A stretch of 64,000 nt of DNA from Caloramator sp. E03. Lineage in GTDB: Bacteria > Bacillota > Clostridia > Clostridiales > Caloramatoraceae. The DNA lies in assembly GCF_006016075.1 (NCBI RefSeq), contig NZ_CP040093.1, forward strand, positions 2,459,501-2,523,500. Direction: 5' to 3'. A model generated the notes under the pieces. The model saw nothing but the letters and a program-made list of their open reading frames with translations. It searched no databases and was not told where the DNA came from. Shown here in pieces: positions 1-64,000 of the stretch; position 1 is the first letter of the stretch, and every line of letters begins with the position of its first letter. Made by a program: the position numbers and the translations under genes.

Positions 1-1
1 G

Positions 2-1417
2 GCATGGGATGGTTATAATAAAGTAGAAAACCCTGAACAAATGACAGTTGATACATTGTTTGATCTTGCTTCAAATACAAAAATGTTTGCTACCAATTTG
101 GCATTAATGAAGCTTGTAAGTGAAGGGAAAATTAAGGTAACAGATTTGGTATCAAAGTATTTGGATAATTTTGAAGATGGACCTAATGATGTTTATAAGG
201 GAAAAGCTACTATAACACTTGAAGATTTAATGAAACACAGAGCAGGGTTTTCAGCAGATATTCATTATTTTAATCCTAAAACTGCAAATAATCTCTATTC
301 ACAGGATAAAGAAACGACAATAAAGATGCTTTCTAAGACTCCACTTTCATATACGCCAAGAAGTAAAACATTATATAGTGATGTAGATTATATGATACTT
401 GGGGTTGTTGTTGAAAAAGTAACTGGAATGCCATTGGATGAATATGTTGAAAACAATATATATAAACCCTTAGGGCTTAAAAATACTGTATTTAATCCTC
501 TTAAAAAAGGGTTCAGCGTTAATGATTGTGCTGCTACTGAGAGAAATGGAAATACAAGGGATGGTTCGGTATACTTTCCTAATATAAGAACTAGCGTTAT
601 TCGGGGACAAGTTCATGATGAAAAGGCTTTTTATTGCATGGATGGTGTTTCTGGTCATGCAGGATTGTTTTCTACTACTCATGATTTAGCAGTCCTTGCA
701 CAGTTAATATTAAATGGTGGAGGATACGGAGGATACAAACTCTGTGATAAAAATACACTTGCCCAGTTTATAAAACCATCAGATGAAGATAATGCCTATG
801 GACTTGGATGGGATAGAAATGCTGATAATGAGGCTCCATGGGAATTTGGTGCCTATGCAAGTGAGCTTACAATTGGTCATACAGGTTGGACGGGAACAGT
901 AACCTGCATTGATCCTAAAAAAGATATGGCTATAATTCTACTTACAAATCAGAGGAATTGTCCATGTCCTAATGGAGTTTTTGATACAAGTGCATTTGAA
1001 ACAGGAAGATATGGAAGTATTTTGACGATGGTTGAAGAAGCAATACTAAATAAAGGTTATGATAATGGAGCAGGATTGATACAAGCTGCAAAAGATCAGA
1101 TAGCAATTGCTCAAAGCTCTAAAACTGTACTTAGCACAAGAGAAGCACAGGCAACAATAGATATACTTCCAGAAGGAGCAATAAAAGATCAATTAGAATA
1201 TGAGCTATTTGTAATTCAAACAACGGTAGATCCATCAACAGCTTTGAATAAAGCTATTAATATGGTACAAAAAGCTAAATCCAGCTTAAAACAGTCTGAT
1301 ATAGATATTGCAGAAAAATATATAAATGCCCTTCAAGATGGAAAGGATAAGGACATGCTAAAACAAAAAATTGATATTATAAAAAATGCATTAAATACTA
1401 TATTAAAGGAATTTTAA
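2..1417 (+). CDS. Serine hydrolase / penicillin-binding protein of the beta-lactamase class C fold, 5' truncated
   Basis: The reading frame is open to the window edge, so the N-terminus lies outside. The class C beta-lactamase/DD-peptidase signature residues are visible: SNTK as the SxxK nucleophile motif just after the left edge, YSD in LYSDVDY as the second motif, and HTG in IGHTGWTGT as the third. These enzymes acylate an active-site serine and act on peptidoglycan peptides or esters, usually outside the membrane. After the catalytic domain there is a charged, mostly helical C-terminal tail of about 110 residues (from roughly position 1050) that may bind the wall. It resembles PBP4B-type proteins of clostridia, but the substrate cannot be told from sequence. 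No operon partner is seen; repeats follow. Confidence 0.85.
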   Translation, partial: AWDGYNKVENPEQMTVDTLFDLASNTKMFATNLALMKLVSEGKIKVTDLVSKYLDNFEDGPNDVYKGKATITLEDLMKHRAGFSADIHYFNPKTANNLYSQDKETTIKMLSKTPLSYTPRSKTLYSDVDYMILGVVVEKVTGMPLDEYVENNIYKPLGLKNTVFNPLKKGFSVNDCAATERNGNTRDGSVYFPNIRTSVIRGQVHDEKAFYCMDGVSGHAGLFSTTHDLAVLAQLILNGGGYGGYKLCDKNTLAQFIKPSDEDNAYGLGWDRNADNEAPWEFGAYASELTIGHTGWTGTVTCIDPKKDMAIILLTNQRNCPCPNGVFDTSAFETGRYGSILTMVEEAILNKGYDNGAGLIQAAKDQIAIAQSSKTVLSTREAQATIDILPEGAIKDQLEYELFVIQTTVDPSTALNKAINMVQKAKSSLKQSDIDIAEKYINALQDGKDKDMLKQKIDIIKNALNTILKEF

Positions 1418-2250
1418 ATAATTTAGCAAAAACTCTATTAAAAATATTTATTTTAAAGTAGTGTGAAATTAAGGCTTTTGTCAATAGTTGGGCGGGTATT
1501 TATTCAAAATGCCTGCCCCTTCTTATTTACATTCACAGGCACATTCACAGGTTCACAGGGACGGTTACTTATTATCTGAGTTTTTCAAACACATTCATAG
1601 TTCATAAGAACGGTTAGTGTGAAAAAGTTTTCTCCATCCTTGGTGCCCATCCTTGGTGCCTGGGAAGGCTCCGAAAAATAGCACATTAAAATTTGCTGTA
1701 ACAATATATAGTAGCGCATAATAGTATTGAAATGCTATATATCGTATGTTTTTCAATAAAACTTTATTTTTTCGGAGGTCTCCCTGGCACCGGAGATGGA
1801 GAATAGGTTCATAGGTTCATAGGTAGGTTCATAGGGACGGTTACTTATTTCATACACAATATCTGCAAAATCAGGGGGACATGTATAAAATATTATGTCT
1901 ATTATTTAATATAATAAGTAACCGTCCCTTCTGTTACCTTTGAAAAAACACAAACTTTTTCATGCCGTCGTTGTGGCTCCTTTTAGTCATGACCTGTTAC
2001 TTATTATTTACCTTTTCTAAATATTTCTTAAGTACCGTAAAATAAGAATATGGAAAGCGGAAAATGAAAATATGTAAAATTGCACATGAATTTGGTATCC
2101 TTCTTAATGACAGGGATGCCACATTCAAAGGACGGTTAATTATTATTTGTATTTTCATAAAATGATTTTCACACTAAGATATAAAATATCAAATTGAGAA
2201 ATGAAGACCGAATGGACAGTTAATAATTATTTGATTTTTAAATTATGTTT
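1418..2250. repeat. Intergenic repeat cluster: ISL3 end remnant plus REP modules A, B and C
   Basis: This gene-free stretch holds several repeat pieces. Positions 1473 to about 1540 match the terminal region of the ISL3 elements found at 25.06 and 35.35 kb (GGCTTTTGTCAATAGTTGGG), with no transposase. A REP core lies at 1558-1573 (+). Positions 1610-1803 form an element beginning CGGTTAGTGTGAAAAAG and bounded by module C halves (CCTTGGTGCC... and ...GGCACCGGAGATGG), with an internal inverted pair CTCCGAAAAA/TTTTTCGGAG. An inverted REP pair spans 1834-1928, and module B (in complement) follows to 2005. Degenerate REP copies lie near 2129-2144 and 2213. Confidence 0.8.
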
Positions 2251-2254
2251 TATA

Positions 2255-2322
2255 TTGATTTTTAATATTAAATTATTATAATCTCTATATATAAAAAAAC
2301 ACGAAATTGTATCGATACAATT
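2255..2322 (+). promoter_or_regulatory. pdxST promoter and 18-bp palindromic operator
   Basis: TTGATT (2255-2260) and TATAAT (2277-2282) are separated by 16 bp and make a good vegetative promoter. A perfect 18-bp palindrome, AATTGTATCGATACAATT, lies at 2305-2322, just downstream of the expected start point and directly before the AAAGGAGG ribosome binding site. Its position fits a repressor site blocking pdxST transcription; the regulator is not encoded nearby. The operator role is inferred. Confidence 0.65.
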
Positions 2323-2338
2323 AAAGGAGGCTGATTAA

Positions 2339-3208
2339 ATGGAGAGGTATCAACTTAATAAAGATCTTGCAAAAATGCTTAAAGGTGGAGTAATTATGGA
2401 TGTTACAAACCCTAAGGAAGCTGAAATAGCTGAAAAGGCTGGAGCCTGTGCAGTTATGGCACTTGAAAGGGTTCCTGCTGATATTCGAAAGCAAGGTGGC
2501 ATTGCAAGAATGTCAGATCCTAAAATGATAAAGGAGATAAAATCTGCTGTATCAATACCTGTTATGGCAAAGGTAAGAATTGGTCATTTTGTTGAAGCTC
2601 AGATACTTGAGTCAATTGGTATTGATTATATTGATGAGAGTGAAGTTTTAACTCCTGCTGATGAAATGTATCACATTAACAAATGGGATTTTAAAATACC
2701 TTTTGTTTGTGGTGCCAAAAATCTTGGAGAAGCTTTAAGAAGAATAGGGGAAGGAGCGGCAATGATCAGGACAAAAGGAGAAGCCGGAACGGGAAATGTT
2801 GTTGAGGCAGTTAGACATATAAGATGTATTATGGATGAAATAAGGAAGATAAAAAATTCTCCCCAAGAAGAACTTATGACAATCGCTAAAGATTTATCTG
2901 CACCTTATGATTTGGTTGAATATGTATGGAAGGAAGGAAAACTTCCAGTTGTTAATTTTGCTGCGGGTGGAATTGCAACGCCAGCTGATGCAGCTTTAAT
3001 GATGCAGCTGGGTGCAGAAGGGGTATTCGTAGGCTCAGGTATTTTTAAATCACAAAACCCAGAAAAGAGGGCAAGGGCTATAGTCTTAGCTACAACTTAT
3101 TATAATGATCCAAAGGTAATAGCTGAAGTATCAGAAGATTTGGGAGAAGCAATGTATGGATTAGATATAAATAAAATAGATAATAGACTATCTGAAAGAG
3201 GATGGTAA
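2339..3208 (+). CDS. pdxS: Pyridoxal 5'-phosphate synthase, lyase subunit PdxS
   Basis: The 289-residue protein has the full length of the PdxS/Pdx1 family. It condenses ribose 5-phosphate (or ribulose 5-phosphate), glyceraldehyde 3-phosphate and ammonia into pyridoxal phosphate in the cytoplasm. Family hallmarks are visible: an N-terminal [10 protein letters not shown] segment, [12 protein letters not shown], the MAKVRIGH stretch with catalytic lysine, the GEAGTGNV loop and the phosphate-binding [14 protein letters not shown] near the C-terminus. A strong AAAGGAGG site precedes the ATG. The stop overlaps the region of the pdxT start, so the two subunits form one operon and one complex, with PdxT delivering ammonia. 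Confidence 0.98.
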
Positions 3209-3210
3209 AA

Positions 3211-3777
3211 GTGAAAATAGGAGTTTTGTCATTGCAGGGTGGAGTGATTGAACATTTAAGCCACTTAAGAAATTTAGGGGTAGATTGTATAGAAGTAAAA
3301 GAAGCAAAGGATCTTAATGAAATTAATGGAATAATTTTGCCTGGAGGAGAAAGTACAACAATTGGGCTACTTTTAAAGGAAAGGAAAATGTTACACCCTT
3401 TAAAGGAAAGAATTCTCAAGGGCCTTCCTGTTTGGGGAACATGTGCAGGAATGATACTTTTAGCAAAAGAAATAGAAAACGATTTTCGAAAGCATCTTGA
3501 GGTTATGAACATAAAAGTGAAAAGAAATGCTTATGGAAGTCAGCTTGATAGTTTTATCTGTCACACTAAAATAGAAAAAGTAACTGATAAAGAAATACCT
3601 TTGATATTTATTAGAGCACCGTATATAGTTGAAGCAGGAAATGATGTAGATGTTATATTTGAAATTGATGGGAAAATAGTTGCAGCGCGTGAAAAAAATA
3701 TGCTAGCAACATCTTTTCATCCTGAATTATCAAATAGCTTAGAATTTCACAGATATTTTTTAAATATGGTTGGGTAA
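3211..3777 (+). CDS. pdxT: Pyridoxal 5'-phosphate synthase, glutaminase subunit PdxT
   Basis: This is a class I glutamine amidotransferase of about 188 residues that hydrolyses glutamine and channels ammonia to PdxS. The GGESTT motif, the nucleophile region WGTCAGMILLA (Cys), and a C-terminal SFHPEL histidine-glutamate pair make the triad. I place the start at GTG 3211 (MKIGVLSLQGG) rather than ATG 3202: AAAGAGG at 3195-3201 is 9 nt from the GTG but touches the ATG, and family members begin MKIGVL. With this start the gene begins 2 nt after the pdxS stop, so translation is probably coupled. Confidence 0.97.
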   Translation: MKIGVLSLQGGVIEHLSHLRNLGVDCIEVKEAKDLNEINGIILPGGESTTIGLLLKERKMLHPLKERILKGLPVWGTCAGMILLAKEIENDFRKHLEVMNIKVKRNAYGSQLDSFICHTKIEKVTDKEIPLIFIRAPYIVEAGNDVDVIFEIDGKIVAAREKNMLATSFHPELSNSLEFHRYFLNMVG

Positions 3778-3779
3778 AT

Positions 3780-3972
3780 GGGACATTTACTTATTATTGA
3801 TCAATATATTACAATTTCTAAAATTTAGTAAAGGATGAATATCGTTATTACAATTCGAGGGACGGTTACTTACAATTCGAGGGACGGTTACTTATTTCAT
3901 ACACAATATCTGCAAAATTAGGGGGACATGCATATAATATTATGTTTATTTAATATAATAAGTAACCGTCCC
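3780..3972. repeat. REP cluster downstream of pdxT
   Basis: A degenerate REP copy at 3780-3795 is followed by two tandem plus-strand cores at 3859-3874 and 3881-3896, each preceded by CAATTCGA. The second pairs with an inverted core at 3957-3972 to give a 92-bp unit whose spacer matches the units at 1834 and 17319, including a GGGGGACATG block. Confidence 0.85.
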
Positions 3973-3982
3973 CATGATGCTA

Positions 3983-4044
3983 TTGATATTTAACTGTTTA
4001 TGGCATATAATAATAGTGTGAAAAATCAGGCAAAGGAGTGATGT
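3983..4044 (+). promoter_or_regulatory. Near-consensus promoter and interrupted leader upstream of rsgA
   Basis: TTGATA (3983-3988), 17 bp, TATAAT (4006-4011) is one of the best promoter matches in the window. It points into a leader containing AAAGGAG and an ATG (4041), but IS21 insertion at 4044/4045 cuts the leader from its continuation at 6487. TCAGGCAAAGG (4026-4036) is complementary, with one bulged base, to CCTTTGGCCTGG (6584-6595) on the other side of the insertion, suggesting that the intact transcript was structured. The promoter call is from sequence; the leader's function is unknown. Confidence 0.6.
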
Positions 4045-4124
4045 TGTTATTGTCAATAAAAATTCCCCACTTTCGGGAAGATTTTTTCCCCACCTAAAAA
4101 GGTAAAAAAATAAACACTTAATAT

Positions 4125-4898
4125 TTATTTATCTTTAGATAAGGATTCCTCTGACATTGCCTTAATAACTCCTTCTCTTTGCTTCATTCTATAGCTCTCA
4201 CCTTTTATAACTACAAAATGGCAATGATGTACAAACCTATCCAAAATAGCGGTAGCTAAGACAGGATCATAAAAAATTCTTGCCCATTCTTCAAATACTT
4301 TATTAGACGTTATAATTATAGAGCCATTCTCATATCTTCTTGAGATTATTTCATAAAAATCATCAACGCTATTTTGATTAAGCTTCTTAAGTCCTAATTC
4401 ATCTAATATAAGTAAATCAGGTGCTGTATAATATCTTAGCTTTTGATGAAAAGAATTATCTGCCCTTGATATATAAAGCTCTTCTAGCATTTCATTTACG
4501 GTAGTAAAAAGTACTTTATACCCTTGGGCAACTGCTTTTAACCCTATAGAAATAGCTAAATGAGTTTTACCTGTTCCTGGCGGACCTATAAAGGCCACAT
4601 TTTCTTTTTTGCGGACAAATTCACAGGTCGCCAGATTATATATAAACCTTTTATTTATATTAGGTTGATAATTAAAATTATATTCTTCAAGGGTTTTATG
4701 TTGTGGAAACTTTGCTTTACTTGTTCTTTTTATATTGCTATTATTTTGTCTATTTAAAACTTCGTCATTTATAAGTAGTTCAAAAAATTCCATATAGGAT
4801 AAGTTGCTTTTCAATGCTTCTTCATTTCTAACATCAAGAGTCTTTATTATTCCTGAAAGCTTTAAATCCCTAAGACGTATCATCAATGAATCATTCAT
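4125..4898 (-). CDS. istB: IS21 helper ATPase IstB
   Basis: A 257-residue AAA+ ATPase related to DnaC, which assists the IstA transposase in choosing and delivering the target. The Walker A motif GPPGTGKTHLA and Walker B LLILDELGLK are intact, and the length is typical. Its ATGA start overlaps the istA stop by 4 nt, the usual translational coupling in this family. It should act in the cytoplasm on target DNA together with IstA. Confidence 0.97.
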   Translation of the reverse strand: MNDSLMIRLRDLKLSGIIKTLDVRNEEALKSNLSYMEFFELLINDEVLNRQNNSNIKRTSKAKFPQHKTLEEYNFNYQPNINKRFIYNLATCEFVRKKENVAFIGPPGTGKTHLAISIGLKAVAQGYKVLFTTVNEMLEELYISRADNSFHQKLRYYTAPDLLILDELGLKKLNQNSVDDFYEIISRRYENGSIIITSNKVFEEWARIFYDPVLATAILDRFVHHCHFVVIKGESYRMKQREGVIKAMSEESLSKDK

Positions 4899-6379
4899 CT
4901 TTTTAACTCTCCTAAGACTGATAATTTATCATATTCTTTTAAATCTCTTGTAAGGCATGTTTCTTTCTCATTTGTATAGCTTTCATTTGATTGTACTGGT
5001 AAATTTATTATTCGTTTTTCACATATTCTTTTTACAACTTTATAGCTGTATGCATCATATGATATAGCTCTTAAGCAGGCTGCGTCTATTACTTCATCAC
5101 TATAATCCTTCCTTAAAGATAATATACCTGCAATAGTTCTATAATCATATTTTTTAAGTTTATCCTGATTTATGAAGTTTTCAAAGAACTTAAGGGCATT
5201 ATCCCCAACCTCTTTAATTTCTTTTCTTTGTCTTGACAATATATCTTCACTTGATATATTCTTACTAGTAGGATAATGTTCATTATTTGTTGTGTAATGG
5301 TCCTTATCACCCTTCCAAAGTGAGTGTAGGGCTATTTCTTTTTCTTTAAAGTAGATTTTAACTAAATCATTTACTATGATGGCCTCAACTTCTTGTCCAA
5401 TGTATGCATAAGGTACTGAATAATAATTACCGTCATAAGATATGTGGCAGTTTGTATTGACTTTACATTTGACAGAGTGAGATAAGATAAAGTCCTCTGT
5501 TGGAAGTGGTAAGAGTTTCTCTTTTTCTATTGAGTTGAAAACTTCAGCGGGAATTTTCTTTGTTGTACCATGCTTTCTTGCATTGGCAATAGTATTAAGC
5601 CATAATTTTGAAAAGCTTATCGCTTCATCTATGTTTTTAAAATCTCTTCCTTTAAAGCAATTATTCTTTACATAATCAACACTAGATTCCACTTTTCCCT
5701 TATCTGTTGGAGTTCTTACTCTGCAGGGCTGTGCCCAAAATCCATAATGAGCAGCGAAAGCTGCATAATTTTTTTGTACCGTTGGTTCATAAAAGTCTGC
5801 TTCTAAAATTCCAGATTTTAAATTGTCTATTTTTACTGTTTCAGGGACCCCTCCAAAATATTTAAAAGCATTTTTATGACATTCTATAAATGTTTTAACT
5901 GATTGATTTAGCACAACTTCTATATACATATATCTTGAATAACTTAATGTCATTACAAAAACCCATGCCTTTTTATGCTTGCCATTTACATTTATTGTAC
6001 CTATGTATCCAAAATCAACCTGTGCTTCTTCCCCTGGAAGAGCATTTAATACCATATAGGCCTTTGGAGGCTGATTTTTTATACTATTAACATATCTTTT
6101 TACTGTATCATAGCTGCCTGTAAAATTAAATTCTCTTTGCATGTCTTGAAATATTCGCATCGCTCCAAGATCTTTAGCAACTTGAATATTAATATATTCT
6201 TTATATGGATCAAGGATAGAAGGTTTTGTTTTCCTTTCCACTACTCCTTTCTCATCAATTTTATTAAGTACATTTCTTACTGTTTTTCTATCGATTTTAA
6301 GAATTGATGCAATTTGAGTTTTGTTATATCCCTTTTTGAAAAGTGTTTTTATTGTTGTATGCATTTCTACCCCCAGCAT
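4895..6379 (-). CDS. istA: IS21 transposase IstA
   Basis: A 494-residue DDE transposase. The N-terminus holds a helix-turn-helix (KKGYNKTQIASILKIDRKTV) that should bind the terminal repeats. The integrase core has acidic residues in AQVDFGYIG and VKIDNLKSG and the glutamate in DKGKVESSVDYVK. The C-terminal region is beta-rich, as usual for the family. AAAGGAGG precedes the ATG at 6379 with good spacing. Nothing suggests inactivation. Confidence 0.97.
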   Translation of the reverse strand: MLGVEMHTTIKTLFKKGYNKTQIASILKIDRKTVRNVLNKIDEKGVVERKTKPSILDPYKEYINIQVAKDLGAMRIFQDMQREFNFTGSYDTVKRYVNSIKNQPPKAYMVLNALPGEEAQVDFGYIGTINVNGKHKKAWVFVMTLSYSRYMYIEVVLNQSVKTFIECHKNAFKYFGGVPETVKIDNLKSGILEADFYEPTVQKNYAAFAAHYGFWAQPCRVRTPTDKGKVESSVDYVKNNCFKGRDFKNIDEAISFSKLWLNTIANARKHGTTKKIPAEVFNSIEKEKLLPLPTEDFILSHSVKCKVNTNCHISYDGNYYSVPYAYIGQEVEAIIVNDLVKIYFKEKEIALHSLWKGDKDHYTTNNEHYPTSKNISSEDILSRQRKEIKEVGDNALKFFENFINQDKLKKYDYRTIAGILSLRKDYSDEVIDAACLRAISYDAYSYKVVKRICEKRIINLPVQSNESYTNEKETCLTRDLKEYDKLSVLGELKR

Positions 6380-6486
6380 TTTAATCCCTCCTTTAAAGAT
6401 ATTTTAATCTTCAAAGGAGTATTATTTCCATTCTTGCTGGGGAAAAAATCTTCCCTTTTTCGGGTAATTTTATTTTACCAGTAACA

Positions 6487-6707
6487 GTGATGTCTTATGA
6501 TAATAAGAGTGGATTTGGTGATTGCAGTATAAAATTTAATATTGGACTGTAGCTGCCCTGCATCTATAGTCGTTTTAGTGTAACCTTTGGCCTGGATAAT
6601 GTGAATATAAGGCACGGGTGTACCGTGTTATTTTTATGTCCAAAATCCGCAGGTTATTTCTGCGGTATTTTTATGCTCATTTTTAGAATTAAAGGAGTTG
6701 TTGTAAA
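6487..6707 (+). promoter_or_regulatory. rsgA: rsgA leader with hairpins and a terminator-like stem
   Basis: This 221-bp stretch between IS21 and rsgA has no gene that I can support. It contains a hairpin CACGG-GTGTA-CCGTG (6614-6628) and a stem CCGCAG/CTGCGG (6647-6652 and 6660-6665) followed by TATTTTT, which looks like an intrinsic terminator or attenuator ahead of rsgA. CCTTTGGCCTGG (6584-6595) could pair with the far side of the IS21 insertion. It matches no riboswitch class I recognise. Confidence 0.45.
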
Positions 6708-7772
6708 TTGAATTTAACTGATTTAGGTTGGAATAAATATTTTGAAGAAAGTTTTAAGAGTTTTAAAGATAAAGATTATATCGTTGGGAAGATATTTATA
6801 GAGCAAAGACATTTATACGGCATATATACTGAATTTGGAGAGTATCAAGGAGAGATATCGGGGAAAATGCGCTATGAAGCAGAGAATACAGGTGATTTTC
6901 CCGTTGTTGGAGACTGGGTCGTGTTAACTCCTATTCATAAAGAGAAAAAAGCGATAATTCATGCTGTTCTTCCAAGAAAAAGCAAGTTCTCAAGGAAGGC
7001 TGCAGGGGTACAAACAAATGAGCAGGTTCTTGCATCAAATTTTGATACTGTATTTATAGTAACATCCCTAAATGGGGATTTGAGCCTTAGAAGGCTTGAA
7101 AGATATCTTACTATGGCCTATGAGAGTAATGCAAATCCTGTGATAGTTTTGAGCAAGGCGGATCTTTGCGCAGATATAGAAGAAAAGCTGTGTCAGGTTG
7201 AGGCAGTAGCTATAGGGACACCGACTTATGTTATAAGTACAGTTGATGGCCGTGGAATCGATGATATTAAAAAATATCTTATGAATGGAATGACAGCAGT
7301 TGTTCTTGGTTCTTCAGGAGTTGGCAAGTCAACTCTAATTAATTATATTGCAGGAGAAGAGGTGCTTTTAACCGGTTCTATCAGGGAATATGATGACACA
7401 GGAAGGCATACCACAACTCACAGGCAGCTTGTAAAGCTTCCTACAGGAGGATTTATAATCGATACCCCTGGGCTTAGAGAGTTTCAGCTGTGGGATGGTA
7501 ATGAAGGAATACAGGAGACATTTAAGGACATACAGGAAATTGCGAAGGGATGCAAATTCAGAGACTGCAAACATGATAAAGAAATAGGATGTGCTGTTAA
7601 GGCTGCCATTGAAGAGGGGGTTCTTGATGCAAAGAGACTTGAGAGCTATAACAAACTTCAAAGGGAGCTTAGATATCTTGAAGGGAAGCAAAACCAGCTA
7701 ATAAGAATGAATGAAAAGAAAAGAGCAAAGGATTTATGTAAGGCAATAAAAAACATTAGCAAAAAACGATAA
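6708..7772 (+). CDS. rsgA: Ribosome small-subunit-dependent GTPase A (RsgA/YjeQ)
   Basis: A 354-residue circularly permuted GTPase that checks late 30S subunit maturation. An N-terminal OB-fold (about residues 20-90) is followed by the permuted G motifs: G4-like LSKADLC, then G1 GSSGVGKST, then G3 DTPGLREF. A C-terminal zinc-binding segment (CKFRDCKHDKEIGC) is intact. The start is TTG at 6708, 10 nt after AAAGGAG (6691-6697). It is transcribed alone and ends at a strong terminator. Its ancestral upstream leader is split by IS21. Confidence 0.97.
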   Translation: MNLTDLGWNKYFEESFKSFKDKDYIVGKIFIEQRHLYGIYTEFGEYQGEISGKMRYEAENTGDFPVVGDWVVLTPIHKEKKAIIHAVLPRKSKFSRKAAGVQTNEQVLASNFDTVFIVTSLNGDLSLRRLERYLTMAYESNANPVIVLSKADLCADIEEKLCQVEAVAIGTPTYVISTVDGRGIDDIKKYLMNGMTAVVLGSSGVGKSTLINYIAGEEVLLTGSIREYDDTGRHTTTHRQLVKLPTGGFIIDTPGLREFQLWDGNEGIQETFKDIQEIAKGCKFRDCKHDKEIGCAVKAAIEEGVLDAKRLESYNKLQRELRYLEGKQNQLIRMNEKKRAKDLCKAIKNISKKR

Positions 7773-7880
7773 GATAAATTTATATAAAAAATAATATTTT
7801 AATGTTTTAAAATTAATGAAAATGGGAATAACTATAAATAGAGTAAACATATCTCAGTTGATCTTTTGGCATGAAAGACG

Positions 7881-7917
7881 GCGAGGTGGCAGATTAATAT
7901 CTGCCGCCTCGCTTTTT
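7881..7917 (+). terminator. rsgA terminator
   Basis: A 14-bp stem (GCGAGGTGGCAGAT with its complement, one G-T pair) and a 4-nt loop are followed by TTTTT. Confidence 0.9.
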
Positions 7918-7946
7918 GCTGTGCACGATATGTGAGGTGATTTGAA

Positions 7947-8038
7947 GGACGGTTACTTATTTTATTTAATATTTAATAAATTTAAAAAATAGAGGGGTGG
8001 TTACTAAATATAAATGTAAAATAAAAAGTAACCGTCCC
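7947..8038. repeat. Inverted REP pair between rsgA and the alanine carrier
   Basis: REP cores at 7947-7961 (+) and 8023-8038 (-, AAAAAGTAACCGTCCC) enclose 92 bp, the same size as other units, but the spacer sequence differs from the common one and contains a third degenerate copy (GGGGTGGTTACTAAATA). Confidence 0.8.
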
Positions 8039-8047
8039 TCCACATCT

Positions 8048-9379
8048 TTATTTTAAATTTTCATATTCCTCAAGGGATTTTTTAACAACTTTTGAAAGAG
8101 CGATTAATGCTATAAGATTTGGTATTACCATAAAGCCGTTAAACATATCAGAAAGTTCCCAAACAAGAGGAACTTCAAGAGTTGTTCCAAGGGCTATAAA
8201 TACTACAACAAGGATTCTATAGGGTAAAAGTCCTTTATTTCCGAATAAAAATTTAACGTTTGCCTCGCCAAAGAAATACCATCCAATTATAGTTGAGAAG
8301 GCAAAGAAGAATAGAGATATTGCGATAAAATATCCTCCAAAGGAGCCCATTCCTTTTACAAAGGCATTTTGAGTTAAGGTTATGCCTGTTGTTTTCCCAT
8401 CTAAAGCACCTGTTGTAAGAATTACAAAGGCAGTAATTGTAAGAACTACGAAGGTGTCTATAAATACGCTTATAATTCCAACGACGCCCTGTTCTGCAGG
8501 ATGCTTTACCTTTGCTACTGCATGGGCATGTGGAGTTGAACCCATACCGGCCTCGTTTGAGAAAAGACCCCTTGCAACTCCGTATCTTACAGCCTGCTTT
8601 ACAGTAGCACCTATTAATCCACCCGTTGCAGCCTTTGGATTAAATGCACCAACGAATATCATTTTTAGTGCTGGCAAAAATGAACCTATATTTTTTATTA
8701 TTATGAATAGTCCACCTATAATATAAAAAGCAGCCATTATTGGAACGATTTTTTCTGTAACAGAAGCGATTCTTTTAATGCCTCCAATAAATATAAATGC
8801 AGCAATTATTGATAGAATTATTCCTACGAATATAGGGCTTATTCCAAATATGTTAGAAAAAGCGGTTCCTATTGAGTTGGATTGAACCATGTTTCCCATG
8901 AATCCGAGGGCGAGAATTATTGAAATTGAGAAGAATACAGCAAGAGCATTGCTTCCTAATCCTTTTTTAATATAGTAGGCAGGCCCGCCTGTAACCTCTC
9001 CATCTACCTTTTCTTTATATACCTGAGCTAAAATTGCTTCTGAAAAAAGGGTGCTCATTCCAAAGAAGGCACTTAGCCACATCCAAAATATTGCGCCAGG
9101 TCCGCCTGATGCTATGGCAGTTGCTGCACCTGCAAGGTTACCCGTTCCAACCTGTGCAGCTATTGCAGTTGCAAGGGCTTGAAAGGATGACATACCCTCC
9201 TTTCCAGCGGCGTCTCCCTTTAGCTTTATTCCTCCAAAGGTTCTTTTAAATCCGTCCTTGAACTTTCTTATTTGAACGCCTTTTAAAAGAATTGTAAAAT
9301 ATATTCCCGTTCCACATAGTAAGAATATCAATATGTATCCCCAAAGAATACTGTTTATGTTCTTTATTATTTGCAGCAT
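8048..9379 (-). CDS. Sodium:alanine (AGCS family) symporter
   Basis: A 443-residue polytopic membrane protein of the alanine or glycine:cation symporter family (AlsT/DagA type), which imports small amino acids with sodium. The family signature GTGNLAGAATAIASGGPG is present near residue 80, along with the conserved LFSNEAGMGSTPHAHA segment and about ten hydrophobic spans. The length is normal. A promoter lies at 9424-9452 on the minus strand. It is monocistronic. Alanine versus glycine preference cannot be decided. Confidence 0.95.
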   Translation of the reverse strand: MLQIIKNINSILWGYILIFLLCGTGIYFTILLKGVQIRKFKDGFKRTFGGIKLKGDAAGKEGMSSFQALATAIAAQVGTGNLAGAATAIASGGPGAIFWMWLSAFFGMSTLFSEAILAQVYKEKVDGEVTGGPAYYIKKGLGSNALAVFFSISIILALGFMGNMVQSNSIGTAFSNIFGISPIFVGIILSIIAAFIFIGGIKRIASVTEKIVPIMAAFYIIGGLFIIIKNIGSFLPALKMIFVGAFNPKAATGGLIGATVKQAVRYGVARGLFSNEAGMGSTPHAHAVAKVKHPAEQGVVGIISVFIDTFVVLTITAFVILTTGALDGKTTGITLTQNAFVKGMGSFGGYFIAISLFFFAFSTIIGWYFFGEANVKFLFGNKGLLPYRILVVVFIALGTTLEVPLVWELSDMFNGFMVIPNLIALIALSKVVKKSLEEYENLK

Positions 9380-9423
9380 ATTATCCCTCCTTAAAGATAT
9401 TTGCTATTGAAGCTTCCAATATT

Positions 9424-9452
9424 ATTATAAAAACCGATTATTTGATTTTCAA
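9424..9452 (-). promoter_or_regulatory. Promoter of the alanine carrier gene
   Basis: Read on the minus strand, TTGAAA (9447-9452) and TATAAT (9424-9429) are separated by 17 bp. This is an inferred housekeeping promoter about 45 nt upstream of the start codon. Confidence 0.65.
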
Positions 9453-9546
9453 ATAGTTAAACTTCTAACAATCGAGAATATCTTTAAATATTTTTAATTT
9501 GTTTATTATTTGTAAGTATTTCCAATTGTTAAAATAAAAACATGGA

Positions 9547-9657
9547 GGGACGGTTACTTATTATTTATACTATAACGCAAATAGATAAAACAGGTGTACA
9601 TAGAAGGCGCAGAAAGACTATTAAATGTCTAAGGCGGCTAAGGGACAGTTACTTATT
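9547..9657 (+). repeat. Two direct REP cores upstream of the MerR gene
   Basis: Cores lie at 9547-9562 and 9642-9657, the latter with the common C-to-A variant (GGGACAGTTACTTATT). Both have the same orientation, and the sequence between them is not shared with other units. Confidence 0.85.
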
Positions 9658-9709
9658 ATAGATAAAACTATACAAATAAATTCTTATGCAAAAAATTTAT
9701 AATAGCCTG

Positions 9710-9740
9710 TTGACATTTACGCAGCGTAAAGGTGTATAGT
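9710..9740 (+). promoter_or_regulatory. MerR-type promoter with 19-bp spacer and palindrome
   Basis: TTGACA (9710-9715) and TATAGT (9735-9740) are separated by 19 bp, the over-long spacer typical of promoters activated by MerR proteins. A perfect TTTACGC-A-GCGTAAA palindrome (9716-9730) lies inside the spacer. It directly precedes the MerR gene, which points to autoregulation. Confidence 0.85.
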
Positions 9741-9762
9741 TATCTTGTTAGGAGGTGAGAGA

Positions 9763-10527
9763 ATGGAATATACGGTTAAAAAGCTTGCAAAGATGGCGGG
9801 TATTAGCAGCAGGACACTGCGATATTATGATGAAATTGGAATTCTTAAGCCGGCAAGAATCAATTCCTCAGGATATCGCATTTATGGTAAGGATGAAGTT
9901 GATAGATTACAGCAGATTCTCTTTTATAGAGAATTAGGTGTAAGCCTTGAAGAAATAAAGGAAATAATAACTTCTCCCAACTTTAATGCCATTAATGCAC
10001 TTAGAGAACATCGTGAAAAACTCCTGACAAAGCGAAGGCAGTTGGACCTGCTAATTGATAATGTAGATAAAACTATTGCATTATATGAAGGGAGGATTAC
10101 TATGACTGATAAAGAAAAGTTTGAGGGATTTAAGCAAAAAATGATTGAAGAAAATGAGGAGAAATATGGTAAGGAAATTAGAGAAAAATATGGCGATAAA
10201 GAAGTTGATAAGTCCTATGAAAAGTTAAAAAATATGAATAAGGAAGAATATGATAGGGTAGAAAAACTAAGTGCAGCCGTACTTGATACGCTAAAGGAGG
10301 CAATGGAAACTGGGGACCCGTCCTGTGAAATTGCACAGAAGGCTGCAGATTTGCATCGCCAGTGGCTGTGCTTCTTTTGGGATAAATATACAAAGGAAGC
10401 TCATGCGGGTATTGCTCAAATGTATGTTGATGATGAAAGATTCAAGGCATATTACGACAAAGTAAAGGCGGGAGCAGCTGAATTTTTAAGAGATGCCATT
10501 CTTATTTATACAGGGATGAAAAAATAA
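9763..10527 (+). CDS. MerR-family regulator with TipAS effector domain
   Basis: A 254-residue protein. The N-terminal winged helix-turn-helix (EYTVKKLAKMAGISSRTLRY) and dimerisation helix are typical of MerR. The C-terminal half from about residue 125 (KYTKEAHAGIAQMYVDDERF) matches the TipAS antibiotic-recognition domain of TipA/Mta/SkgA-type regulators, which bind drugs and activate target promoters by DNA distortion. I place the start at ATG 9763, 5 nt after GGAGGTG (9751-9757), rather than the upstream TTG at 9745. No efflux pump is adjacent, so it may control itself or distant targets. Confidence 0.93.
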   Translation: MEYTVKKLAKMAGISSRTLRYYDEIGILKPARINSSGYRIYGKDEVDRLQQILFYRELGVSLEEIKEIITSPNFNAINALREHREKLLTKRRQLDLLIDNVDKTIALYEGRITMTDKEKFEGFKQKMIEENEEKYGKEIREKYGDKEVDKSYEKLKNMNKEEYDRVEKLSAAVLDTLKEAMETGDPSCEIAQKAADLHRQWLCFFWDKYTKEAHAGIAQMYVDDERFKAYYDKVKAGAAEFLRDAILIYTGMKK

Positions 10528-10546
10528 ATTTGCATGATTTAGGCAA

Positions 10547-10565
10547 GGGGCAATATGCCCCTTTT
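10547..10565 (+). terminator. Terminator of the MerR gene
   Basis: A GGGGCA/TGCCCC stem with a 3-nt loop is followed by TTTT. Confidence 0.75.
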
Positions 10566-10862
10566 ATTGTAGGTATCTGGGACGGTTACTTATTTCTTTA
10601 CCTTCAACTCAAATTTAAAAAACGCCCTATTGTTTATCCAACCCCGTCGTTTTTCCTTAAAAAAATTATTTGTTTTAAAACAAATTCACCTTATTTTGAA
10701 TAGGCTTGTCCAATCTTAATATTTATTTCATCCACAAACACAAAAACTTTTTATTGGCTTGCGGATATTTAATAAAGTTTTTTAAAGTCAATAAATTAAA
10801 TTTCAAAAAGTATGCATTATTCTTTGTATAAATGCAAAATGTTCCCTTTAATATTGAAAACT

Positions 10863-11771
10863 TTATGCACATATATTTAAAATTTCATCGATCAATCCCC
10901 TATACTTTTCCTCCTTTACAAGCTCTCTGCCTATTGTGCAAAGCCTCGAAACATTGGCTTGCCCTACATTCCCTAAAATCCTGCATATATCAGCACATTT
11001 TAAATCGCAAAACTTCCTTAAAACAAAGCAAAGTACAGCCTTTGCCTCTTTTGCATTCTTTGCCCTTTTTATCCTTAGCATAAGCTTATCTATGTTAAAC
11101 TTTTTTACAATTATATCTATTATCCTCTCAGGGGATATATCCCTTGCAAGTACTGTCCTCATGCTTCTATATTCTGTAGGCTCATTTTTAAACTCTTCAC
11201 TTTGAGCATCTACCACACTTTTTACTTTAAATATAAGATCTTTATAAATAGCCCTTGCAGCAGCTTCTTTCAGGCTGAACATTGATAAAATAAACTCATC
11301 ATCAATAAGTTCATATTCATCTTTCTTTTCAGCTAAAAATATCCCTAAGGATGAAAAAGGATAATCCTGAGGATTAGTTTCATAGCCTTTGATATCCGTT
11401 GCATTGTAGTGAACGTAGGCTGTTAAGGCAAAGAGGTACCTGTCATCCCTTACAATTTTGCTTTTAAATCTGTCTTGGAAAAGGTGGCCATGCCTTTTAT
11501 GCCTTTTGTTAAAATACATAGCATATTTGTAGTTGATAAAATGCATAATTTTTGATATGTCTGCCCCGTTAGCGTCTATAATAAAATGGGCGTGAGTATC
11601 CATTACACAGTAGGAGTAAACTCTAAATTCAAACTGATCCTGAGCTTTTTTTATAAAATCTAAATATTTTGCTTTATCTTTTTCATCAATATAAAGATTT
11701 ACCTCGGAAATACTTTTTACCATGATGTGATAAATAGAGTCAAAGGATTTTTCTCGTGCCAATCTTGGCAT
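10863..11771 (-). CDS. REP-associated tyrosine transposase (RAYT), copy 1
   Basis: A 302-residue Y1-type single-strand transposase related to IS200/IS605 TnpA. The HUH motif is HAHF near residue 61, and the candidate catalytic tyrosines lie in HFINYKYAMYFNKR, followed by the family-typical HGHLFQDRFKSK. The C-terminal 150 residues are an extra domain with a helix-turn-helix-like end (VGQANVSRLCTIGRE). It is about 85% identical by eye to copy 2; one difference is T instead of N just before the HUH motif (DTHAH versus DNHAH). RAYTs are domesticated enzymes that move REP sequences. The GGAGG binding site lies within a leader hairpin. Confidence 0.93.
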   Translation of the reverse strand: MPRLAREKSFDSIYHIMVKSISEVNLYIDEKDKAKYLDFIKKAQDQFEFRVYSYCVMDTHAHFIIDANGADISKIMHFINYKYAMYFNKRHKRHGHLFQDRFKSKIVRDDRYLFALTAYVHYNATDIKGYETNPQDYPFSSLGIFLAEKKDEYELIDDEFILSMFSLKEAAARAIYKDLIFKVKSVVDAQSEEFKNEPTEYRSMRTVLARDISPERIIDIIVKKFNIDKLMLRIKRAKNAKEAKAVLCFVLRKFCDLKCADICRILGNVGQANVSRLCTIGRELVKEEKYRGLIDEILNICA

Positions 11772-11778
11772 AATAACA

Positions 11779-11829
11779 CACCTCCAGATTAGGTTGTATT
11801 TTTAGTATTATTTTGCCAATTTGGAGGTG
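11779..11829 (-). promoter_or_regulatory. Leader hairpin covering the RAYT 1 ribosome binding site
   Basis: On the minus strand the Shine-Dalgarno TGGAGGTG (complement of 11779-11786) can pair with CACCTCCA (complement of 11822-11829). The flanking bases extend this to 12 bp with one mismatch around a loop of about 29 nt. The same arrangement is kept in copy 2. It would hide the ribosome binding site; function is inferred. Confidence 0.6.
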
Positions 11830-11863
11830 ATTTTATTCATAAAATTATTTAGTTGCAACAATA

Positions 11864-12168
11864 AATAAGTAACCGTCCCCGGAAAATTCCCCGGAAAATT
11901 CGAAAACCCCAAAAGTATGAAACCCCACAATACAATTATACGATTATTCAACAAATAAGTAACCGTCCCCCGCACCAAACATTGCTGCCTTTTTCGCATA
12001 GTAAAATTAATAAGTAACCGTCCCTCCTACCCCCGCGCCCCATGTCCAGTCCCCCTTCCCCCAAAACGCCCCCACCCCCCAACCACCTCCACCAACAAAA
12101 AACTTGCAGGATATTTTAAATATTTAGAGAATAAATAATTAAAAATATTTACAACAGGAAGTGTGGAT
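11864..12168. repeat. Three direct REP cores upstream of the helicase gene
   Basis: Minus-oriented cores lie at 11864-11879, 11954-11969 and 12009-12024, separated by unrelated sequence; a tandem GGAAAATTCCCC occurs between the first two. After 12024 there is a C-rich stretch to about 12090. No promoter stands out before the helicase gene. Confidence 0.85.
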
Positions 12169-15100
12169 ATGGAGCTTAAAGATGGCCTTTATGAGCAGGT
12201 TATAAACAGAATAATTTCTGAGAATATTAATTTGCTTAATGATAGGAAACTGATACAAAAGGAAAATATTGATGAAGAAGAAAGCAGCTTAATATTATCT
12301 CAATATTTATATGCAGTTTTAAAAAAGGCTTTAAGTTATATTAGTGATGATGACAAATTGCAAAGGCAAATAGAAGTCGCAAATAAAATTATTATGCTTT
12401 TAAAGCATGCACTTAATGATGAGAGCATTACAGAGTATCTAATAACTGAGGATGCGAAGATGCTTCTATCAATTTTTGATAAGGTAAATTCAAAGTATGC
12501 AGTTATAAATGAGAATAAGATAGTAAGGCCTGCAACCCCTCTTTCTAAAAGCTCTATTTTTACCGGCTCAAGCAGCGAGCCAAGTTTAGTGAGCGAGCTG
12601 AAGAAGGAGATTTTAACGGCAGACAGAATAGATATGCTTGTTTCATTTATTAAATGGAGCGGCCTTAGGCTTATTGCTGATGAAATAGTTGAATTTACAA
12701 AGGATAGAAAGCTTAGAGTTATTACAACCTCCTATATGGGAGCAACGGATTATAAGGCTGTTGAATTTCTCTCAAAGCTTCCTAATACTGAGATAAAAAT
12801 TTCATATAATACAAAAAGAACAAGGCTTCATGCAAAATCCTATATGTTTTATAGAAATACTGGGTTTAGCACAGCCTATATAGGTTCTTCAAATTTATCT
12901 AACGCGGCGATTTCAAGCGGCCTTGAGTGGAATATTAAAGTTACAGAGCAGGACATGAAGGACATTATGAAAAAATTTGAGGCAACCTTTGAAGCATACT
13001 GGCACGATAGGGAGTTTACTTCTTTTCATCCTTCTGATGCTGATATTTTAAAAAATGCAATTGAAAAAGAAAAAAGAGCCAGCTATGAAACATTCGAATA
13101 TGGTTTTGATATTCAGCCCTATTCATATCAAAGAGAAATATTAGAAAAGCTGAAGGCTGAAAGGGAAATTCATGGTAAGTATAAAAATCTTATAGTTGCA
13201 GCTACAGGAACAGGCAAGACGGTTATTTCAGCCTTTGATTATAAAAATTTTAGAAAAGAAAATCCTACTAATAACAGACTTCTTTTTATAGCCCACAGAG
13301 AAGAAATATTAAAGCAGAGCATAGGAGCCTTTAGAGGAATTTTAAAGGATCAGAATTTTGGGGATCTTTGGGTAGGAAGCTTTGAGCCACAGCAAATCGA
13401 CCACCTTTTTATGTCGATTCAGACCTTTAATTCAAAGGAGTTTTATAATATAACTACTCCTGATTTTTACGATTTTATTATAATAGATGAATTTCATCAC
13501 TCAGCAGCCCCATCCTATCAAAAGCTTATAGATTACTATAAACCCAAGATATTATTAGGTCTTACTGCAACTCCAGAGAGGATGGACGGAAAGGATATTA
13601 CTGAATATTTTGATGGAAGAATAGCAGCAGAGATTAGATTGAGTGAGGCGATAGATAGAAAGCTTCTATGCCCTTTCCAATATTTTGGGGTTTCCGATAA
13701 TGTTGACCTTAGCAATTTAAGATGGAGCAGAGGGGGGTATGAAAAGAACGATCTTGATAAGCTCTATACTCATAATACAAAAAGGTCGGAGCTTATTATA
13801 AATTCCATAAATAAATATGTAAGCGATATTAAAGATATAATAGGATTAGGATTTTGTGTTAGCGTAGAACATGCAAAATATATGGCTGATTTTTTTAATA
13901 AAAAGGGCATACCATCTATTGCATTGCATTCAGGTTCAGGGGATGATGAAAGGTTTAGTACTCAGGAGAAATTAAAGAATAAGGAGATAAACTTCATATT
14001 TGTAGTTGACCTTTATAACGAAGGAGTTGATATACCTGAAATCAATACGGTTTTGTTTTTAAGGCCTACGGAAAGTTTAACGGTATTTCTTCAACAGCTT
14101 GGGAGAGGGCTTAGGTTATGCGAAGGAAAGGAATGCTTAACAGTTCTTGACTTTATAGGTCAGGCACATAAAAAGTATAACTTTGAAGAAAAGTTCAAGG
14201 CATTATTAGGTAAGTGCCGAAGTTCCCTTCAAAGGGAGATACAAAATGGTTTTCCTAACGTTCCTAAGGGATGCTATATACAGCTTGAAAAGCTTTCTCA
14301 AAAATATGTTTTAGATAACATAAAAAGCTATTTTAACAATAGAAGCAGTATAGTAAACAGGATAAGTACATTTGAAGAAGATTGCGGTAAAAAATTGACT
14401 CTTTTAAATTTTATAGAGCATTATCATATTTCTTTAAAGGATATATATTCAAAGGATAATTGGAGCAGATTATGCGTTCAGGCAGGAGTTAAGGATGATT
14501 TTGTAAATTCTGATGAGAGAAAACTAACAAAGGCTCTTTTAAGGGTTTCTCACATTAACTCTAAAACGTGGATTGATATTTTACTAAAATATTTAAATAA
14601 CATAGATAAAATCGATGAAAATAATATGACAGAAGACGAAGTAAAAATGCTTACTATGTTTCATTATACAATTTGGCAGGAACCTCTTTATGTTATGGGT
14701 TTTAAATCACTAAAGGATAGTTTTAAAAGGGTAAGAAAAAATGATGAATTGTTTAGTGAACTTATTGAAATTTTAAAATATAACTATGAAAAAATAGATT
14801 TTATAGATAAAAAGATAGATTTAGGCTTTTCCTGCCCATTATATTTGCACTGCACCTACAGCAGGGATGAGATACTTTCAGCATTAGGATACTTTACATT
14901 ACATAAGAAACCTTCCCAAAGAGAAGGTGTATTGTATATTGAAGATAAAAACGTTGATGTACTCTTTGTAACCCTTAATAAATCTGAGAAGGATTATTCT
15001 CCCTCTACACTGTATGATGATTATGCAATAGATGAATTCCTATTTCACTGGCAGTCACAGAGTACAACTTCCGATGCTTCAAAGACAGGACAAAGATATA

Positions 15101-15306
15101 TAAATCACAAAAAACATGGAGGGAAGGTTTTATTGTTTGTAAGGGAGTATAAGATGGAAAATGGCATCGCTTCCCCATATTATTATCTTGGACCTGCAGA
15201 TTATGTAAGCCACAGCGGAAGCAGACCTATGAATGTTATATGGAGACTTGAAAATGAAATTCCTGCATTTTTGCTTACTAAAGCAAACAAAATGATAGCT
15301 TTATAA
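12169..15306 (+). CDS. PLD-nuclease / DEAD-type helicase / DUF3427 protein
   Basis: A protein of about 1045 residues with three parts. Residues 125-290 form a phospholipase D-like nuclease domain (LHAKSYMF with His and Lys, then IGSSNLSNAA). Residues 320-700 form a superfamily 2 helicase: Walker A ATGTGKT near 345, DEFHH near 438, TATPERMDG, and GRGLRL as motif VI. The C-terminus (HWQSQSTTS, then KVLLFVREYK) matches DUF3427. Such proteins occur in defence islands and are thought to process foreign or damaged DNA; the exact activity is unproven. I prefer ATG 12169 over GTG 12163 because AGGAAG ends 8 nt before the ATG. psuK follows after 17 nt. Confidence 0.9.
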   Translation: MELKDGLYEQVINRIISENINLLNDRKLIQKENIDEEESSLILSQYLYAVLKKALSYISDDDKLQRQIEVANKIIMLLKHALNDESITEYLITEDAKMLLSIFDKVNSKYAVINENKIVRPATPLSKSSIFTGSSSEPSLVSELKKEILTADRIDMLVSFIKWSGLRLIADEIVEFTKDRKLRVITTSYMGATDYKAVEFLSKLPNTEIKISYNTKRTRLHAKSYMFYRNTGFSTAYIGSSNLSNAAISSGLEWNIKVTEQDMKDIMKKFEATFEAYWHDREFTSFHPSDADILKNAIEKEKRASYETFEYGFDIQPYSYQREILEKLKAEREIHGKYKNLIVAATGTGKTVISAFDYKNFRKENPTNNRLLFIAHREEILKQSIGAFRGILKDQNFGDLWVGSFEPQQIDHLFMSIQTFNSKEFYNITTPDFYDFIIIDEFHHSAAPSYQKLIDYYKPKILLGLTATPERMDGKDITEYFDGRIAAEIRLSEAIDRKLLCPFQYFGVSDNVDLSNLRWSRGGYEKNDLDKLYTHNTKRSELIINSINKYVSDIKDIIGLGFCVSVEHAKYMADFFNKKGIPSIALHSGSGDDERFSTQEKLKNKEINFIFVVDLYNEGVDIPEINTVLFLRPTESLTVFLQQLGRGLRLCEGKECLTVLDFIGQAHKKYNFEEKFKALLGKCRSSLQREIQNGFPNVPKGCYIQLEKLSQKYVLDNIKSYFNNRSSIVNRISTFEEDCGKKLTLLNFIEHYHISLKDIYSKDNWSRLCVQAGVKDDFVNSDERKLTKALLRVSHINSKTWIDILLKYLNNIDKIDENNMTEDEVKMLTMFHYTIWQEPLYVMGFKSLKDSFKRVRKNDELFSELIEILKYNYEKIDFIDKKIDLGFSCPLYLHCTYSRDEILSALGYFTLHKKPSQREGVLYIEDKNVDVLFVTLNKSEKDYSPSTLYDDYAIDEFLFHWQSQSTTSDASKTGQRYINHKKHGGKVLLFVREYKMENGIASPYYYLGPADYVSHSGSRPMNVIWRLENEIPAFLLTKANKMIAL

Positions 15307-15323
15307 GGAGATATTAGATTTTT

Positions 15324-16289
15324 ATGGAGAAAAGGTGTATTATAAATAATAATGATTATGTTTTGGCACTTGGAGGGGCGAATGTTGATATACAGGGCGT
15401 CCCTAAGGATAAGCTTATATTTAGGGATTCTAACATAGGAACTTTGAATATTTCTTTAGGAGGCGTTGCAAGAAATATAGCTGAGAACCTCTCAAGGCTT
15501 GGAATTTTTGTGAAGCTTTTAACCGCCATAGGGGATGATTTATACGGCAATAAAATATTAGAGCACTGCAAAGATTTAAAAATTGACGTAAGCGATGTTA
15601 TAGTTTCAAAAAAGCATAGCACATCAACTTACTTATCGATTCTTGATGAAAAAAAGGATATGGCAGTAGCTCTCTCCTGTATGGATGTATGTGATGAGAT
15701 AACCATTGATTATATTAAATCTAAAGAAAATATTTTAAAAGATTCAAAGATATGCATTGCAGATACAAACCTTTCAAGGGAAGTTTTAGAATACATAACT
15801 CAGATTAAGGATGTAAATATTTTTTTAGATACGGTTTCAACCTCAAAGGCTAAAAGAGTTAAGGATTTTATAGGAAGGTTTCACACAATTAAACCTAATA
15901 GATATGAGGCACAGGTTTTAACAGGGATAAATGTTGATAGTATAGATAATGCTAAAAGAGCCTGTGAATATCTTTTAAATAAAGGAGTAAAAAGGGTGTT
16001 TCTGAGCCTTGGGGAAGAGGGAGTCATAAGTGCAGGGGAAGAATTTGACATGTTTAAAATTAATATGTTAAAGATTAAGGTTGTAAATGCAACAGGAGCA
16101 GGGGATGCCTTTTTAGCAGGCCTTGCTTTTGGGGATCTAAAGGGAATGAGCATTATAGAGTGCGCAAAGTTTGCTATGTCCTGTGCAGCAATAGCCCTGT
16201 CATCTGAAAATACTATTTCTGATGAAATGTCAGTTGAAAATGTTAATAAAAAAATGAAGGAGATGGAATTATGCTTGAAAAATATTTAG
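15324..16289 (+). CDS. psuK: PfkB-family pseudouridine kinase
   Basis: A 321-residue ribokinase-like sugar kinase. The PfkB signatures are GGANVDI near the N-terminus, the SLGGVARNIAENLSRLG substrate loop, and NATGAGDAFLAGLAFG with the catalytic aspartate near the C-terminus. Overlap with psuG (19 nt) identifies the substrate as pseudouridine, phosphorylated to pseudouridine 5'-phosphate in the cytoplasm. A TAAGGAG site overlaps the helicase stop, so all three genes may be one transcript. Confidence 0.93.
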   Translation: MEKRCIINNNDYVLALGGANVDIQGVPKDKLIFRDSNIGTLNISLGGVARNIAENLSRLGIFVKLLTAIGDDLYGNKILEHCKDLKIDVSDVIVSKKHSTSTYLSILDEKKDMAVALSCMDVCDEITIDYIKSKENILKDSKICIADTNLSREVLEYITQIKDVNIFLDTVSTSKAKRVKDFIGRFHTIKPNRYEAQVLTGINVDSIDNAKRACEYLLNKGVKRVFLSLGEEGVISAGEEFDMFKINMLKIKVVNATGAGDAFLAGLAFGDLKGMSIIECAKFAMSCAAIALSSENTISDEMSVENVNKKMKEMELCLKNI

Positions 16290-17179
16290 TTATATCCGAT
16301 GAGGTAAAAGAAGCGATAGATAATAAAAATCCCGTTGTTGCCCTTGAATCAACTATTATTTCCCATGGAATGCCATACCCTCAAAATGTAGAAACTGCGC
16401 TTTCCGTTGAGAAAATAGTTAGAGAAAATGGTGCTGTTCCTGCAACTATTGCAATAATAGGAGGAAAACTTAAAGCAGGACTTAGCCGTGATGAGATTGA
16501 ATATCTTGGGAAAAAGGGAAGAGAAATTATAAAGGTGAGCAGGAGGGACATACCCTATATAGTTTCAAAGGGATTAGATGGAGCTACAACTGTGGCATCA
16601 ACGATGATAATAGCAGCTCTATCGGGAATAAAGATTTTTGCAACTGGGGGAATAGGGGGCGTTCACAGAGGGGCACAGGAGACCTTTGACATATCAGCAG
16701 ACCTTCAGGAACTTGCAAATACAAATGTTGCTGTTGTTTGTGCAGGAGCAAAATCTATACTTGATTTAGGATTAACTCTCGAATACCTTGAAACCTTAGG
16801 CGTTCCTGTTGTAGGATATAAAACCGATGAGCTTCCTGCATTTTATACAAGAAGAAGCGGATTTAAGGTTGACTATAGATTGGATACGCCAAAGGAAATA
16901 GCAAATATGCTAAGGGTAAAATGGGAGCTTAACTTAAAGGGCGGAGTAATAATAGCAAACCCCATACCAAAGGAGTATGAAATGGACTATGATACAATAA
17001 ATAAAGCCATTGAAGATGCACTAGAAGAAGCGAAGTATAAGGGAATAAAGGGCAAGGAGACAACTCCCTTCCTGCTTTCTAAGGTAAAGGATATAACAGG
17101 AGGCAAGAGCCTTGAATCCAATATTCAGCTTGTATTTAACAACGCAAAGCTATCAGCTCAGATTGCTGTGAATATGTAA
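16271..17179 (+). CDS. psuG: Pseudouridine-5'-phosphate glycosidase
   Basis: The 302-residue protein splits the C-glycosidic bond of pseudouridine 5'-phosphate to uracil and ribose 5-phosphate, completing salvage begun by PsuK. Conserved stretches include ALESTIISHGMPYPQN, the GGIGGVHRGA segment and a catalytic lysine region near VSKGLDGATT. Length is normal. The ATG at 16271 lies 8 nt after AAGGAG and overlaps the psuK end. A strong terminator follows. Confidence 0.97.
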   Translation: MLEKYLVISDEVKEAIDNKNPVVALESTIISHGMPYPQNVETALSVEKIVRENGAVPATIAIIGGKLKAGLSRDEIEYLGKKGREIIKVSRRDIPYIVSKGLDGATTVASTMIIAALSGIKIFATGGIGGVHRGAQETFDISADLQELANTNVAVVCAGAKSILDLGLTLEYLETLGVPVVGYKTDELPAFYTRRSGFKVDYRLDTPKEIANMLRVKWELNLKGGVIIANPIPKEYEMDYDTINKAIEDALEEAKYKGIKGKETTPFLLSKVKDITGGKSLESNIQLVFNNAKLSAQIAVNM

Positions 17180-17185
17180 TTTTTT

Positions 17186-17223
17186 CTCCCCAAAGGATAT
17201 TTTTAATCCTTTGGGGAGTTTTT
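17186..17223 (+). terminator. psuG terminator
   Basis: A perfect 13-bp stem (CTCCCCAAAGGAT with its complement), a 7-nt loop and TTTTT. Confidence 0.95.
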
Positions 17224-17262
17224 GTGAGTCCGGCATGGTGACAGCTCGCCGGACAAGCCTGG
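17224..17262 (+). other. Possible short 5' remnant of a group II intron
   Basis: GTGAGTCCGGCATGGTGACA starts directly after the T-run of the psuG terminator and resembles the 5' end of the clearer intron remnant at 23326 (GTG, then CCGGCATGG, then ACAGC). Insertion behind terminators is typical of class C group II introns. Only about 38 nt remain, so this is tentative. Confidence 0.4.
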
Positions 17263-17539
17263 GGACAGTTACTTATTTTATGAATTTGATATTTAATTTT
17301 TTACCGTAACAAGCAGAAGGACGGTTACTTATTTCATACACAATATCTGCAAAATTAGGGGGGCCATCCATAAAATATTATGTTTATTTAATATATTAAG
17401 TAACCGTCCCTCCTGTTACTGCAACTGCTAAGTAAGAACATGTCTCCCAAGCTTGTATTAACACTACAATAATAAATAAATAAGTAACCGTCCCCCTGCA
17501 CTGCACCATGCCAAGGGACGGATTACACTAACAGCATAT
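17262..17539. repeat. REP cluster between psuG and the MFS-aldolase gene
   Basis: A variant core lies at 17262-17277 (+). The inverted pair 17319-17333 and 17395-17410 makes a 92-bp unit with the common spacer. A further minus core lies at 17479-17494, and a degenerate GGGACGGATTACAC at 17514-17527. Confidence 0.85.
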
Positions 17540-19429
17540 TCATTTTGTCAGTGACTTTTTAGAATATTTTTTTAAGAAGTATTGATGCATAATATAACTT
17601 TCAAATTTGCTAAGGGGGACTCCTTTTTCAAGTAATTTTGTCTCAATGAGGGTTTTGCATGATTTTTCAAGTATTTCGCATGCTGTGAAAGCTTCATTAA
17701 GGCTTCTTCCTATACATACAGCCCCGTGATTTGCAAGAAGAACTCCATTTCGCCCTTTTAATGCCTTTATTGTATTTGTTATCAATTTTTTAGTTCCTGG
17801 TATTGCATAATCAGCAACCCTTATTGAAGGACCTATTATCTGTGCCATATCATCAAGAAGAGGAGGGACTTGAAGCCTTGCAGCTGCAACTGTGCAGGCA
17901 CTCTGTGAATGAGTATGAATTACTGCATTTATCTCCCTTCTTGTTTTATATATTTTAGCGTGAAGACCGGTCTCACCTGAAGGTTTAAGCTTACCCTCAT
18001 AGCTTAAATCATTTATATTTACTATTACCATATCTTCAGGTTTTAAAGATTTATATGGTATTCCGCTTGGAGTTATGAGCATGTAATCATTATTTATCCT
18101 GAGGCTTAAATTTCCCCATGTTCCACTTACAAGTCCAGATTCTAAAAGTCTTAAACCTCCATCACACAGTTTCTGCCTTAGTTTTATAATAACATCATCA
18201 TCAAAATTGTCCTTTGCTTCAGTAAGAATTAATGGTGATTCCTCAAATTTTCTTGCATAGAGAAAAGTTAAAAAGATAAGAACTGTAAAGAAAAGAAGGG
18301 AATATACCATGTTTCCTCCTGCAAGACTGCCTAAATAATCCATTAAAAATATAAAAATTATCCCAGATATTTGTCCCATAAGCATTAAAATACCAAAGGA
18401 AGTTCCTTCAGGTATTGGATATGCAATTTCAGCTCCGTATTGAAATGCGATTGGCCCAATACCCATTATAAAAAAGCCAAATGCTGAACAGCAAATTAAT
18501 ATAACAGCATAACTCTTTGAAAAGGTGAGTACTGCAAAGGGAATTACAGCAAAAAGTATAGGCCATACTAATAAAGGTTTTCTTTTTTTAATCCTGTCTG
18601 ATACCATAGGAAGAATAACAGCGCCTACAAGACCAACTATTATTAGTATTCCTCCTATTGTTCCTGCCTGTACAGAGCTAATTCCCTTTGGACGAAGCAT
18701 CTCTTCAATCCATGTCATAACAGCGTTAAAAATTCCCATAAGGACAAACATACATACCATGAGCCTTATATAATTATTATTGCTTAATAAAGACTTTGTT
18801 TTTGAAAAAGTAAATTCTTCTTTAATATTATTTGTTTCATCTACTAAGATTTCAGGCTTTTCCTTTGAAAATATTATAAAAATGATAGCGCAGAATACGG
18901 AGGCATAACCATATTGCATAAGAAGCTTTGGAAGACCTAAAGATAAATATAGTCGAGGTGATAAAAGCATTGCTGCAATCATGCCAATATACCCTGCCAT
19001 AGTTGCTATGCCTGATGCAGTAGCTCTCTCATATAGAGGAAACCAATTCGCAGCAATCTTTGTTATTGAGTTTACAAGAAAGGGCTGCCCAAGAGCTATG
19101 GCTGTCTGGCATAATGAAACTACAATATAGTTATCTGCAAAGATACCTCTTAGCATTCCAAAAACAGCAGTAAGAAGGGCACCTATGAGCATAGAAATTT
19201 TAAATCCTTTTTTATCAATTAGATATGATACAGGCAGTGCTGCAACTATATAGACTATCATATAAATCATTGAAAGAAATGCTATATAAATAGGAGAAAC
19301 ATTATAGAATTTTATTGCCTGACTTGTTATAGGTGCAAAAGTAAGCCAGAAAACATTTGTCATTGCAAGTATTGGAAGTGTACAAAAAAGCACAACCCAC
19401 CTATATGGATATACTTTATATTCTTTCAA
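17540..19429 (-). CDS. Fusion of an MFS transporter and a class II (fuculose-phosphate-type) aldolase
   Basis: One uninterrupted 629-residue frame. Residues 1-400 form a 12-helix major facilitator (start motif YPYRWVVLFCTLPILAM; LIDKKGFK in the 2-3 loop) resembling FLVCR-like carriers. After a short acidic linker, residues 415-629 are a complete AraD/FucA-type aldolase: GNLSLR, TPSGIPYKSL, SGETGLHAKIY, the zinc-ligand pair HTHS, and NHGAV. These enzymes cleave a ketose 1-phosphate to dihydroxyacetone phosphate plus an aldehyde. No internal start fits the aldolase, so the fusion looks real. TTG start behind AAGGGGGG. The FGGY kinase upstream probably supplies the substrate. The sugar is unknown. 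Confidence 0.88.
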   Translation of the reverse strand: MKEYKVYPYRWVVLFCTLPILAMTNVFWLTFAPITSQAIKFYNVSPIYIAFLSMIYMIVYIVAALPVSYLIDKKGFKISMLIGALLTAVFGMLRGIFADNYIVVSLCQTAIALGQPFLVNSITKIAANWFPLYERATASGIATMAGYIGMIAAMLLSPRLYLSLGLPKLLMQYGYASVFCAIIFIIFSKEKPEILVDETNNIKEEFTFSKTKSLLSNNNYIRLMVCMFVLMGIFNAVMTWIEEMLRPKGISSVQAGTIGGILIIVGLVGAVILPMVSDRIKKRKPLLVWPILFAVIPFAVLTFSKSYAVILICCSAFGFFIMGIGPIAFQYGAEIAYPIPEGTSFGILMLMGQISGIIFIFLMDYLGSLAGGNMVYSLLFFTVLIFLTFLYARKFEESPLILTEAKDNFDDDVIIKLRQKLCDGGLRLLESGLVSGTWGNLSLRINNDYMLITPSGIPYKSLKPEDMVIVNINDLSYEGKLKPSGETGLHAKIYKTRREINAVIHTHSQSACTVAAARLQVPPLLDDMAQIIGPSIRVADYAIPGTKKLITNTIKALKGRNGVLLANHGAVCIGRSLNEAFTACEILEKSCKTLIETKLLEKGVPLSKFESYIMHQYFLKKYSKKSLTK

Positions 19430-19457
19430 GACAAACCCCCCTTAAAAGATATTTTCT

Positions 19458-19490
19458 CCATTCTCCGGTGCCAGGCACCGGAGAATGGGT
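19458..19490. repeat. Module C palindrome
   Basis: A near-perfect hairpin CATTCTCCGGTGCC/GGCACCGGAGAATG lies between the kinase stop and the transporter-aldolase start. It is a copy of the C module found at 1.78, 27.06, 31.8, 41.07 and 47.12 kb. It could weaken downstream expression. Confidence 0.8.
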
Positions 19491-19494
19491 ACCG

Positions 19495-21024
19495 TTAAAA
19501 TCGTTTTGAATTTATTTCTTTATAAGCTTTCTCAAGGGAATAATATATTTTTTTGTATGAAATAAACAATTCATCGTATATCTTATAGTTTTCTTCCTGA
19601 GGTATATAGGTATGTTCTATATGAAGAAGCTTCTTAACGTCAGAAAAATCCTTATAAATTCCAAGACCAACCAGTGCACACATTGCAGCACCGAGGGCAC
19701 CGCTCATTTTAGGATTGTTTGAAACCTCTATTCGTTTTTTAGTAACATCGGATATTATCTGCATCCACTGTTTATCAAGCGCTCCTCCGCCTATAATTTT
19801 AATCACATCAAAATCAAAGCCGAAATCCTTTTTATAGTTTTCTAAAATCCATCTAAGGTTATAGGCAACACCTTCGTAAACTGATCGCATTAGATGTTCT
19901 CTTGTATGCTCATGAGTAATATTAAATAGGGTTGCTCTAACAGTTGTTGAGCTTACCGGGCATCTTTCTCCCCTCATCCAGGGGGTACATATAAGATAAT
20001 CTGATCCTGGAGGAACCTTTTTAACATGCTCATCCATTAATACATATATATCCTTAATTGAAGGGTCAGCTTGTTCGTGCCTGTAAAATTCATCCGCTAT
20101 CCATTTTATACATGAGCCGGCAGATTCAGTAATACCAACAACAATATTCATATCTGGATCTGCACTTTTTAGGCATACTGCAGAGTTTTTAAATTTTAGT
20201 ACCTTTTTTGTAGAAACACATACCCATGCGGAGGTTCCAAGATAAATATGAGCTTCATTATCTAAGACAGCACCGGAGCCAACGGCTGCACTTTGAGTAT
20301 CATCGCATCCCCCAAAAACTGGAGTACCCTCTAAAAGCCCCATCTCTTCTGCTGCCTTTTTTGTAAGCCCTCCAACATTATCAATAGAACGCACAAGGGG
20401 AGGGAGCTTTGAGGTGCTTATACCGCTTATTTTAAAGAAAATCCTCATCCAGTCTTTTTTATGCAAGTCAAAACCATAGGAACAGGCTCCGGAAAGTTCA
20501 GCAGTTTTTGCCCCGCTTGCCATAAACCTCAGATATCCATTAACGTCTAAAAAATATTCCGTCTTATTATAAATATCCGGTTCATTTTCCTTAATCCACA
20601 GAAGCTTTGGAATAACATCCTTTCCCATTAGTTCAATTCCAACAATTGATTTGAATACCCCGCTTCCCAAAAATCTTTTCATTATCTTTTTAGCCTGAAC
20701 TTCTGCTCTTCCATCTACCCACGTTATGTTTGGCCGAAGGACATTTCCATCTTTATCAATAGGTATTATACCCATTGCCTGTGTCGTAAAAACTATACCG
20801 ATGATATCCTTTGGCGAAACCGAGGATTTTTTAATAACATCTCTTGTACATTTTGTAACAGCTCTCCAGTAGTCCTCAGGATTTTGTTCAACCCAATTAG
20901 GATGAGGAACGCTTAGAGGATAATCACAGGATTCATGACAGCATATTCTGCCATCAGTATCAACTAATACTGCTTTGCTGCAGCTTGTTCCAACATCATG
21001 GGCAATTATATATTTGGCACCCAC
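19495..21024 (-). CDS. FGGY-family carbohydrate kinase
   Basis: A 509-residue kinase of the xylulokinase/fuculokinase/glycerol kinase family. The N-terminal ATPase fold begins IIAHDVGTSCSKAVLVD, WVDGRAEVQAKKI lies in the substrate region, and GGCDDTQSAAVGSG and IIGGGALDKQWMQI form the C-terminal ATP-binding lobe. It should phosphorylate a ketose or polyol at C1 or C5, giving the substrate for the neighbouring aldolase domain. GTG start with AGGGGTGG upstream. The gene is 65 nt upstream of the fusion gene in the same direction. The exact sugar cannot be assigned. Confidence 0.92.
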   Translation of the reverse strand: MGAKYIIAHDVGTSCSKAVLVDTDGRICCHESCDYPLSVPHPNWVEQNPEDYWRAVTKCTRDVIKKSSVSPKDIIGIVFTTQAMGIIPIDKDGNVLRPNITWVDGRAEVQAKKIMKRFLGSGVFKSIVGIELMGKDVIPKLLWIKENEPDIYNKTEYFLDVNGYLRFMASGAKTAELSGACSYGFDLHKKDWMRIFFKISGISTSKLPPLVRSIDNVGGLTKKAAEEMGLLEGTPVFGGCDDTQSAAVGSGAVLDNEAHIYLGTSAWVCVSTKKVLKFKNSAVCLKSADPDMNIVVGITESAGSCIKWIADEFYRHEQADPSIKDIYVLMDEHVKKVPPGSDYLICTPWMRGERCPVSSTTVRATLFNITHEHTREHLMRSVYEGVAYNLRWILENYKKDFGFDFDVIKIIGGGALDKQWMQIISDVTKKRIEVSNNPKMSGALGAAMCALVGLGIYKDFSDVKKLLHIEHTYIPQEENYKIYDELFISYKKIYYSLEKAYKEINSKRF

Positions 21025-21059
21025 AAAACCACCCCTAATTCATAATAAATTTACAAAAT

Positions 21060-21177
21060 ATAGAATTAATTCTATTATATACTATTTGATTTTGAAATAA
21101 AATATAATATTAAAATATTGTATAAAATTATACCATAGTACAAAATTATTGACTTGGAAACTATTAACATATATAAT
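21060..21177 (+). promoter_or_regulatory. Divergent control region of the kinase and TetR genes
   Basis: A perfect 16-bp palindrome ATAGAATTAATTCTAT (21060-21075) lies 36 bp upstream of the kinase start and is a candidate TetR operator. For the TetR gene, TTGACT (21149-21154) and TATAAT (21172-21177) are separated by 17 bp. Confidence 0.6.
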
Positions 21178-21214
21178 GGTTTCAAAGAGAGGAAATTGGA
21201 GGTATGTTACACCA

Positions 21215-21808
21215 ATGGAGATTTCAAGAAGAGAAAGAAAGAAAATAAAAACAAAATCAGATATATTAAGGGCTGCAAGGCATTTGTTCGAAGAAAAAGG
21301 ATACGATGATGTTTCAATTGAAGATATAACAGAAAGGAGTGATGTTTCAAAGGGTACATTTTTTAATTACTTTAACAGCAAGGAAGGCCTTTTAAAAGCA
21401 ATAGCAGAGGAGGAAGTAGATGATATACAGGAACTTTACGAGAGAGAAGGGCAAAACTTTAAATCCTGCAGGGATAGAATAAAGCTGATTATGAAAAGGC
21501 TGTTAGATGATTCAATACCATATATGCACTTAACTGGAAGGGTTGTATTTTCTACAATTATTAACTCTAATGAAGATGTCTCGCCTTTCTATGCAATAAA
21601 TGAAATGATAGACTCACTTGTACAGGAGGGGCAGATGTGCGGTGAATTCTCTAAGGAATATCCGTCTAAATATATTGTTACGGCAATATTAGGAGCATAT
21701 TATGGACTTATTTTCACATGGTTTGAACACAAAAAAGAGACAATAGGATGGAGCGAGCTTGAATGTATTTTGGATGCTGTCTTTAAAGGCTTTAATAATA
21801 TTATATAA
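21215..21808 (+). CDS. TetR-family transcriptional regulator
   Basis: The 197-residue protein has the TetR DNA-binding domain at its N-terminus (ILRAARHLFEEKGYDDVSIE, then SDVSKGTFFNYFNSKEGLL) and a helical ligand-binding domain after it. I use ATG 21215 because an upstream in-frame start would lie within the promoter; GGAGGT is 11 nt upstream. It is divergent from the kinase/fusion operon and 29 nt from the aminotransferase, so it probably represses one or both. The ligand is unknown. Confidence 0.93.
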   Translation: MEISRRERKKIKTKSDILRAARHLFEEKGYDDVSIEDITERSDVSKGTFFNYFNSKEGLLKAIAEEEVDDIQELYEREGQNFKSCRDRIKLIMKRLLDDSIPYMHLTGRVVFSTIINSNEDVSPFYAINEMIDSLVQEGQMCGEFSKEYPSKYIVTAILGAYYGLIFTWFEHKKETIGWSELECILDAVFKGFNNII

Positions 21809-21837
21809 AAATTTTAAATTTGAGGGGGGTGTATGTT

Positions 21838-23286
21838 ATGGAGAAGGAAGGATATGCAATATCAAAATGGCATAATACAAAAGAAATTTATGAAAGGATA
21901 GATAATCTTTTAAAGCAGCCTGTAAGGGGAATAAAAAAAGATGCAATGGATAGATATATTGAATATTTTAATACGAAATGTTCAAAGTCAAAGGAGATAA
22001 TAACTGAAGCAAAAAAATATATTCCAGGAGGGGTACAGCATAATCTTGCCTTTAACTATCCTTTTCCCATAGTTATAACTAAAGCTGAGGGAGCTTATAT
22101 GTATGATGCTGACGGCAACAGGTATATAGACTTTCTTCAGGCTGGAGGGCCTACTATTTTAGGAAGCAATTATAAGCCTGTCCAAGAGAAGGTAATAGAG
22201 CTTATAAAGGAATGCGGGCCTGTAACGGGACTTTTCAGCGAATATGAGCTTAAAATTGCAAAGCTTATAAACAAGTATATGCCTTCCGTTGAAATGTTCC
22301 GTATGCTTGGAAGCGGCACGGAGAGTGTGATGGCAGCAATTAGGATAGCAAGGCTTGCAACTGGAAAGAAAAAGGTTATAAAGCTTGGAGGGGCTTATCA
22401 CGGATGGAGCGACCAGATGGTTTACGGCCTTCATGTTCCAGGAACAAGAGGGTTTGAAGCTCATGGTATTCCAAGTTCATGTTTTAAACATACTCAGGAG
22501 GTATTCCCAAATAATATTGAACAGCTTGAAAGAAAGCTAAGGTTTAATAAATTAAGGGGAGGAACTGCTGCAGTTATAGTTGAGCCCGTTGGCCCAGAGA
22601 GCGGAACAAGGCCTATTGATAAGGATTATAATAAAAACGTCAGGGAACTTTGCGACAAATATGGTGCCCTTCTTATATTTGATGAGGTTGTAACAGGATT
22701 CAGGATTGGCCTTGGTGGAGCACAGGGATACTTTGATGTTAAACCTGATTTGACTGTATTTGGGAAGATAGTAGCAGGAGGATATCCTGGAGCTGGAGGA
22801 GTAGGAGGACGAAGAGAACTTATTGAATGCCTTGCAGCAGGAATTCAGGGGGACAAAAAAAGGGCATATGTTGGAGGAACTCTCGCAGCAAACCCATTAA
22901 GTGCTGCAGCGGGGTATTTTACATTACTTGAAATAGAAAAAACGAATGCATGTGAAGTTGCTGGACGTGCTGGGGACAGACTAACAAAGGGGCTTTCAGA
23001 GCTTATTGAAAAATATAAACTTCCCTATGTTGCATATAATCAAGGTTCAATATGTCATCTTGAAACAACAGGAACGATGTTTGTAAAGCTTTTGAGCTTA
23101 GGCAGTATGAATGAGATTAAAAAACGAAAGAAGATGATGGAGGAGATGGGTGCTGCCTACATGGCGGAGGGTATTATAACTCTTGCAGGAAACAGGATGT
23201 ACACAAGCCTTGCAGATACAGATGATGTTATCGATGAGGCTTTAAATAGATTTGAAAACGTGTTTAAAAATGTAGACGGAGTTTAA
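21838..23286 (+). CDS. Class III PLP-dependent aminotransferase
   Basis: A 482-residue enzyme of the glutamate-1-semialdehyde aminomutase/omega-transaminase group. It shows YMYDADGNRYIDFLQAGG, the GSGTESVMAAIRIAR cofactor-phosphate motif, GAYHGWSDQ, FDEVVTGFRIG with the aspartate that contacts the PLP nitrogen, and the lysine-bearing TVFGKIVAGGYP. It lacks a HemL context and has an N-terminal extension of about 50 residues. Start ATG 21838 with GAGGGGGGTG 7 nt upstream. Co-transcription with TetR suggests a role in the same pathway, perhaps amination of an aldehyde or ketose. Substrate unknown. Confidence 0.9.
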   Translation: MEKEGYAISKWHNTKEIYERIDNLLKQPVRGIKKDAMDRYIEYFNTKCSKSKEIITEAKKYIPGGVQHNLAFNYPFPIVITKAEGAYMYDADGNRYIDFLQAGGPTILGSNYKPVQEKVIELIKECGPVTGLFSEYELKIAKLINKYMPSVEMFRMLGSGTESVMAAIRIARLATGKKKVIKLGGAYHGWSDQMVYGLHVPGTRGFEAHGIPSSCFKHTQEVFPNNIEQLERKLRFNKLRGGTAAVIVEPVGPESGTRPIDKDYNKNVRELCDKYGALLIFDEVVTGFRIGLGGAQGYFDVKPDLTVFGKIVAGGYPGAGGVGGRRELIECLAAGIQGDKKRAYVGGTLAANPLSAAAGYFTLLEIEKTNACEVAGRAGDRLTKGLSELIEKYKLPYVAYNQGSICHLETTGTMFVKLLSLGSMNEIKKRKKMMEEMGAAYMAEGIITLAGNRMYTSLADTDDVIDEALNRFENVFKNVDGV

Positions 23287-23294
23287 ATAAAAAT

Positions 23295-23325
23295 GCCTGC
23301 AGAATTTATATTAGCAGGCGTTTTT
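23295..23325 (+). terminator. Aminotransferase terminator
   Basis: GCCTGC (23295-23300) and GCAGGC (23314-23319) form the stem, and TTTTT ends at 23325, exactly where the intron remnant begins. Confidence 0.85.
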
Positions 23326-23620
23326 GTGTGCGCCCGGCATGGGCAACAGCTTGGCGGTGAAAGTCCGCTATGGGTTTGGTAGTGGGAATCATTAGCCAAT
23401 AGCAAGGGTGTCCATTGTGAGGTGGAATCTGAAGGAAGACGGAGGCAAAGTCCTGGCTCGATGAATAAGAACCACATATGAGGCTGACTTGAGGCGGACG
23501 AGTTTGCACAACAAAACAAAGTCCAACACTACCCTAACCTCATACAGTAAATGTGGCGAGTATATTGGATGAAGTCGGTCGCTCTTACTTGGGGAGGTCT
23601 AACAGCTATGCCATCATGCA
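23326..23620 (+). other. Group II intron remnant (5' domains, no reverse transcriptase)
   Basis: The segment starts GTGTGCGCCCGGCATGGG, the canonical GUGYG 5' end, and continues with GGTGAAAGTCC, GGCAAAGTCC and TACTTGGGGAGGTCTAACAG, all typical of domain I-III of bacterial group II introns. It follows a terminator T-run, as class C introns do. No intron-encoded protein and no domain V are seen; a REP core at 23633-23648 follows directly. It is therefore a truncated, immobile relic. Confidence 0.75.
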
Positions 23621-23632
23621 GATATCCTTTGG

Positions 23633-23648
23633 GGGACAGTTACTTATT
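23633..23648 (+). repeat. REP core
   Basis: A single variant core (GGGACAGTTACTTATT) just after the intron relic. The rest of the gap to 23764 shows no gene. Confidence 0.85.
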
Positions 23649-23779
23649 ATTGAACATTATAATAAAATATCTAAAATTGCATATTTTTGTACGTTGCATT
23701 ATTATTTTAAAAAATATAAAATCACAATAAACCTTATGCTATAATAAAAAATATAATATTTTTTGAAGGAGATTAAATT

Positions 23780-24982
23780 GTGATTGAAATAAAGGGAAAA
23801 TACAACAGCGCTATTGTTTATACTGACAATATAGAAGACGATGCAGCGAGGCAGATTGAAACATTATGCAATCAGGAATTTGTAAAGGGAAGCAAAATAA
23901 GAATAATGCCCGATGTACATGCTGGGGCAGGATGTACTATAGGAACTACAATGACCATTGATGATAAAATAGTCCCTAACCTTGTTGGGGTTGACATTGG
24001 CTGTGGAATGGAAGTTGTAAAGCTTGAAAACCGCCGTATAGAGCTTTTAAAGCTTGATAAGCTGATTTATGAGAAAATTCCTTCAGGCTTTGATATAAGG
24101 GATAAGGAACATAAGTTTAATGATGAAATAGATTTAGGAGAGCTAAAATGCAGGGGTGAAGTGAACCTTATAAGGGCGAGAAGAAGTATAGGCACCCTTG
24201 GCGGAGGCAACCACTTTATTGAGGTTAACAAAGACAGCGAAGGCAATCTATATATTGTTGTCCACTCAGGTAGCCGCCATTTAGGTCATGAGGTTGCAAC
24301 GTTTTATCAGGAAGAAGCCTATAGAGCTTTAAACAAAAACACTAAAAAGGATATTGAAGATTTTATAATGCAGCTGAAGAATGAGGGACGGGATAAGGAA
24401 ATACAAAAGCTTCTTAAAATAAAAAAATCTGAGGTTTTAACGAAAATTCCAAAGTCCCTTGCCTATGTATCAGGAGAGCTTTTTAAAGATTATATTCACG
24501 ATATGAAAATAATTCAGCGCTTTGCAGAGCTTAACAGAAAGGCTATAATTGAGGAAATAATAAAGGGTATGAAATTAAAAATTGCTGAACAGTTTACAAC
24601 TATTCACAATTATATAGATACTGAAAATATGATTTTAAGGAAGGGTTCGGTTTCAGCACAAAGAGGAGAAAAACTTTTGATACCTATAAATATGAAAGAT
24701 GGCAGCCTTATTTGCATTGGTAAGGGAAATGCAGATTGGAATTTTTCTGCTCCCCACGGTGCCGGGAGGGTAATGAGCAGGACTCAGGCTAAAAATTCTA
24801 TTACTTTGAGCCAATATAAAAAAATGATGGAAGGGATTTTCACAACATCGGTAAATAAGGAAACGATAGACGAATGTCCCCTCGCCTATAAACCTATGGA
24901 GGAGATTATAAAAAATATTGGTGATACAGTAGATATTGTTGAAAGAATAGTTCCTGTATATAACTTTAAAGCAGCGGAATGA
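23780..24982 (+). CDS. rtcB: RtcB-family RNA ligase
   Basis: The 400-residue protein joins RNA 2',3'-cyclic phosphate (or 3'-phosphate) ends to 5'-OH ends using GTP and manganese. Metal-binding and guanylylation segments are present: MPDVHAGAG, VGVDIGCGME, GGGNHFIEV, the VVHSGSRHLGH loop and SAPHGAGRVMSR with the histidine that takes GMP. It is shorter than E. coli RtcB and fits the compact bacterial subgroup. GTG start at 23780, with GAAGGAG 8 nt upstream. No archease or RtcA is adjacent, so its role (repair of tRNA or rRNA breaks) is inferred. Confidence 0.95.
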   Translation: MIEIKGKYNSAIVYTDNIEDDAARQIETLCNQEFVKGSKIRIMPDVHAGAGCTIGTTMTIDDKIVPNLVGVDIGCGMEVVKLENRRIELLKLDKLIYEKIPSGFDIRDKEHKFNDEIDLGELKCRGEVNLIRARRSIGTLGGGNHFIEVNKDSEGNLYIVVHSGSRHLGHEVATFYQEEAYRALNKNTKKDIEDFIMQLKNEGRDKEIQKLLKIKKSEVLTKIPKSLAYVSGELFKDYIHDMKIIQRFAELNRKAIIEEIIKGMKLKIAEQFTTIHNYIDTENMILRKGSVSAQRGEKLLIPINMKDGSLICIGKGNADWNFSAPHGAGRVMSRTQAKNSITLSQYKKMMEGIFTTSVNKETIDECPLAYKPMEEIIKNIGDTVDIVERIVPVYNFKAAE

Positions 24983-25023
24983 TGAAAAAGGTGCCACCCA
25001 ATTGACAATGACAAACTTTTTAT

Positions 25024-25049
25024 AACTGTCCTTTTGGGCAGTTTTTTTT
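25024..25049 (+). terminator. rtcB terminator
   Basis: An AACTGTCC/GGGCAGTT stem with a TTTT loop and a T-run. The ISL3 element begins 11 bp further on. Confidence 0.85.
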
Positions 25050-25059
25050 AACATAAAAA

Positions 25060-26533
25060 GGCTCTTTGTCAATTGTTGGGGCGGGTATTCGATTAGAATG
25101 CCTGTCCTATCTTGTTTGAGAGTTATTTTAGAAAGATAAGTTAGATTGGGGAGAGTATCCCACAAAAATTGCAGGACAAAAAGACCAACGTGAGTTGGTT
25201 TTCTAAAATTTGGTATTATAATTTACTTTAATTACAGCAATGAAGAATTCTATTTCTAAACCTATCAAAGTTTTTGAAGCCGAAGGCATTTCTTTTAATA
25301 ACTTTAATTTTGTTATTAAAGCCTTCAGTGCAAGCATTTGTATATGGTATATCAAAAGAATTCACTATTTCATTAAAATACCTGATATAAGTATTAGCAC
25401 ATCTTTCAAATTCTTTAAGGCCGCTACTTTGTGCAAACTTAATCCATTCCTTTAATAAAGTACGAGCTTCTTTAGAAGAAGAGGTAGTATCAATTATTTT
25501 TAATAGTTTTTCTTTTAAGGTATGAGCAATAGCTAAATCGCTATTGTAAGAAAACATAACTTGTAATGCGAACTTTGAATCTTCATCAAGTAAGTCAAAT
25601 CTTTTAAGAATAAGTTTTTTGCTTCTTTTAAAGTATTTTCTTAATTTAACAGATAGCTCTTTTTGAACACGTTTTCTAACTGCTTCTACAGCCCACATAG
25701 CGTGCCTAATATAATGGAATTTATCAATAACAATAATAGCATTTTTAAAGTAAGTTTTAGCTAAATCAATATAAGGTTGCCACATATCACAAATAAAATA
25801 TTCAACACTATCGCGATTTTTAATTTTTTTAAAGTAGTCCGATAGGACGTGAAACTGTCTATCTTTAATAATATCAATAATTTTTCTATTAACAGGGTCA
25901 ACGATAGAACAATGATATTTAGCACCACCAGAATTACCTTTAAATTCATCAATAGCAATAATTTTAGGTAAAGTAGTAGCAGCAGAATAAGACACATTAT
26001 TGAAAATGCGTTTTATAGTATCAACAGATAAGTTAACTTTTTTAGCAACACTTGACATACTACAAGTATTAGCAAGTTCATTAATTACATACAGAGATAG
26101 AAGATTGGTGATTCTATGATATCGAGGAAGAAATTCAATACTTTCATAGAATCTCTTACCACAAACATTACAACGATACCTACGTTTTTTAATAATAAGA
26201 ACCGTAGATTTTAAGAAAAAAGGAAGATGTTTAACACGTTGAATTCTATAGTCGTGAACTCTACGAGTTTCAGAATTACAACGAGGACAAGTATGAGGCT
26301 TCTTTTTCATTTCTAAATAAATTTCATAGCAAACATTATCAAGTACTTTTGTTATAATAACATCTTTAAAACCCAGTAAATTTTTGATAAAATAATTATT
26401 GTGCACTTGTTGGATGCCTCCTTTCAGGTAATATTTTTGTAGTTAATTTAATTTTACCAGGCATCTAAAACAGGTGCATATTTTTTTGTAAAAAAATATG
26501 CTGGGGCTACGCCCCAACATATATTATAGAACC
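25060..26533 (-). mobile_element. ISL3-family insertion sequence 1 (1474 bp)
   Basis: The left end GGCTCTTTGTCAATTGTTGG and right end (complement GGTTCTATAATATATGTTGG) are imperfect inverted repeats of the ISL3 type. A perfect 8-bp target duplication CATAAAAA flanks the element (25052-25059 and 26534-26541), as expected for ISL3. A single transposase gene lies inside. A hairpin around GACCAACGTGAGTTGGTTTTCT near 25181 lies downstream of the transposase. Confidence 0.95.
25228..26406 (-). CDS. ISL3-family transposase, copy 1
   Basis: A 392-residue DDE transposase. An N-terminal zinc ribbon (CPRCNSETRRVHDYR, then CNVCGKRFYE) and a helix-turn-helix precede the catalytic core, with acidic residues in IDEFKG, CDMWQPY and the C-terminal TEGFNNKIKVIKR. 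GTG start at 26406 behind AAAGGAGG. It appears intact. It is clearly related to, but diverged from, copy 2 at 34011. Confidence 0.95.
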   Translation of the reverse strand: MHNNYFIKNLLGFKDVIITKVLDNVCYEIYLEMKKKPHTCPRCNSETRRVHDYRIQRVKHLPFFLKSTVLIIKKRRYRCNVCGKRFYESIEFLPRYHRITNLLSLYVINELANTCSMSSVAKKVNLSVDTIKRIFNNVSYSAATTLPKIIAIDEFKGNSGGAKYHCSIVDPVNRKIIDIIKDRQFHVLSDYFKKIKNRDSVEYFICDMWQPYIDLAKTYFKNAIIVIDKFHYIRHAMWAVEAVRKRVQKELSVKLRKYFKRSKKLILKRFDLLDEDSKFALQVMFSYNSDLAIAHTLKEKLLKIIDTTSSSKEARTLLKEWIKFAQSSGLKEFERCANTYIRYFNEIVNSFDIPYTNACTEGFNNKIKVIKRNAFGFKNFDRFRNRILHCCN

Positions 26534-26554
26534 CATAAAAAATCAGAGTTCAGA

Positions 26555-26827
26555 GGGACGGTTACTTATTTCATGCATTTAATATAATAAATTACAGAGG
26601 ACGGTTACTTATTTCATGTATTTGATATAAAATTTTCGTATAGGAAATTAAAAAGGGGTACTTGAGAGAGGAGAGCTCTCTTTTTTTATAATAAATAATA
26701 GAAAAAGGGGGACGGTTACTTATTTCGTGCATTTAATATGAAATTTTCATATTAAAAATAATAAAAGGAATAACCCCTATGAAGCAGATTAATTCTTTTA
26801 AATATTAAACTAATAAGTAACCGTCCC
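26555..26827. repeat. REP cluster 26.55-26.83 kb
   Basis: Plus cores lie at 26555-26570, 26599-26613 and 26709-26724, each followed by TTTC-TGCATTTAATAT-like sequence, and a minus core at 26812-26827. The last two form a 119-bp inverted unit with a private spacer. Between them GAGAG...CTCTC plus a T-run (26663-26690) could act as a terminator. Confidence 0.85.
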
Positions 26828-27199
26828 TCCATACTCCACACTTTCACACACTACAATACACTTTTCATATCATCCTTTATTTACGGTTCTATATTTAGCA
26901 TTGGAGGCTATTCCTTCTACCAAAGAATGTTTGAATTGGGGATACTATCGAAAGTAATTTAGAATACAAAAGTAACAGATCATGATTAATCAATAGCCAC
27001 AACGAAGGCATGAAAAAGTTTGTCACTTTCAACTGGGTGGAAGTTTTTTTTCTCTATTCTCCATATTCGGTGCCAGGCACCAAAGATGGAGAAAACTTTT
27101 TCACACTAATCATCCCTATATACCCGAGTCTGTCTCACGATTAATCTAATAGCATATAATAAGTAACCGTCCCCAGGCTTGTCCCCAGGCATGTCTTAT
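26828..27199. repeat. Module B-C composite and REP core upstream of mcrB
   Basis: Module B (26971-27026, AGTAACAGATCATGATTAAT at its start) is joined to module C (27053-27095, hairpin around GGTGCCAGGCACC) and the AAAACTTTTTCACACTAA tail. A minus REP core follows at 27158-27173. GGTTCTATATTTAGCATTGG at 26885 faintly resembles an ISL3 end. No gene is seen here. Confidence 0.75.
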
Positions 27200-27227
27200 T
27201 TGCAATATAAGCTAATAGAAGTATAAT
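27200..27227 (+). promoter_or_regulatory. mcrB promoter
   Basis: TTGCAA (27200-27205), 16 bp, TATAAT (27222-27227), about 75 nt upstream of the mcrB start. Confidence 0.55.
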
Positions 27228-27302
27228 TATTATGATAAATATAAAAGGATGTATTTATAAGGATGTTATTGTTACATAAGATGCAGAAAAGGGAGTGTTG
27301 TT

Positions 27303-29753
27303 GTGAGTACATGGATATTTCAAGATAATCCTAATTTTTTTGATATAGATAATTACTTAAAAGGAAATCAAATAATAACTTGGTCTATAAGGCAAAAACA
27401 GTACATTGATGTTATTAAAGAAAAAGATAGAGTTTTTATATGGCGTTCAGATGGAAAGATTAAAAATAGCGGTGGAGTAGTTGCCCTATGTGAAGTTGTT
27501 AAAACACCATATATTGATCAAAATGGAAAATATGTTGCTGATTTGAAGGTATTAGAGTATAGATTAAGTGAAGATGAAGGAATGCTTTTAAGAAGCTATC
27601 TTAAGGAAGTTCCTAAAACTATGAATCTTCCCATCCTAAAGATGACACAAGGTACCAATTATAAGCTAAATGACAAAGAGTCAGAGGCTTTACTTGAATA
27701 TTGGCAAAATCCCAAATTTTTAAAGGATGCTGCCAATATGCCAAGGATAGAAAAATATCTTCAAATTTTTAAGGAAGAAGCTGTAACATGGTTTGATAAG
27801 TGTGATTTTATAAAAGAAAACTATAAATTTTTTATAGAGTTTAAAAGAAAAGAAAATCTTGAAAAAATGGAATGGGATGATATACAAACTTTGGGAGAGC
27901 ATATAAATGCATTTAGAATGCCCCTTGCAAGGAAAAGAGCCCTTGGCAAGCCCAATGCTGATATTGAGAAATATAGAAACAGCTTCATATATTTAATATA
28001 TGGGGATGAACCTTTGGAGATAAGAATAGATAAATTTCTTACAAATGAAGAATATAGTTTATTTGGTTTTGGAGAATCAGCTCTAAGTGAAATAATAGGG
28101 AATATTTATCCAGAAAAATTCTGTTTTTTTAATCAAAGGGACAAGGTAGCCCTTGAAAACATTTTAGGTATTATTCCGCCCTATTCAAAGAATGACAAAT
28201 TCTCAGATAAGTTTATTAAGTTTCATAAAGCAATTGAGGAAAATGAAATTATAGATAAATATTTACAAGTTGTGGGAAAACACACGAATCTGCCAATATT
28301 TTATGAAATAGATCAGTTCTTTAGTTTCTTATATGAAAAATATGGAGAAATTGAAGAATTGGATGAAAAAGTAGAGACAAATTATTGGACGCTTTCTGCT
28401 GGAGATAATGGATCTATGTGGGAGGATTTTTATAAAAATAATATTATTGCAATAGGATGGGATGAACTTGGCGACTTGAATCTTTATAGTAGTAAGAGTG
28501 AAATAAGTGATAAATTAAAAGAAATGTATGATCAGAGCAAAGATTATAATAATACTGCTTTGGCTTGTTATCAATTTTCAAAGGATATGAGTATAGGAGA
28601 TTTTGTATTTGTTAAAAAAGGTTTTAATACTATTCTTGCCTATGGTCAGGTTGTATCTGATTATTATTTTGATTCATCGAGGGAAAAATTTAAAAATGTC
28701 AGGAAGATTGATTGGATAAAAATCGGTAGTTGGGATTGCAGCAATAATAAAGTAGCAAGTAAAACACTTACAAATATTACTCCTTACAAAGATTTTGTCA
28801 AAAATCTTCTAAAGATTGTTGGCATTGAAGAGGCGGAAAATAAAAGTGACAATAATATAGAAGACAGCGATGAAAAAATTTATGAAGAATATAATATGGA
28901 ACAGCTTTTAAAAGAAGTATTTATTTCTGCTGACAAGGTAGAGGAGATAATTGATGCTGTGAATTATAAGAAAAATATAATACTGCAAGGGCCCCCAGGA
29001 GTTGGGAAAACATATATTGCAAAGAGGATTGCCTTTGCTCATAGTAAAGTAAAGGATAATAAGAAGATTGAAATGGTTCAGTTTCATCCAAGTTATTCCT
29101 ACGAGGACTTCATAAGGGGTTATAAGCCGAGCATTGATGGAAATTTTAAATTAAAAGATGGTATATTTTATAATTTTTGCAATAGAGCAATAAATGATCC
29201 AGAGCATAATTACTATTTAATAATCGATGAAATAAACAGAGGTAACTTATCAAAAATATTTGGAGAACTTATGATGCTAATAGAATCTGATAAAAGAGGA
29301 TTTGAATATGCTGTAACCCTAACATATTCTGAAGGAGAAGAAAAATTTTTTGTACCTGAAAATCTTTATATAATTGGAACTATGAACACAGCAGATAGAT
29401 CTATTGCACTTGTTGACTATGCATTAAGGAGAAGATTTTCATTTATTGAACTTGAGCCTGCATTTGAAAACCAAGCTTTTCAAGAATATTTAATATCAAA
29501 GGGAATAAGCAGAGGATTTATTGATAGAATTATTGAATCAATAAAAGAAATTAATAGTGAAATAGAAAACGATAAAATTAATCTTGGAAAAGGGTTTAAA
29601 ATAGGTCATAGCTATTTTTGTCCAACTAATAAAGTTGATGATGAAGAAAAGTGGTTTAAAAGTATAATAAAGCTTGAAATTGAGCCTTTACTTAGGGAAT
29701 ATTATTTTGATGATGAAGATAAAGTGAGTGGTTTACTTGCAAGACTACGATAG
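27303..29753 (+). CDS. mcrB: McrB-type restriction GTPase with two EVE-like reader domains
   Basis: An 816-residue motor subunit of a type IV (modification-dependent) restriction system. Residues 1-140 match an EVE/PUA-like domain (WIFQDNPNFFDIDNYL). A second similar module begins near 357 (YWTLSAGDNGSMWEDFY, then IAIGWDELGDL). The AAA+ GTPase follows, with Walker A GPPGVGKT near 563, Walker B IIDEINRGNLSKIFGELM near 640 and NTADRS near 694 (the McrB guanine/sensor motif). EVE domains flip out modified bases, so the target is probably 5-methyl- or 5-hydroxymethylcytosine-like DNA. GTG start with GGGAG upstream. It overlaps mcrC by 26 nt. Confidence 0.93.
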   Translation: MSTWIFQDNPNFFDIDNYLKGNQIITWSIRQKQYIDVIKEKDRVFIWRSDGKIKNSGGVVALCEVVKTPYIDQNGKYVADLKVLEYRLSEDEGMLLRSYLKEVPKTMNLPILKMTQGTNYKLNDKESEALLEYWQNPKFLKDAANMPRIEKYLQIFKEEAVTWFDKCDFIKENYKFFIEFKRKENLEKMEWDDIQTLGEHINAFRMPLARKRALGKPNADIEKYRNSFIYLIYGDEPLEIRIDKFLTNEEYSLFGFGESALSEIIGNIYPEKFCFFNQRDKVALENILGIIPPYSKNDKFSDKFIKFHKAIEENEIIDKYLQVVGKHTNLPIFYEIDQFFSFLYEKYGEIEELDEKVETNYWTLSAGDNGSMWEDFYKNNIIAIGWDELGDLNLYSSKSEISDKLKEMYDQSKDYNNTALACYQFSKDMSIGDFVFVKKGFNTILAYGQVVSDYYFDSSREKFKNVRKIDWIKIGSWDCSNNKVASKTLTNITPYKDFVKNLLKIVGIEEAENKSDNNIEDSDEKIYEEYNMEQLLKEVFISADKVEEIIDAVNYKKNIILQGPPGVGKTYIAKRIAFAHSKVKDNKKIEMVQFHPSYSYEDFIRGYKPSIDGNFKLKDGIFYNFCNRAINDPEHNYYLIIDEINRGNLSKIFGELMMLIESDKRGFEYAVTLTYSEGEEKFFVPENLYIIGTMNTADRSIALVDYALRRRFSFIELEPAFENQAFQEYLISKGISRGFIDRIIESIKEINSEIENDKINLGKGFKIGHSYFCPTNKVDDEEKWFKSIIKLEIEPLLREYYFDDEDKVSGLLARLR

Positions 29754-30777
29754 AATTCCTGTTAGAAATATTTATTATATGCTTTGTTATGCTTGGGATA
29801 GACTCAAAGAAAAAGATGAAGTCAAGGTGAGTCAATCAGATTTTTCAGATATTTATAATCTGCTTTCAAGAGTTTTAATAAATAATCTTGAAAAGCTTAT
29901 AAAAAAGGGATTTTACAAAGAATATAATGTTAATTATAAGGAAACTTCCACACTTAGAGGAAAAATAAATTTCAATGATAGTTTGAAGCATTTTGGATTT
30001 AAAAGAGGAAAACTTTATTGTGAATTTGATGATTTTAGTTATAATATACTTTATAATCAAATAATTAAAACAATATTATATATTCTAATTAAATACAAAT
30101 ATCTTGATGAAGAATATAAAGAAAAAATATATGAAATGCTTAATTATTTTGAAGATATATCTTTATTAAGACTAAAAAGTGAGCATTTTTCAAAAGTAAA
30201 ACTAAATAAAAATAATTTATATTATGGATTTGTGTTAGATATATGCCAGCTAATTTTTGATAACTGTCTTATAGATGAAAGTAAAGGTGATTTTTTATTT
30301 AAAGATTTTGAAAGAGATGATAGAGCAATGGCATATCTATTTGAAAATTTTGTCCGTAATTTTTATAAAAGAGAATGTAAGGAGTTTAAAGTTTATAGGG
30401 AAAATATAAATTGGGCTGAAAAAGATAGTAAGGTTGATTTGCTTCCGATAATGCAGACAGATATTTCTCTTGAAAGTGCTGATAGAAAAATTATTATTGA
30501 TACAAAGTATTATAAAAACTCACTTTCTAATAATTATGGAGCAGAAAAACTAATTAGCAGCAATTTATATCAATTATTTGCCTATCTTAAAAATATAGAA
30601 TATAAAAGCGATAAGGACATTAATGCAGAAGGTATTCTTATTTATCCTAAAACCAGCAAAGAGCTTAACTTAAGATATGTTATACATGGACATAAAATAA
30701 AAATATGTACAGTTGATTTAAATAGGGATTGGCAGGTTATACATAACAGGCTTATAGAAATAATAAGGCAGGGTTAA
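29728..30777 (+). CDS. mcrC: McrC nuclease subunit
   Basis: A 349-residue partner of McrB. The N-terminal part (PVRNIYYMLCYAWDRL, then TSTLRGKINF) is the conserved McrC interaction region. The C-terminal PD-(D/E)xK nuclease shows the aspartate in SKVDLLPIM and the catalytic IIIDTKYYK. It binds and stimulates the McrB hexamer and cuts DNA. GTG 29728 is the first start, with only a weak binding site, so translational coupling through the overlap is likely. Confidence 0.93.
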   Translation: MVYLQDYDRIPVRNIYYMLCYAWDRLKEKDEVKVSQSDFSDIYNLLSRVLINNLEKLIKKGFYKEYNVNYKETSTLRGKINFNDSLKHFGFKRGKLYCEFDDFSYNILYNQIIKTILYILIKYKYLDEEYKEKIYEMLNYFEDISLLRLKSEHFSKVKLNKNNLYYGFVLDICQLIFDNCLIDESKGDFLFKDFERDDRAMAYLFENFVRNFYKRECKEFKVYRENINWAEKDSKVDLLPIMQTDISLESADRKIIIDTKYYKNSLSNNYGAEKLISSNLYQLFAYLKNIEYKSDKDINAEGILIYPKTSKELNLRYVIHGHKIKICTVDLNRDWQVIHNRLIEIIRQG

Positions 30778-30820
30778 GGGAAAGAAGTATAATTATAATA
30801 AAACATAAAGTGGTGAAATT

Positions 30821-31246
30821 ATGGATGGTATTATTAAAAGTAAAATAGATGAATTTCTAAAAAAAGCACAAGAAATTTGTGAAATTAATTTTGCCTACAT
30901 TTTTGGATCCTACGCAAGGGGAGAGCAAAACGAAAACAGCGATATAGATATTGCCATCATGCCTCAAAAAAACTATGATGACATAGAAGAAGTTTTTATT
31001 AGAGGGAACTTAATAGAAATTGGGAAAGAAGTGTTTAAAAAGGATGTTGATGTAGTATTTTTAAATATAGATTCTATTTTTTTAAAATATGAGATTATAA
31101 GGGATGGTATTGTTATAAAAGATAGTATCGATAGAATATCCTATGAATCCTTGGTAATTAGAAAATATTTAGATTTTAAATATTATAGTGATTATTATAA
31201 TGAAGTTATTCTAAATAGTATAAAAGCTAAAAATAGGGGTGTATAG
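30821..31246 (+). CDS. mntA: MntA-type nucleotidyltransferase antitoxin
   Basis: A 141-residue minimal nucleotidyltransferase. The core motif is GSYARGEQNENSDIDIAI, with the GSxxRG loop and DxD metal ligands and a third acid in KDVDVVF. In HEPN/MNT pairs this protein AMPylates and silences the HEPN RNase. It starts 43 nt after mcrC, and its stop is 1 nt before hepT, so the pair is coupled and may be read from the mcr transcript. Confidence 0.92.
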   Translation: MDGIIKSKIDEFLKKAQEICEINFAYIFGSYARGEQNENSDIDIAIMPQKNYDDIEEVFIRGNLIEIGKEVFKKDVDVVFLNIDSIFLKYEIIRDGIVIKDSIDRISYESLVIRKYLDFKYYSDYYNEVILNSIKAKNRGV

Positions 31247-31247
31247 T

Positions 31248-31658
31248 ATGGTTAACAGGGATGTTGTACTTACAAGAATAAGCAAACTTAATGAGTATTT
31301 GGATTTTTTAAAAGAAATTCAAAAGTATTCCATTGAGGAATACCTAAATAGCCCTATGATATACGGTTCTGCGGAAAGGTTTTTGCATTTATCAATAGAG
31401 TGTATTATTGATATAAGTAGCCATATTATCGCTGATATGAGATTTAGAAAACCAGCCAGCAATAGGGAAATATTTGAGATACTCTATGAAAATAAAATAA
31501 TAAATGATTCTCTAAAAGAAAAATTGAGCAATATGGCTGGATTAAGGAATATATTAGTTCATGATTATATACTTAATAAGAGAATAGTATATGAGATAAT
31601 AAAAAATAATTTAAAAGATATCGAGGATTTTGTAAATATAATAATAGAATATATTTAA
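31248..31658 (+). CDS. hepT: HepT-like HEPN ribonuclease toxin
   Basis: A 136-residue all-helical HEPN protein (DUF86). The catalytic R-x4-H-x-Y motif is RNILVHDY near residue 103, where the tyrosine is the site modified by the MntA partner in studied systems. It should cleave RNA when unmodified. ATG 31248 is preferred over GTG 31239 because AGGGGTG lies 6 nt upstream of the ATG. It forms a toxin-antitoxin pair with mntA next to McrBC. Confidence 0.92.
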   Translation: MVNRDVVLTRISKLNEYLDFLKEIQKYSIEEYLNSPMIYGSAERFLHLSIECIIDISSHIIADMRFRKPASNREIFEILYENKIINDSLKEKLSNMAGLRNILVHDYILNKRIVYEIIKNNLKDIEDFVNIIIEYI

Positions 31659-31720
31659 AATAAATTGACAAAAGATAAGATTATATTGAAAGCAAATTTT
31701 TTAATCAAATTAGTGATATA

Positions 31721-31796
31721 ACACCTCTACTTTTATAAGTGGGGGTGCTTACAGAAAAAAGTGCTGCCATCAAATTACAGTTGGCAGCACTTTTTT
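31721..31796 (+). terminator. Double hairpin and terminator after hepT
   Basis: The second stem, AAAAAAGTGCTGCCA with its complement (31755-31796), ends in a T-run and is a strong terminator. Just upstream, CACCTCTACTT/AAGTGGGGGTG (31722-31747) forms an 11-bp stem with two G-T pairs and a 5-nt loop. The pair of stems could also be a small RNA; no promoter was identified. Confidence 0.8.
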
Positions 31797-31799
31797 CCT

Positions 31800-32100
31800 T
31801 TCTTCTCCATCTCCGGTGCCTGGCACGGAAAATGGAGAACTTATAAATTTTTCATATAATAAATATAATAAGTAACAGGTCATGACTAATGAATAGCCAC
31901 AACGACGGCATGAAAAAGTTTATGGTTTTTCAAAGGTAACAGAAGGGACGGTTACTTATTATATTAAATAATAGACATAATATTTTATACATGTCCCCCT
32001 GATTTTGTAGATATTGTGTATGAAATAAGTAACCGTCCCTTAGCTTGCTTTGGCTTGAACTTTTTTCCTTTTTTGTAAATGGACATTTTCACACTAACTG
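31800..32100. repeat. Module C plus B-A composite upstream of padR
   Basis: Module C lies at 31802-31840. A 172-bp composite (31868-32039) contains module B, then an inverted REP pair (31945-31960 and 32024-32039). It is the reverse complement of the composite at 1834-2005 and parallels the one at 40722-40894. The CACACTAAC tail ends near 32100. Confidence 0.85.
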
Positions 32101-32220
32101 ATCCGATTTCGAGTTGTATGAATTAGACCTCTCTGCCATCTCTCCATCTAAATCATATGATAAGTCTAATATATTTATATCACATGATAAATTTTATTTA
32201 CTTTCTAATACTTGTTATGT

Positions 32221-32247
32221 TATAATCCTAATATCGAATTTCGATAT
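32221..32247 (+). promoter_or_regulatory. padR-fetAB promoter and operator
   Basis: TATAAT (32221-32226) is followed by an ATATCGAA-T-TTCGATAT palindrome (32231-32247), with 8-bp arms around one base. Its place over the transcription start suggests autorepression by the PadR protein; this is inferred. Confidence 0.65.
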
Positions 32248-32269
32248 CGTATATTGATAGAGGTGCAAT

Positions 32270-32578
32270 ATGGAAAATAAAATACTTAGAAAACTTTTTC
32301 TTGGTTTTATTGAATTACACATTCTTCATCATGCTAAAAAATGCCCCTTTTATGGTTCTTGGATGATAGAAGAACTAAAGGAACATGGATACGATATAAG
32401 CCCTGGAACACTATATCCCATTCTTCATACACTATGCAGCGAAGGTTTGCTTGTTGTTGAATCTAAAAATGTTGAGGGTAAAATTAGAAAATACTACTCA
32501 ATAACAAAAGAAGGAGAAGAAATATTAAATAAGGCTACCGAAAAAGCTATAGAACTTATAAAAGAAATTGGAGGTTAA
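32270..32578 (+). CDS. PadR-family transcriptional regulator
   Basis: A 102-residue winged-helix protein of the short PadR type, with the family motif GYDISPGTLYPILHTLCSEG in the recognition region. PadR proteins repress neighbouring transport genes until a ligand binds. The RBS of fetA overlaps its stop, so it is the first gene of the padR-fetA-fetB operon, and a palindrome upstream is a likely operator. Confidence 0.93.
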   Translation: MENKILRKLFLGFIELHILHHAKKCPFYGSWMIEELKEHGYDISPGTLYPILHTLCSEGLLVVESKNVEGKIRKYYSITKEGEEILNKATEKAIELIKEIGG

Positions 32579-32581
32579 AAT

Positions 32582-33199
32582 ATGTTTGAAATAAAGAATA
32601 TAAAATTTAAAGACATATTAGATATTGAACATTTAATAATACCTGAAGAAAAGATAACAAGTATAGTAGGGGAAAGTGGCAGTGGTAAAACTACTTTACT
32701 AAAAATGTTAAACAACATTATATCTCCAGATGAAGGTGAAATTTTATATAAAGGAAAAAACATCAATGATTTTGATGCCATAGAACTTAGACGAAAAATT
32801 ACTATGCTTCCTCAAAATCCTGTTATTTATAAAGGAAATATATTGGACAACATACTTATAGGTAAAAAGTTTGCAAAATCTACTGACTATGATATAGAAG
32901 AAATAAAAAAACTTATGAAGGAATTCAGCATAGATAAAGACCTTAATTCACCTGCTGATAACCTATCGGGAGGTGAAAAACAAAGACTTTGTATAATAAG
33001 GGTACTAATTATGAATCCTGATGTAATACTTTTAGATGAACCATCATCTGCACTTGATGAAAAAACAGAGGAAAAAGTAATAAACTATATTTGTAATTAT
33101 GTAAAACAAAACAATAAAACACTTGTTATGGTTACTCATTCAAGTGAAATTGCTAAAAAATATTCTGATCACATTATTGAGATTAATAAAAGGAGTTGA
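32582..33199 (+). CDS. fetA: ABC transporter ATP-binding protein (FetA type)
   Basis: A 205-residue nucleotide-binding subunit. Walker A is GESGSGKTT, the Q-loop is MLPQNP, the signature is LSGGEKQR, Walker B is VILLDEPSSALDE, and the H-loop is VTHSSE. The neighbouring gene is a FetB-type permease, which places it in the FetAB metal (iron) exporter family. The partner is disrupted, so the transporter is probably inactive in this strain. Confidence 0.88.
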   Translation: MFEIKNIKFKDILDIEHLIIPEEKITSIVGESGSGKTTLLKMLNNIISPDEGEILYKGKNINDFDAIELRRKITMLPQNPVIYKGNILDNILIGKKFAKSTDYDIEEIKKLMKEFSIDKDLNSPADNLSGGEKQRLCIIRVLIMNPDVILLDEPSSALDEKTEEKVINYICNYVKQNNKTLVMVTHSSEIAKKYSDHIIEINKRS

Positions 33200-33876
33200 A
33201 ACTATGAATGGTGCTGTTGACTTGTCTTTGATTCAAGTTGTTTCTGCATATATATTTATTTTAATTCTTCTTTTTATAGTTAGAAAACGTGAATTAAATA
33301 GAGAAAAGGAAATAATTATTGCAACTACAAGAATGACAGTTCAGCTTATTTTAACTGGGTTTATACTAACATATATATTTAAAAATCCAAATGTTTTTAT
33401 CACAATTTTAATTGTAGGCTTTATGGAGATATTTGTTATAAGCAATATATTAAAAAGAAATAAAACTAAGCTATCAAATGAACTTAAAAATGTAATTACT
33501 ATTTCTATGTTAGCTGGAACACTGATTAGTTTATTATATTTTTTACTTATCGTTATAAAAATAAAACCTTGGTTTAATCCACAATATCTCATACCCCTTG
33601 CTGGCATGATTGTTGGAAATTCTATGACTGGAATAAGCCTTGGAATAAACAAGCTGATTGATGGAGTTACAAACCAAAGAGATATGATAGAATGTTCACT
33701 AATGCTTGGTGCAACACCAAAGGATGCATGTAAATCAATAATAGATAATGCCTTTGATTCGGCAATACTGCCAACAATAAACTCAATGGTTGGAATGGGA
33801 ATTGTGTTTTTGCCTGGTATGATGACAGGACAAATACTATCAGGCTCGCTTCCTCTTGTTGCAATAAAATATCAAA

Positions 33877-35354
33877 GGTTCTATAATAAATGTTGGGGTG
33901 GTAAACCTCAACATTTTTATTTAAATAGAAAAAAGCACTTTATTCAGATGCCAACTTTGCTAAAATAAAATTAACCAAAACAAAATTTTAGAAAGGAGGC
34001 ATCCAATAAAGTGCTTAAGTATAATTTTATCAACAATTTACTAAACTTAAAAGATGTTTTTGTAAAAAACGTTGTTAATAAAGATGATTTTATTGAGATA
34101 TTTGTTGAAACTAAAAAGAAACCACATGTTTGTCCAGTTTGTGGCTATACTACATCTAAAGTTCATGATTACAGAAAACAAAGAATTAAAGATGTACCCA
34201 TTCAGTTTAAAAAAACTTTTATCATTCTTAGAAAAAGGAGATTAGTATGCTCAGAATGCGGTAAGCGCTTTTATGAAAAGCTAGATTTTCTTCCACGCTA
34301 TCATAGAATGACAAACCGCTTATCTTTCTTCATAATTAACGAACTATCTAATGTTAATAGCATGAAGCATGTTTCCTTAAAAGCCAATGTTTCCACCCAT
34401 ACTGTAAAACGCATTTTTGATACTGTTAGTTATACTGCGTATTCTTTGCCTGAAGTTATATCTATTGATGAATTTAAAGGTAATTCTGGTGGCTCAAAAT
34501 ATCACTGTATATTAGTTGATCCTGTTAATCATAAAGTAATTGATATTATTAAAGATAGACGATTTCATATCCTTTCGGATTACTTTAGAAATTTTAAAAA
34601 CAGGGATAAGGTAAAATATGTAGTTATTGATATGTGGAGTCAATATGCTGACATTGCTAAAACATACTTTAAAAATGCAACTATCATCATAGATAAGTTC
34701 CACTTTATGCGCTACAACACCTGGGCTATAGAAAACGTTAGAAAGCGCATTCAAAAGAATATGGATAAGAAACTAAGGCGATATTACAAAAAAAGTCGAA
34801 AACTCATTCTTGCTAGAAAAGATTCCTTAGATGAAGACTCTAAGAGACAACTTGAAATTATGCTTTTATACAATGATGAATTAAGACATGCCCATTACCT
34901 TAAGGAATCCTTTTACAAAATTTCAGATGCAAGGTCTGCTTCTGAAGCAAAAATATTACTAAAGGAATGGATTGAGATAGCAAGAAAAAGCGGTATAAAA
35001 GAATATATTTCATGTGCAGAAACTTTAAGCAGGTGGTTTAAGGAAATAGTTAATTCCTTTGATGTTCCTTATACGAATGGATGTGTTGAAGGTTTTAACA
35101 ACAAGATTAAAGTTATTAAAAGAAATGCGTTTGGGTTCAGAAATTTTAACAGGTTTAGAAATAGAATTCTGCATTGTTGCAAGTAATTGATTACTGTACT
35201 CTATTTTTCAAAAACCAACATTAGTTTGGTCTTTTTGTTATGCCCATTTTTAGAGAATTTTTGATTCACTTTCTTTAATTCGTTAAAACTTCTTGAAAAT
35301 TAGCAAGGGCAGGCATTTGAATAAAATGCCCACCCCAACTATTGACATAGAACC
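33877..35354 (+). mobile_element. ISL3-family insertion sequence 2 (1478 bp)
   Basis: The ends are GGTTCTATAATAAATGTTGG and, in complement, GGTTCTATGTCAATAGTTGG. A perfect 8-bp duplication ATATCAAA flanks it (33869-33876 and 35355-35362). Its layout parallels the element at 25060, including a hairpin AACCAACATTAGTTTGGTC after the transposase. It is inserted within fetB. Confidence 0.96.
34011..35186 (+). CDS. ISL3-family transposase, copy 2
   Basis: A 391-residue DDE transposase with an N-terminal zinc ribbon (CPVCGYTTSKVHDYR, CSECGKRFYE), a helix-turn-helix and the catalytic region with IDEFKGNSGG, VVIDMWSQYADI and CVEGFNNKIKVIK. GTG start at 34011 behind AAAGGAGG, as in copy 1. It appears intact. 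Confidence 0.95.
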   Translation: MLKYNFINNLLNLKDVFVKNVVNKDDFIEIFVETKKKPHVCPVCGYTTSKVHDYRKQRIKDVPIQFKKTFIILRKRRLVCSECGKRFYEKLDFLPRYHRMTNRLSFFIINELSNVNSMKHVSLKANVSTHTVKRIFDTVSYTAYSLPEVISIDEFKGNSGGSKYHCILVDPVNHKVIDIIKDRRFHILSDYFRNFKNRDKVKYVVIDMWSQYADIAKTYFKNATIIIDKFHFMRYNTWAIENVRKRIQKNMDKKLRRYYKKSRKLILARKDSLDEDSKRQLEIMLLYNDELRHAHYLKESFYKISDARSASEAKILLKEWIEIARKSGIKEYISCAETLSRWFKEIVNSFDVPYTNGCVEGFNNKIKVIKRNAFGFRNFNRFRNRILHCCK

Positions 35355-35457
35355 ATATCAAATTGCTATTATGCTTGGAATATTAGGGAGCGTTTCAATA
35401 ACAGTAATTACATTTTTGAATCTAGGATATAAAACGTTTTTTAATAGTAGAATGCAG

Positions 35458-35495
35458 CTTAAAAGAGAGGGATAAGCATACCCTCTCTTTTAAAA
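35458..35495 (+). terminator. fetB terminator
   Basis: AAAAGAGAGGG and CCCTCTCTTTT form a stem whose loop contains the fetB stop codon. Confidence 0.8.
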
Positions 35496-35681
35496 TTACT
35501 GACTAAATTCATCTTATAAAACTCTATCTATAACCTCAAGTCTATGGTTAGCCATTTATTACATTCTAAATCACAAAATGTTTCTAAGGTACAAACATGA
35601 ATTTCATAAAAAATAGGCATTTGTGCTTTTTTTACTGCTTATAAAAGGAGGATTAAATAAAAATAATAAGTAACCGTCCCC
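35496..35681. repeat. Gap with one REP core
   Basis: A minus core lies at 35665-35680, only 2 bp from the end of the reductase gene. AAAAGGAGG at 35642 has no start codon after it. A short open minus-strand stretch (MPIFYEIHVCTLETFC, around 35630) has no ribosome binding site and may be a gene fragment. Confidence 0.6.
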
Positions 35682-37499
35682 CTAAATGAATTTTAATGCT
35701 AATTCAAATCCATCCCTTATTGCCTCAACAGCTGATGCTACGTTATTACAATCACCTATAAAAATATATTTTTTATTATTTTTTAAAGGTGTAAATCTAT
35801 CATCTGGTTTATATCCTAATGCTACAACAATATCATCAAATTCTTGAACCACTTCTTTTCCTTCTAAACTATAAATAAGCTTATTTCCATCAATATTTTT
35901 TATATTTGCATTTGTAATAATTTCTATGTTATGCATTTTAATTCTGTTTAAAATTAATCTTTTTGTCATTGGAAATACATTTTCTAATACATTACTTTCT
36001 TTTTCTAAAATTATTACATTTTTATTAAATTGGGCTAAATATTCTGCAGTTTCAATTCCAGTTAATCCTCCACCAATCACTATAATATACTTCCCTTTTG
36101 GCATTTTCCCTGTTAAAACATCAGATGCAAAGTAAAATCCATCTAAATTTTCTATATTATTAGGAACAGAACCTGTTGCTATTATAACTTTGTCATGGGG
36201 TAAATTCATAATTTGTTCTATATTCATTTTATTATTTAAATGTATATTAACATTAAGATTTTTCAAATCTCTTTCTAAATAATCAATAACTTGTCCTATT
36301 TTTTGTTTAAAAGGTGGAACCTTTGCAATATTAAGCTGTCCTCCTAATTTACATGTCTTTTCGTACAAATCAACATTATGACCTTTTTTAGCTAAATACT
36401 TAGCAGCAGACATACCAGAAGGGCCACCGCCTATTACTGCTATTTTTAAAGTTTCTTTAGTATTTTCATTAAATTCTGATTCTCTTCCAACTTCAGGATT
36501 TATAAGGCATGAAACAGGCAACCCTTTCAAAATATTTGCAATACATGCTTGATTGCAGTGAATGCAATATCTAATTTCTTCAAATTTACCATTTTTAATT
36601 TTTGATATTAGATCTGGATCACATATCAAATTCCTTGCAATACCTATGAAATCGGCAACATTATCTTCTAATATTTTTTCCCAATCCATAAAATTTCCAA
36701 GCTTGTTTGCAGCTATAATTGGTATGTTAATATTTTCTTTTATTCTTCTCACTAAATTTACTAAGAGTTTGTCTTGGATTTCCATTGGTGCTATATGATA
36801 TTCAGCTTTTTCTCCAACCCCTGCTGAAAGACTAATACAATCTGCTCCATATTTCTCAAGCATTTTTGATAGTTTTATACTTTCGTCAATATCAAAACCA
36901 TTTGGAAGAAAATCACTAACATTAATTCTGCAACTAACTGCTATATTGGGAACTCTCTCTTTAACTTTATATAATATATCTAAAGCAAATTTAGCTCTTT
37001 TTTCAAAACTTCCACCATATTCATCATTCCTGTTATTTTTATATGGTGACAAAAAGTTATTTACAAACCAACCATGAGCAAAATGAAGTTCTACTAAGTC
37101 AAAGCCTGCTTTTTTAGCTCTAAAAGCGGCCTGTGCAAAGTCTTCTATAAAATTTTTAATTTCTTGTATATTAAAATCCTCAGGTTTAAATTTTGGATTA
37201 TGCATGGCAAGCTGTATACCTGCTATTGAACCATTTTTATGTAATATATTAGATAATTTATTTAATCCTTCTATCTTATCATCGTTATCGATACCAAGCT
37301 GATTTAAAAAAAACTTTCCTAAAGTGTTTACATAGCTTGCCTCTACTATGACTAATGAAACATCCTTTGATCTTTTATCATAATATTCCATTTCTCTATC
37401 AGTAACAAATCCATTACAGGCTAAATTAGTAACTGTAGGTAGCATAATAAATCTGTTTTTTAAATATATATTTCCTATTTTACCACTATCAAAAAGCAT
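35682..37499 (-). CDS. NADH:flavin oxidoreductase / 2,4-dienoyl-CoA reductase-like enzyme
   Basis: A 605-residue enzyme. Residues 1-330 are an old-yellow-enzyme TIM barrel with FMN (KNRFIMLPT, HFAHGWFVNNFLSPYKNNR). A 4Fe-4S site follows (CIHCNQACIANILKGLPVSC). The C-terminal half carries FAD/NAD folds (IAVIGGGPSGMSAAKYLAKK and IIVIGGGLTGIETAEYLA). Family members reduce enoate or dienoyl-CoA double bonds, or bile acid intermediates. It is 30 nt downstream of yeiH, and LysR heads the group. The physiological substrate is unknown. Confidence 0.92.
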   Translation of the reverse strand: MLFDSGKIGNIYLKNRFIMLPTVTNLACNGFVTDREMEYYDKRSKDVSLVIVEASYVNTLGKFFLNQLGIDNDDKIEGLNKLSNILHKNGSIAGIQLAMHNPKFKPEDFNIQEIKNFIEDFAQAAFRAKKAGFDLVELHFAHGWFVNNFLSPYKNNRNDEYGGSFEKRAKFALDILYKVKERVPNIAVSCRINVSDFLPNGFDIDESIKLSKMLEKYGADCISLSAGVGEKAEYHIAPMEIQDKLLVNLVRRIKENINIPIIAANKLGNFMDWEKILEDNVADFIGIARNLICDPDLISKIKNGKFEEIRYCIHCNQACIANILKGLPVSCLINPEVGRESEFNENTKETLKIAVIGGGPSGMSAAKYLAKKGHNVDLYEKTCKLGGQLNIAKVPPFKQKIGQVIDYLERDLKNLNVNIHLNNKMNIEQIMNLPHDKVIIATGSVPNNIENLDGFYFASDVLTGKMPKGKYIIVIGGGLTGIETAEYLAQFNKNVIILEKESNVLENVFPMTKRLILNRIKMHNIEIITNANIKNIDGNKLIYSLEGKEVVQEFDDIVVALGYKPDDRFTPLKNNKKYIFIGDCNNVASAVEAIRDGFELALKFI

Positions 37500-37529
37500 C
37501 TTTAAGCATCTCCTTTATTTACGCTAATT

Positions 37530-38513
37530 TTAAACGATATGTGAGACTATTAAACTTATCAAAGAAATAAATGAACTTGATATAATACCTAAATATAGTG
37601 GCTTAAGTCCTACCTTTTTCATTGATGCTATACTTAAATCTAAACCTAATCCTGCCATAGCTAAAGTCATTAAATAACCATCTGTTTTAACAAGCAAGTC
37701 CAATGTATTTTTAGGGATTTGTATAGTAGAATTAATTATAACTATCAAAAGAAATAAAATTACAAAATATGGAATAGAAATATTTTTTAAACTAAACTTA
37801 CTATTTTCTTTTTTTGATGAAGTTAAACTTAATATTATCGTAACAGGTATAATAAATAAAACCCTTGTTAACTTAACAATAGTTGCCTGCGTTCCTGCAT
37901 CATTCGAAACTGTAAAACCTGCTGCAACAACCTGGGCAACTTCATGTATTGATGAACCTGCCCAAATACTGTATATTTGTTGATTCATTTTAAAAAGTTT
38001 GAATATAACTGGATAAACAAACATAAATATAGTTCCTAAAAGCGTTACAACACCTATAGAATAGGCAATATCTTCCTCATCTGATTTTATAATAGAATTC
38101 ACAGCTGCAATGGCTGCAGCTCCGCATATAGACATTCCTGTTGCTAATAATGTAGTTAAATTTTGTTTTAGATTAAACTTCTTTCCAAGATAATTTGTAA
38201 AAAGTATAGTTGATGTGGTTGAAATTAAAATAACAATTACAGCTTTAGGACCAATTTTTAGAATTTGTGAAAAACTAAGCTTAAATCCCAGCAGGACTAT
38301 TGCTATTCTAAGTACCTTTTTAGAGCAGAATTTAATTCCTCCTTCAAATTTTTCAGATATACCTACCGTATTTTTTATTAATGCTCCAAGTATAATCGCT
38401 ATTATGAGTGTGCTTAAATTGAGTTTTTTTATTATCCATATATTTTGAAGTAAATATGCTGTAATAGTAACAATTATACTTGCTGCAATACCTAAAATAA
38501 TTTTTATATTCAT
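37530..38513 (-). CDS. yeiH: YeiH/PSE-family membrane transporter
   Basis: A 327-residue protein with about ten membrane spans of the putative sulfate exporter (UPF0324/YeiH) family. Conserved segments are LRIAIVLLGFKLSF, ATGMSICGAAAIAA, WAGSSIHEVAQVVAAGF and AMAGLGLDLSI. Substrate assignment for this family is weak. It lies between a LysR gene and an OYE-type reductase in the same direction, a pairing (LysR plus YeiH) also known from E. coli yeiE-yeiH. Confidence 0.92.
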   Translation of the reverse strand: MNIKIILGIAASIIVTITAYLLQNIWIIKKLNLSTLIIAIILGALIKNTVGISEKFEGGIKFCSKKVLRIAIVLLGFKLSFSQILKIGPKAVIVILISTTSTILFTNYLGKKFNLKQNLTTLLATGMSICGAAAIAAVNSIIKSDEEDIAYSIGVVTLLGTIFMFVYPVIFKLFKMNQQIYSIWAGSSIHEVAQVVAAGFTVSNDAGTQATIVKLTRVLFIIPVTIILSLTSSKKENSKFSLKNISIPYFVILFLLIVIINSTIQIPKNTLDLLVKTDGYLMTLAMAGLGLDLSIASMKKVGLKPLYLGIISSSFISLISLIVSHIV

Positions 38514-38595
38514 ATTTTCACCTCCATCCCTTATTTTAAATTGAAATATATCATAAGTAAAATTATATTATTTTATAATATAAATAACTAAATAC

Positions 38596-39483
38596 TTATA
38601 TTGGAATAGAATTATATACATAATCAACAAAAACATTTATTAGATTAGAAAAGTATTTATCCTTATGATATATAAAATAAAACTTTCTTTTTAAGTTAAC
38701 ATCTTTTATTTTAAGCATCGAGATAAGTCCTAATTTTATTTCGTCATTAATACATCTTTTAGATATACAAGAAATACCCAAATTAGATATAACAGCTTTT
38801 TTGATAGCTTCTGTATTTCCAAGTTCAAAGGCTGTTTTATATTCTATATTATTTTTTAAAAATGTCTTTTCAAAAACTTCTCTTGTACCACTTCCGGCTT
38901 CCCTTAGTATAAACTTCTCATTTTTTAAGTCTTCTTTATCTACTTCGTAAAAATTAGATAATCTGTGATTTGAAGATACTATAACCACAAGCTCGTCATC
39001 ACAAAAATCCTTAACTACTATTTCATCTGAATAAATAGGGCCTTCAACAAAGGCAATATCAATTTTGTTTTCCAATAACATATTTTCAATAATCTTTGTA
39101 TTTTCGATTGCAATTGAAATTTCAACATCTTTGTATATATTATTAAAACTTCCTATTATTTTAGGAAGAAGATAAATTCCTATTGTTGTACTTGCTCCTA
39201 TTCTTAATTTACCGCACTTTAGATTGTTTATATTGCCAATTTTAGTTCTACATTCATCATAAATATTTAAAATTCGCCTGACATAACCTAAAAAAATTTC
39301 TCCCTCATAGGTTAAACAAAGTTTCTTTCCAATTCTTTCGAAAAGTTTAACACCAAGTTCATCCTCTAATTCAGATATAACCATACTAACTGCTGGCTGA
39401 GTTATATATAAATTCTTTGCTACTTCAGTCATGTTAAGTGATTTAGCTACTTCATAAAATATTTTAAGCTTTCTTTCGTTCAT
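38596..39483 (-). CDS. LysR-family transcriptional regulator
   Basis: The 295-residue protein has an N-terminal winged helix-turn-helix (FYEVAKSLNMTEVAKNLYIT, then QPAVSMVISELEDELGVKLF) and a periplasmic-binding-like effector domain. It is upstream of yeiH in the same direction, 82 nt apart, and probably controls yeiH and the reductase. CysB/YeiE-like regulators respond to sulfur compounds or small anions; the ligand here is unknown. Confidence 0.94.
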   Translation of the reverse strand: MNERKLKIFYEVAKSLNMTEVAKNLYITQPAVSMVISELEDELGVKLFERIGKKLCLTYEGEIFLGYVRRILNIYDECRTKIGNINNLKCGKLRIGASTTIGIYLLPKIIGSFNNIYKDVEISIAIENTKIIENMLLENKIDIAFVEGPIYSDEIVVKDFCDDELVVIVSSNHRLSNFYEVDKEDLKNEKFILREAGSGTREVFEKTFLKNNIEYKTAFELGNTEAIKKAVISNLGISCISKRCINDEIKLGLISMLKIKDVNLKRKFYFIYHKDKYFSNLINVFVDYVYNSIPI

Positions 39484-39720
39484 ATTTAGCCTCCTTATTG
39501 ATTTTTGGGACGGTTACTTATTATTGATTAATACATTACAATTTCTAAAAAGTGATGAAAGGTAAATAACATTATTAGAGTTATTAAAAATTATGAAATT
39601 TAATTGATATATGTTACTTAAATTATAATAGCTTGTCCAACTTTATTTTAAGTTTAAAAAATATTAATTAAAATTTTTTATTTTTATATTGAAATTGTTG
39701 TAAATTTTTACAATAAACAG

Positions 39721-40629
39721 CTATGCTCCTATTGATAGTATTTCCTCTGCTATTACTTTATATCTTTCTTCTTTAATAAGCTCTCTTCCTATGGAGCATA
39801 GCCTCGAAACATTGGCTTGCCCCGTATTTCCAAGTATCCTGCATATATCGGCACACTTTAAATCGCAAAACTTTCTCAGTACAAAGCAAAGCACAGCCTT
39901 TGCTTCTTTTGCATCCTTTGCTCTTTTTATCTTTAGCATAAGCTTATCTATATTAAACTTTCTTATAATTATATCTATTATTCTATCAGGGGATAGATCC
40001 CTTACAAGTACAGTTCTCATACTCCTATATTCTGTAGGCTCATTTTTAAATTCTTCCTTTTGGGCATCTACTAAGCTTTTTACTTTAAATATAAGATCTC
40101 TGTACATTGCCCTTGCGGCAGCGTCTTTTAAGCTAAAGATAGATAAAATAAAGTCTTTATCGATAAGTTCAAACTCATCAACCCTTTGGGCTAAAAATAT
40201 ACCTAAGGATGAAAAAGGGTAATCTTGTGGATTTGTTTTATATTCCTTGATATCTGTTGCATTAAAGTGAACATAAGCTGTTAAGGCAAGGAGATACCTA
40301 TCGTCTTTAACTATTTTGCTTTTAAATCTGTCTTGAAAAAGGTGGCCATGTCTTTCATATCTTTTGTTAAAATACATAGCATATTTATAGTTTATAAAAT
40401 GCATAATCTTTGAGATATCGGCTCCATTAGCATCAATAATAAAATGGGCGTGATTATCCATAAGGCAGTAGGAGTAAACTCTAAATTCGAATTGATCTTG
40501 AGCTTTTTTCATAAAATCTAAATATTTTGCTTTATCATTTTCGTCGATATAAAGATTTACCTCAGAAATACTTTTTACCATGATGTGATAAATTGAATCG
40601 AAGGATTTTTCACGTGCCAATCTTGGCAT
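39721..40629 (-). CDS. REP-associated tyrosine transposase (RAYT), copy 2
   Basis: A 302-residue paralogue of copy 1. The HUH motif NHAHF is in the usual form, and the tyrosine segment HFINYKYAMYFNKR and HGHLFQDRFKSK are kept. The extra C-terminal domain ends with TGQANVSRLCSIGRE, a helix-turn-helix-like stretch. Unlike true insertion sequences it has no accessory TnpB. It probably acts on the GGGACGGTTACTTATT family. The leader hairpin over the ribosome binding site is conserved. Confidence 0.93.
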   Translation of the reverse strand: MPRLAREKSFDSIYHIMVKSISEVNLYIDENDKAKYLDFMKKAQDQFEFRVYSYCLMDNHAHFIIDANGADISKIMHFINYKYAMYFNKRYERHGHLFQDRFKSKIVKDDRYLLALTAYVHFNATDIKEYKTNPQDYPFSSLGIFLAQRVDEFELIDKDFILSIFSLKDAAARAMYRDLIFKVKSLVDAQKEEFKNEPTEYRSMRTVLVRDLSPDRIIDIIIRKFNIDKLMLKIKRAKDAKEAKAVLCFVLRKFCDLKCADICRILGNTGQANVSRLCSIGRELIKEERYKVIAEEILSIGA

Positions 40630-40636
40630 AATAAAA

Positions 40637-40687
40637 CACCTCCAGCTTAGATTATATTTTTAGTATTATTTTTCCAAGATGGAGGTG
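40637..40687 (-). promoter_or_regulatory. Leader hairpin covering the RAYT 2 ribosome binding site
   Basis: AACACCTCCAGCTT (from 40635) can pair with AAGATGGAGGTGTT (to 40689) with one mismatch. On the minus strand the GGAGG binding site is in the stem. Position and stem match copy 1, although the loop sequence has diverged. Confidence 0.6.
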
Positions 40688-40721
40688 TTTTTATCCATTA
40701 AATTGTAAAGTTACAATGATA

Positions 40722-40945
40722 AATAAGCAACAGGCCATGACTAATCAATAGCCACAACGATGGCATGAAAAAGTTTTAGGCTTGTCAAAGGTAACAGCAG
40801 GGACGGTTAATTATTATATTAAATAATAGACATAATATTTTATAGATGTCCCCTTGATTTTGCAGATATTGTGTATGAAATAAGTAACTGTCCCCTGGCT
40901 TGAACTTTTTTCCTTTTTTGTAAATGGACATTTTCACACTAACCG
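40722..40945. repeat. Module B-A composite
   Basis: Module B (40722-40778) is followed by an inverted REP pair (40800-40815, a TTAATTATT variant, and 40879-40894, a CTGTCCC variant). This 172-bp arrangement repeats the ones at 1834-2005 and 31868-32039. A tail ending CACACTAACCGTCCC follows to about 40950. Confidence 0.85.
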
Positions 40946-40983
40946 TCCCAAAGTTGCAAAGTTCTACCAAAGTTTTAGTCCCA

Positions 40984-41286
40984 CAAGTAACAGGTCATGA
41001 CTAATGAATAGCCACAACGACGGCATGAAAAAGTTTGTCACTTGTTAACTGGGTGGGAGTTTTTTTCTCTATTCTCCATCTTCGGTTCCAGGCACCAAGG
41101 ATGGAGAAAACTTTTTCACACTAACCGCCCCTCCCAATACCATAAATTACAAAAATAAGTAACCGTCCCCAAAGACATACCACCGAATACCTGTTAACGG
41201 AATTTGCAAAAATAAGTAACCGTCCCCAGCACCCTAGCACCCCTCAGCACCTACAGTTCCAAGCATTTACCCAGTATTTAGATTCT
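40984..41286. repeat. Module B-C composite and two REP cores
   Basis: Module B (40984-41042) joins module C (41070-41110) and ends with CACACTAACCGCCCC at about 41130. Two direct minus cores follow at 41154-41169 and 41211-41226. The same order and spacer text (CACCGAATACCTGTTAACGG) recur at 47.03-47.3 kb, so this stretch was duplicated. Confidence 0.85.
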
Positions 41287-42249
41287 TTACTGTGCTCCGT
41301 AGATGAATTCTTTAAGTCTTTTTTTGTTTTCATTCAAATTAGGTACAAGGACAGCCATTCCTCTTATGTTTTCGCTTTTAAAAGTGCCATCAGCGGGTAT
41401 TCTAAATTGGATTATATTATTCGTGTCAAATTTGGCAGCATCTAATGATAGTGATAAAATTTCTTTATTTGAAAGGTTGGTTTCCACATAAGGTAGCATT
41501 TCAGATATTGTAGATGTAAGTTTTATAATTCCTTGAGCCTTTAATTTTTTAAAGATTTGATTTAATACCTCTCTTTGTCTTTCAGTTCTTTCATAGTCTC
41601 CATTACCAACATATCTTATTCTTGCGTATGCAACTGCCTGTCTACCATTTAATGTATTTACTCCCGCATTAACATCAGGTACAGTATTATTATTTAGTCT
41701 ATTTAATTCTTTAAGATACATATTTAAAACCTTTGCTTCATCAGATGTTACATTAATTGTTACTCCACCAATCGTATCGATTAATTTTTCAAGTCCTAAA
41801 AAATCAACTGTAACGAACTTTTCAATGTTAAGGCCAAAATTTGAATTAATGGTTTTTATTGCAAGGGCTGGTCCACCAAATGCATAAGCGGCATTAATTC
41901 TATTACTTCCTTTTCCAGGTATTGGGACATACATATCACGCATTAATGATGTAGCTTTAACAACTTTTTTATCATTATCAATAGAAATAATCATTATGCA
42001 GTCAGTTCTTGAATTTTCATCAGGATTTCTTCTATCAAGCCCAAAAAATAAAATATTTGTTATACCAGTATTTTTCACTTCCTCTTTGTTTTCTTCCGTG
42101 TTTATTCCAAGATCTGTATTATTTTTTGATATTTCCATTTTTTTAATCTTGCCTATTAATGATAAGCTTATGTATCCTATAATTGAGAAAATAAAAATAA
42201 TAATTATGATTAATGAAAAAACTATCTTTTTAGTTTTTGTTTTAATCAT
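41287..42249 (-). CDS. LytR-CpsA-Psr (LCP) family protein
   Basis: A protein of about 320 residues with a short cytoplasmic N-terminus, one transmembrane helix (IVFSLIIIIIFIFSIIGYIS) and an extracellular LCP domain. The arginine- and aspartate-rich site is visible in FGLDRR, SRTDCIMII, SLMRDMYVPIPG and the RIRYVGNGDYERTERQREV block. LCP enzymes transfer teichoic acid or capsule polymers from lipid carriers to peptidoglycan. I prefer ATG 42249, 8 nt after AAAGG, over GTG 42258. It may act with the polysaccharide cluster at 54-64 kb, but it is not linked to it here. Confidence 0.95.
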   Translation of the reverse strand: MIKTKTKKIVFSLIIIIIFIFSIIGYISLSLIGKIKKMEISKNNTDLGINTEENKEEVKNTGITNILFFGLDRRNPDENSRTDCIMIISIDNDKKVVKATSLMRDMYVPIPGKGSNRINAAYAFGGPALAIKTINSNFGLNIEKFVTVDFLGLEKLIDTIGGVTINVTSDEAKVLNMYLKELNRLNNNTVPDVNAGVNTLNGRQAVAYARIRYVGNGDYERTERQREVLNQIFKKLKAQGIIKLTSTISEMLPYVETNLSNKEILSLSLDAAKFDTNNIIQFRIPADGTFKSENIRGMAVLVPNLNENKKRLKEFIYGAQ

Positions 42250-42381
42250 TTTCATCACCTTTAAAAGAAATTTTTGGTAATTAATCTTAAAATAAAACGT
42301 TATTCTGAAACTTATTGTATCCTATCATGCAAAGATAATTCAATGCAAATTTTACCATAAAATTATAACATAAATATGATC

Positions 42382-42410
42382 TTGACAAAATAATAAATTT
42401 AAAATATGTT
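42382..42410 (+). promoter_or_regulatory. Promoter of the 42451 secreted-protein gene
   Basis: TTGACA (42382-42387), 17 bp, TATGTT (42405-42410). It lies in the divergent gap after the LCP gene and rules out the longer frame starting at 42406. Confidence 0.7.
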
Positions 42411-42450
42411 ACATTTAAAGTTATTCAGTATAAAAGATAGAGGTGTATAT

Positions 42451-43410
42451 ATGAAAAAAATAATATTTTTATTTTTAATAATTATAATTATGCCTGCAGT
42501 TTTAGCCTTTTCAAAGGGAGGATATAAATATATTCCTAAATCTGATCCAACTGATGCTATCGATAAAATAGAAACGGCTTATATGTTAGGAGGTAATATT
42601 GAAATTTCTCAAAGTGATATTAACAATATATTAGGGCAGCTCGTTGAAAAACGTTTTAATAGTGGTAGAATTTCAATTCAAGATGTGTGCTTTTATATTA
42701 ATAATAATAAATTAAACATTATTTTAAAATCAAAATATAATGGCATAACCTTTTATCCTGGTATTTCAGCAAATTTGGAGTATAATGATGAAGGTTTAGT
42801 AATAAGTATATCTTCTGCAAAAATAGGATATTTTCCTATACCAAAATTTGTAATAAACAAATTTGTTAATGAATATTCAAATGATTATATAAAAATTCAA
42901 AAAAATAAAATACTCATTACAAAATCTATTATTCCATTGAATTTAAATAATTTATATATTAATGATAATAAAATTGTACTTGAAATTAAGAAAAATATAA
43001 TTTCGAAGCAATATTACAATAATAATATAAATCAGCAGACTGAAAATAAATCAAACAATAACCTAAATAAACAAGTTAAAACTGATAATAATATATCTGT
43101 TCAAAATAAAAATAATATAAATACTGTTGAACCTGAGTACAAAAAATATCTTGCTGAAGTTAGCAGTCAGATAAATGGAGCTATATTAGAAGTTAAAACT
43201 TCAAAAGAAAAGGAAATACTTAAGAATATTCAAAGGGTTATAAGTGAAGTTTCTAAAAATCCCTCATATCCCTATAAAACCGAAGTAGATAAAGTTAAAT
43301 CATATTATAATAATTTAAGTAATGAAGAAAAAAATAGAATTAAAAAAGCAATAATTAATAATGTTGATATAGGAAATGTATTAAGACTAATAAATATATT
43401 TGGAGTATAG
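42451..43410 (+). CDS. Secreted or membrane-anchored protein of unknown function
   Basis: A 319-residue protein. Residues 1-20 are a signal or anchor helix (MKKIIFLFLIIIIMPAVLAF). Residues 45-190 are beta-rich with ISQSDINNILGQ and NGITFYPGISANLEY, resembling YpmS/DUF2140-type extracytoplasmic domains, though this is weak. A low-complexity Asn/Gln/Lys linker (about 195-240) follows, then a charged helical end. Start ATG 42451 behind AGAGGTG. It is divergent from the LCP gene. I do not recognise a firm family. Confidence 0.7.
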   Translation: MKKIIFLFLIIIIMPAVLAFSKGGYKYIPKSDPTDAIDKIETAYMLGGNIEISQSDINNILGQLVEKRFNSGRISIQDVCFYINNNKLNIILKSKYNGITFYPGISANLEYNDEGLVISISSAKIGYFPIPKFVINKFVNEYSNDYIKIQKNKILITKSIIPLNLNNLYINDNKIVLEIKKNIISKQYYNNNINQQTENKSNNNLNKQVKTDNNISVQNKNNINTVEPEYKKYLAEVSSQINGAILEVKTSKEKEILKNIQRVISEVSKNPSYPYKTEVDKVKSYYNNLSNEEKNRIKKAIINNVDIGNVLRLINIFGV

Positions 43411-43430
43411 CCTGCATTGCAGGCTTTTTA
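43410..43430 (+). terminator. Terminator after the 42451 gene
   Basis: A GCCTGC/GCAGGC stem with a 3-nt loop and a T-run, starting at the stop codon. Confidence 0.85.
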
Positions 43431-43553
43431 AGTTTAATGCATACTTTATATTCAAAATTCTAATATTATTTGATACAATATTATTAGAAGGTGTTACTAC
43501 ATAAATAAGTCTGAATATTTTTTATATTTATTTTGTTTTTAAGGAGGTAAAAA

Positions 43554-44459
43554 ATGATAAAAAATTTTGATCAACTTTTAGAAATTGCAAAACAAAGACC
43601 TAAAATGAGGCTTTCAGTTGCAGCAGCACAGGATGAGGAAGTACTTCTTGCGGTTGATTCTGCAAAAAAGCTTGGCTTAATTGATCCTATTTTAGTTGGA
43701 GACATTGAAAAAATAAAAAAAACATCTTTTGATTTAAATGTAGACCTGGCAGGATATGAATTGATTGATTGCAAAAATATAACAGAATGTGGTAAAGTTG
43801 CTGTATCACTTGTTGCAAAAGGTGATGCAGACTTTTTAATGAAAGGCCTTATTCCAACAGCAGACCTTTTAAGGGCGGTTCTTGATAAAGAAACTGGACT
43901 TAGAGGAAGTGGCCTTTTAAGTCATGTTATGGTATATAGTACTTCCAATTACCATAAACTATTATTCTTAACTGATGGTGGAATGGTAACCTATCCTGAT
44001 TTAGCTCAAAAGGTTCAGATAGTTAATAATGCTGTTAAGGTTGCAAAAGCCCTTGGAGTAAGCCCTATAAAGGTTGCACCACTTTGTGCAGTTGAAGTTG
44101 TTAATCCTGACATGCAAGCAACTCTTGATGCTGCACATCTTTCAAAGATGAGTCAAAGAGGACAGATTAAAGATTGCATAATAGATGGACCTCTTGCCCT
44201 TGATAATGCAATTTCAAAGGAGGCAGCAAAGCATAAGGGAATAGAAAGCACAGTTGCAGGAGATGCCGATATACTTCTTGTTCCAAACATTGAATCAGGA
44301 AACATGCTTGGTAAATCTCTAACTTACTTTGGAAATGCAAAGTCAGCAGGAATAATAATGGGAGCAAAATGCCCTATTGTTCTTGTTTCAAGAGCTGATA
44401 CCCATGAATCAAAACTTTACTCAATAGCCCTTGGATGCTTTGCAGCAGATATTAAATAA
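43554..44459 (+). CDS. ptb: Phosphate butyryltransferase (phosphate acyltransferase)
   Basis: A 301-residue member of the Ptb/Pta family that exchanges CoA for phosphate on butyryl-, branched or aryl-acyl-CoA. Conserved stretches are KGDADFLMKGLIPT, GSGLLSHVMVY, the TDGGMVTYPDL segment and the C-terminal GAKCPIVLVSRAD. There is no butyrate kinase gene next to it; instead iorAB follows 20 nt downstream. This context suggests that it works on the acyl-CoA products of amino acid 2-oxoacid oxidation, with the kinase encoded elsewhere. AAGGAGG precedes the start. Confidence 0.93.
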   Translation: MIKNFDQLLEIAKQRPKMRLSVAAAQDEEVLLAVDSAKKLGLIDPILVGDIEKIKKTSFDLNVDLAGYELIDCKNITECGKVAVSLVAKGDADFLMKGLIPTADLLRAVLDKETGLRGSGLLSHVMVYSTSNYHKLLFLTDGGMVTYPDLAQKVQIVNNAVKVAKALGVSPIKVAPLCAVEVVNPDMQATLDAAHLSKMSQRGQIKDCIIDGPLALDNAISKEAAKHKGIESTVAGDADILLVPNIESGNMLGKSLTYFGNAKSAGIIMGAKCPIVLVSRADTHESKLYSIALGCFAADIK

Positions 44460-44479
44460 TAAAATGGGGGATGGGAGTC

Positions 44480-46240
44480 ATGAAAAGGATAATGTCAGGA
44501 AATGAGGCTATAGCAAGAGGTGCTTATGAAGCAGGCTGTACAGTAGCTGCAGCATATCCTGGAACGCCAAGCACAGAAATACTTGAAAATACAGCTTTGT
44601 ATAAGGAAATATATTCAGAATGGTCACCAAATGAAAAGGTGGCTGTTGAGGTTGCATGTGGTGCGTCAATTGCAGGGGCAAGATCGATTTGTGCAATGAA
44701 GCATGTTGGACTTAACGTTGCAGCAGATCCCATGTTTACTATGGCTTATGAGGGAGTTAACGGAGGGCTTATAATAATTACTGCAGATGACCCTGGAATG
44801 CACAGCTCCCAAAATGAGCAAGATAATAGATATTATGCACCCCATGCAAAGGTTGCAATGGTAGAACCTTCAGATTCACAGGAATGTAAGGATTTTGTAA
44901 AATACGCCTTTGAAATAAGCGAAAAATTTGATACAGTTGTTCTCTTTAGAATAACTACAAGAATAGCTCACAGCAAGAGCATAGTTGAACTTAAGGAAAG
45001 ATGTGAAGTTGGAGTTAAGGAATATAAAAAGGATATTGAAAAATATATTATGATACCAGCTCATTCAAGAGTTAAACACTATGAAGTTGAAGAGAGGCTT
45101 TTAAGATTGCAAGAATACTCAAATAACTGCCCATTAAACAGAATAGAATGGGGAGATAAAAGGATAGGAATTATAACAAGTGGGATATCCTATCAATATG
45201 CAAAGGAAGTGTTTGGGGAAAATGCATCATACCTAAAAATAGGAATGAGCTATCCTCTTCCTGATAAGATGATTAAAAAATTTGCAAAAGCAGTGGACAA
45301 GGTGTATATAATAGAGGAAAATGATCCATACCTTGAAACTTATGTAAAATCCCTTGGAATAGAATGTATAGGAAAAGAATTTATACCAATCTGTGGGGAA
45401 CTTAATCCAGATATAATAAGAAGAGCACTTTTGCCAGTAAAAGAAAAAAATATATATAGAGTTGATATTAAAGTGCCATCAAGACCTCCTGTGCTTTGCC
45501 CAGGTTGTCCACACAGAGGACTATTTTTTGCAATATCAAGGTACAAGGATATAATAGCAACAAGCGATATAGGATGCTATACTCTTGGAATGATGCCACC
45601 ATTAAATGTAGCAGATGCTATGATATGTATGGGAGCAAGCATATCTGCAGGAGTTGGATTTAAAAAGGCAGCAGAAAAGGCAGGAAGGGATTCTAAAGTT
45701 TTTGGAATAATTGGCGATTCAACATTTTTTCATTCAGGAATTACAGGCCTTATAGATGCAGTATATAATAATGCACCAATAGTTACAGTAATCCTTGATA
45801 ACAGAATTACAGGAATGACAGGTCATCAGGATAATCCAGGAACTGGAAGAACATTAATGGGAGAAGAAGCTCCAATTATTGATATTGAAAAAATTGTTAA
45901 AGCTGTTGGAATAAAAGATGAAAACATTAGAGTTGTTGATCCATATAATCTTGAAGAAACTCAAAGAGCTGTAGATGATGCTTATAAAGCTGTAGAACCT
46001 TTTGTGATAATAACAAAGCAACCCTGTACACTTATTAAAGAAGTTCAAAAAAGAAGGTTTAACATGTACTGCAAAGTGGAAGATGAAAGATGTAAAAAGT
46101 GCAAAGCGTGTCTTAGAATTGGCTGTCCTGCAATAACCTTTAAAAATGGAAAAATAGCAATAGAGAGAAGTATGTGTAATGGATGTACACTTTGTATGCA
46201 GGTTTGTAAATTTGATGCTATAGAGAAGGTTGGTGAATAA
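44480..46240 (+). CDS. iorA: Indolepyruvate:ferredoxin oxidoreductase, alpha subunit
   Basis: A protein of about 586 residues that oxidatively decarboxylates aryl-pyruvates to aryl-acetyl-CoA with reduction of ferredoxin. The N-terminal domain starts MKRIMSGNEAIARGAYEAG. The TPP-binding half has GDSTFFHSGITGL and the metal-binding DNRITGMTGHQ. The C-terminus is a 2[4Fe-4S] ferredoxin domain (CKKCKACLRIGCP and CNGCTLCMQVC). The start at ATG 44480 fits family members and lies after GGGGG. It requires IorB, encoded next. The enzyme is oxygen sensitive, which points to an anaerobe. Confidence 0.97.
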   Translation: MKRIMSGNEAIARGAYEAGCTVAAAYPGTPSTEILENTALYKEIYSEWSPNEKVAVEVACGASIAGARSICAMKHVGLNVAADPMFTMAYEGVNGGLIIITADDPGMHSSQNEQDNRYYAPHAKVAMVEPSDSQECKDFVKYAFEISEKFDTVVLFRITTRIAHSKSIVELKERCEVGVKEYKKDIEKYIMIPAHSRVKHYEVEERLLRLQEYSNNCPLNRIEWGDKRIGIITSGISYQYAKEVFGENASYLKIGMSYPLPDKMIKKFAKAVDKVYIIEENDPYLETYVKSLGIECIGKEFIPICGELNPDIIRRALLPVKEKNIYRVDIKVPSRPPVLCPGCPHRGLFFAISRYKDIIATSDIGCYTLGMMPPLNVADAMICMGASISAGVGFKKAAEKAGRDSKVFGIIGDSTFFHSGITGLIDAVYNNAPIVTVILDNRITGMTGHQDNPGTGRTLMGEEAPIIDIEKIVKAVGIKDENIRVVDPYNLEETQRAVDDAYKAVEPFVIITKQPCTLIKEVQKRRFNMYCKVEDERCKKCKACLRIGCPAITFKNGKIAIERSMCNGCTLCMQVCKFDAIEKVGE

Positions 46241-46241
46241 T

Positions 46242-46811
46242 ATGACAAAGAGCATATTGTTTGTTGGAGTTGGAGGACAGGGAATAATACTTGCATCTAA
46301 AATTTTGACTGAGGGGCTTGTAAAATTTGGGTATGACGTTAAAATGTCAGAAGTACACGGAATGGCACAAAGGGGGGGAAGCGTTACAACGCAGGTTAGA
46401 TTCGGAGAAAAAGTATATTCGCCTTTAATTGGAGTTGGTGAAGCTGATGTTTTAGTTGCTTTTGAAAAGGTTGAGGCTGCAAGGTGGATAAGCTATCTTA
46501 AAGAGGGTGGAAACCTTATTGTAAATGATTATGAGATATATTCTATGCCTGTTTTAATAGGACAAGAGCAGTACCCAGAAAACGTAATAGAAGAACTTAA
46601 GTCAAAGGTTGAAAATGTAAAGATATTTAATGCTGCAGAAGCTGCACAAAACATTGGAAATATAAAGACGCAAAATATAGTTCTACTTGGGGCTTTGATA
46701 AAAGCCCTCGGCCTTGAAAACCTCGATTGGGAGGGAATAATTAAAGAAAACCTTCCTGAGAAAATGCAGGATGAAAACATAAAGGCACTTAAATTTGGTA
46801 TGAATATATAA
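46242..46811 (+). CDS. iorB: Indolepyruvate:ferredoxin oxidoreductase, beta subunit
   Basis: A 189-residue gamma-type subunit (FVGVGGQGIILASKIL near the N-terminus, GMAQRGGSVTTQVRFG) that completes the IorAB enzyme. ATG 46242 is 1 nt after the iorA stop, so translation is coupled. REP sequences follow immediately, and no clear terminator is present. Confidence 0.97.
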   Translation: MTKSILFVGVGGQGIILASKILTEGLVKFGYDVKMSEVHGMAQRGGSVTTQVRFGEKVYSPLIGVGEADVLVAFEKVEAARWISYLKEGGNLIVNDYEIYSMPVLIGQEQYPENVIEELKSKVENVKIFNAAEAAQNIGNIKTQNIVLLGALIKALGLENLDWEGIIKENLPEKMQDENIKALKFGMNI

Positions 46812-47430
46812 AAAACCAGGGAAAAAACCAGGGACAGTTACTTATTTTGCACAATTTACACACAATACTAAAAAATTAAAAAAACTAAGTGACGGTTACT
46901 TATTATGAAAAAACAAAGGGAAATAGAGGAACAAGAGGGACGGTGAACAAGAGGGACGGTTACTTATTTTGATTAAATTATAAAAAATAGGTGGTTCCCC
47001 CTATACATCAACATAAATTGCACAAATAAGTAACAGGTCATGACTAAAAGTAGCCTCAACGACGGCATGAAAAAGTTTATTACTTGTCAACTGAGTAGCA
47101 CTTTTTTCCTCTCTTCTCCATCTCCGGTGCCTGGCACCACGGATGGAGAAAACTTTTTCACACTAACCGCCCCTCCCAATACCATAAATTACAAAAATAA
47201 GTAACTGTCCCCAAGATTATGTCCCCAAGATTATGGAGTCCCTCATACTTGGCGGATACCACCGAATACCTGTTAACGGAATTTGCAAAAATAAGTAACC
47301 GTCCCCAAAGACACACCAAAGACACACCAAAGACAAAGACCAAAGACTACGCTACAGTTAACAGATACCAGGCAGTGGAGAGATTATTAATCTTAAAATT
47401 TCATATAATATTAAATAGATTTGTAAAATT
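46812..47430. repeat. REP and B-C repeat cluster, the last one in the window
   Basis: Plus cores lie at 46831-46846, 46889-46904 and 46953-46968, with a partial copy at 46937-46944. A module B-C composite spans about 47031-47165. Minus cores lie at 47196-47211 and 47290-47305, with CACCGAATACCTGTTAACGG between them as in the 41.2-kb copy. A tandem AAAGACACACC run follows. The rest to the mgtC ribosome binding site shows no gene. No REP core occurs beyond 47305. Confidence 0.85.
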
Positions 47431-47444
47431 AAAAGGAGTCTTTT

Positions 47445-48101
47445 ATGCTGATGTTTTATAGAACTTGTTTGAAGTTGTTTTTAGCGGTAATTTTGGGTGG
47501 AATAGTAGGATATGAAAGACAGCACAAAAGCAGGCCTGCCGGGCTTAGAACCCACATACTTGTCTGTATTGGTGCATGTCTTGTCCAAATTATATCCCTT
47601 GACTTTTCAATAATAAATAAAGGAACAGAAGTGGATCCTATGAGGCTTGGTGCTCAGGTTATAAGCGGCATAGGCTTTTTAGGAGCAGGTACCATTATAA
47701 AAGAAGGGGCAAGCATTAAAGGCCTTACAACTGCAGCAAGCCTTTGGACAGTCGCATGCATTGGCCTTGCCACGGGAAGTGGGCTTTATATGCAGTCAAT
47801 CCTTGCAACATTTTTTATATATATTGCTCTGAAAGGTTTTAAACTAATTGAGGATAAAATAGGCTACGACAAAAGAGAAGTTTCCTTTGAAGTAGTTATA
47901 GATGATGACTTAGGAAAGATAGGTTTTATAGGAACAAACCTTGGAAAACTTAATGTTAATATATCGAACATTGAAATAAATAAGAAAGATGAGCATATTA
48001 TAATTGAGCTTAATTTAAAATCTCCCAAAAATATATCAAACGAAAGAATAATTAAAGCATTTTCTGATATACCAGGAATAAAAAGGGTTAGTTTATTATA
48101 A
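47445..48101 (+). CDS. MgtC/SapB-family membrane protein
   Basis: A 218-residue protein with about five N-terminal membrane spans and a C-terminal soluble ACT-like domain (VSFEVVIDDDLGKIGFIGTN). The MgtC signature is in GGIVGYERQHKSRPAGLRTHI and GIGFLGAGTIIKEG. Family members affect magnesium homeostasis and ATP synthase or membrane potential. Start ATG 47445 with AAGGAG upstream. Confidence 0.92.
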   Translation: MLMFYRTCLKLFLAVILGGIVGYERQHKSRPAGLRTHILVCIGACLVQIISLDFSIINKGTEVDPMRLGAQVISGIGFLGAGTIIKEGASIKGLTTAASLWTVACIGLATGSGLYMQSILATFFIYIALKGFKLIEDKIGYDKREVSFEVVIDDDLGKIGFIGTNLGKLNVNISNIEINKKDEHIIIELNLKSPKNISNERIIKAFSDIPGIKRVSLL

Positions 48102-48108
48102 AAATAAA

Positions 48109-48130
48109 GGCAGCCATTTAGGCTGCCACA
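48109..48130. terminator. Shared terminator between convergent genes
   Basis: A GGCAGCC-ATTTA-GGCTGCC stem lies between the mgtC-like gene and the convergent 48150 gene. Confidence 0.75.
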
Positions 48131-48149
48131 TTTTGTATCCAAAACAGAA

Positions 48150-48956
48150 TTATTTTACTTTAATTTTTAAATTTATCCTTTGAATCAATGAGCCTCTGCT
48201 TAACGTTATGCTATCTATTATATATCCATCCTTATTTGCCATTTCCCTTAAAGCATCTATATTAACTCCAGAAGGAGGATTATCTACTTTACCAAAATCC
48301 TCTGGCCCAAAAACTTTCTTTTCATTAGCCTTCAAATTAAACTTATAATTCAAATAAGAAAGCACACTATCCTTATTTGTAGTTATATAAGTTTTAACGC
48401 CTATACCGGATTTTAATGAGCTTAAATCAAGGGTATAGAAGTTTTCGGTATTAGATTTTTGAGCTTTTAATATAGTCCCATCGCTTAAAACAGCACCAGC
48501 TTCTGTAATATTTATTGGATCAACAATAAAACTGCTTGTTACAACATAGCTATCATAAGGCACTTTAGCCCCAGCCCTTTTTACAAGAACAGAAATCTTG
48601 TATATTCCTTCTTCATTTACTGGAAAAGAAACTGTAAAAGAAGACGTTCCTTTAGGAGTGCTTTTAACATTGTAATATCCATATTTCTTCATATTTGGAT
48701 ACAATTCAACCTGAGTCTTTTTAGCAAAATTCCAAAGAATAACCCTATACTGAACCTTTCCACTATAATTTGACGCTTTAACTTGAAATGTAACCTTATC
48801 ACCTTTTTTATATTCAGCCTTAGGCTGCGAAACAAAAATAAGTTTTGGCTTTACAACTGTTTTAGTTTTAGCATTTGCATTTATAAATCCTAAAAAAGTA
48901 AAAACACTAAATAATGCAGCTACAATGCATACTAAAGTTTTATATCTTTTTCTCAT
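48150..48956 (-). CDS. Secreted protein of unknown function
   Basis: A 268-residue protein with a signal peptide (MRKRYKTLVCIVAALFSVFT, then INANAKT). Residues 38-145 look like an Ig-like beta-sandwich (KGDKVTFQVKASNYSGKVQY, EGIYKISVLVKRAGAK), as in two-component-type triple-Tyr or cell-surface modules. The rest is beta-rich without recognised motifs. AAAGGAG lies 8 nt upstream of the ATG. Extracellular location is likely; function unknown. Confidence 0.75.
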   Translation of the reverse strand: MRKRYKTLVCIVAALFSVFTFLGFINANAKTKTVVKPKLIFVSQPKAEYKKGDKVTFQVKASNYSGKVQYRVILWNFAKKTQVELYPNMKKYGYYNVKSTPKGTSSFTVSFPVNEEGIYKISVLVKRAGAKVPYDSYVVTSSFIVDPINITEAGAVLSDGTILKAQKSNTENFYTLDLSSLKSGIGVKTYITTNKDSVLSYLNYKFNLKANEKKVFGPEDFGKVDNPPSGVNIDALREMANKDGYIIDSITLSRGSLIQRINLKIKVK

Positions 48957-49243
48957 AACTGTAACTCCTTTCTAAATTTGATACAAAATACATTTTAACA
49001 CATAAGTAACATAAAATCAAATAAATATAAAAATATGGAAATAAATCATGCAAATTATATATTTTAAATCAAAATAACTAAGTGCTCTAATCTTATAATA
49101 TAATTGTACGATATATATTAAAGTGAAGCATAAAAACAAAGGGGAAATATAAAATTTTTAAGAAGATAATATATTTCTCTTAGTAACATTTTTAATAATA
49201 AAAATCTTAGAACTAAGTATAATATTACTTAGGAGGATAAAAA

Positions 49244-49342
49244 ATGTTAAAATGGATATTAGGTATTATATTTGTATCATTTATTTACTTACTCATATTT
49301 TCCCTCTGTAAAGCAGCCTCAAAAGATGATAGATATAAATAA
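49244..49342 (+). CDS. Small membrane peptide (32 residues)
   Basis: MLKWILGIIFVSFIYLLIFS begins a single hydrophobic helix followed by a short charged tail (KAASKDDRYK). TAGGAGGAT precedes the ATG at good spacing, and a terminator follows at once. A CTAAGTA-TAATAT-TACTTAG dyad around a possible -10 box lies just upstream. It is probably a real small transmembrane protein of unknown role. Confidence 0.7.
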   Translation: MLKWILGIIFVSFIYLLIFSLCKAASKDDRYK

Positions 49343-49344
49343 AA

Positions 49345-49365
49345 CCCCGCATATTGCGGGGAATT
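49345..49365. terminator. Bidirectional terminator
   Basis: A CCCCGC-ATATT-GCGGGG stem flanked by A- and T-rich runs serves the small peptide gene and the convergent decarboxylase gene. Confidence 0.8.
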
Positions 49366-50844
49366 TTATTCAACAACCTTTATATAATTAACTTCAGGAT
49401 CCTCAGTTCCTTGAACATAAAGCCCTGTATCCTTTAGTGCCTGAACATAATCAATAATCTCCTTAGTTATAACTTCTCCAGGGCAAAGAACCGGGATTCC
49501 AGGAGGATAGGACATTAAAAATTCACAGGATACAAGCCCTGCACTCTCATTAATAGGAACTGACCTCTTATTTGCATAATAAGCCTCCCTTGGAGATAAC
49601 TTTCTCTCTGGTATAGAAGGTATATCAAGTACTTCTCCCTTAACAGGCCTTTTCCCATAAAACCTTTTGCTAATATCCCAAAGAGCTTCAATCAACTTAT
49701 CATTTTTCTCCTTTGTATCTCCAAAGGATCCTACTGCAAGGGCATTATATAAATCAGATAATTCAAGCTGTATATGATACTCATCAGCAAGCATACTGTC
49801 AAGCTCATAACCTGTTAATCCAAGGCCCTTTGCAGTTATTGTAATCTTTGTAGGATCAAGAGCATAAACTCCCTTTTGCCCTAAAATTTCTTTTCCAAAA
49901 CAATAAAGTCCTGGTATCTTGTTTATTTCATTTCTTGTATATTCAGCAAGATCAATAGCATAGTCTAAAAGCTCTTTTCCCTTAGTTGCAATTTGCATCC
50001 TTGCAACATCAAGTGAAGCCATTAAAGGATATAATGGGCTTGTAGTTTGAAGAAGGCTCATCATAGACTGAACTCTATTTATATCAACCCTTCCGCCTCT
50101 AACCTGCAAAAAAGAACTTTGAGTCATAGAACCTATTATCTTGTGGGTGCTTTGGGAACACATATCAGCTCCAGCATCCATTGCAGATATTGGAAGCCTG
50201 TCGTTAAACCCAAGATGCGGGCCATGTGCCTCATCAACTATTAAAGGAATATCATAGCTGTGGACGATTTCAGCAATCTTTTTAATATCAGTTGCAACTC
50301 CATAGTAAGTTGGATTAATAACAAGTACAGCTTTGGCATCTGGATGCATCTTTAACGTTTCTTCAACAGTTTCAGGAGTAACACCGTGAGCTATGCCAAG
50401 GTTTTTATCTATTTCTGGCTGCATGAAAATAGGATTAGCACCGCTTAAAATGATGCCTGCTGTAACAGATTTGTGAACATTTCTTGGAACTATTATCTTA
50501 TCTCCATCCTTAACAACACTCATTATCATAGCCTGAATAGCACCAGAAGTTCCGTGTACTGATATAAATGCCATATCAGAGCCATAGCAATCGGCAGCAA
50601 GCTCCATAGCTTTTTTTATAGATGTTGTTGGATGGTGAAGGCTATCCACAAGCTTAAATACTGTAACATCAATGGATAATATATTTTTACCTACAAAATC
50701 TTTAAATTTACTGTCCATTCCATCTCCTTTTTTATGGCCAGGTACATGGAAGGGTATTGTGTTCCTGTTAACATACTCCATTAAGGAGTCAAAAATTGGC
50801 GTTTGTGTCTGATCAAGTTTGTAATTTCTCAATGTAATATGCAC
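49366..50844 (-). CDS. Orn/Lys/Arg decarboxylase family PLP enzyme
   Basis: A protein of about 492 residues of the short Firmicute arginine/lysine decarboxylase group (SpeA-like fold type I). Hallmarks are PFHVPGHKKG, SVHGTSGAIQAM for cofactor phosphate, VDEAHGPHLGF with the aspartate to the PLP nitrogen, and the lysine in SQSTHKIIGSMTQ. The C-terminal end has PPGIPVLCPGE. It should release CO2 from arginine, lysine or ornithine for polyamine synthesis; which one is not clear. The GTG at 50844 touches AGAGG, so TTG 50832 may be the real start. Confidence 0.92.
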   Translation of the reverse strand: MHITLRNYKLDQTQTPIFDSLMEYVNRNTIPFHVPGHKKGDGMDSKFKDFVGKNILSIDVTVFKLVDSLHHPTTSIKKAMELAADCYGSDMAFISVHGTSGAIQAMIMSVVKDGDKIIVPRNVHKSVTAGIILSGANPIFMQPEIDKNLGIAHGVTPETVEETLKMHPDAKAVLVINPTYYGVATDIKKIAEIVHSYDIPLIVDEAHGPHLGFNDRLPISAMDAGADMCSQSTHKIIGSMTQSSFLQVRGGRVDINRVQSMMSLLQTTSPLYPLMASLDVARMQIATKGKELLDYAIDLAEYTRNEINKIPGLYCFGKEILGQKGVYALDPTKITITAKGLGLTGYELDSMLADEYHIQLELSDLYNALAVGSFGDTKEKNDKLIEALWDISKRFYGKRPVKGEVLDIPSIPERKLSPREAYYANKRSVPINESAGLVSCEFLMSYPPGIPVLCPGEVITKEIIDYVQALKDTGLYVQGTEDPEVNYIKVVE

Positions 50845-51098
50845 CCTCTTTCTTTTCTTAATAAACCTTGTATAATCAAGGCTTTAACATGTCTTAAAGC
50901 CTATTTAATTATAAGATAACACTTCTTTAAATTCAATTATTTATTTTAAAAAAAAGATAAATTTTTATAAATAATTTTCCTCCTGTAAAAAATAATATGC
51001 AGTCTTTTAATAATTGCTACAAATTAGTTTAAAAATAATGTTTAAAAAAATAAAAAATAGGAAAAACTTCTAAAGAAAAAACTTTAAGGAGGTTACAA
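50845..51098. other. Gap without features
   Basis: The 255-bp divergent gap is AT-rich. I see no repeat, riboswitch or clear promoter apart from the ribosome binding site of rplY. Confidence 0.6.
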
Positions 51099-51099
51099 G

Positions 51100-51714
51100 A
51101 TGGGAAATACTCTTCATGCAGATAAAAGATTTCACATTACAAAAGGTGATAATAAAAGGCTTAGAAAATCAGGGAAAATCCCTGCAATATTATATGGGCT
51201 TAAAGAAAGCAGCATGCTCGTTGAGTTTGCAGAGCTTGATGTTTACGATGTAATAAAAAGGGTAGGGGAACATGGAGTAATTGACATTGAGCTTGACGGG
51301 AAAAATGAAAAGTCATTAATAAAAGAAGTACAAAGGGACCCTGTAACAAAGAAAATAATACATATAGACCTTCAAAGGGTTAAAGAAAACGAAAAGATTA
51401 AAACTAAAGTTCCAGTTATAGTAAAGGGAGAGGATACATTAAAAAACTATGATGCAATAGCCCAGATTGAAAAGGATGAAATTGAAATAGAATGCATTCC
51501 AAGTAAAATACCAAATTGTATAGCAGTTGACGTATCCTATAGGCATCCAAACGAAAGAATAAGAATAAAAGATATTGAAATTGCAAATGAAATATCAGTA
51601 CTCGATGATTTAAATTCAGTAATAGTTTCAGTAAAACATATAAAAGACCATACAAGCCAGACAGAGACACCCCAGGTTATAGAGGTTGTATATCAAGAGG
51701 ATATAACCCCATAG
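51100..51714 (+). CDS. rplY: Ribosomal protein L25 / general stress protein Ctc
   Basis: The 204-residue protein has the two-domain bL25 (Ctc) architecture. The N-terminal domain binds 5S rRNA (RKSGKIPAILYG, VQRDPVTKKIIHIDLQ). The TL5-type C-terminal domain starts near residue 98 (TKVPVIVKGE). AAGGAGG is 5 nt from the ATG. Monocistronic, ending at a terminator. Confidence 0.96.
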   Translation: MGNTLHADKRFHITKGDNKRLRKSGKIPAILYGLKESSMLVEFAELDVYDVIKRVGEHGVIDIELDGKNEKSLIKEVQRDPVTKKIIHIDLQRVKENEKIKTKVPVIVKGEDTLKNYDAIAQIEKDEIEIECIPSKIPNCIAVDVSYRHPNERIRIKDIEIANEISVLDDLNSVIVSVKHIKDHTSQTETPQVIEVVYQEDITP

Positions 51715-51726
51715 CCTGGGGTTTTT
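51705..51726 (+). terminator. rplY terminator
   Basis: AACCCCA/TGGGGTT with the stop codon in the loop, then a T-run. Confidence 0.85.
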
Positions 51727-51782
51727 ACTATAATATCAAAAAAATACAAAAATTATTATTTAATATTTGAAAAAATTAATAT

Positions 51783-53740
51783 CTCATCTTTGACAGTTGC
51801 GAGAAGCAAAAAGCCTGTAGAACCATTGAATATCAAGGGCTCTCAGGCTTTTATACTTTTCAAAAAAGTGAACAATGTTTTTTATTTTTTCGTGTCTTTA
51901 AAAATTTTCTTCATTTGTTTCATATTAATTATTTGATAATCCGTTCTAAAGCCAAATTTGTCATGTAAATCATCTGTAAAATCAGTCCTTGTATATATTG
52001 GAATATAACCCTCATTCTTAATCTCATAAAAATTCATTTCTCTAAGTCCTGATATAATATCGCTACACGTATATTTTTCTGAAAGCTTTTTTTCTAATAG
52101 CCTATATATCATCAGGGAAATGAAACAAGTTGTAAAATGCGCTTTTATTCTATCATCTCTTCTTAAATATACTGGTCTTGCCTTAAACTCTGATTTCATA
52201 ATACGGAAGGACTCTTCTATTTCCCAACGCCTTCTATTAATTTTTATAATTGCGGCAGCATCATCACTTATATTTGTACATACTGCGTAAAAACCATCAT
52301 ACATTGCCTCTTGTGCTATTAAATCAGCATTAATGCTGTATAATTCTTTTTCAGCTACTTCACCGTCAGGTGTGTAGTGAGTCTTTGAAATAAAGCGTTT
52401 GTAATCATTAGCATTACATTTCTTCAATTTTGTAGGATTGGTATCAATAACCTCTTGAGCTCTCTCTATTTGGTTACCTCTTATAGTTCTTTGATAGTTT
52501 CTATATTTCAAGGAAAATGTTACAATAAGTTTTTGTTCAAGCCCGTCTTCTTTTATCCAGCGTTCCTTATAAAAAATTTTATTAATATCTGCTTCTTCGT
52601 TAATTTCGTTTAAATTATATACTTTGTCTGAATCGCTAAGATGCCATCCTTTGGGGGCTAACGCCCATTCTTTTAAATGTGATTTTAATTTTTTAATAGA
52701 TTGTGTAGTAATAAAAGCTCGATTTTGTATATTATTAAATTTTCTGTTTGCTGTAGATGCAAGCCCTGCATCTGTACAAATGATAAATTTTGAAAGCCCA
52801 AATTCGGATATAATTTTTTGCTCTAAAGGTTTTAAAGTTACTTGTTCATTAGTATTACCTTTGTTTATACAAAATGCAAGGGGGATGCCGTCTCCATCCA
52901 TGAAAAGTCCCATTTGAACAATTGGATTGGGTCTATGTTCCTTCGATACTCCATACTGTTTTAATCCTTCTTCCTGTTCAATTTCAAAGAAATAGTTGGT
53001 GCAGTCATAATAGAGAACTCCTTTATTACGATTGCAAACTTTAAGACTGTTCTTATATAATTCTGACTGAATAAAATCTGTTTCTTCTGAAATTACTTCT
53101 AAAGCTCTATAAATATGCTGAAGCTCAAAATCAGGCTGCTCAATAAATTTTTTTGATAGTTCGTATGTAGCAAGCTTAGATGATGGATAAATAATTCTTG
53201 CATAAATTAATCTTGATAGTATTGAATTTAGATTAAAATTAAATTTATGTTTATCCGAAATATTTTTACAGATATTTTGCAGCCCAAGCTCGTTATATAT
53301 TTTTTGTAAAAACAAGTAACTACCATTAAAAGTATGCTGTTCGTCTTTGTTAATTTGTTTAACAGGCGAGTATTTTACTAATATTTCTCTTTTCTCTTCT
53401 TTTTCTTTTCTATTTAACTCTTCAACGTACCTCTTCCCCCATTCTATAGGGTCTTGTCCGTTTAGTTTTTTTAAAAGTTCATCATAAGTGCCAAGCTTCT
53501 CAACTACTTTTGAAGTACGATTGCCTTTTTCATAAACAGATTTAACTACGTATAAGGATGCTGCATTTTTTGATTTAACAATTTGTAATCTCATTTTTTC
53601 ACATCTCTTCATATATTTATATCTATATTATAACACATTGTTACACATTGTGCACTATAAAAATTTAAAATTTGACAAAAAAATAAGCCTATATCAAGGC
53701 TTTAAGGCACTTTTTTTGTCTTGCAACTGTCAAAGACCCG
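51783..53740 (-). mobile_element. IS1634-family insertion sequence (1958 bp) with a 32-bp target duplication
   Basis: The terminal inverted repeats share TCTTTGACAGTTGC (left after CTCA; right, in complement, after CGGG), with more matches inwards. An identical 32-bp sequence abuts both ends (51751-51782 and 53741-53772). Long variable duplications are a known trait of IS1634. The transposase gene is intact. Confidence 0.92.
51882..53594 (-). CDS. IS1634-family (IS4-like) transposase
   Basis: A DDE transposase of about 570 residues. It begins MRLQIVKSKNAASLYVVKSV, as family members do, so I use ATG 53594 with GAAGAGATG upstream rather than ATG 53612. Catalytic acidic residues lie in YYDCTNYFFE, IICTDAGLAS and the RRRWEIEESFRIMK signature (YREK-like region). 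It is full length and probably active. Confidence 0.94.
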   Translation of the reverse strand: MRLQIVKSKNAASLYVVKSVYEKGNRTSKVVEKLGTYDELLKKLNGQDPIEWGKRYVEELNRKEKEEKREILVKYSPVKQINKDEQHTFNGSYLFLQKIYNELGLQNICKNISDKHKFNFNLNSILSRLIYARIIYPSSKLATYELSKKFIEQPDFELQHIYRALEVISEETDFIQSELYKNSLKVCNRNKGVLYYDCTNYFFEIEQEEGLKQYGVSKEHRPNPIVQMGLFMDGDGIPLAFCINKGNTNEQVTLKPLEQKIISEFGLSKFIICTDAGLASTANRKFNNIQNRAFITTQSIKKLKSHLKEWALAPKGWHLSDSDKVYNLNEINEEADINKIFYKERWIKEDGLEQKLIVTFSLKYRNYQRTIRGNQIERAQEVIDTNPTKLKKCNANDYKRFISKTHYTPDGEVAEKELYSINADLIAQEAMYDGFYAVCTNISDDAAAIIKINRRRWEIEESFRIMKSEFKARPVYLRRDDRIKAHFTTCFISLMIYRLLEKKLSEKYTCSDIISGLREMNFYEIKNEGYIPIYTRTDFTDDLHDKFGFRTDYQIINMKQMKKIFKDTKK

Positions 53741-53756
53741 AATTATTATTTAATAT

Positions 53757-53785
53757 TTGAAAAAATTAATATTATGTAATAAAAT
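53757..53785 (+). promoter_or_regulatory. Putative promoter of the exopolysaccharide operon
   Basis: TTGAAA (53757-53762), 17 bp, TAAAAT (53780-53785), about 100 nt upstream of the first gene. The -35 box lies inside the 32-bp IS1634 duplication, and the -10 box lies outside it. Confidence 0.5.
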
Positions 53786-53887
53786 AGATTATAAGTGCTA
53801 AATTTTTCATATATTTATACTTTAATACTATTATATAAAAATTATAGCATTATTACTAATTATGCATAATATGAGGAGGAATTGTTA

Positions 53888-54565
53888 ATGGATGAAGAAA
53901 TGAGCATTGATTTAAGGGAACTATTAGAAATAATTAAAAAAAGGAAATCAATAATAATATTAATAACTTCATTGTTAATTATAATAACAGGAATTGTAAG
54001 TTTTTTTATATTGCCTCCAACTTATGAGGCAAGTGTTAGTGTACTTATTGGGAAGGTTCCAGACGGGACAAACTATCAAGTACAATATAACGATGTAATG
54101 ATGTACCAAAAGCTTTTAAAAACCTACAGCGAAATTGCAAAATCAAGGCTTGTTGCCGAAAAAACTATAAGAGAATTAAATAAAGATATAGACTATGAAG
54201 ATTTTCAAAAAACTATTACAGTAACTCCACAGGTTGATACCCAGATAATGATGCTAAAAGCAAGAAGTAAAGATCCAAGAGATGCTATGGAAACTGTAAA
54301 TTTATTATCCCAAAATTTTATTGAAGAGGCTATGAGGCTTTATCCTACAGGAAATGTTCAGATAATAGACAATGCAACGATTCCAGACAAACCAATAAAG
54401 CCAAAAAAGAAGCTTAATATTGCAATAGCATTTGTTCTTGGAATAATGATATCCCTTGGAATTATATTTTTACTTGAATACATGGATAATACACTAAAAA
54501 CAGAAGAAGATATAGAAAAATATCTTAACATACCAGTTATTGGAACAATACCAAAACATGAATAG
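53888..54565 (+). CDS. Wzz/CapA-type polysaccharide chain-length and kinase-activator protein
   Basis: A 225-residue inner-membrane protein with two transmembrane helices (near residues 20-45 and 175-195) around an extracytoplasmic Wzz domain (PPTYEASVSVLIGK) and the proline-rich P-D-K-P-I-K-P-K-K motif before the second helix. In Gram-positive capsule operons this protein activates the separate BY-kinase. ATG 53888 lies 7 nt after GGAGGA. It is the first gene of the operon. Confidence 0.94.
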   Translation: MDEEMSIDLRELLEIIKKRKSIIILITSLLIIITGIVSFFILPPTYEASVSVLIGKVPDGTNYQVQYNDVMMYQKLLKTYSEIAKSRLVAEKTIRELNKDIDYEDFQKTITVTPQVDTQIMMLKARSKDPRDAMETVNLLSQNFIEEAMRLYPTGNVQIIDNATIPDKPIKPKKKLNIAIAFVLGIMISLGIIFLLEYMDNTLKTEEDIEKYLNIPVIGTIPKHE

Positions 54566-54574
54566 GAGGATAAC

Positions 54575-55270
54575 ATGTCTGATATAATACTTCAAAAGGA
54601 TCCAAAATCCCCGGTTTCTGAGGCATATAGAACTTTAAGGACAAATATTCAATTTGCTTCCTTTGATAAGGATATTAAAACTATAATAATTACAAGTTCT
54701 GGGCCAGGGGAAGGTAAAAGTACTACAGCCTCAAACTTTGCTTATTCATTGGCAGAAATAGGGAAAAAAGTATTACTTGTAGATTGTGACCTTAGAAGGC
54801 CAATGATACATAAAAAGTTTAAAATATCAAATCAAGAAGGGCTAAGTAACCTCCTTCTTGGAGATGAGTATATATATTTTAATTTCACTAAAATACTGGA
54901 CAACCTATATGTAATTCCCTCTGGTACAATTCCACCAAATCCTGCAGAGATGCTCTCATCAAGTAAAATGAAAATCTTTTTAGAAAGGGTAAGGGAGCAG
55001 TTTGACTATGTAATACTTGATACTCCTCCGGTTATTACAGTAACTGATGCACAGATTCTTTCAACTATGGCTGATGGGGTTATACTTGTTGTATCTTCTG
55101 GGGAGGCAGATAGGGACGCTGCAATAAAGGCAAAAGAGCTTTTATTAAATGTTAATGCAAAAATACTTGGAGTAGTATTAAACAAAATAGATATAAAATC
55201 AAGAAGTGGATATGGATATAGGTATTACTATTATTATGGAAAAGGTGAAGAAAGGAAAAAGAAAAAATGA
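54575..55270 (+). CDS. Bacterial tyrosine kinase (CpsD/CapB family), copy 1
   Basis: A 231-residue BY-kinase. Walker A is SSGPGEGKSTT, Walker A' is LLVDCDLRRP, and Walker B is VILDTPPVI. The C-terminal autophosphorylation cluster is YGYRYYYYYG. With the preceding CapA-like protein it controls polymerisation and export of the polysaccharide. It starts 9 nt after the first gene and overlaps the phosphatase by 4 nt. Confidence 0.96.
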   Translation: MSDIILQKDPKSPVSEAYRTLRTNIQFASFDKDIKTIIITSSGPGEGKSTTASNFAYSLAEIGKKVLLVDCDLRRPMIHKKFKISNQEGLSNLLLGDEYIYFNFTKILDNLYVIPSGTIPPNPAEMLSSSKMKIFLERVREQFDYVILDTPPVITVTDAQILSTMADGVILVVSSGEADRDAAIKAKELLLNVNAKILGVVLNKIDIKSRSGYGYRYYYYYGKGEERKKKK

Positions 55271-56037
55271 TAGACGTTCACTGCCATATTATACCTAATA
55301 TAGATGATGGTTCTGATTCTATAGAAACCTCATTAGAGATGCTTAAGATTGCATCAAAAGACGGTATTAAAAAGATAATAGCAACACCTCATTTTTATCC
55401 TGATATATTTGAAAATAATCCTGAAACTATATTAAATTCAGTTGAAAACCTTAATAATATATCAAAGGAATTGGGAATTGATATAGAGGTTTTATGTGGG
55501 CAGGAAGTATTTTTAAACAGAAATCTTTTAAAGCAGTACAAAGACAATAAAATACTAACTTTAAACAAAAGCCGCTACATGCTGATTGAACTTCCAATGG
55601 ATAGTATGCCAGATTACACCTTTGACATAATTTATGAACTTGCCCTTCTTGGAATAGTTCCAATCATTGCTCATCCTGAAAGATATAGATATATTATAAA
55701 TAAGCCCTGTTTTATAAATAATTTTATAAAAGAGGGCTGCCTTATTCAAATAAACTCATCAAGCATTACAGGCCTCTTTGGCAGGCATGTTAAAAAAACA
55801 GCCATAAAGTTAATAAAACATAATATATGTCATTTCATTGCATCAGATGCACACTCTAACAATATTAGAATACCTGCCTTAAAAAAATCCTTAGAGGTTG
55901 CCCAAAAGTATAATAATGAAATTGTATTAAATATTACACAAAATGGAAATAATTTACTTAAAGATGAAACAATTGAGCATAATTCAGAGATATTAAGCGA
56001 AAACAAGAGAATATTTTGGTTTAAAAAGAAATTATAG
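55267..56037 (+). CDS. PHP-type tyrosine-protein phosphatase (CpsB/YwqE family)
   Basis: The 256-residue manganese-dependent phosphatase removes phosphate from the BY-kinase tyrosine cluster. Metal ligands are visible in MIDVHCHIIPNIDDGS, IATPHFY, GQEVF, IAHPERY and ASDAHS. The ATGA overlap with the kinase gene shows tight coupling. About 130 nt separates it from the second kinase. Confidence 0.96.
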   Translation: MIDVHCHIIPNIDDGSDSIETSLEMLKIASKDGIKKIIATPHFYPDIFENNPETILNSVENLNNISKELGIDIEVLCGQEVFLNRNLLKQYKDNKILTLNKSRYMLIELPMDSMPDYTFDIIYELALLGIVPIIAHPERYRYIINKPCFINNFIKEGCLIQINSSSITGLFGRHVKKTAIKLIKHNICHFIASDAHSNNIRIPALKKSLEVAQKYNNEIVLNITQNGNNLLKDETIEHNSEILSENKRIFWFKKKL

Positions 56038-56164
56038 TTAAATATGGATAATAATAACCAATATGGAAGTTTTGAATTTTGTTAAAAAAATGTTATAATT
56101 TCTTATGTGTTTTGTTAAATTTTCTCAAAAATAGTTATCATTTTTTATTTAAGGGGTTGGTTGT

Positions 56165-56914
56165 GTGCCACTAATTGATTTAATTACTATTAATAATCCT
56201 AAATCAGTTGTATCAGAGGCATATAGAACTTTAAGGACAAATATACAGTTTTCATCCTTTGATAAAAATATAAAAACAATAGTCGTTACAAGTTCTGGCC
56301 CTGGAGAAGGAAAGTCAACAGTCTCTTCAAACTTATCAGCAGTTTTATCACAGGGTGATAATAAAATACTTCTAATTGACTGCGACATGAGAAAGCCTAA
56401 AATACATAAAATATTTAACCTGTCAAATGAGATAGGGCTTACTAATCTTTTGCTTGGAGAGATTAATTTTGAAAATGCAGTAGTTAAAATAGATAAAAAT
56501 CTCTTCGTTCTTCCCTGCGGTACAAGGCCTCCAAATCCAGCAGAGATTATAGCATCATCAAAGATGCAAAATTTTATAGAATCCCTAAAGGAACAATTCA
56601 ACTACATAATAATCGACACACCTCCAATCCTCATGGTAACCGACGCCCAGATACTATCAAAATACGCCGATGGAACACTTCTTGTAGTATCATCAGGAGA
56701 AGCAGATAAAAATGCAGCAGTTAAATCAAAGGAGCTCCTTTTAAAAGTAGATGCTAAAATACTTGGGGTTATACTAAATAAAATCGATACCTCAAGAAAG
56801 GGCTACTACGGCTACTACTACCACTACTACTATGGAAGTGACGGACATAAGAAAAAGGTTAAGGAGAAAAAGCGGGGGCTATTCTTTAAAAAGAGAAGGG
56901 AAATAGAAGGTTAA
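56165..56914 (+). CDS. Bacterial tyrosine kinase (CpsD/CapB family), copy 2
   Basis: A 249-residue paralogue of the kinase at 54575, with Walker A SSGPGEGKSTV, Walker A' LLIDCDMRKP, Walker B IIIDTPPIL and a tyrosine cluster YYGYYYHYYYG. It differs by a longer basic tail (KKKVKEKKRGLFFKKRR). GTG start at 56165 behind AAGGGG. The 127-bp gap upstream may hold an internal promoter. Two kinases with one phosphatase is unusual. Confidence 0.95.
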   Translation: MPLIDLITINNPKSVVSEAYRTLRTNIQFSSFDKNIKTIVVTSSGPGEGKSTVSSNLSAVLSQGDNKILLIDCDMRKPKIHKIFNLSNEIGLTNLLLGEINFENAVVKIDKNLFVLPCGTRPPNPAEIIASSKMQNFIESLKEQFNYIIIDTPPILMVTDAQILSKYADGTLLVVSSGEADKNAAVKSKELLLKVDAKILGVILNKIDTSRKGYYGYYYHYYYGSDGHKKKVKEKKRGLFFKKRREIEG

Positions 56915-56927
56915 GGAAGGTGTTAAA

Positions 56928-57599
56928 GTGGAAAGGGAAATGGAGATAGATGTTAATGGCAAAATTGAAAGTGCTGTTATAAATCAACCATCACAACTTT
57001 ATTTTTTTATTAAAAGAATATTAGATATCATTTTATCATTTGTTGGAATAATTTTATGTTTGCCTATTTTTTTAGTAATATCAATAGCAATAATTATTGA
57101 TTCACCAGGGAATCCATTCTTTTCACATAAAAGGCTTGGATTAAATGGGAAGATAATAAAAGTTTATAAATTTAGATCAATGTATAAAAATGCTGAAGAA
57201 ATGCTAAAAAAATTAACACCTGAGCAGAAAAAAGAATTTGAAGAAAATTTTAAACTAAAAGATGATCCAAGAATAACAAAAGTAGGTGCATTTTTAAGAA
57301 AAACAAGTCTTGATGAATTACCACAATTATTTAATATATTGATTGGTAATATGACAATAGTAGGTCCAAGACCAATAGTAGAGAAAGAGCTTGAAAAATA
57401 TGGTATATATGCAGAAAAATTTTTATCTGCAAAACCTGGTCTTACAGGACTATGGCAGGTATCAGGTAGAAGCGATACTACTTATGAGGAAAGAGTTATG
57501 CTTGATATGGAATACATAGATAATAGAAGTATATTAAACGATATTATAATAATATTTAAAACAATTCTTGTTGTATTTAAAAAATCAGGTGCTTATTAA
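56928..57599 (+). CDS. Undecaprenyl-phosphate sugar phosphotransferase (priming glycosyltransferase)
   Basis: A 223-residue bacterial sugar transferase (short WbaP/PglC type) that starts repeat-unit assembly by moving a sugar 1-phosphate to the lipid carrier at the inner face of the membrane. An N-terminal hydrophobic hairpin (residues 30-55) precedes KVYKFRSMYKNAEE, RKTSLDELPQL, and VGPRPI with the catalytic residues, then GLTGLWQVSGR. GTG 56928 lies after AAGGAAGG. Confidence 0.95.
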   Translation: MEREMEIDVNGKIESAVINQPSQLYFFIKRILDIILSFVGIILCLPIFLVISIAIIIDSPGNPFFSHKRLGLNGKIIKVYKFRSMYKNAEEMLKKLTPEQKKEFEENFKLKDDPRITKVGAFLRKTSLDELPQLFNILIGNMTIVGPRPIVEKELEKYGIYAEKFLSAKPGLTGLWQVSGRSDTTYEERVMLDMEYIDNRSILNDIIIIFKTILVVFKKSGAY

Positions 57600-57648
57600 T
57601 AAAAATTGTTCTCTTTGGAGACGAGAATGCATGCTAAGGGAGGTAAAA

Positions 57649-59009
57649 ATGGAAACAATTAAGGCTTTTGATATAAGAGAATTAAATGAAAATATACCAG
57701 AAAAATCATTAAATAAAAGGGTATGCGTCTTTGGGCAGGGCTTTGTTGGGCTTCCTTTAACATTAAGCTTTGCCTTAAGGGGTTGCAATACGATTGGTGT
57801 TGATATTGATAAAAAACTTGTTGACGAAATAAATAAAGGCATAACCCATCATACAGAAAAATTTTATAACGTAACAATACAAGAAATATTAAAAATGCAG
57901 ATTGAAGAAAAAAGATATAAAGCTGTAACCGATGCTTCAAAGGCAGTAAAGGAATGCAACAACATAATTGTAACCGTTGGCATACCTATAAAAGATGGGA
58001 AACATGATATAAGCTACCTTGAAAGTGCGATAAGAGTAATAGGTAAAAACCTTAAAAAAGAAGATTTGGTTGTAATAAGAAGTACAGTAATACCAGGAAC
58101 AACAGAAGAAATAATCCTTCCTATACTTGAGGAAGAATCAAAGTTAAGGGCAGGAGTTGACTTTTATCTTGCCTACTCCTCAGAGAGAATAGCAGAGGGT
58201 AATGCCTTTGAGGAATTTGCTAATATGCCTACTTTAGTTGCGGGAATAAACAAGCCAAGCCTTTATAGGGCAGTTGATTTATTATCAGTTGTATGCAAAG
58301 CAGATATAGTAATATCAAACTCCATAAAAGCTGTTGAAACTTCAAAGGTTGTAGAAAATGCCCAAAGAGATGTAAATATAGCAATGGTTCAGGAAGTTGC
58401 AAGATTCTGTGAAGCATTAAATATAGACGTTTTTGAAGTTATACGCCTTGCAAATACCCATAAAAGGGTAAATCTTTTAACTCCAGGTCCAGGAGTTGGA
58501 GGATACTGCATACCAAATGCATATCACTACCTTGAGCCTAAGGCGAAGGAGCTTAATGTTGACCTTGAGTTATTTAAGCTATCAAGGGAGAAAAACAGAC
58601 TACTTCCTGATTTCATAGTTAGTAAAATAGAAGAGCAGTTAAATAAAGTAGGAAAAACCTTAGAAAATTCCAAAGTAGCAGTATTAGGTCTTGCTATGAA
58701 GGATTTTTCTAATGATGATAGAATAAGCCCGCCGATAGATATATGCAATAAATTAATAAACAGGGGAGCATTAGTTTGTGCCTTTGATCCACAAGTTCCA
58801 ACAGAATATGAATTTAAAGTAAAAACGCAGGATGAAGCCTTAAAAGACGCCGATGCAGTAGTAATACTTACAAAACAAAAGGGAATATCCTTTGACGATT
58901 ATGAGTATATGGCAAAACAAATGAAAAAAGCTCGATTATAATTGATACTAAAAATGTTATAAACGAGACAGAAGCTAAAAAATATGGATTTAAGTGGTGG
59001 AGAATATAA
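57649..59009 (+). CDS. UDP-sugar 6-dehydrogenase (UDP-ManNAc/GlcNAc type) with a C-terminal frameshift
   Basis: The open frame (57649-58941, 430 codons) encodes an NAD-dependent enzyme that oxidises UDP-N-acetylhexosamine to the uronate. It shows GQGFVGLPLTLSFA, STVIPGTTEE, SSERIAEG, the GVGGYCIPN cysteine site and LAMKDFSNDDRISP. After KKAR the frame hits a stop, but shifting by one base (about 58934) restores IIDTKNVINETEAKKYGFKW to 59009. The last 25 codons are thus displaced by an apparent 1-base deletion. ATG 57649 follows AAGGGAGG. The loss may weaken the enzyme or be a read error. Confidence 0.9.
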
Positions 59010-59011
59010 TT

Positions 59012-60094
59012 ATGAAAAAAATTGTACATGTTGTAGAATCTTTCGGGGGAGGAGTTTATTATTTTCTTAGAGAACTTTGTAATGGACTTGCAGATGAATT
59101 TGAATTAGTTATTATTTATTCAGAGAGAAAAGAAACTCCTAAAAATTTTAAAAAAGATTTTAATCCTAAGATTAAATTTATAAAAGTTAATATGTGTAGA
59201 GGATTTAATCCGTACATAAATATTCAATCATTTTTTCAAATAAAAAAATTTTTAAAAAAAGAAGATCCTGATATTATACATCTACATTCATCAAAAGCAG
59301 GTTTTTTAGGTAGATTAGCGTGTTATTTTAATGGATTTAATATGGAAAATGTTTATTATAATCCGCATGGTTTTTCATTTTTGCAACAAAATGAATCTAA
59401 AATTAAAAGAAAACTATATTTATATTTAGAAAAGTTTGCAGCAAATTTAGGAGGATATATTATAGGTTGCTCTAAAGGAGAATATGAAGAAGCTAAAAAA
59501 ATATCAAATAAATCTTTAAATATTAATAATGGCATTGATATAGAAGAAATAGATAAAATAATAATAGAAAATAACATAGATAAAAACATTTATAAAAATA
59601 ATAAAAAAATAACCATAGGCACTGTAGGTAGAATATGTCCTCAAAAAAATCCAATATTATTTAATGAAATAGCAAATAATTTTCCTCAATATGACTTTGT
59701 TTGGATTGGCGATGGAGAATTAAAACATGAATTAAAATCTAAAAATATAAGAATAACTGGATGGTTAGAAAGAATAGATGTAATTAAAGAATTATTAAAA
59801 TTGAATATTTTTATTTTGACTTCAGAATGGGAAGGATTACCTTTATCATTACTTGAAGCTATGTATTTAGAAAAACCTGTTATAGTATCAAATGTTATTG
59901 GGAATAAGGATGTAATTATTAATAATGAAAATGGATATTTATGTAATGATCTATCTGATTTTAAAAAAATATTACTAAATTATAATAATAATAAAATATC
60001 AAATTCTGCAAAAAATCATATTATTAATTTTTATTCATTAAAAATAATGAAACAAAATTATTTTAATTTATATATGGAGAGTAAAAATGTGTAA
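59012..60094 (+). CDS. Glycosyltransferase family 4-type enzyme
   Basis: A 360-residue GT-B glycosyltransferase. The N-terminal domain starts MKKIVHVVESFGGGVYYFLR. The nucleotide-sugar domain has IGTVGRICPQKNP, WIGDGE and the EGLPLSLLEAMYLEKPVIVS motif with the E-x7-E acids. It should add one sugar to the lipid-linked repeat. ATG 59012 lies 9 nt after GGTGGAG. The sequence is more AT-rich than the upstream operon genes. It overlaps the next gene by 8 nt. Confidence 0.94.
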   Translation: MKKIVHVVESFGGGVYYFLRELCNGLADEFELVIIYSERKETPKNFKKDFNPKIKFIKVNMCRGFNPYINIQSFFQIKKFLKKEDPDIIHLHSSKAGFLGRLACYFNGFNMENVYYNPHGFSFLQQNESKIKRKLYLYLEKFAANLGGYIIGCSKGEYEEAKKISNKSLNINNGIDIEEIDKIIIENNIDKNIYKNNKKITIGTVGRICPQKNPILFNEIANNFPQYDFVWIGDGELKHELKSKNIRITGWLERIDVIKELLKLNIFILTSEWEGLPLSLLEAMYLEKPVIVSNVIGNKDVIINNENGYLCNDLSDFKKILLNYNNNKISNSAKNHIINFYSLKIMKQNYFNLYMESKNV

Positions 60095-60929
60095 AGTAAG
60101 TATAATAGTTCCATATTATAATAGTGAAAAAACAATAATTAGAGCTTTAGATTCTATAAAGAATCAAACATATAAAGATTTTGAAATAATAATAATCAAT
60201 GATGGTTCAAATGATTCTTCAGAAAAATTAGTAAATAAATTTATAAATGATAATAAAAATATAAAATGTAAACATCTTAATCAAAAAAATAAAGGCCCTT
60301 CTAGTGCAAGAAATTTAGGTATAAAAAGTAGCAAAGGTGAATATATTGCATTTTTAGATTCTGATGATACTTGGGAAAATAATAAATTAGAAGAACAAAT
60401 AAATTTTTTGGAAAAACATAAAGATTATTATATATTAGGTACTCAAAATAATATTATTATAAAAGGAAAAAAATTAAATAAAATAAAGACTAATGATTAT
60501 TTTACAGAAATTACTTTTTATAAAAGACTTTTTAAAAATTATTTTATTACTCCAAGTGTAATTATAAATAAAAAGGCATTAGAAGAAATTGGACTTTTTA
60601 ATGAAGAACAAAGATATGCAGAAGATCAATTGTTATTTATGAGAGTATTAAGAAAATTCAAAGGAGGCATTATAAATATCCCTCTATGTACTACTTATAA
60701 ATATTTATATGGTGATAATGGACTATCGGCTAATATGAAAATGTGTGAAAAATTTGAAATAAGAAATCTTATTTTATTATATAAAGAAAACAATAAAAGC
60801 GAAAAAAAAATAAGTTTTGCTTTATTAATATTATTAATTATTTTTTCCTATTTAAAATATTTAAGAAGAATATTAATAGTAAAACTTAGAAAATATAGGT
60901 GGTTAAATGAAAAAAATTATTTTTGCTGA
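60087..60929 (+). CDS. Glycosyltransferase family 2
   Basis: A 280-residue GT-A enzyme with the start VSIIVPYYNSEKTIIRALDS, a nucleotide-binding IIINDGSNDSS and the metal-binding FLDSDDTWEN, followed by a hydrophobic helix near the C-terminus (LLILLIIFSYLKYL) that may anchor it to the membrane. It overlaps its neighbours on both sides. Confidence 0.94.
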   Translation: MCKVSIIVPYYNSEKTIIRALDSIKNQTYKDFEIIIINDGSNDSSEKLVNKFINDNKNIKCKHLNQKNKGPSSARNLGIKSSKGEYIAFLDSDDTWENNKLEEQINFLEKHKDYYILGTQNNIIIKGKKLNKIKTNDYFTEITFYKRLFKNYFITPSVIINKKALEEIGLFNEEQRYAEDQLLFMRVLRKFKGGIINIPLCTTYKYLYGDNGLSANMKMCEKFEIRNLILLYKENNKSEKKISFALLILLIIFSYLKYLRRILIVKLRKYRWLNEKNYFC

Positions 60930-62040
60930 TTTTAAAGAATATGATGATAATACAAATAAACTTGGTAATCATCACTATGCAGATTTATTTGCAAATAATG
61001 GTTATGAAGTATTATGGATATCAAATCCTTGGAATTTTTTGATATATTTTAAAGACAAAAATGTATATAGAAAGAGAAAAAGTTTATCATTAATAGATAG
61101 GCATAAGCTAAAAGAAAATATTTATGGGTTTGCACCTTATTCAATTTTTCTATATGGCAATTATCCTTTTTTTAATAAAGAAAAGATAGGGCTTAATTTA
61201 CATAAGTTTATTAAACCGAATTTAAAAGAAACTTTAAATAAAATTGATTTTTTAAATGTAGATATACTTTGGATTTCAAATCCTAAACAATATTATTTAA
61301 AAAATATTGTTAATTATAAAAAGTTAATATATAGAATTGCAGATGATTTTGCTGAATTTTCAAGTTTTCCTAAAAGCATAAAATCAATAGAAGAAAAATT
61401 AATTAATGAGTCCGATTTAAACTTAGCAGTATCAAAAAATATAATAGATAGAAAAAAATACCTTAAAAAAGACATAAAATATTTACCTAACGGAGTTGAC
61501 ATAAAAAACTTTATTAGAGATTATTATATTTACCCTTTTGAATTTAAAAATAATAAAAGACCTAAAATAATTTATGTTGGAGCAATAAGTGAATGGTTTG
61601 ATATAGATTTAATAGTATATGCTGCTGAAAAATTAAAAGAGTATGACTTTTATATTATTGGTCAACCACAAATAGATTTATTATCTCTTAAAAAACAAAA
61701 CATCTTTATTTTAGGAAAAAGAAATTATTATGAAATACCTAATTATTTATATTTTAGCGATGCAGCAATAATACCTTTTAAAGTTAATAATATGACAAAT
61801 TCAGTTTCACCTATAAAGCTTTATGAATATATGAGTGTTGGCTTAAATGTTGTATCAACTAATTTTAAAGAAATGCAATATATAAATAGCCCAGCATATA
61901 TTGCTAATAATTATGATGAATTTTGTGAATATATTGTACAAGCTATAGAAAATAAAGAAAAAAATAGAGAAAGAAATATACAATTTGCAAAGGAAAATAC
62001 TTGGGAAAAAAGGTTTGAAGAGATAAAAAAGTATATTTAA
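60907..62040 (+). CDS. Glycosyltransferase family 1/4-like
   Basis: A 377-residue GT-B-type protein. The C-terminal lobe shows IIYVGAISEWFDIDLIVYAA, SDAAIIPFKVN and SPIKLYEYMSVGLNVVSTN, the family's sugar-nucleotide binding segment. The N-terminal lobe is less typical. It overlaps the GT2 gene by 23 nt. Linkage and donor unknown. Confidence 0.9.
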   Translation: MKKIIFADFKEYDDNTNKLGNHHYADLFANNGYEVLWISNPWNFLIYFKDKNVYRKRKSLSLIDRHKLKENIYGFAPYSIFLYGNYPFFNKEKIGLNLHKFIKPNLKETLNKIDFLNVDILWISNPKQYYLKNIVNYKKLIYRIADDFAEFSSFPKSIKSIEEKLINESDLNLAVSKNIIDRKKYLKKDIKYLPNGVDIKNFIRDYYIYPFEFKNNKRPKIIYVGAISEWFDIDLIVYAAEKLKEYDFYIIGQPQIDLLSLKKQNIFILGKRNYYEIPNYLYFSDAAIIPFKVNNMTNSVSPIKLYEYMSVGLNVVSTNFKEMQYINSPAYIANNYDEFCEYIVQAIENKEKNRERNIQFAKENTWEKRFEEIKKYI

Positions 62041-62100
62041 ATATCTATATAAAATAAGGAGTAATATATGCAAAGAAATATAAATGATTCATTGTATAAT

Positions 62101-63414
<1,314 letters not shown>

Positions 63415-64000
63415 TTATTGCAATTTAAGAAAATATATATTAGATACAATATATTGCAAAATATCTTATTAATTATGGCATGTTTTACATTAAATAACTA
63501 TATATTTAAAAAATTAAAGATTGAAGATATTAAATTTTATTTATTAACTATATTCATAATAATATTTAACTTAAGTTTGATTTATATTGCTTATTGTAAC
63601 GCAAAAAAACTTGGCTTTTCAGATGGATTATTATATGGACAAGTTGGGAATAATTTATATTATGATTCTTATGGCTATTATTATCAATCAAAAATAGTAA
63701 GCGATTTATGGAAAAATAGAAATTTTATTTCTTACTTTACTGGTGGAATAGAAAAAAAATACATTGATAGAGGAATTTATAATTATTTTATTTTATGGAA
63801 TTCTTTATTAAATATATTATTTGGTAATGATTTGAATAGTTTAATTATAATTAAATATCAATTTTCTATTATATCAAATTTATTTCTTTATAAGATTTCA
63901 AATGAATTTTTACAACCTAAATATTCAAGAATAGTTGTATTATTGATGAACCTTTACCCTGGATTTATATACATAAATATTGATTTAATGAGAGATAATA

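Follow-up and report, generated by a model that had tools for sequence, protein, structure and literature searches.

FucA, the L-fuculose-phosphate aldolase, is a tetramer with its active sites between subunits. It acts after an FGGY kinase, and it belongs to the same fold family (PDB 6btd, 4c24, 1fua) as the aldolase described here. The closest solved structures to the carrier described here, by sequence as well as by fold, are those of the choline and ethanolamine transporters FLVCR1 and FLVCR2 (SLC49). The FLVCRs are uniporters, and in FLVCR1 the residues W125 and Y349 grip the amine or ammonium group through cation-pi interactions and two glutamines touch the hydroxyl group (PMC11168923).

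In Caloramator sp. E03, homologs of these two kinds of protein are encoded by a single gene. The gene is part of a two-way cluster in the window, by which we mean the whole 64,000-nucleotide stretch of DNA that was analysed, with the following features:

17540-19429, minus strand: MFS carrier-class II aldolase fusion, 629 aa, TTG start, also in C. quimbayensis
18245-19429, minus strand: MFS carrier half, FLVCR/SLC49-like, 12 transmembrane helices, codons 1-395
18179-18244, minus strand: linker, codons 396-417, 73% identity to C. quimbayensis
17540-18178, minus strand: class II aldolase half, codons 418-629 plus stop, with zinc ligands H505, H507 and H568 and catalytic E486
19459-19487: 29-bp palindrome CATTCTCCGGTGCC(A/T)GGCACCGGAGAATG, between kinase and fusion
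19495-21024, minus strand: FGGY carbohydrate kinase, 509 aa, directly upstream of the fusion and probably co-transcribed with it in one operon
21025-21214: control region between the divergent genes, well conserved in C. quimbayensis
21215-21808, plus strand: TetR-type regulator, start placed at the ATG common to C. quimbayensis
21820-23286, plus strand: class III (HemL-like) PLP aminotransferase, the conserved partner of kinase and aldolase

The fused gene is an uninterrupted frame of 629 codons running from 19429 to 17540, and its TTG start is closely preceded by a strong Shine-Dalgarno-like AAGGGGGG that is kept in C. quimbayensis. The Pfam profile MFS_1 matched residues 15-359 (profile positions 3-346 of 347, E 1.5e-35) and Aldolase_II matched residues 419-594 (positions 1-182 of 183, E 7e-50), a near-full coverage which shows that neither domain is noticeably truncated. 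Between codons 376 and 450 the frame has no ATG, GTG or TTG; the first in-frame start is ATG450, within the aldolase domain. These results agree with the first-pass annotation, which had described a full 12-helix MFS carrier and a full class II aldolase in one frame with no internal start; the junction that it had placed at 18180-18250 corresponds to the variable linker. A separate internal start for the aldolase was rejected, as the Shine-Dalgarno-like stretch in the linker is followed by out-of-frame ATGs only; the scan covered ATG, GTG and TTG, and a rare ATT or ATA start is still formally possible. The AlphaFold2 model of the fusion has 12 membrane helices, the last ending at residue 392. 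Its carrier half is usable and its aldolase half, built on a shallow alignment of few rows, is poor, so the fold of the latter was assigned by sequence homology.

All PDB sequence matches of the carrier half were to FLVCR1/2 (phmmer E 2.5e-34), and FLVCR1/2 also occupied ranks 1-12 in Foldseek, with E values down to 9.7e-18 at 25-26% identity. W28, Q115, F234 and Q353 of the carrier align with W125, Q214, F348 and Q471 of FLVCR1. W28, Q115 and Q353 were kept in every examined homolog covering them, and F234 likewise in the examined bacterial homologs covering that position. The retention of the tryptophan and the two glutamines suggests a small amine-alcohol as substrate, which is the natural reading of an FLVCR-type site. 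Unlike FLVCR1 and FLVCR2, however, this carrier is bacterial, has a catalytic C-terminal domain attached, and lacks the tyrosine of the cation-pi cage, the equivalent of Tyr349 being Asn235 in seven out of seven sequences. Choline is for this reason not secure as the substrate, and since the FLVCRs are uniporters, import by the carrier is not proven either.

The best matches of the aldolase half were fuculose-phosphate aldolases. It shares with FucA the zinc ligands, the catalytic glutamate and the phosphate-binding segments; H505, H507 and H568 aligned with the FucA ligands and were invariant in ten sequences, and E486 was invariant in the aldolase alignment. The ligands are the equivalents of His92, His94 and His155 in E. 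coli FucA numbering, and E486 corresponds to Glu73, a position at which AraD epimerases have Asp. Unlike FucA, the Caloramator aldolase is covalently joined to a carrier, and it scored 152.6 bits against a cut-off of 264 with the NCBIfam L-fuculose-phosphate aldolase equivalog. The score with TIGR01086 was 103.5 bits (cut-off 400.25), and the aldolase half was well under the curated cut-offs for any named enzyme. The large distance to the FucA cut-off indicates that its sugar is probably not fuculose.

The same fusion was found in C. quimbayensis (G002, NZ_FUYH01000028.1), 92% identical over the full length. The Nei-Gojobori dN/dS between the two was 0.20 for the carrier and 0.21 for the aldolase, and about 0.9 for the 22-codon linker, the last value resting on nine changes only. 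A third Caloramator genome (G001, 86% complete) has a separate aldolase only, which is 40% identical. The first-pass annotation had held that separate genes in all relatives would refute its reading; C. quimbayensis shares the fusion.

A likely view of the unfused state is given by Chengkuizengella marina (Bacilli). All five genes of the cluster recur in this organism with the divergent layout kept, with aminotransferase and TetR regulator facing kinase, carrier and aldolase, but here the carrier (415 aa) and the aldolase (217 aa) are separate, adjacent genes with a gap of 26 bp, and the aldolase gene has its own ribosome-binding site. The identity to Caloramator is 74% for the aminotransferase, 48% for TetR, 68% for the kinase, 53% for the carrier and 65% for the aldolase. 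That fused genes can arise from neighbours in an operon is well known, and the separate adjacent genes of C. marina indicate that the Caloramator gene is such a fusion, so far seen only in this genus. The linker holds AAAGGA in strain E03 and AAAGGAG in C. quimbayensis, which may be a remnant of the ribosome-binding site of the aldolase, although six bases could be due to chance. Carrier homologs in three other genomes (G078, G537, G007) are unfused, and those of G078 and G537 stand without an aldolase or aminotransferase nearby; a homolog from Actinomycetes (L033) runs past the end of its contig and may be either fused or unfused. The stops within the aldolase matches of three relatives (L008, L011, L015) reflect translation upstream of separate aldolase genes, and these aldolases adjoin other enzyme genes, methionine-salvage-like by eye, and not this carrier.

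The coupling of a carrier to an aldolase had seemed puzzling in the first-pass annotation, because an uptake carrier would be expected to meet a kinase first. This puzzle largely disappears with the FGGY kinase encoded directly upstream, which would act before the aldolase in the step order normal for an uptake pathway. The palindrome between the two genes is kept in C. quimbayensis with a changed centre, and its 23-bp core has 13 copies genome-wide, allowing up to two mismatches. It is predicted to form a hairpin without a T run, and hence is not a canonical terminator. A search for operators in the divergent region yielded AT-rich repeats only, and scanning for promoters and terminators gave no more than chance would.

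Other features of the window were also noted. Two neighbouring genes just beside the cluster (15324-17179) encode a PfkB kinase, closest to pseudouridine kinase, and a PsuG-like (Indigoidine_A) protein, which are likely a pseudouridine salvage pair. The sequence GGGACGGTTACTT has 37 copies in the 64 kb when one mismatch is allowed, where none would be expected; the copies span 1558-47305 (for example 17262-17494), often stand as inverted pairs in intergenic gaps and look like a REP-type repeat family. A gene on the minus strand (39721-40629) resembles a REP-associated transposase.

The most conserved partner in the cluster is the class III aminotransferase, with 61-68% identical copies in the sampled Bacillota and also on plasmids from two species, Butyrivibrio fibrisolvens and Burkholderia ambifaria. 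It occurs together with a class II aldolase and an FGGY kinase in 17 loci (the window, L031, L032, L039, L040, L048, L049, L050, L052, L069, L071-L076 and L078; L032 is the C. marina cluster). In a tree with XylB and other FGGY kinases, the nine sampled module kinases formed one group with a support of 89/99, just under the threshold of 95. The loci from Bacillota and from the plasmids of B. fibrisolvens and B. ambifaria resemble the Caloramator cluster in their aminotransferase (61-66% identical), their related kinase and their class II aldolase. They differ in that two aldolase domains in tandem are found in many of them and an aldehyde dehydrogenase near several, and no FLVCR-like carrier adjoins, which holds for the majority of module loci beyond Caloramator and Chengkuizengella. 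Given the lack of a carrier beside most module loci, and the carriers that stand alone in G078 and G537, the substrate of the carrier need not be the only feedstock of the pathway. Four distant hosts have an aldehyde dehydrogenase gene close to the module: G595 (L050, 2756-4135), G812 (L052, 4185-5603), Butyrivibrio (L039, 18652-20181) and Burkholderia (L040, 14981-16423). The G595 protein is most similar to ALDH3 and fatty aldehyde dehydrogenases, and the other three were placed in this class by eye.

The tandem class II aldolase domains of many module loci are encoded by one gene of about 410 aa (e.g. L048 3485-4750, L049 9190-10428 and L069 5011-6246). By eye, the second half appears to have lost residues of the zinc site, suggesting a pair of one catalytic and one structural domain.

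The best explanation, to which we give a probability of roughly 55%, is a functional fusion of two operon neighbours, an FLVCR-like amine importer and a tethered aldolase. The carrier would most likely import an amine-bearing polyol or amino-alcohol, the divergently encoded aminotransferase would deaminate it to a ketose, the kinase would phosphorylate the ketose, and the aldolase would cleave the ketose-1-phosphate to dihydroxyacetone phosphate (DHAP) and an aldehyde. This is the simplest chemistry that would use all four components, the order of the steps being inferred. The FucA-type zinc aldolase would be attached where helix 12 ends on the cytoplasmic side, and the fusion would set a 1:1 ratio of carrier to aldolase and keep the last enzyme at the site of entry. 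The tetrameric assembly of FucA may be a point against a tethered aldolase, as the tethered copy would need to assemble likewise. Deoxy sugars, on which the first-pass annotation had proposed growth tests, are one possible substrate, but the conserved aminotransferase suggests an amino-alcohol instead.

A more specific speculation, which we regard as improbable in its full form, is that bacteria use the module as a so far undescribed pathway for sphingoid-type 2-amino-1,3,4-triols. Phytosphingosine is a common natural compound of this kind. Deamination at C2, phosphorylation at C1 and retro-aldol cleavage would yield DHAP and a fatty aldehyde, to be oxidised by the aldehyde dehydrogenases found near four of the loci, which are of the fatty-aldehyde type where tested. 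As a guess, a 2-amino-1,3,4-triol would fit every step and the dehydrogenases would fit a fatty aldehyde; amino-alditols would fit nearly as well.

Among the alternatives, the strongest is that the fusion is a neutral by-product, in which the stop between adjacent genes was lost and both halves serve one pathway, but independently of each other. It differs from the functional fusion solely in denying a benefit of tethering. The adjacency of the two genes in Chengkuizengella, only 26 bp apart, the short and fast-evolving linker and the possible leftover ribosome-binding site are all consistent with such an origin. However, the fusion is retained in both Caloramator species having the cluster and an internal start has been restored in neither, although retention alone shows no benefit. 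We consider a neutral by-product unlikely, yet worth keeping in mind.

It is less likely still that the C-terminal half acts as an MtnB-like dehydratase or AraD-like epimerase, within the same superfamily, in a path resembling methionine salvage. MtnB and AraD do belong to the same superfamily as the aldolase half, and in a related cluster (L068 8011-13180, G834:C35) a RuBisCO-like protein most similar to MtnW is encoded between the aminotransferase (68% identical) and the kinase (51%); a HAD phosphatase is present, and there is no class II aldolase between kinase and aminotransferase. This cluster is possibly a variant route with a RuBisCO-like enzyme, so that non-aldolase chemistry is possible in the module, whose intermediate is probably a ketose phosphate with a fate that may vary. 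Against a dehydratase or epimerase in Caloramator stand the best matches to fuculose-phosphate aldolases and the retained catalytic glutamate and FucA zinc ligands. The MtnB profile TIGR03328 gave 91.0 bits (cut-off 137.05), and its best stretch covered residues 427-516, the first half of the domain only.

Of the two roles envisaged in the first-pass annotation, holding the pathway at the membrane is plausible in a genuine fusion, and export of the aldehyde fared worse. In such a scheme the carrier would clear the toxic aldehyde, or its reduced product, from the enzyme that forms it. The direct attachment of the carrier to this enzyme would suit export, as would the fact that the Caloramator cluster has no class 3 aldehyde dehydrogenase next to it, with weak matches only in the genome. 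Yet the FLVCR-type pocket keeps the cation-binding tryptophan and the two glutamines, no other uptake system is encoded within the two-way cluster, and the carrier is missing beside most relatives of the module, all of which makes export very unlikely.

A sequencing or assembly error is effectively refuted. Nothing in its favour was found, and the junction has no frame-breaking indel. The same frame is present at 92% identity in C. quimbayensis, which was sequenced independently, and the low dN/dS indicates purifying selection on both halves, which excludes a missed stop or frameshift.

Searches that used either the full-length protein or its carrier half as query against sampled relatives, the class, the phylum and two further neighbourhoods revealed no MFS-aldolase fusion outside Caloramator. 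No plasmid record covered 80% of the query, and no fusion was found among phages. The pattern scan of genome contigs spanned close relatives only, and unrelated MFS-aldolase fusions could be missed by it. In the open-access literature, nothing relevant was found on MFS-aldolase fusions or on a comparable phytosphingosine pathway in bacteria. On the genomes compared here, the combination of an MFS carrier and a FucA-type aldolase is a new pairing of known families, present in two Caloramator genomes, rare and of ordinary origin.

The separate-gene version, at 53-65% identity, is found in an intact homologous cluster, and the effect of tethering is therefore directly testable by splitting or joining the genes. 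The fusion furthermore points to a conserved, yet uncharacterised, pathway across Clostridia, Bacilli, other Bacillota and a Burkholderia plasmid. It also points to bacterial relatives of the FLVCRs, whose substrate would inform our understanding of the human transporters.
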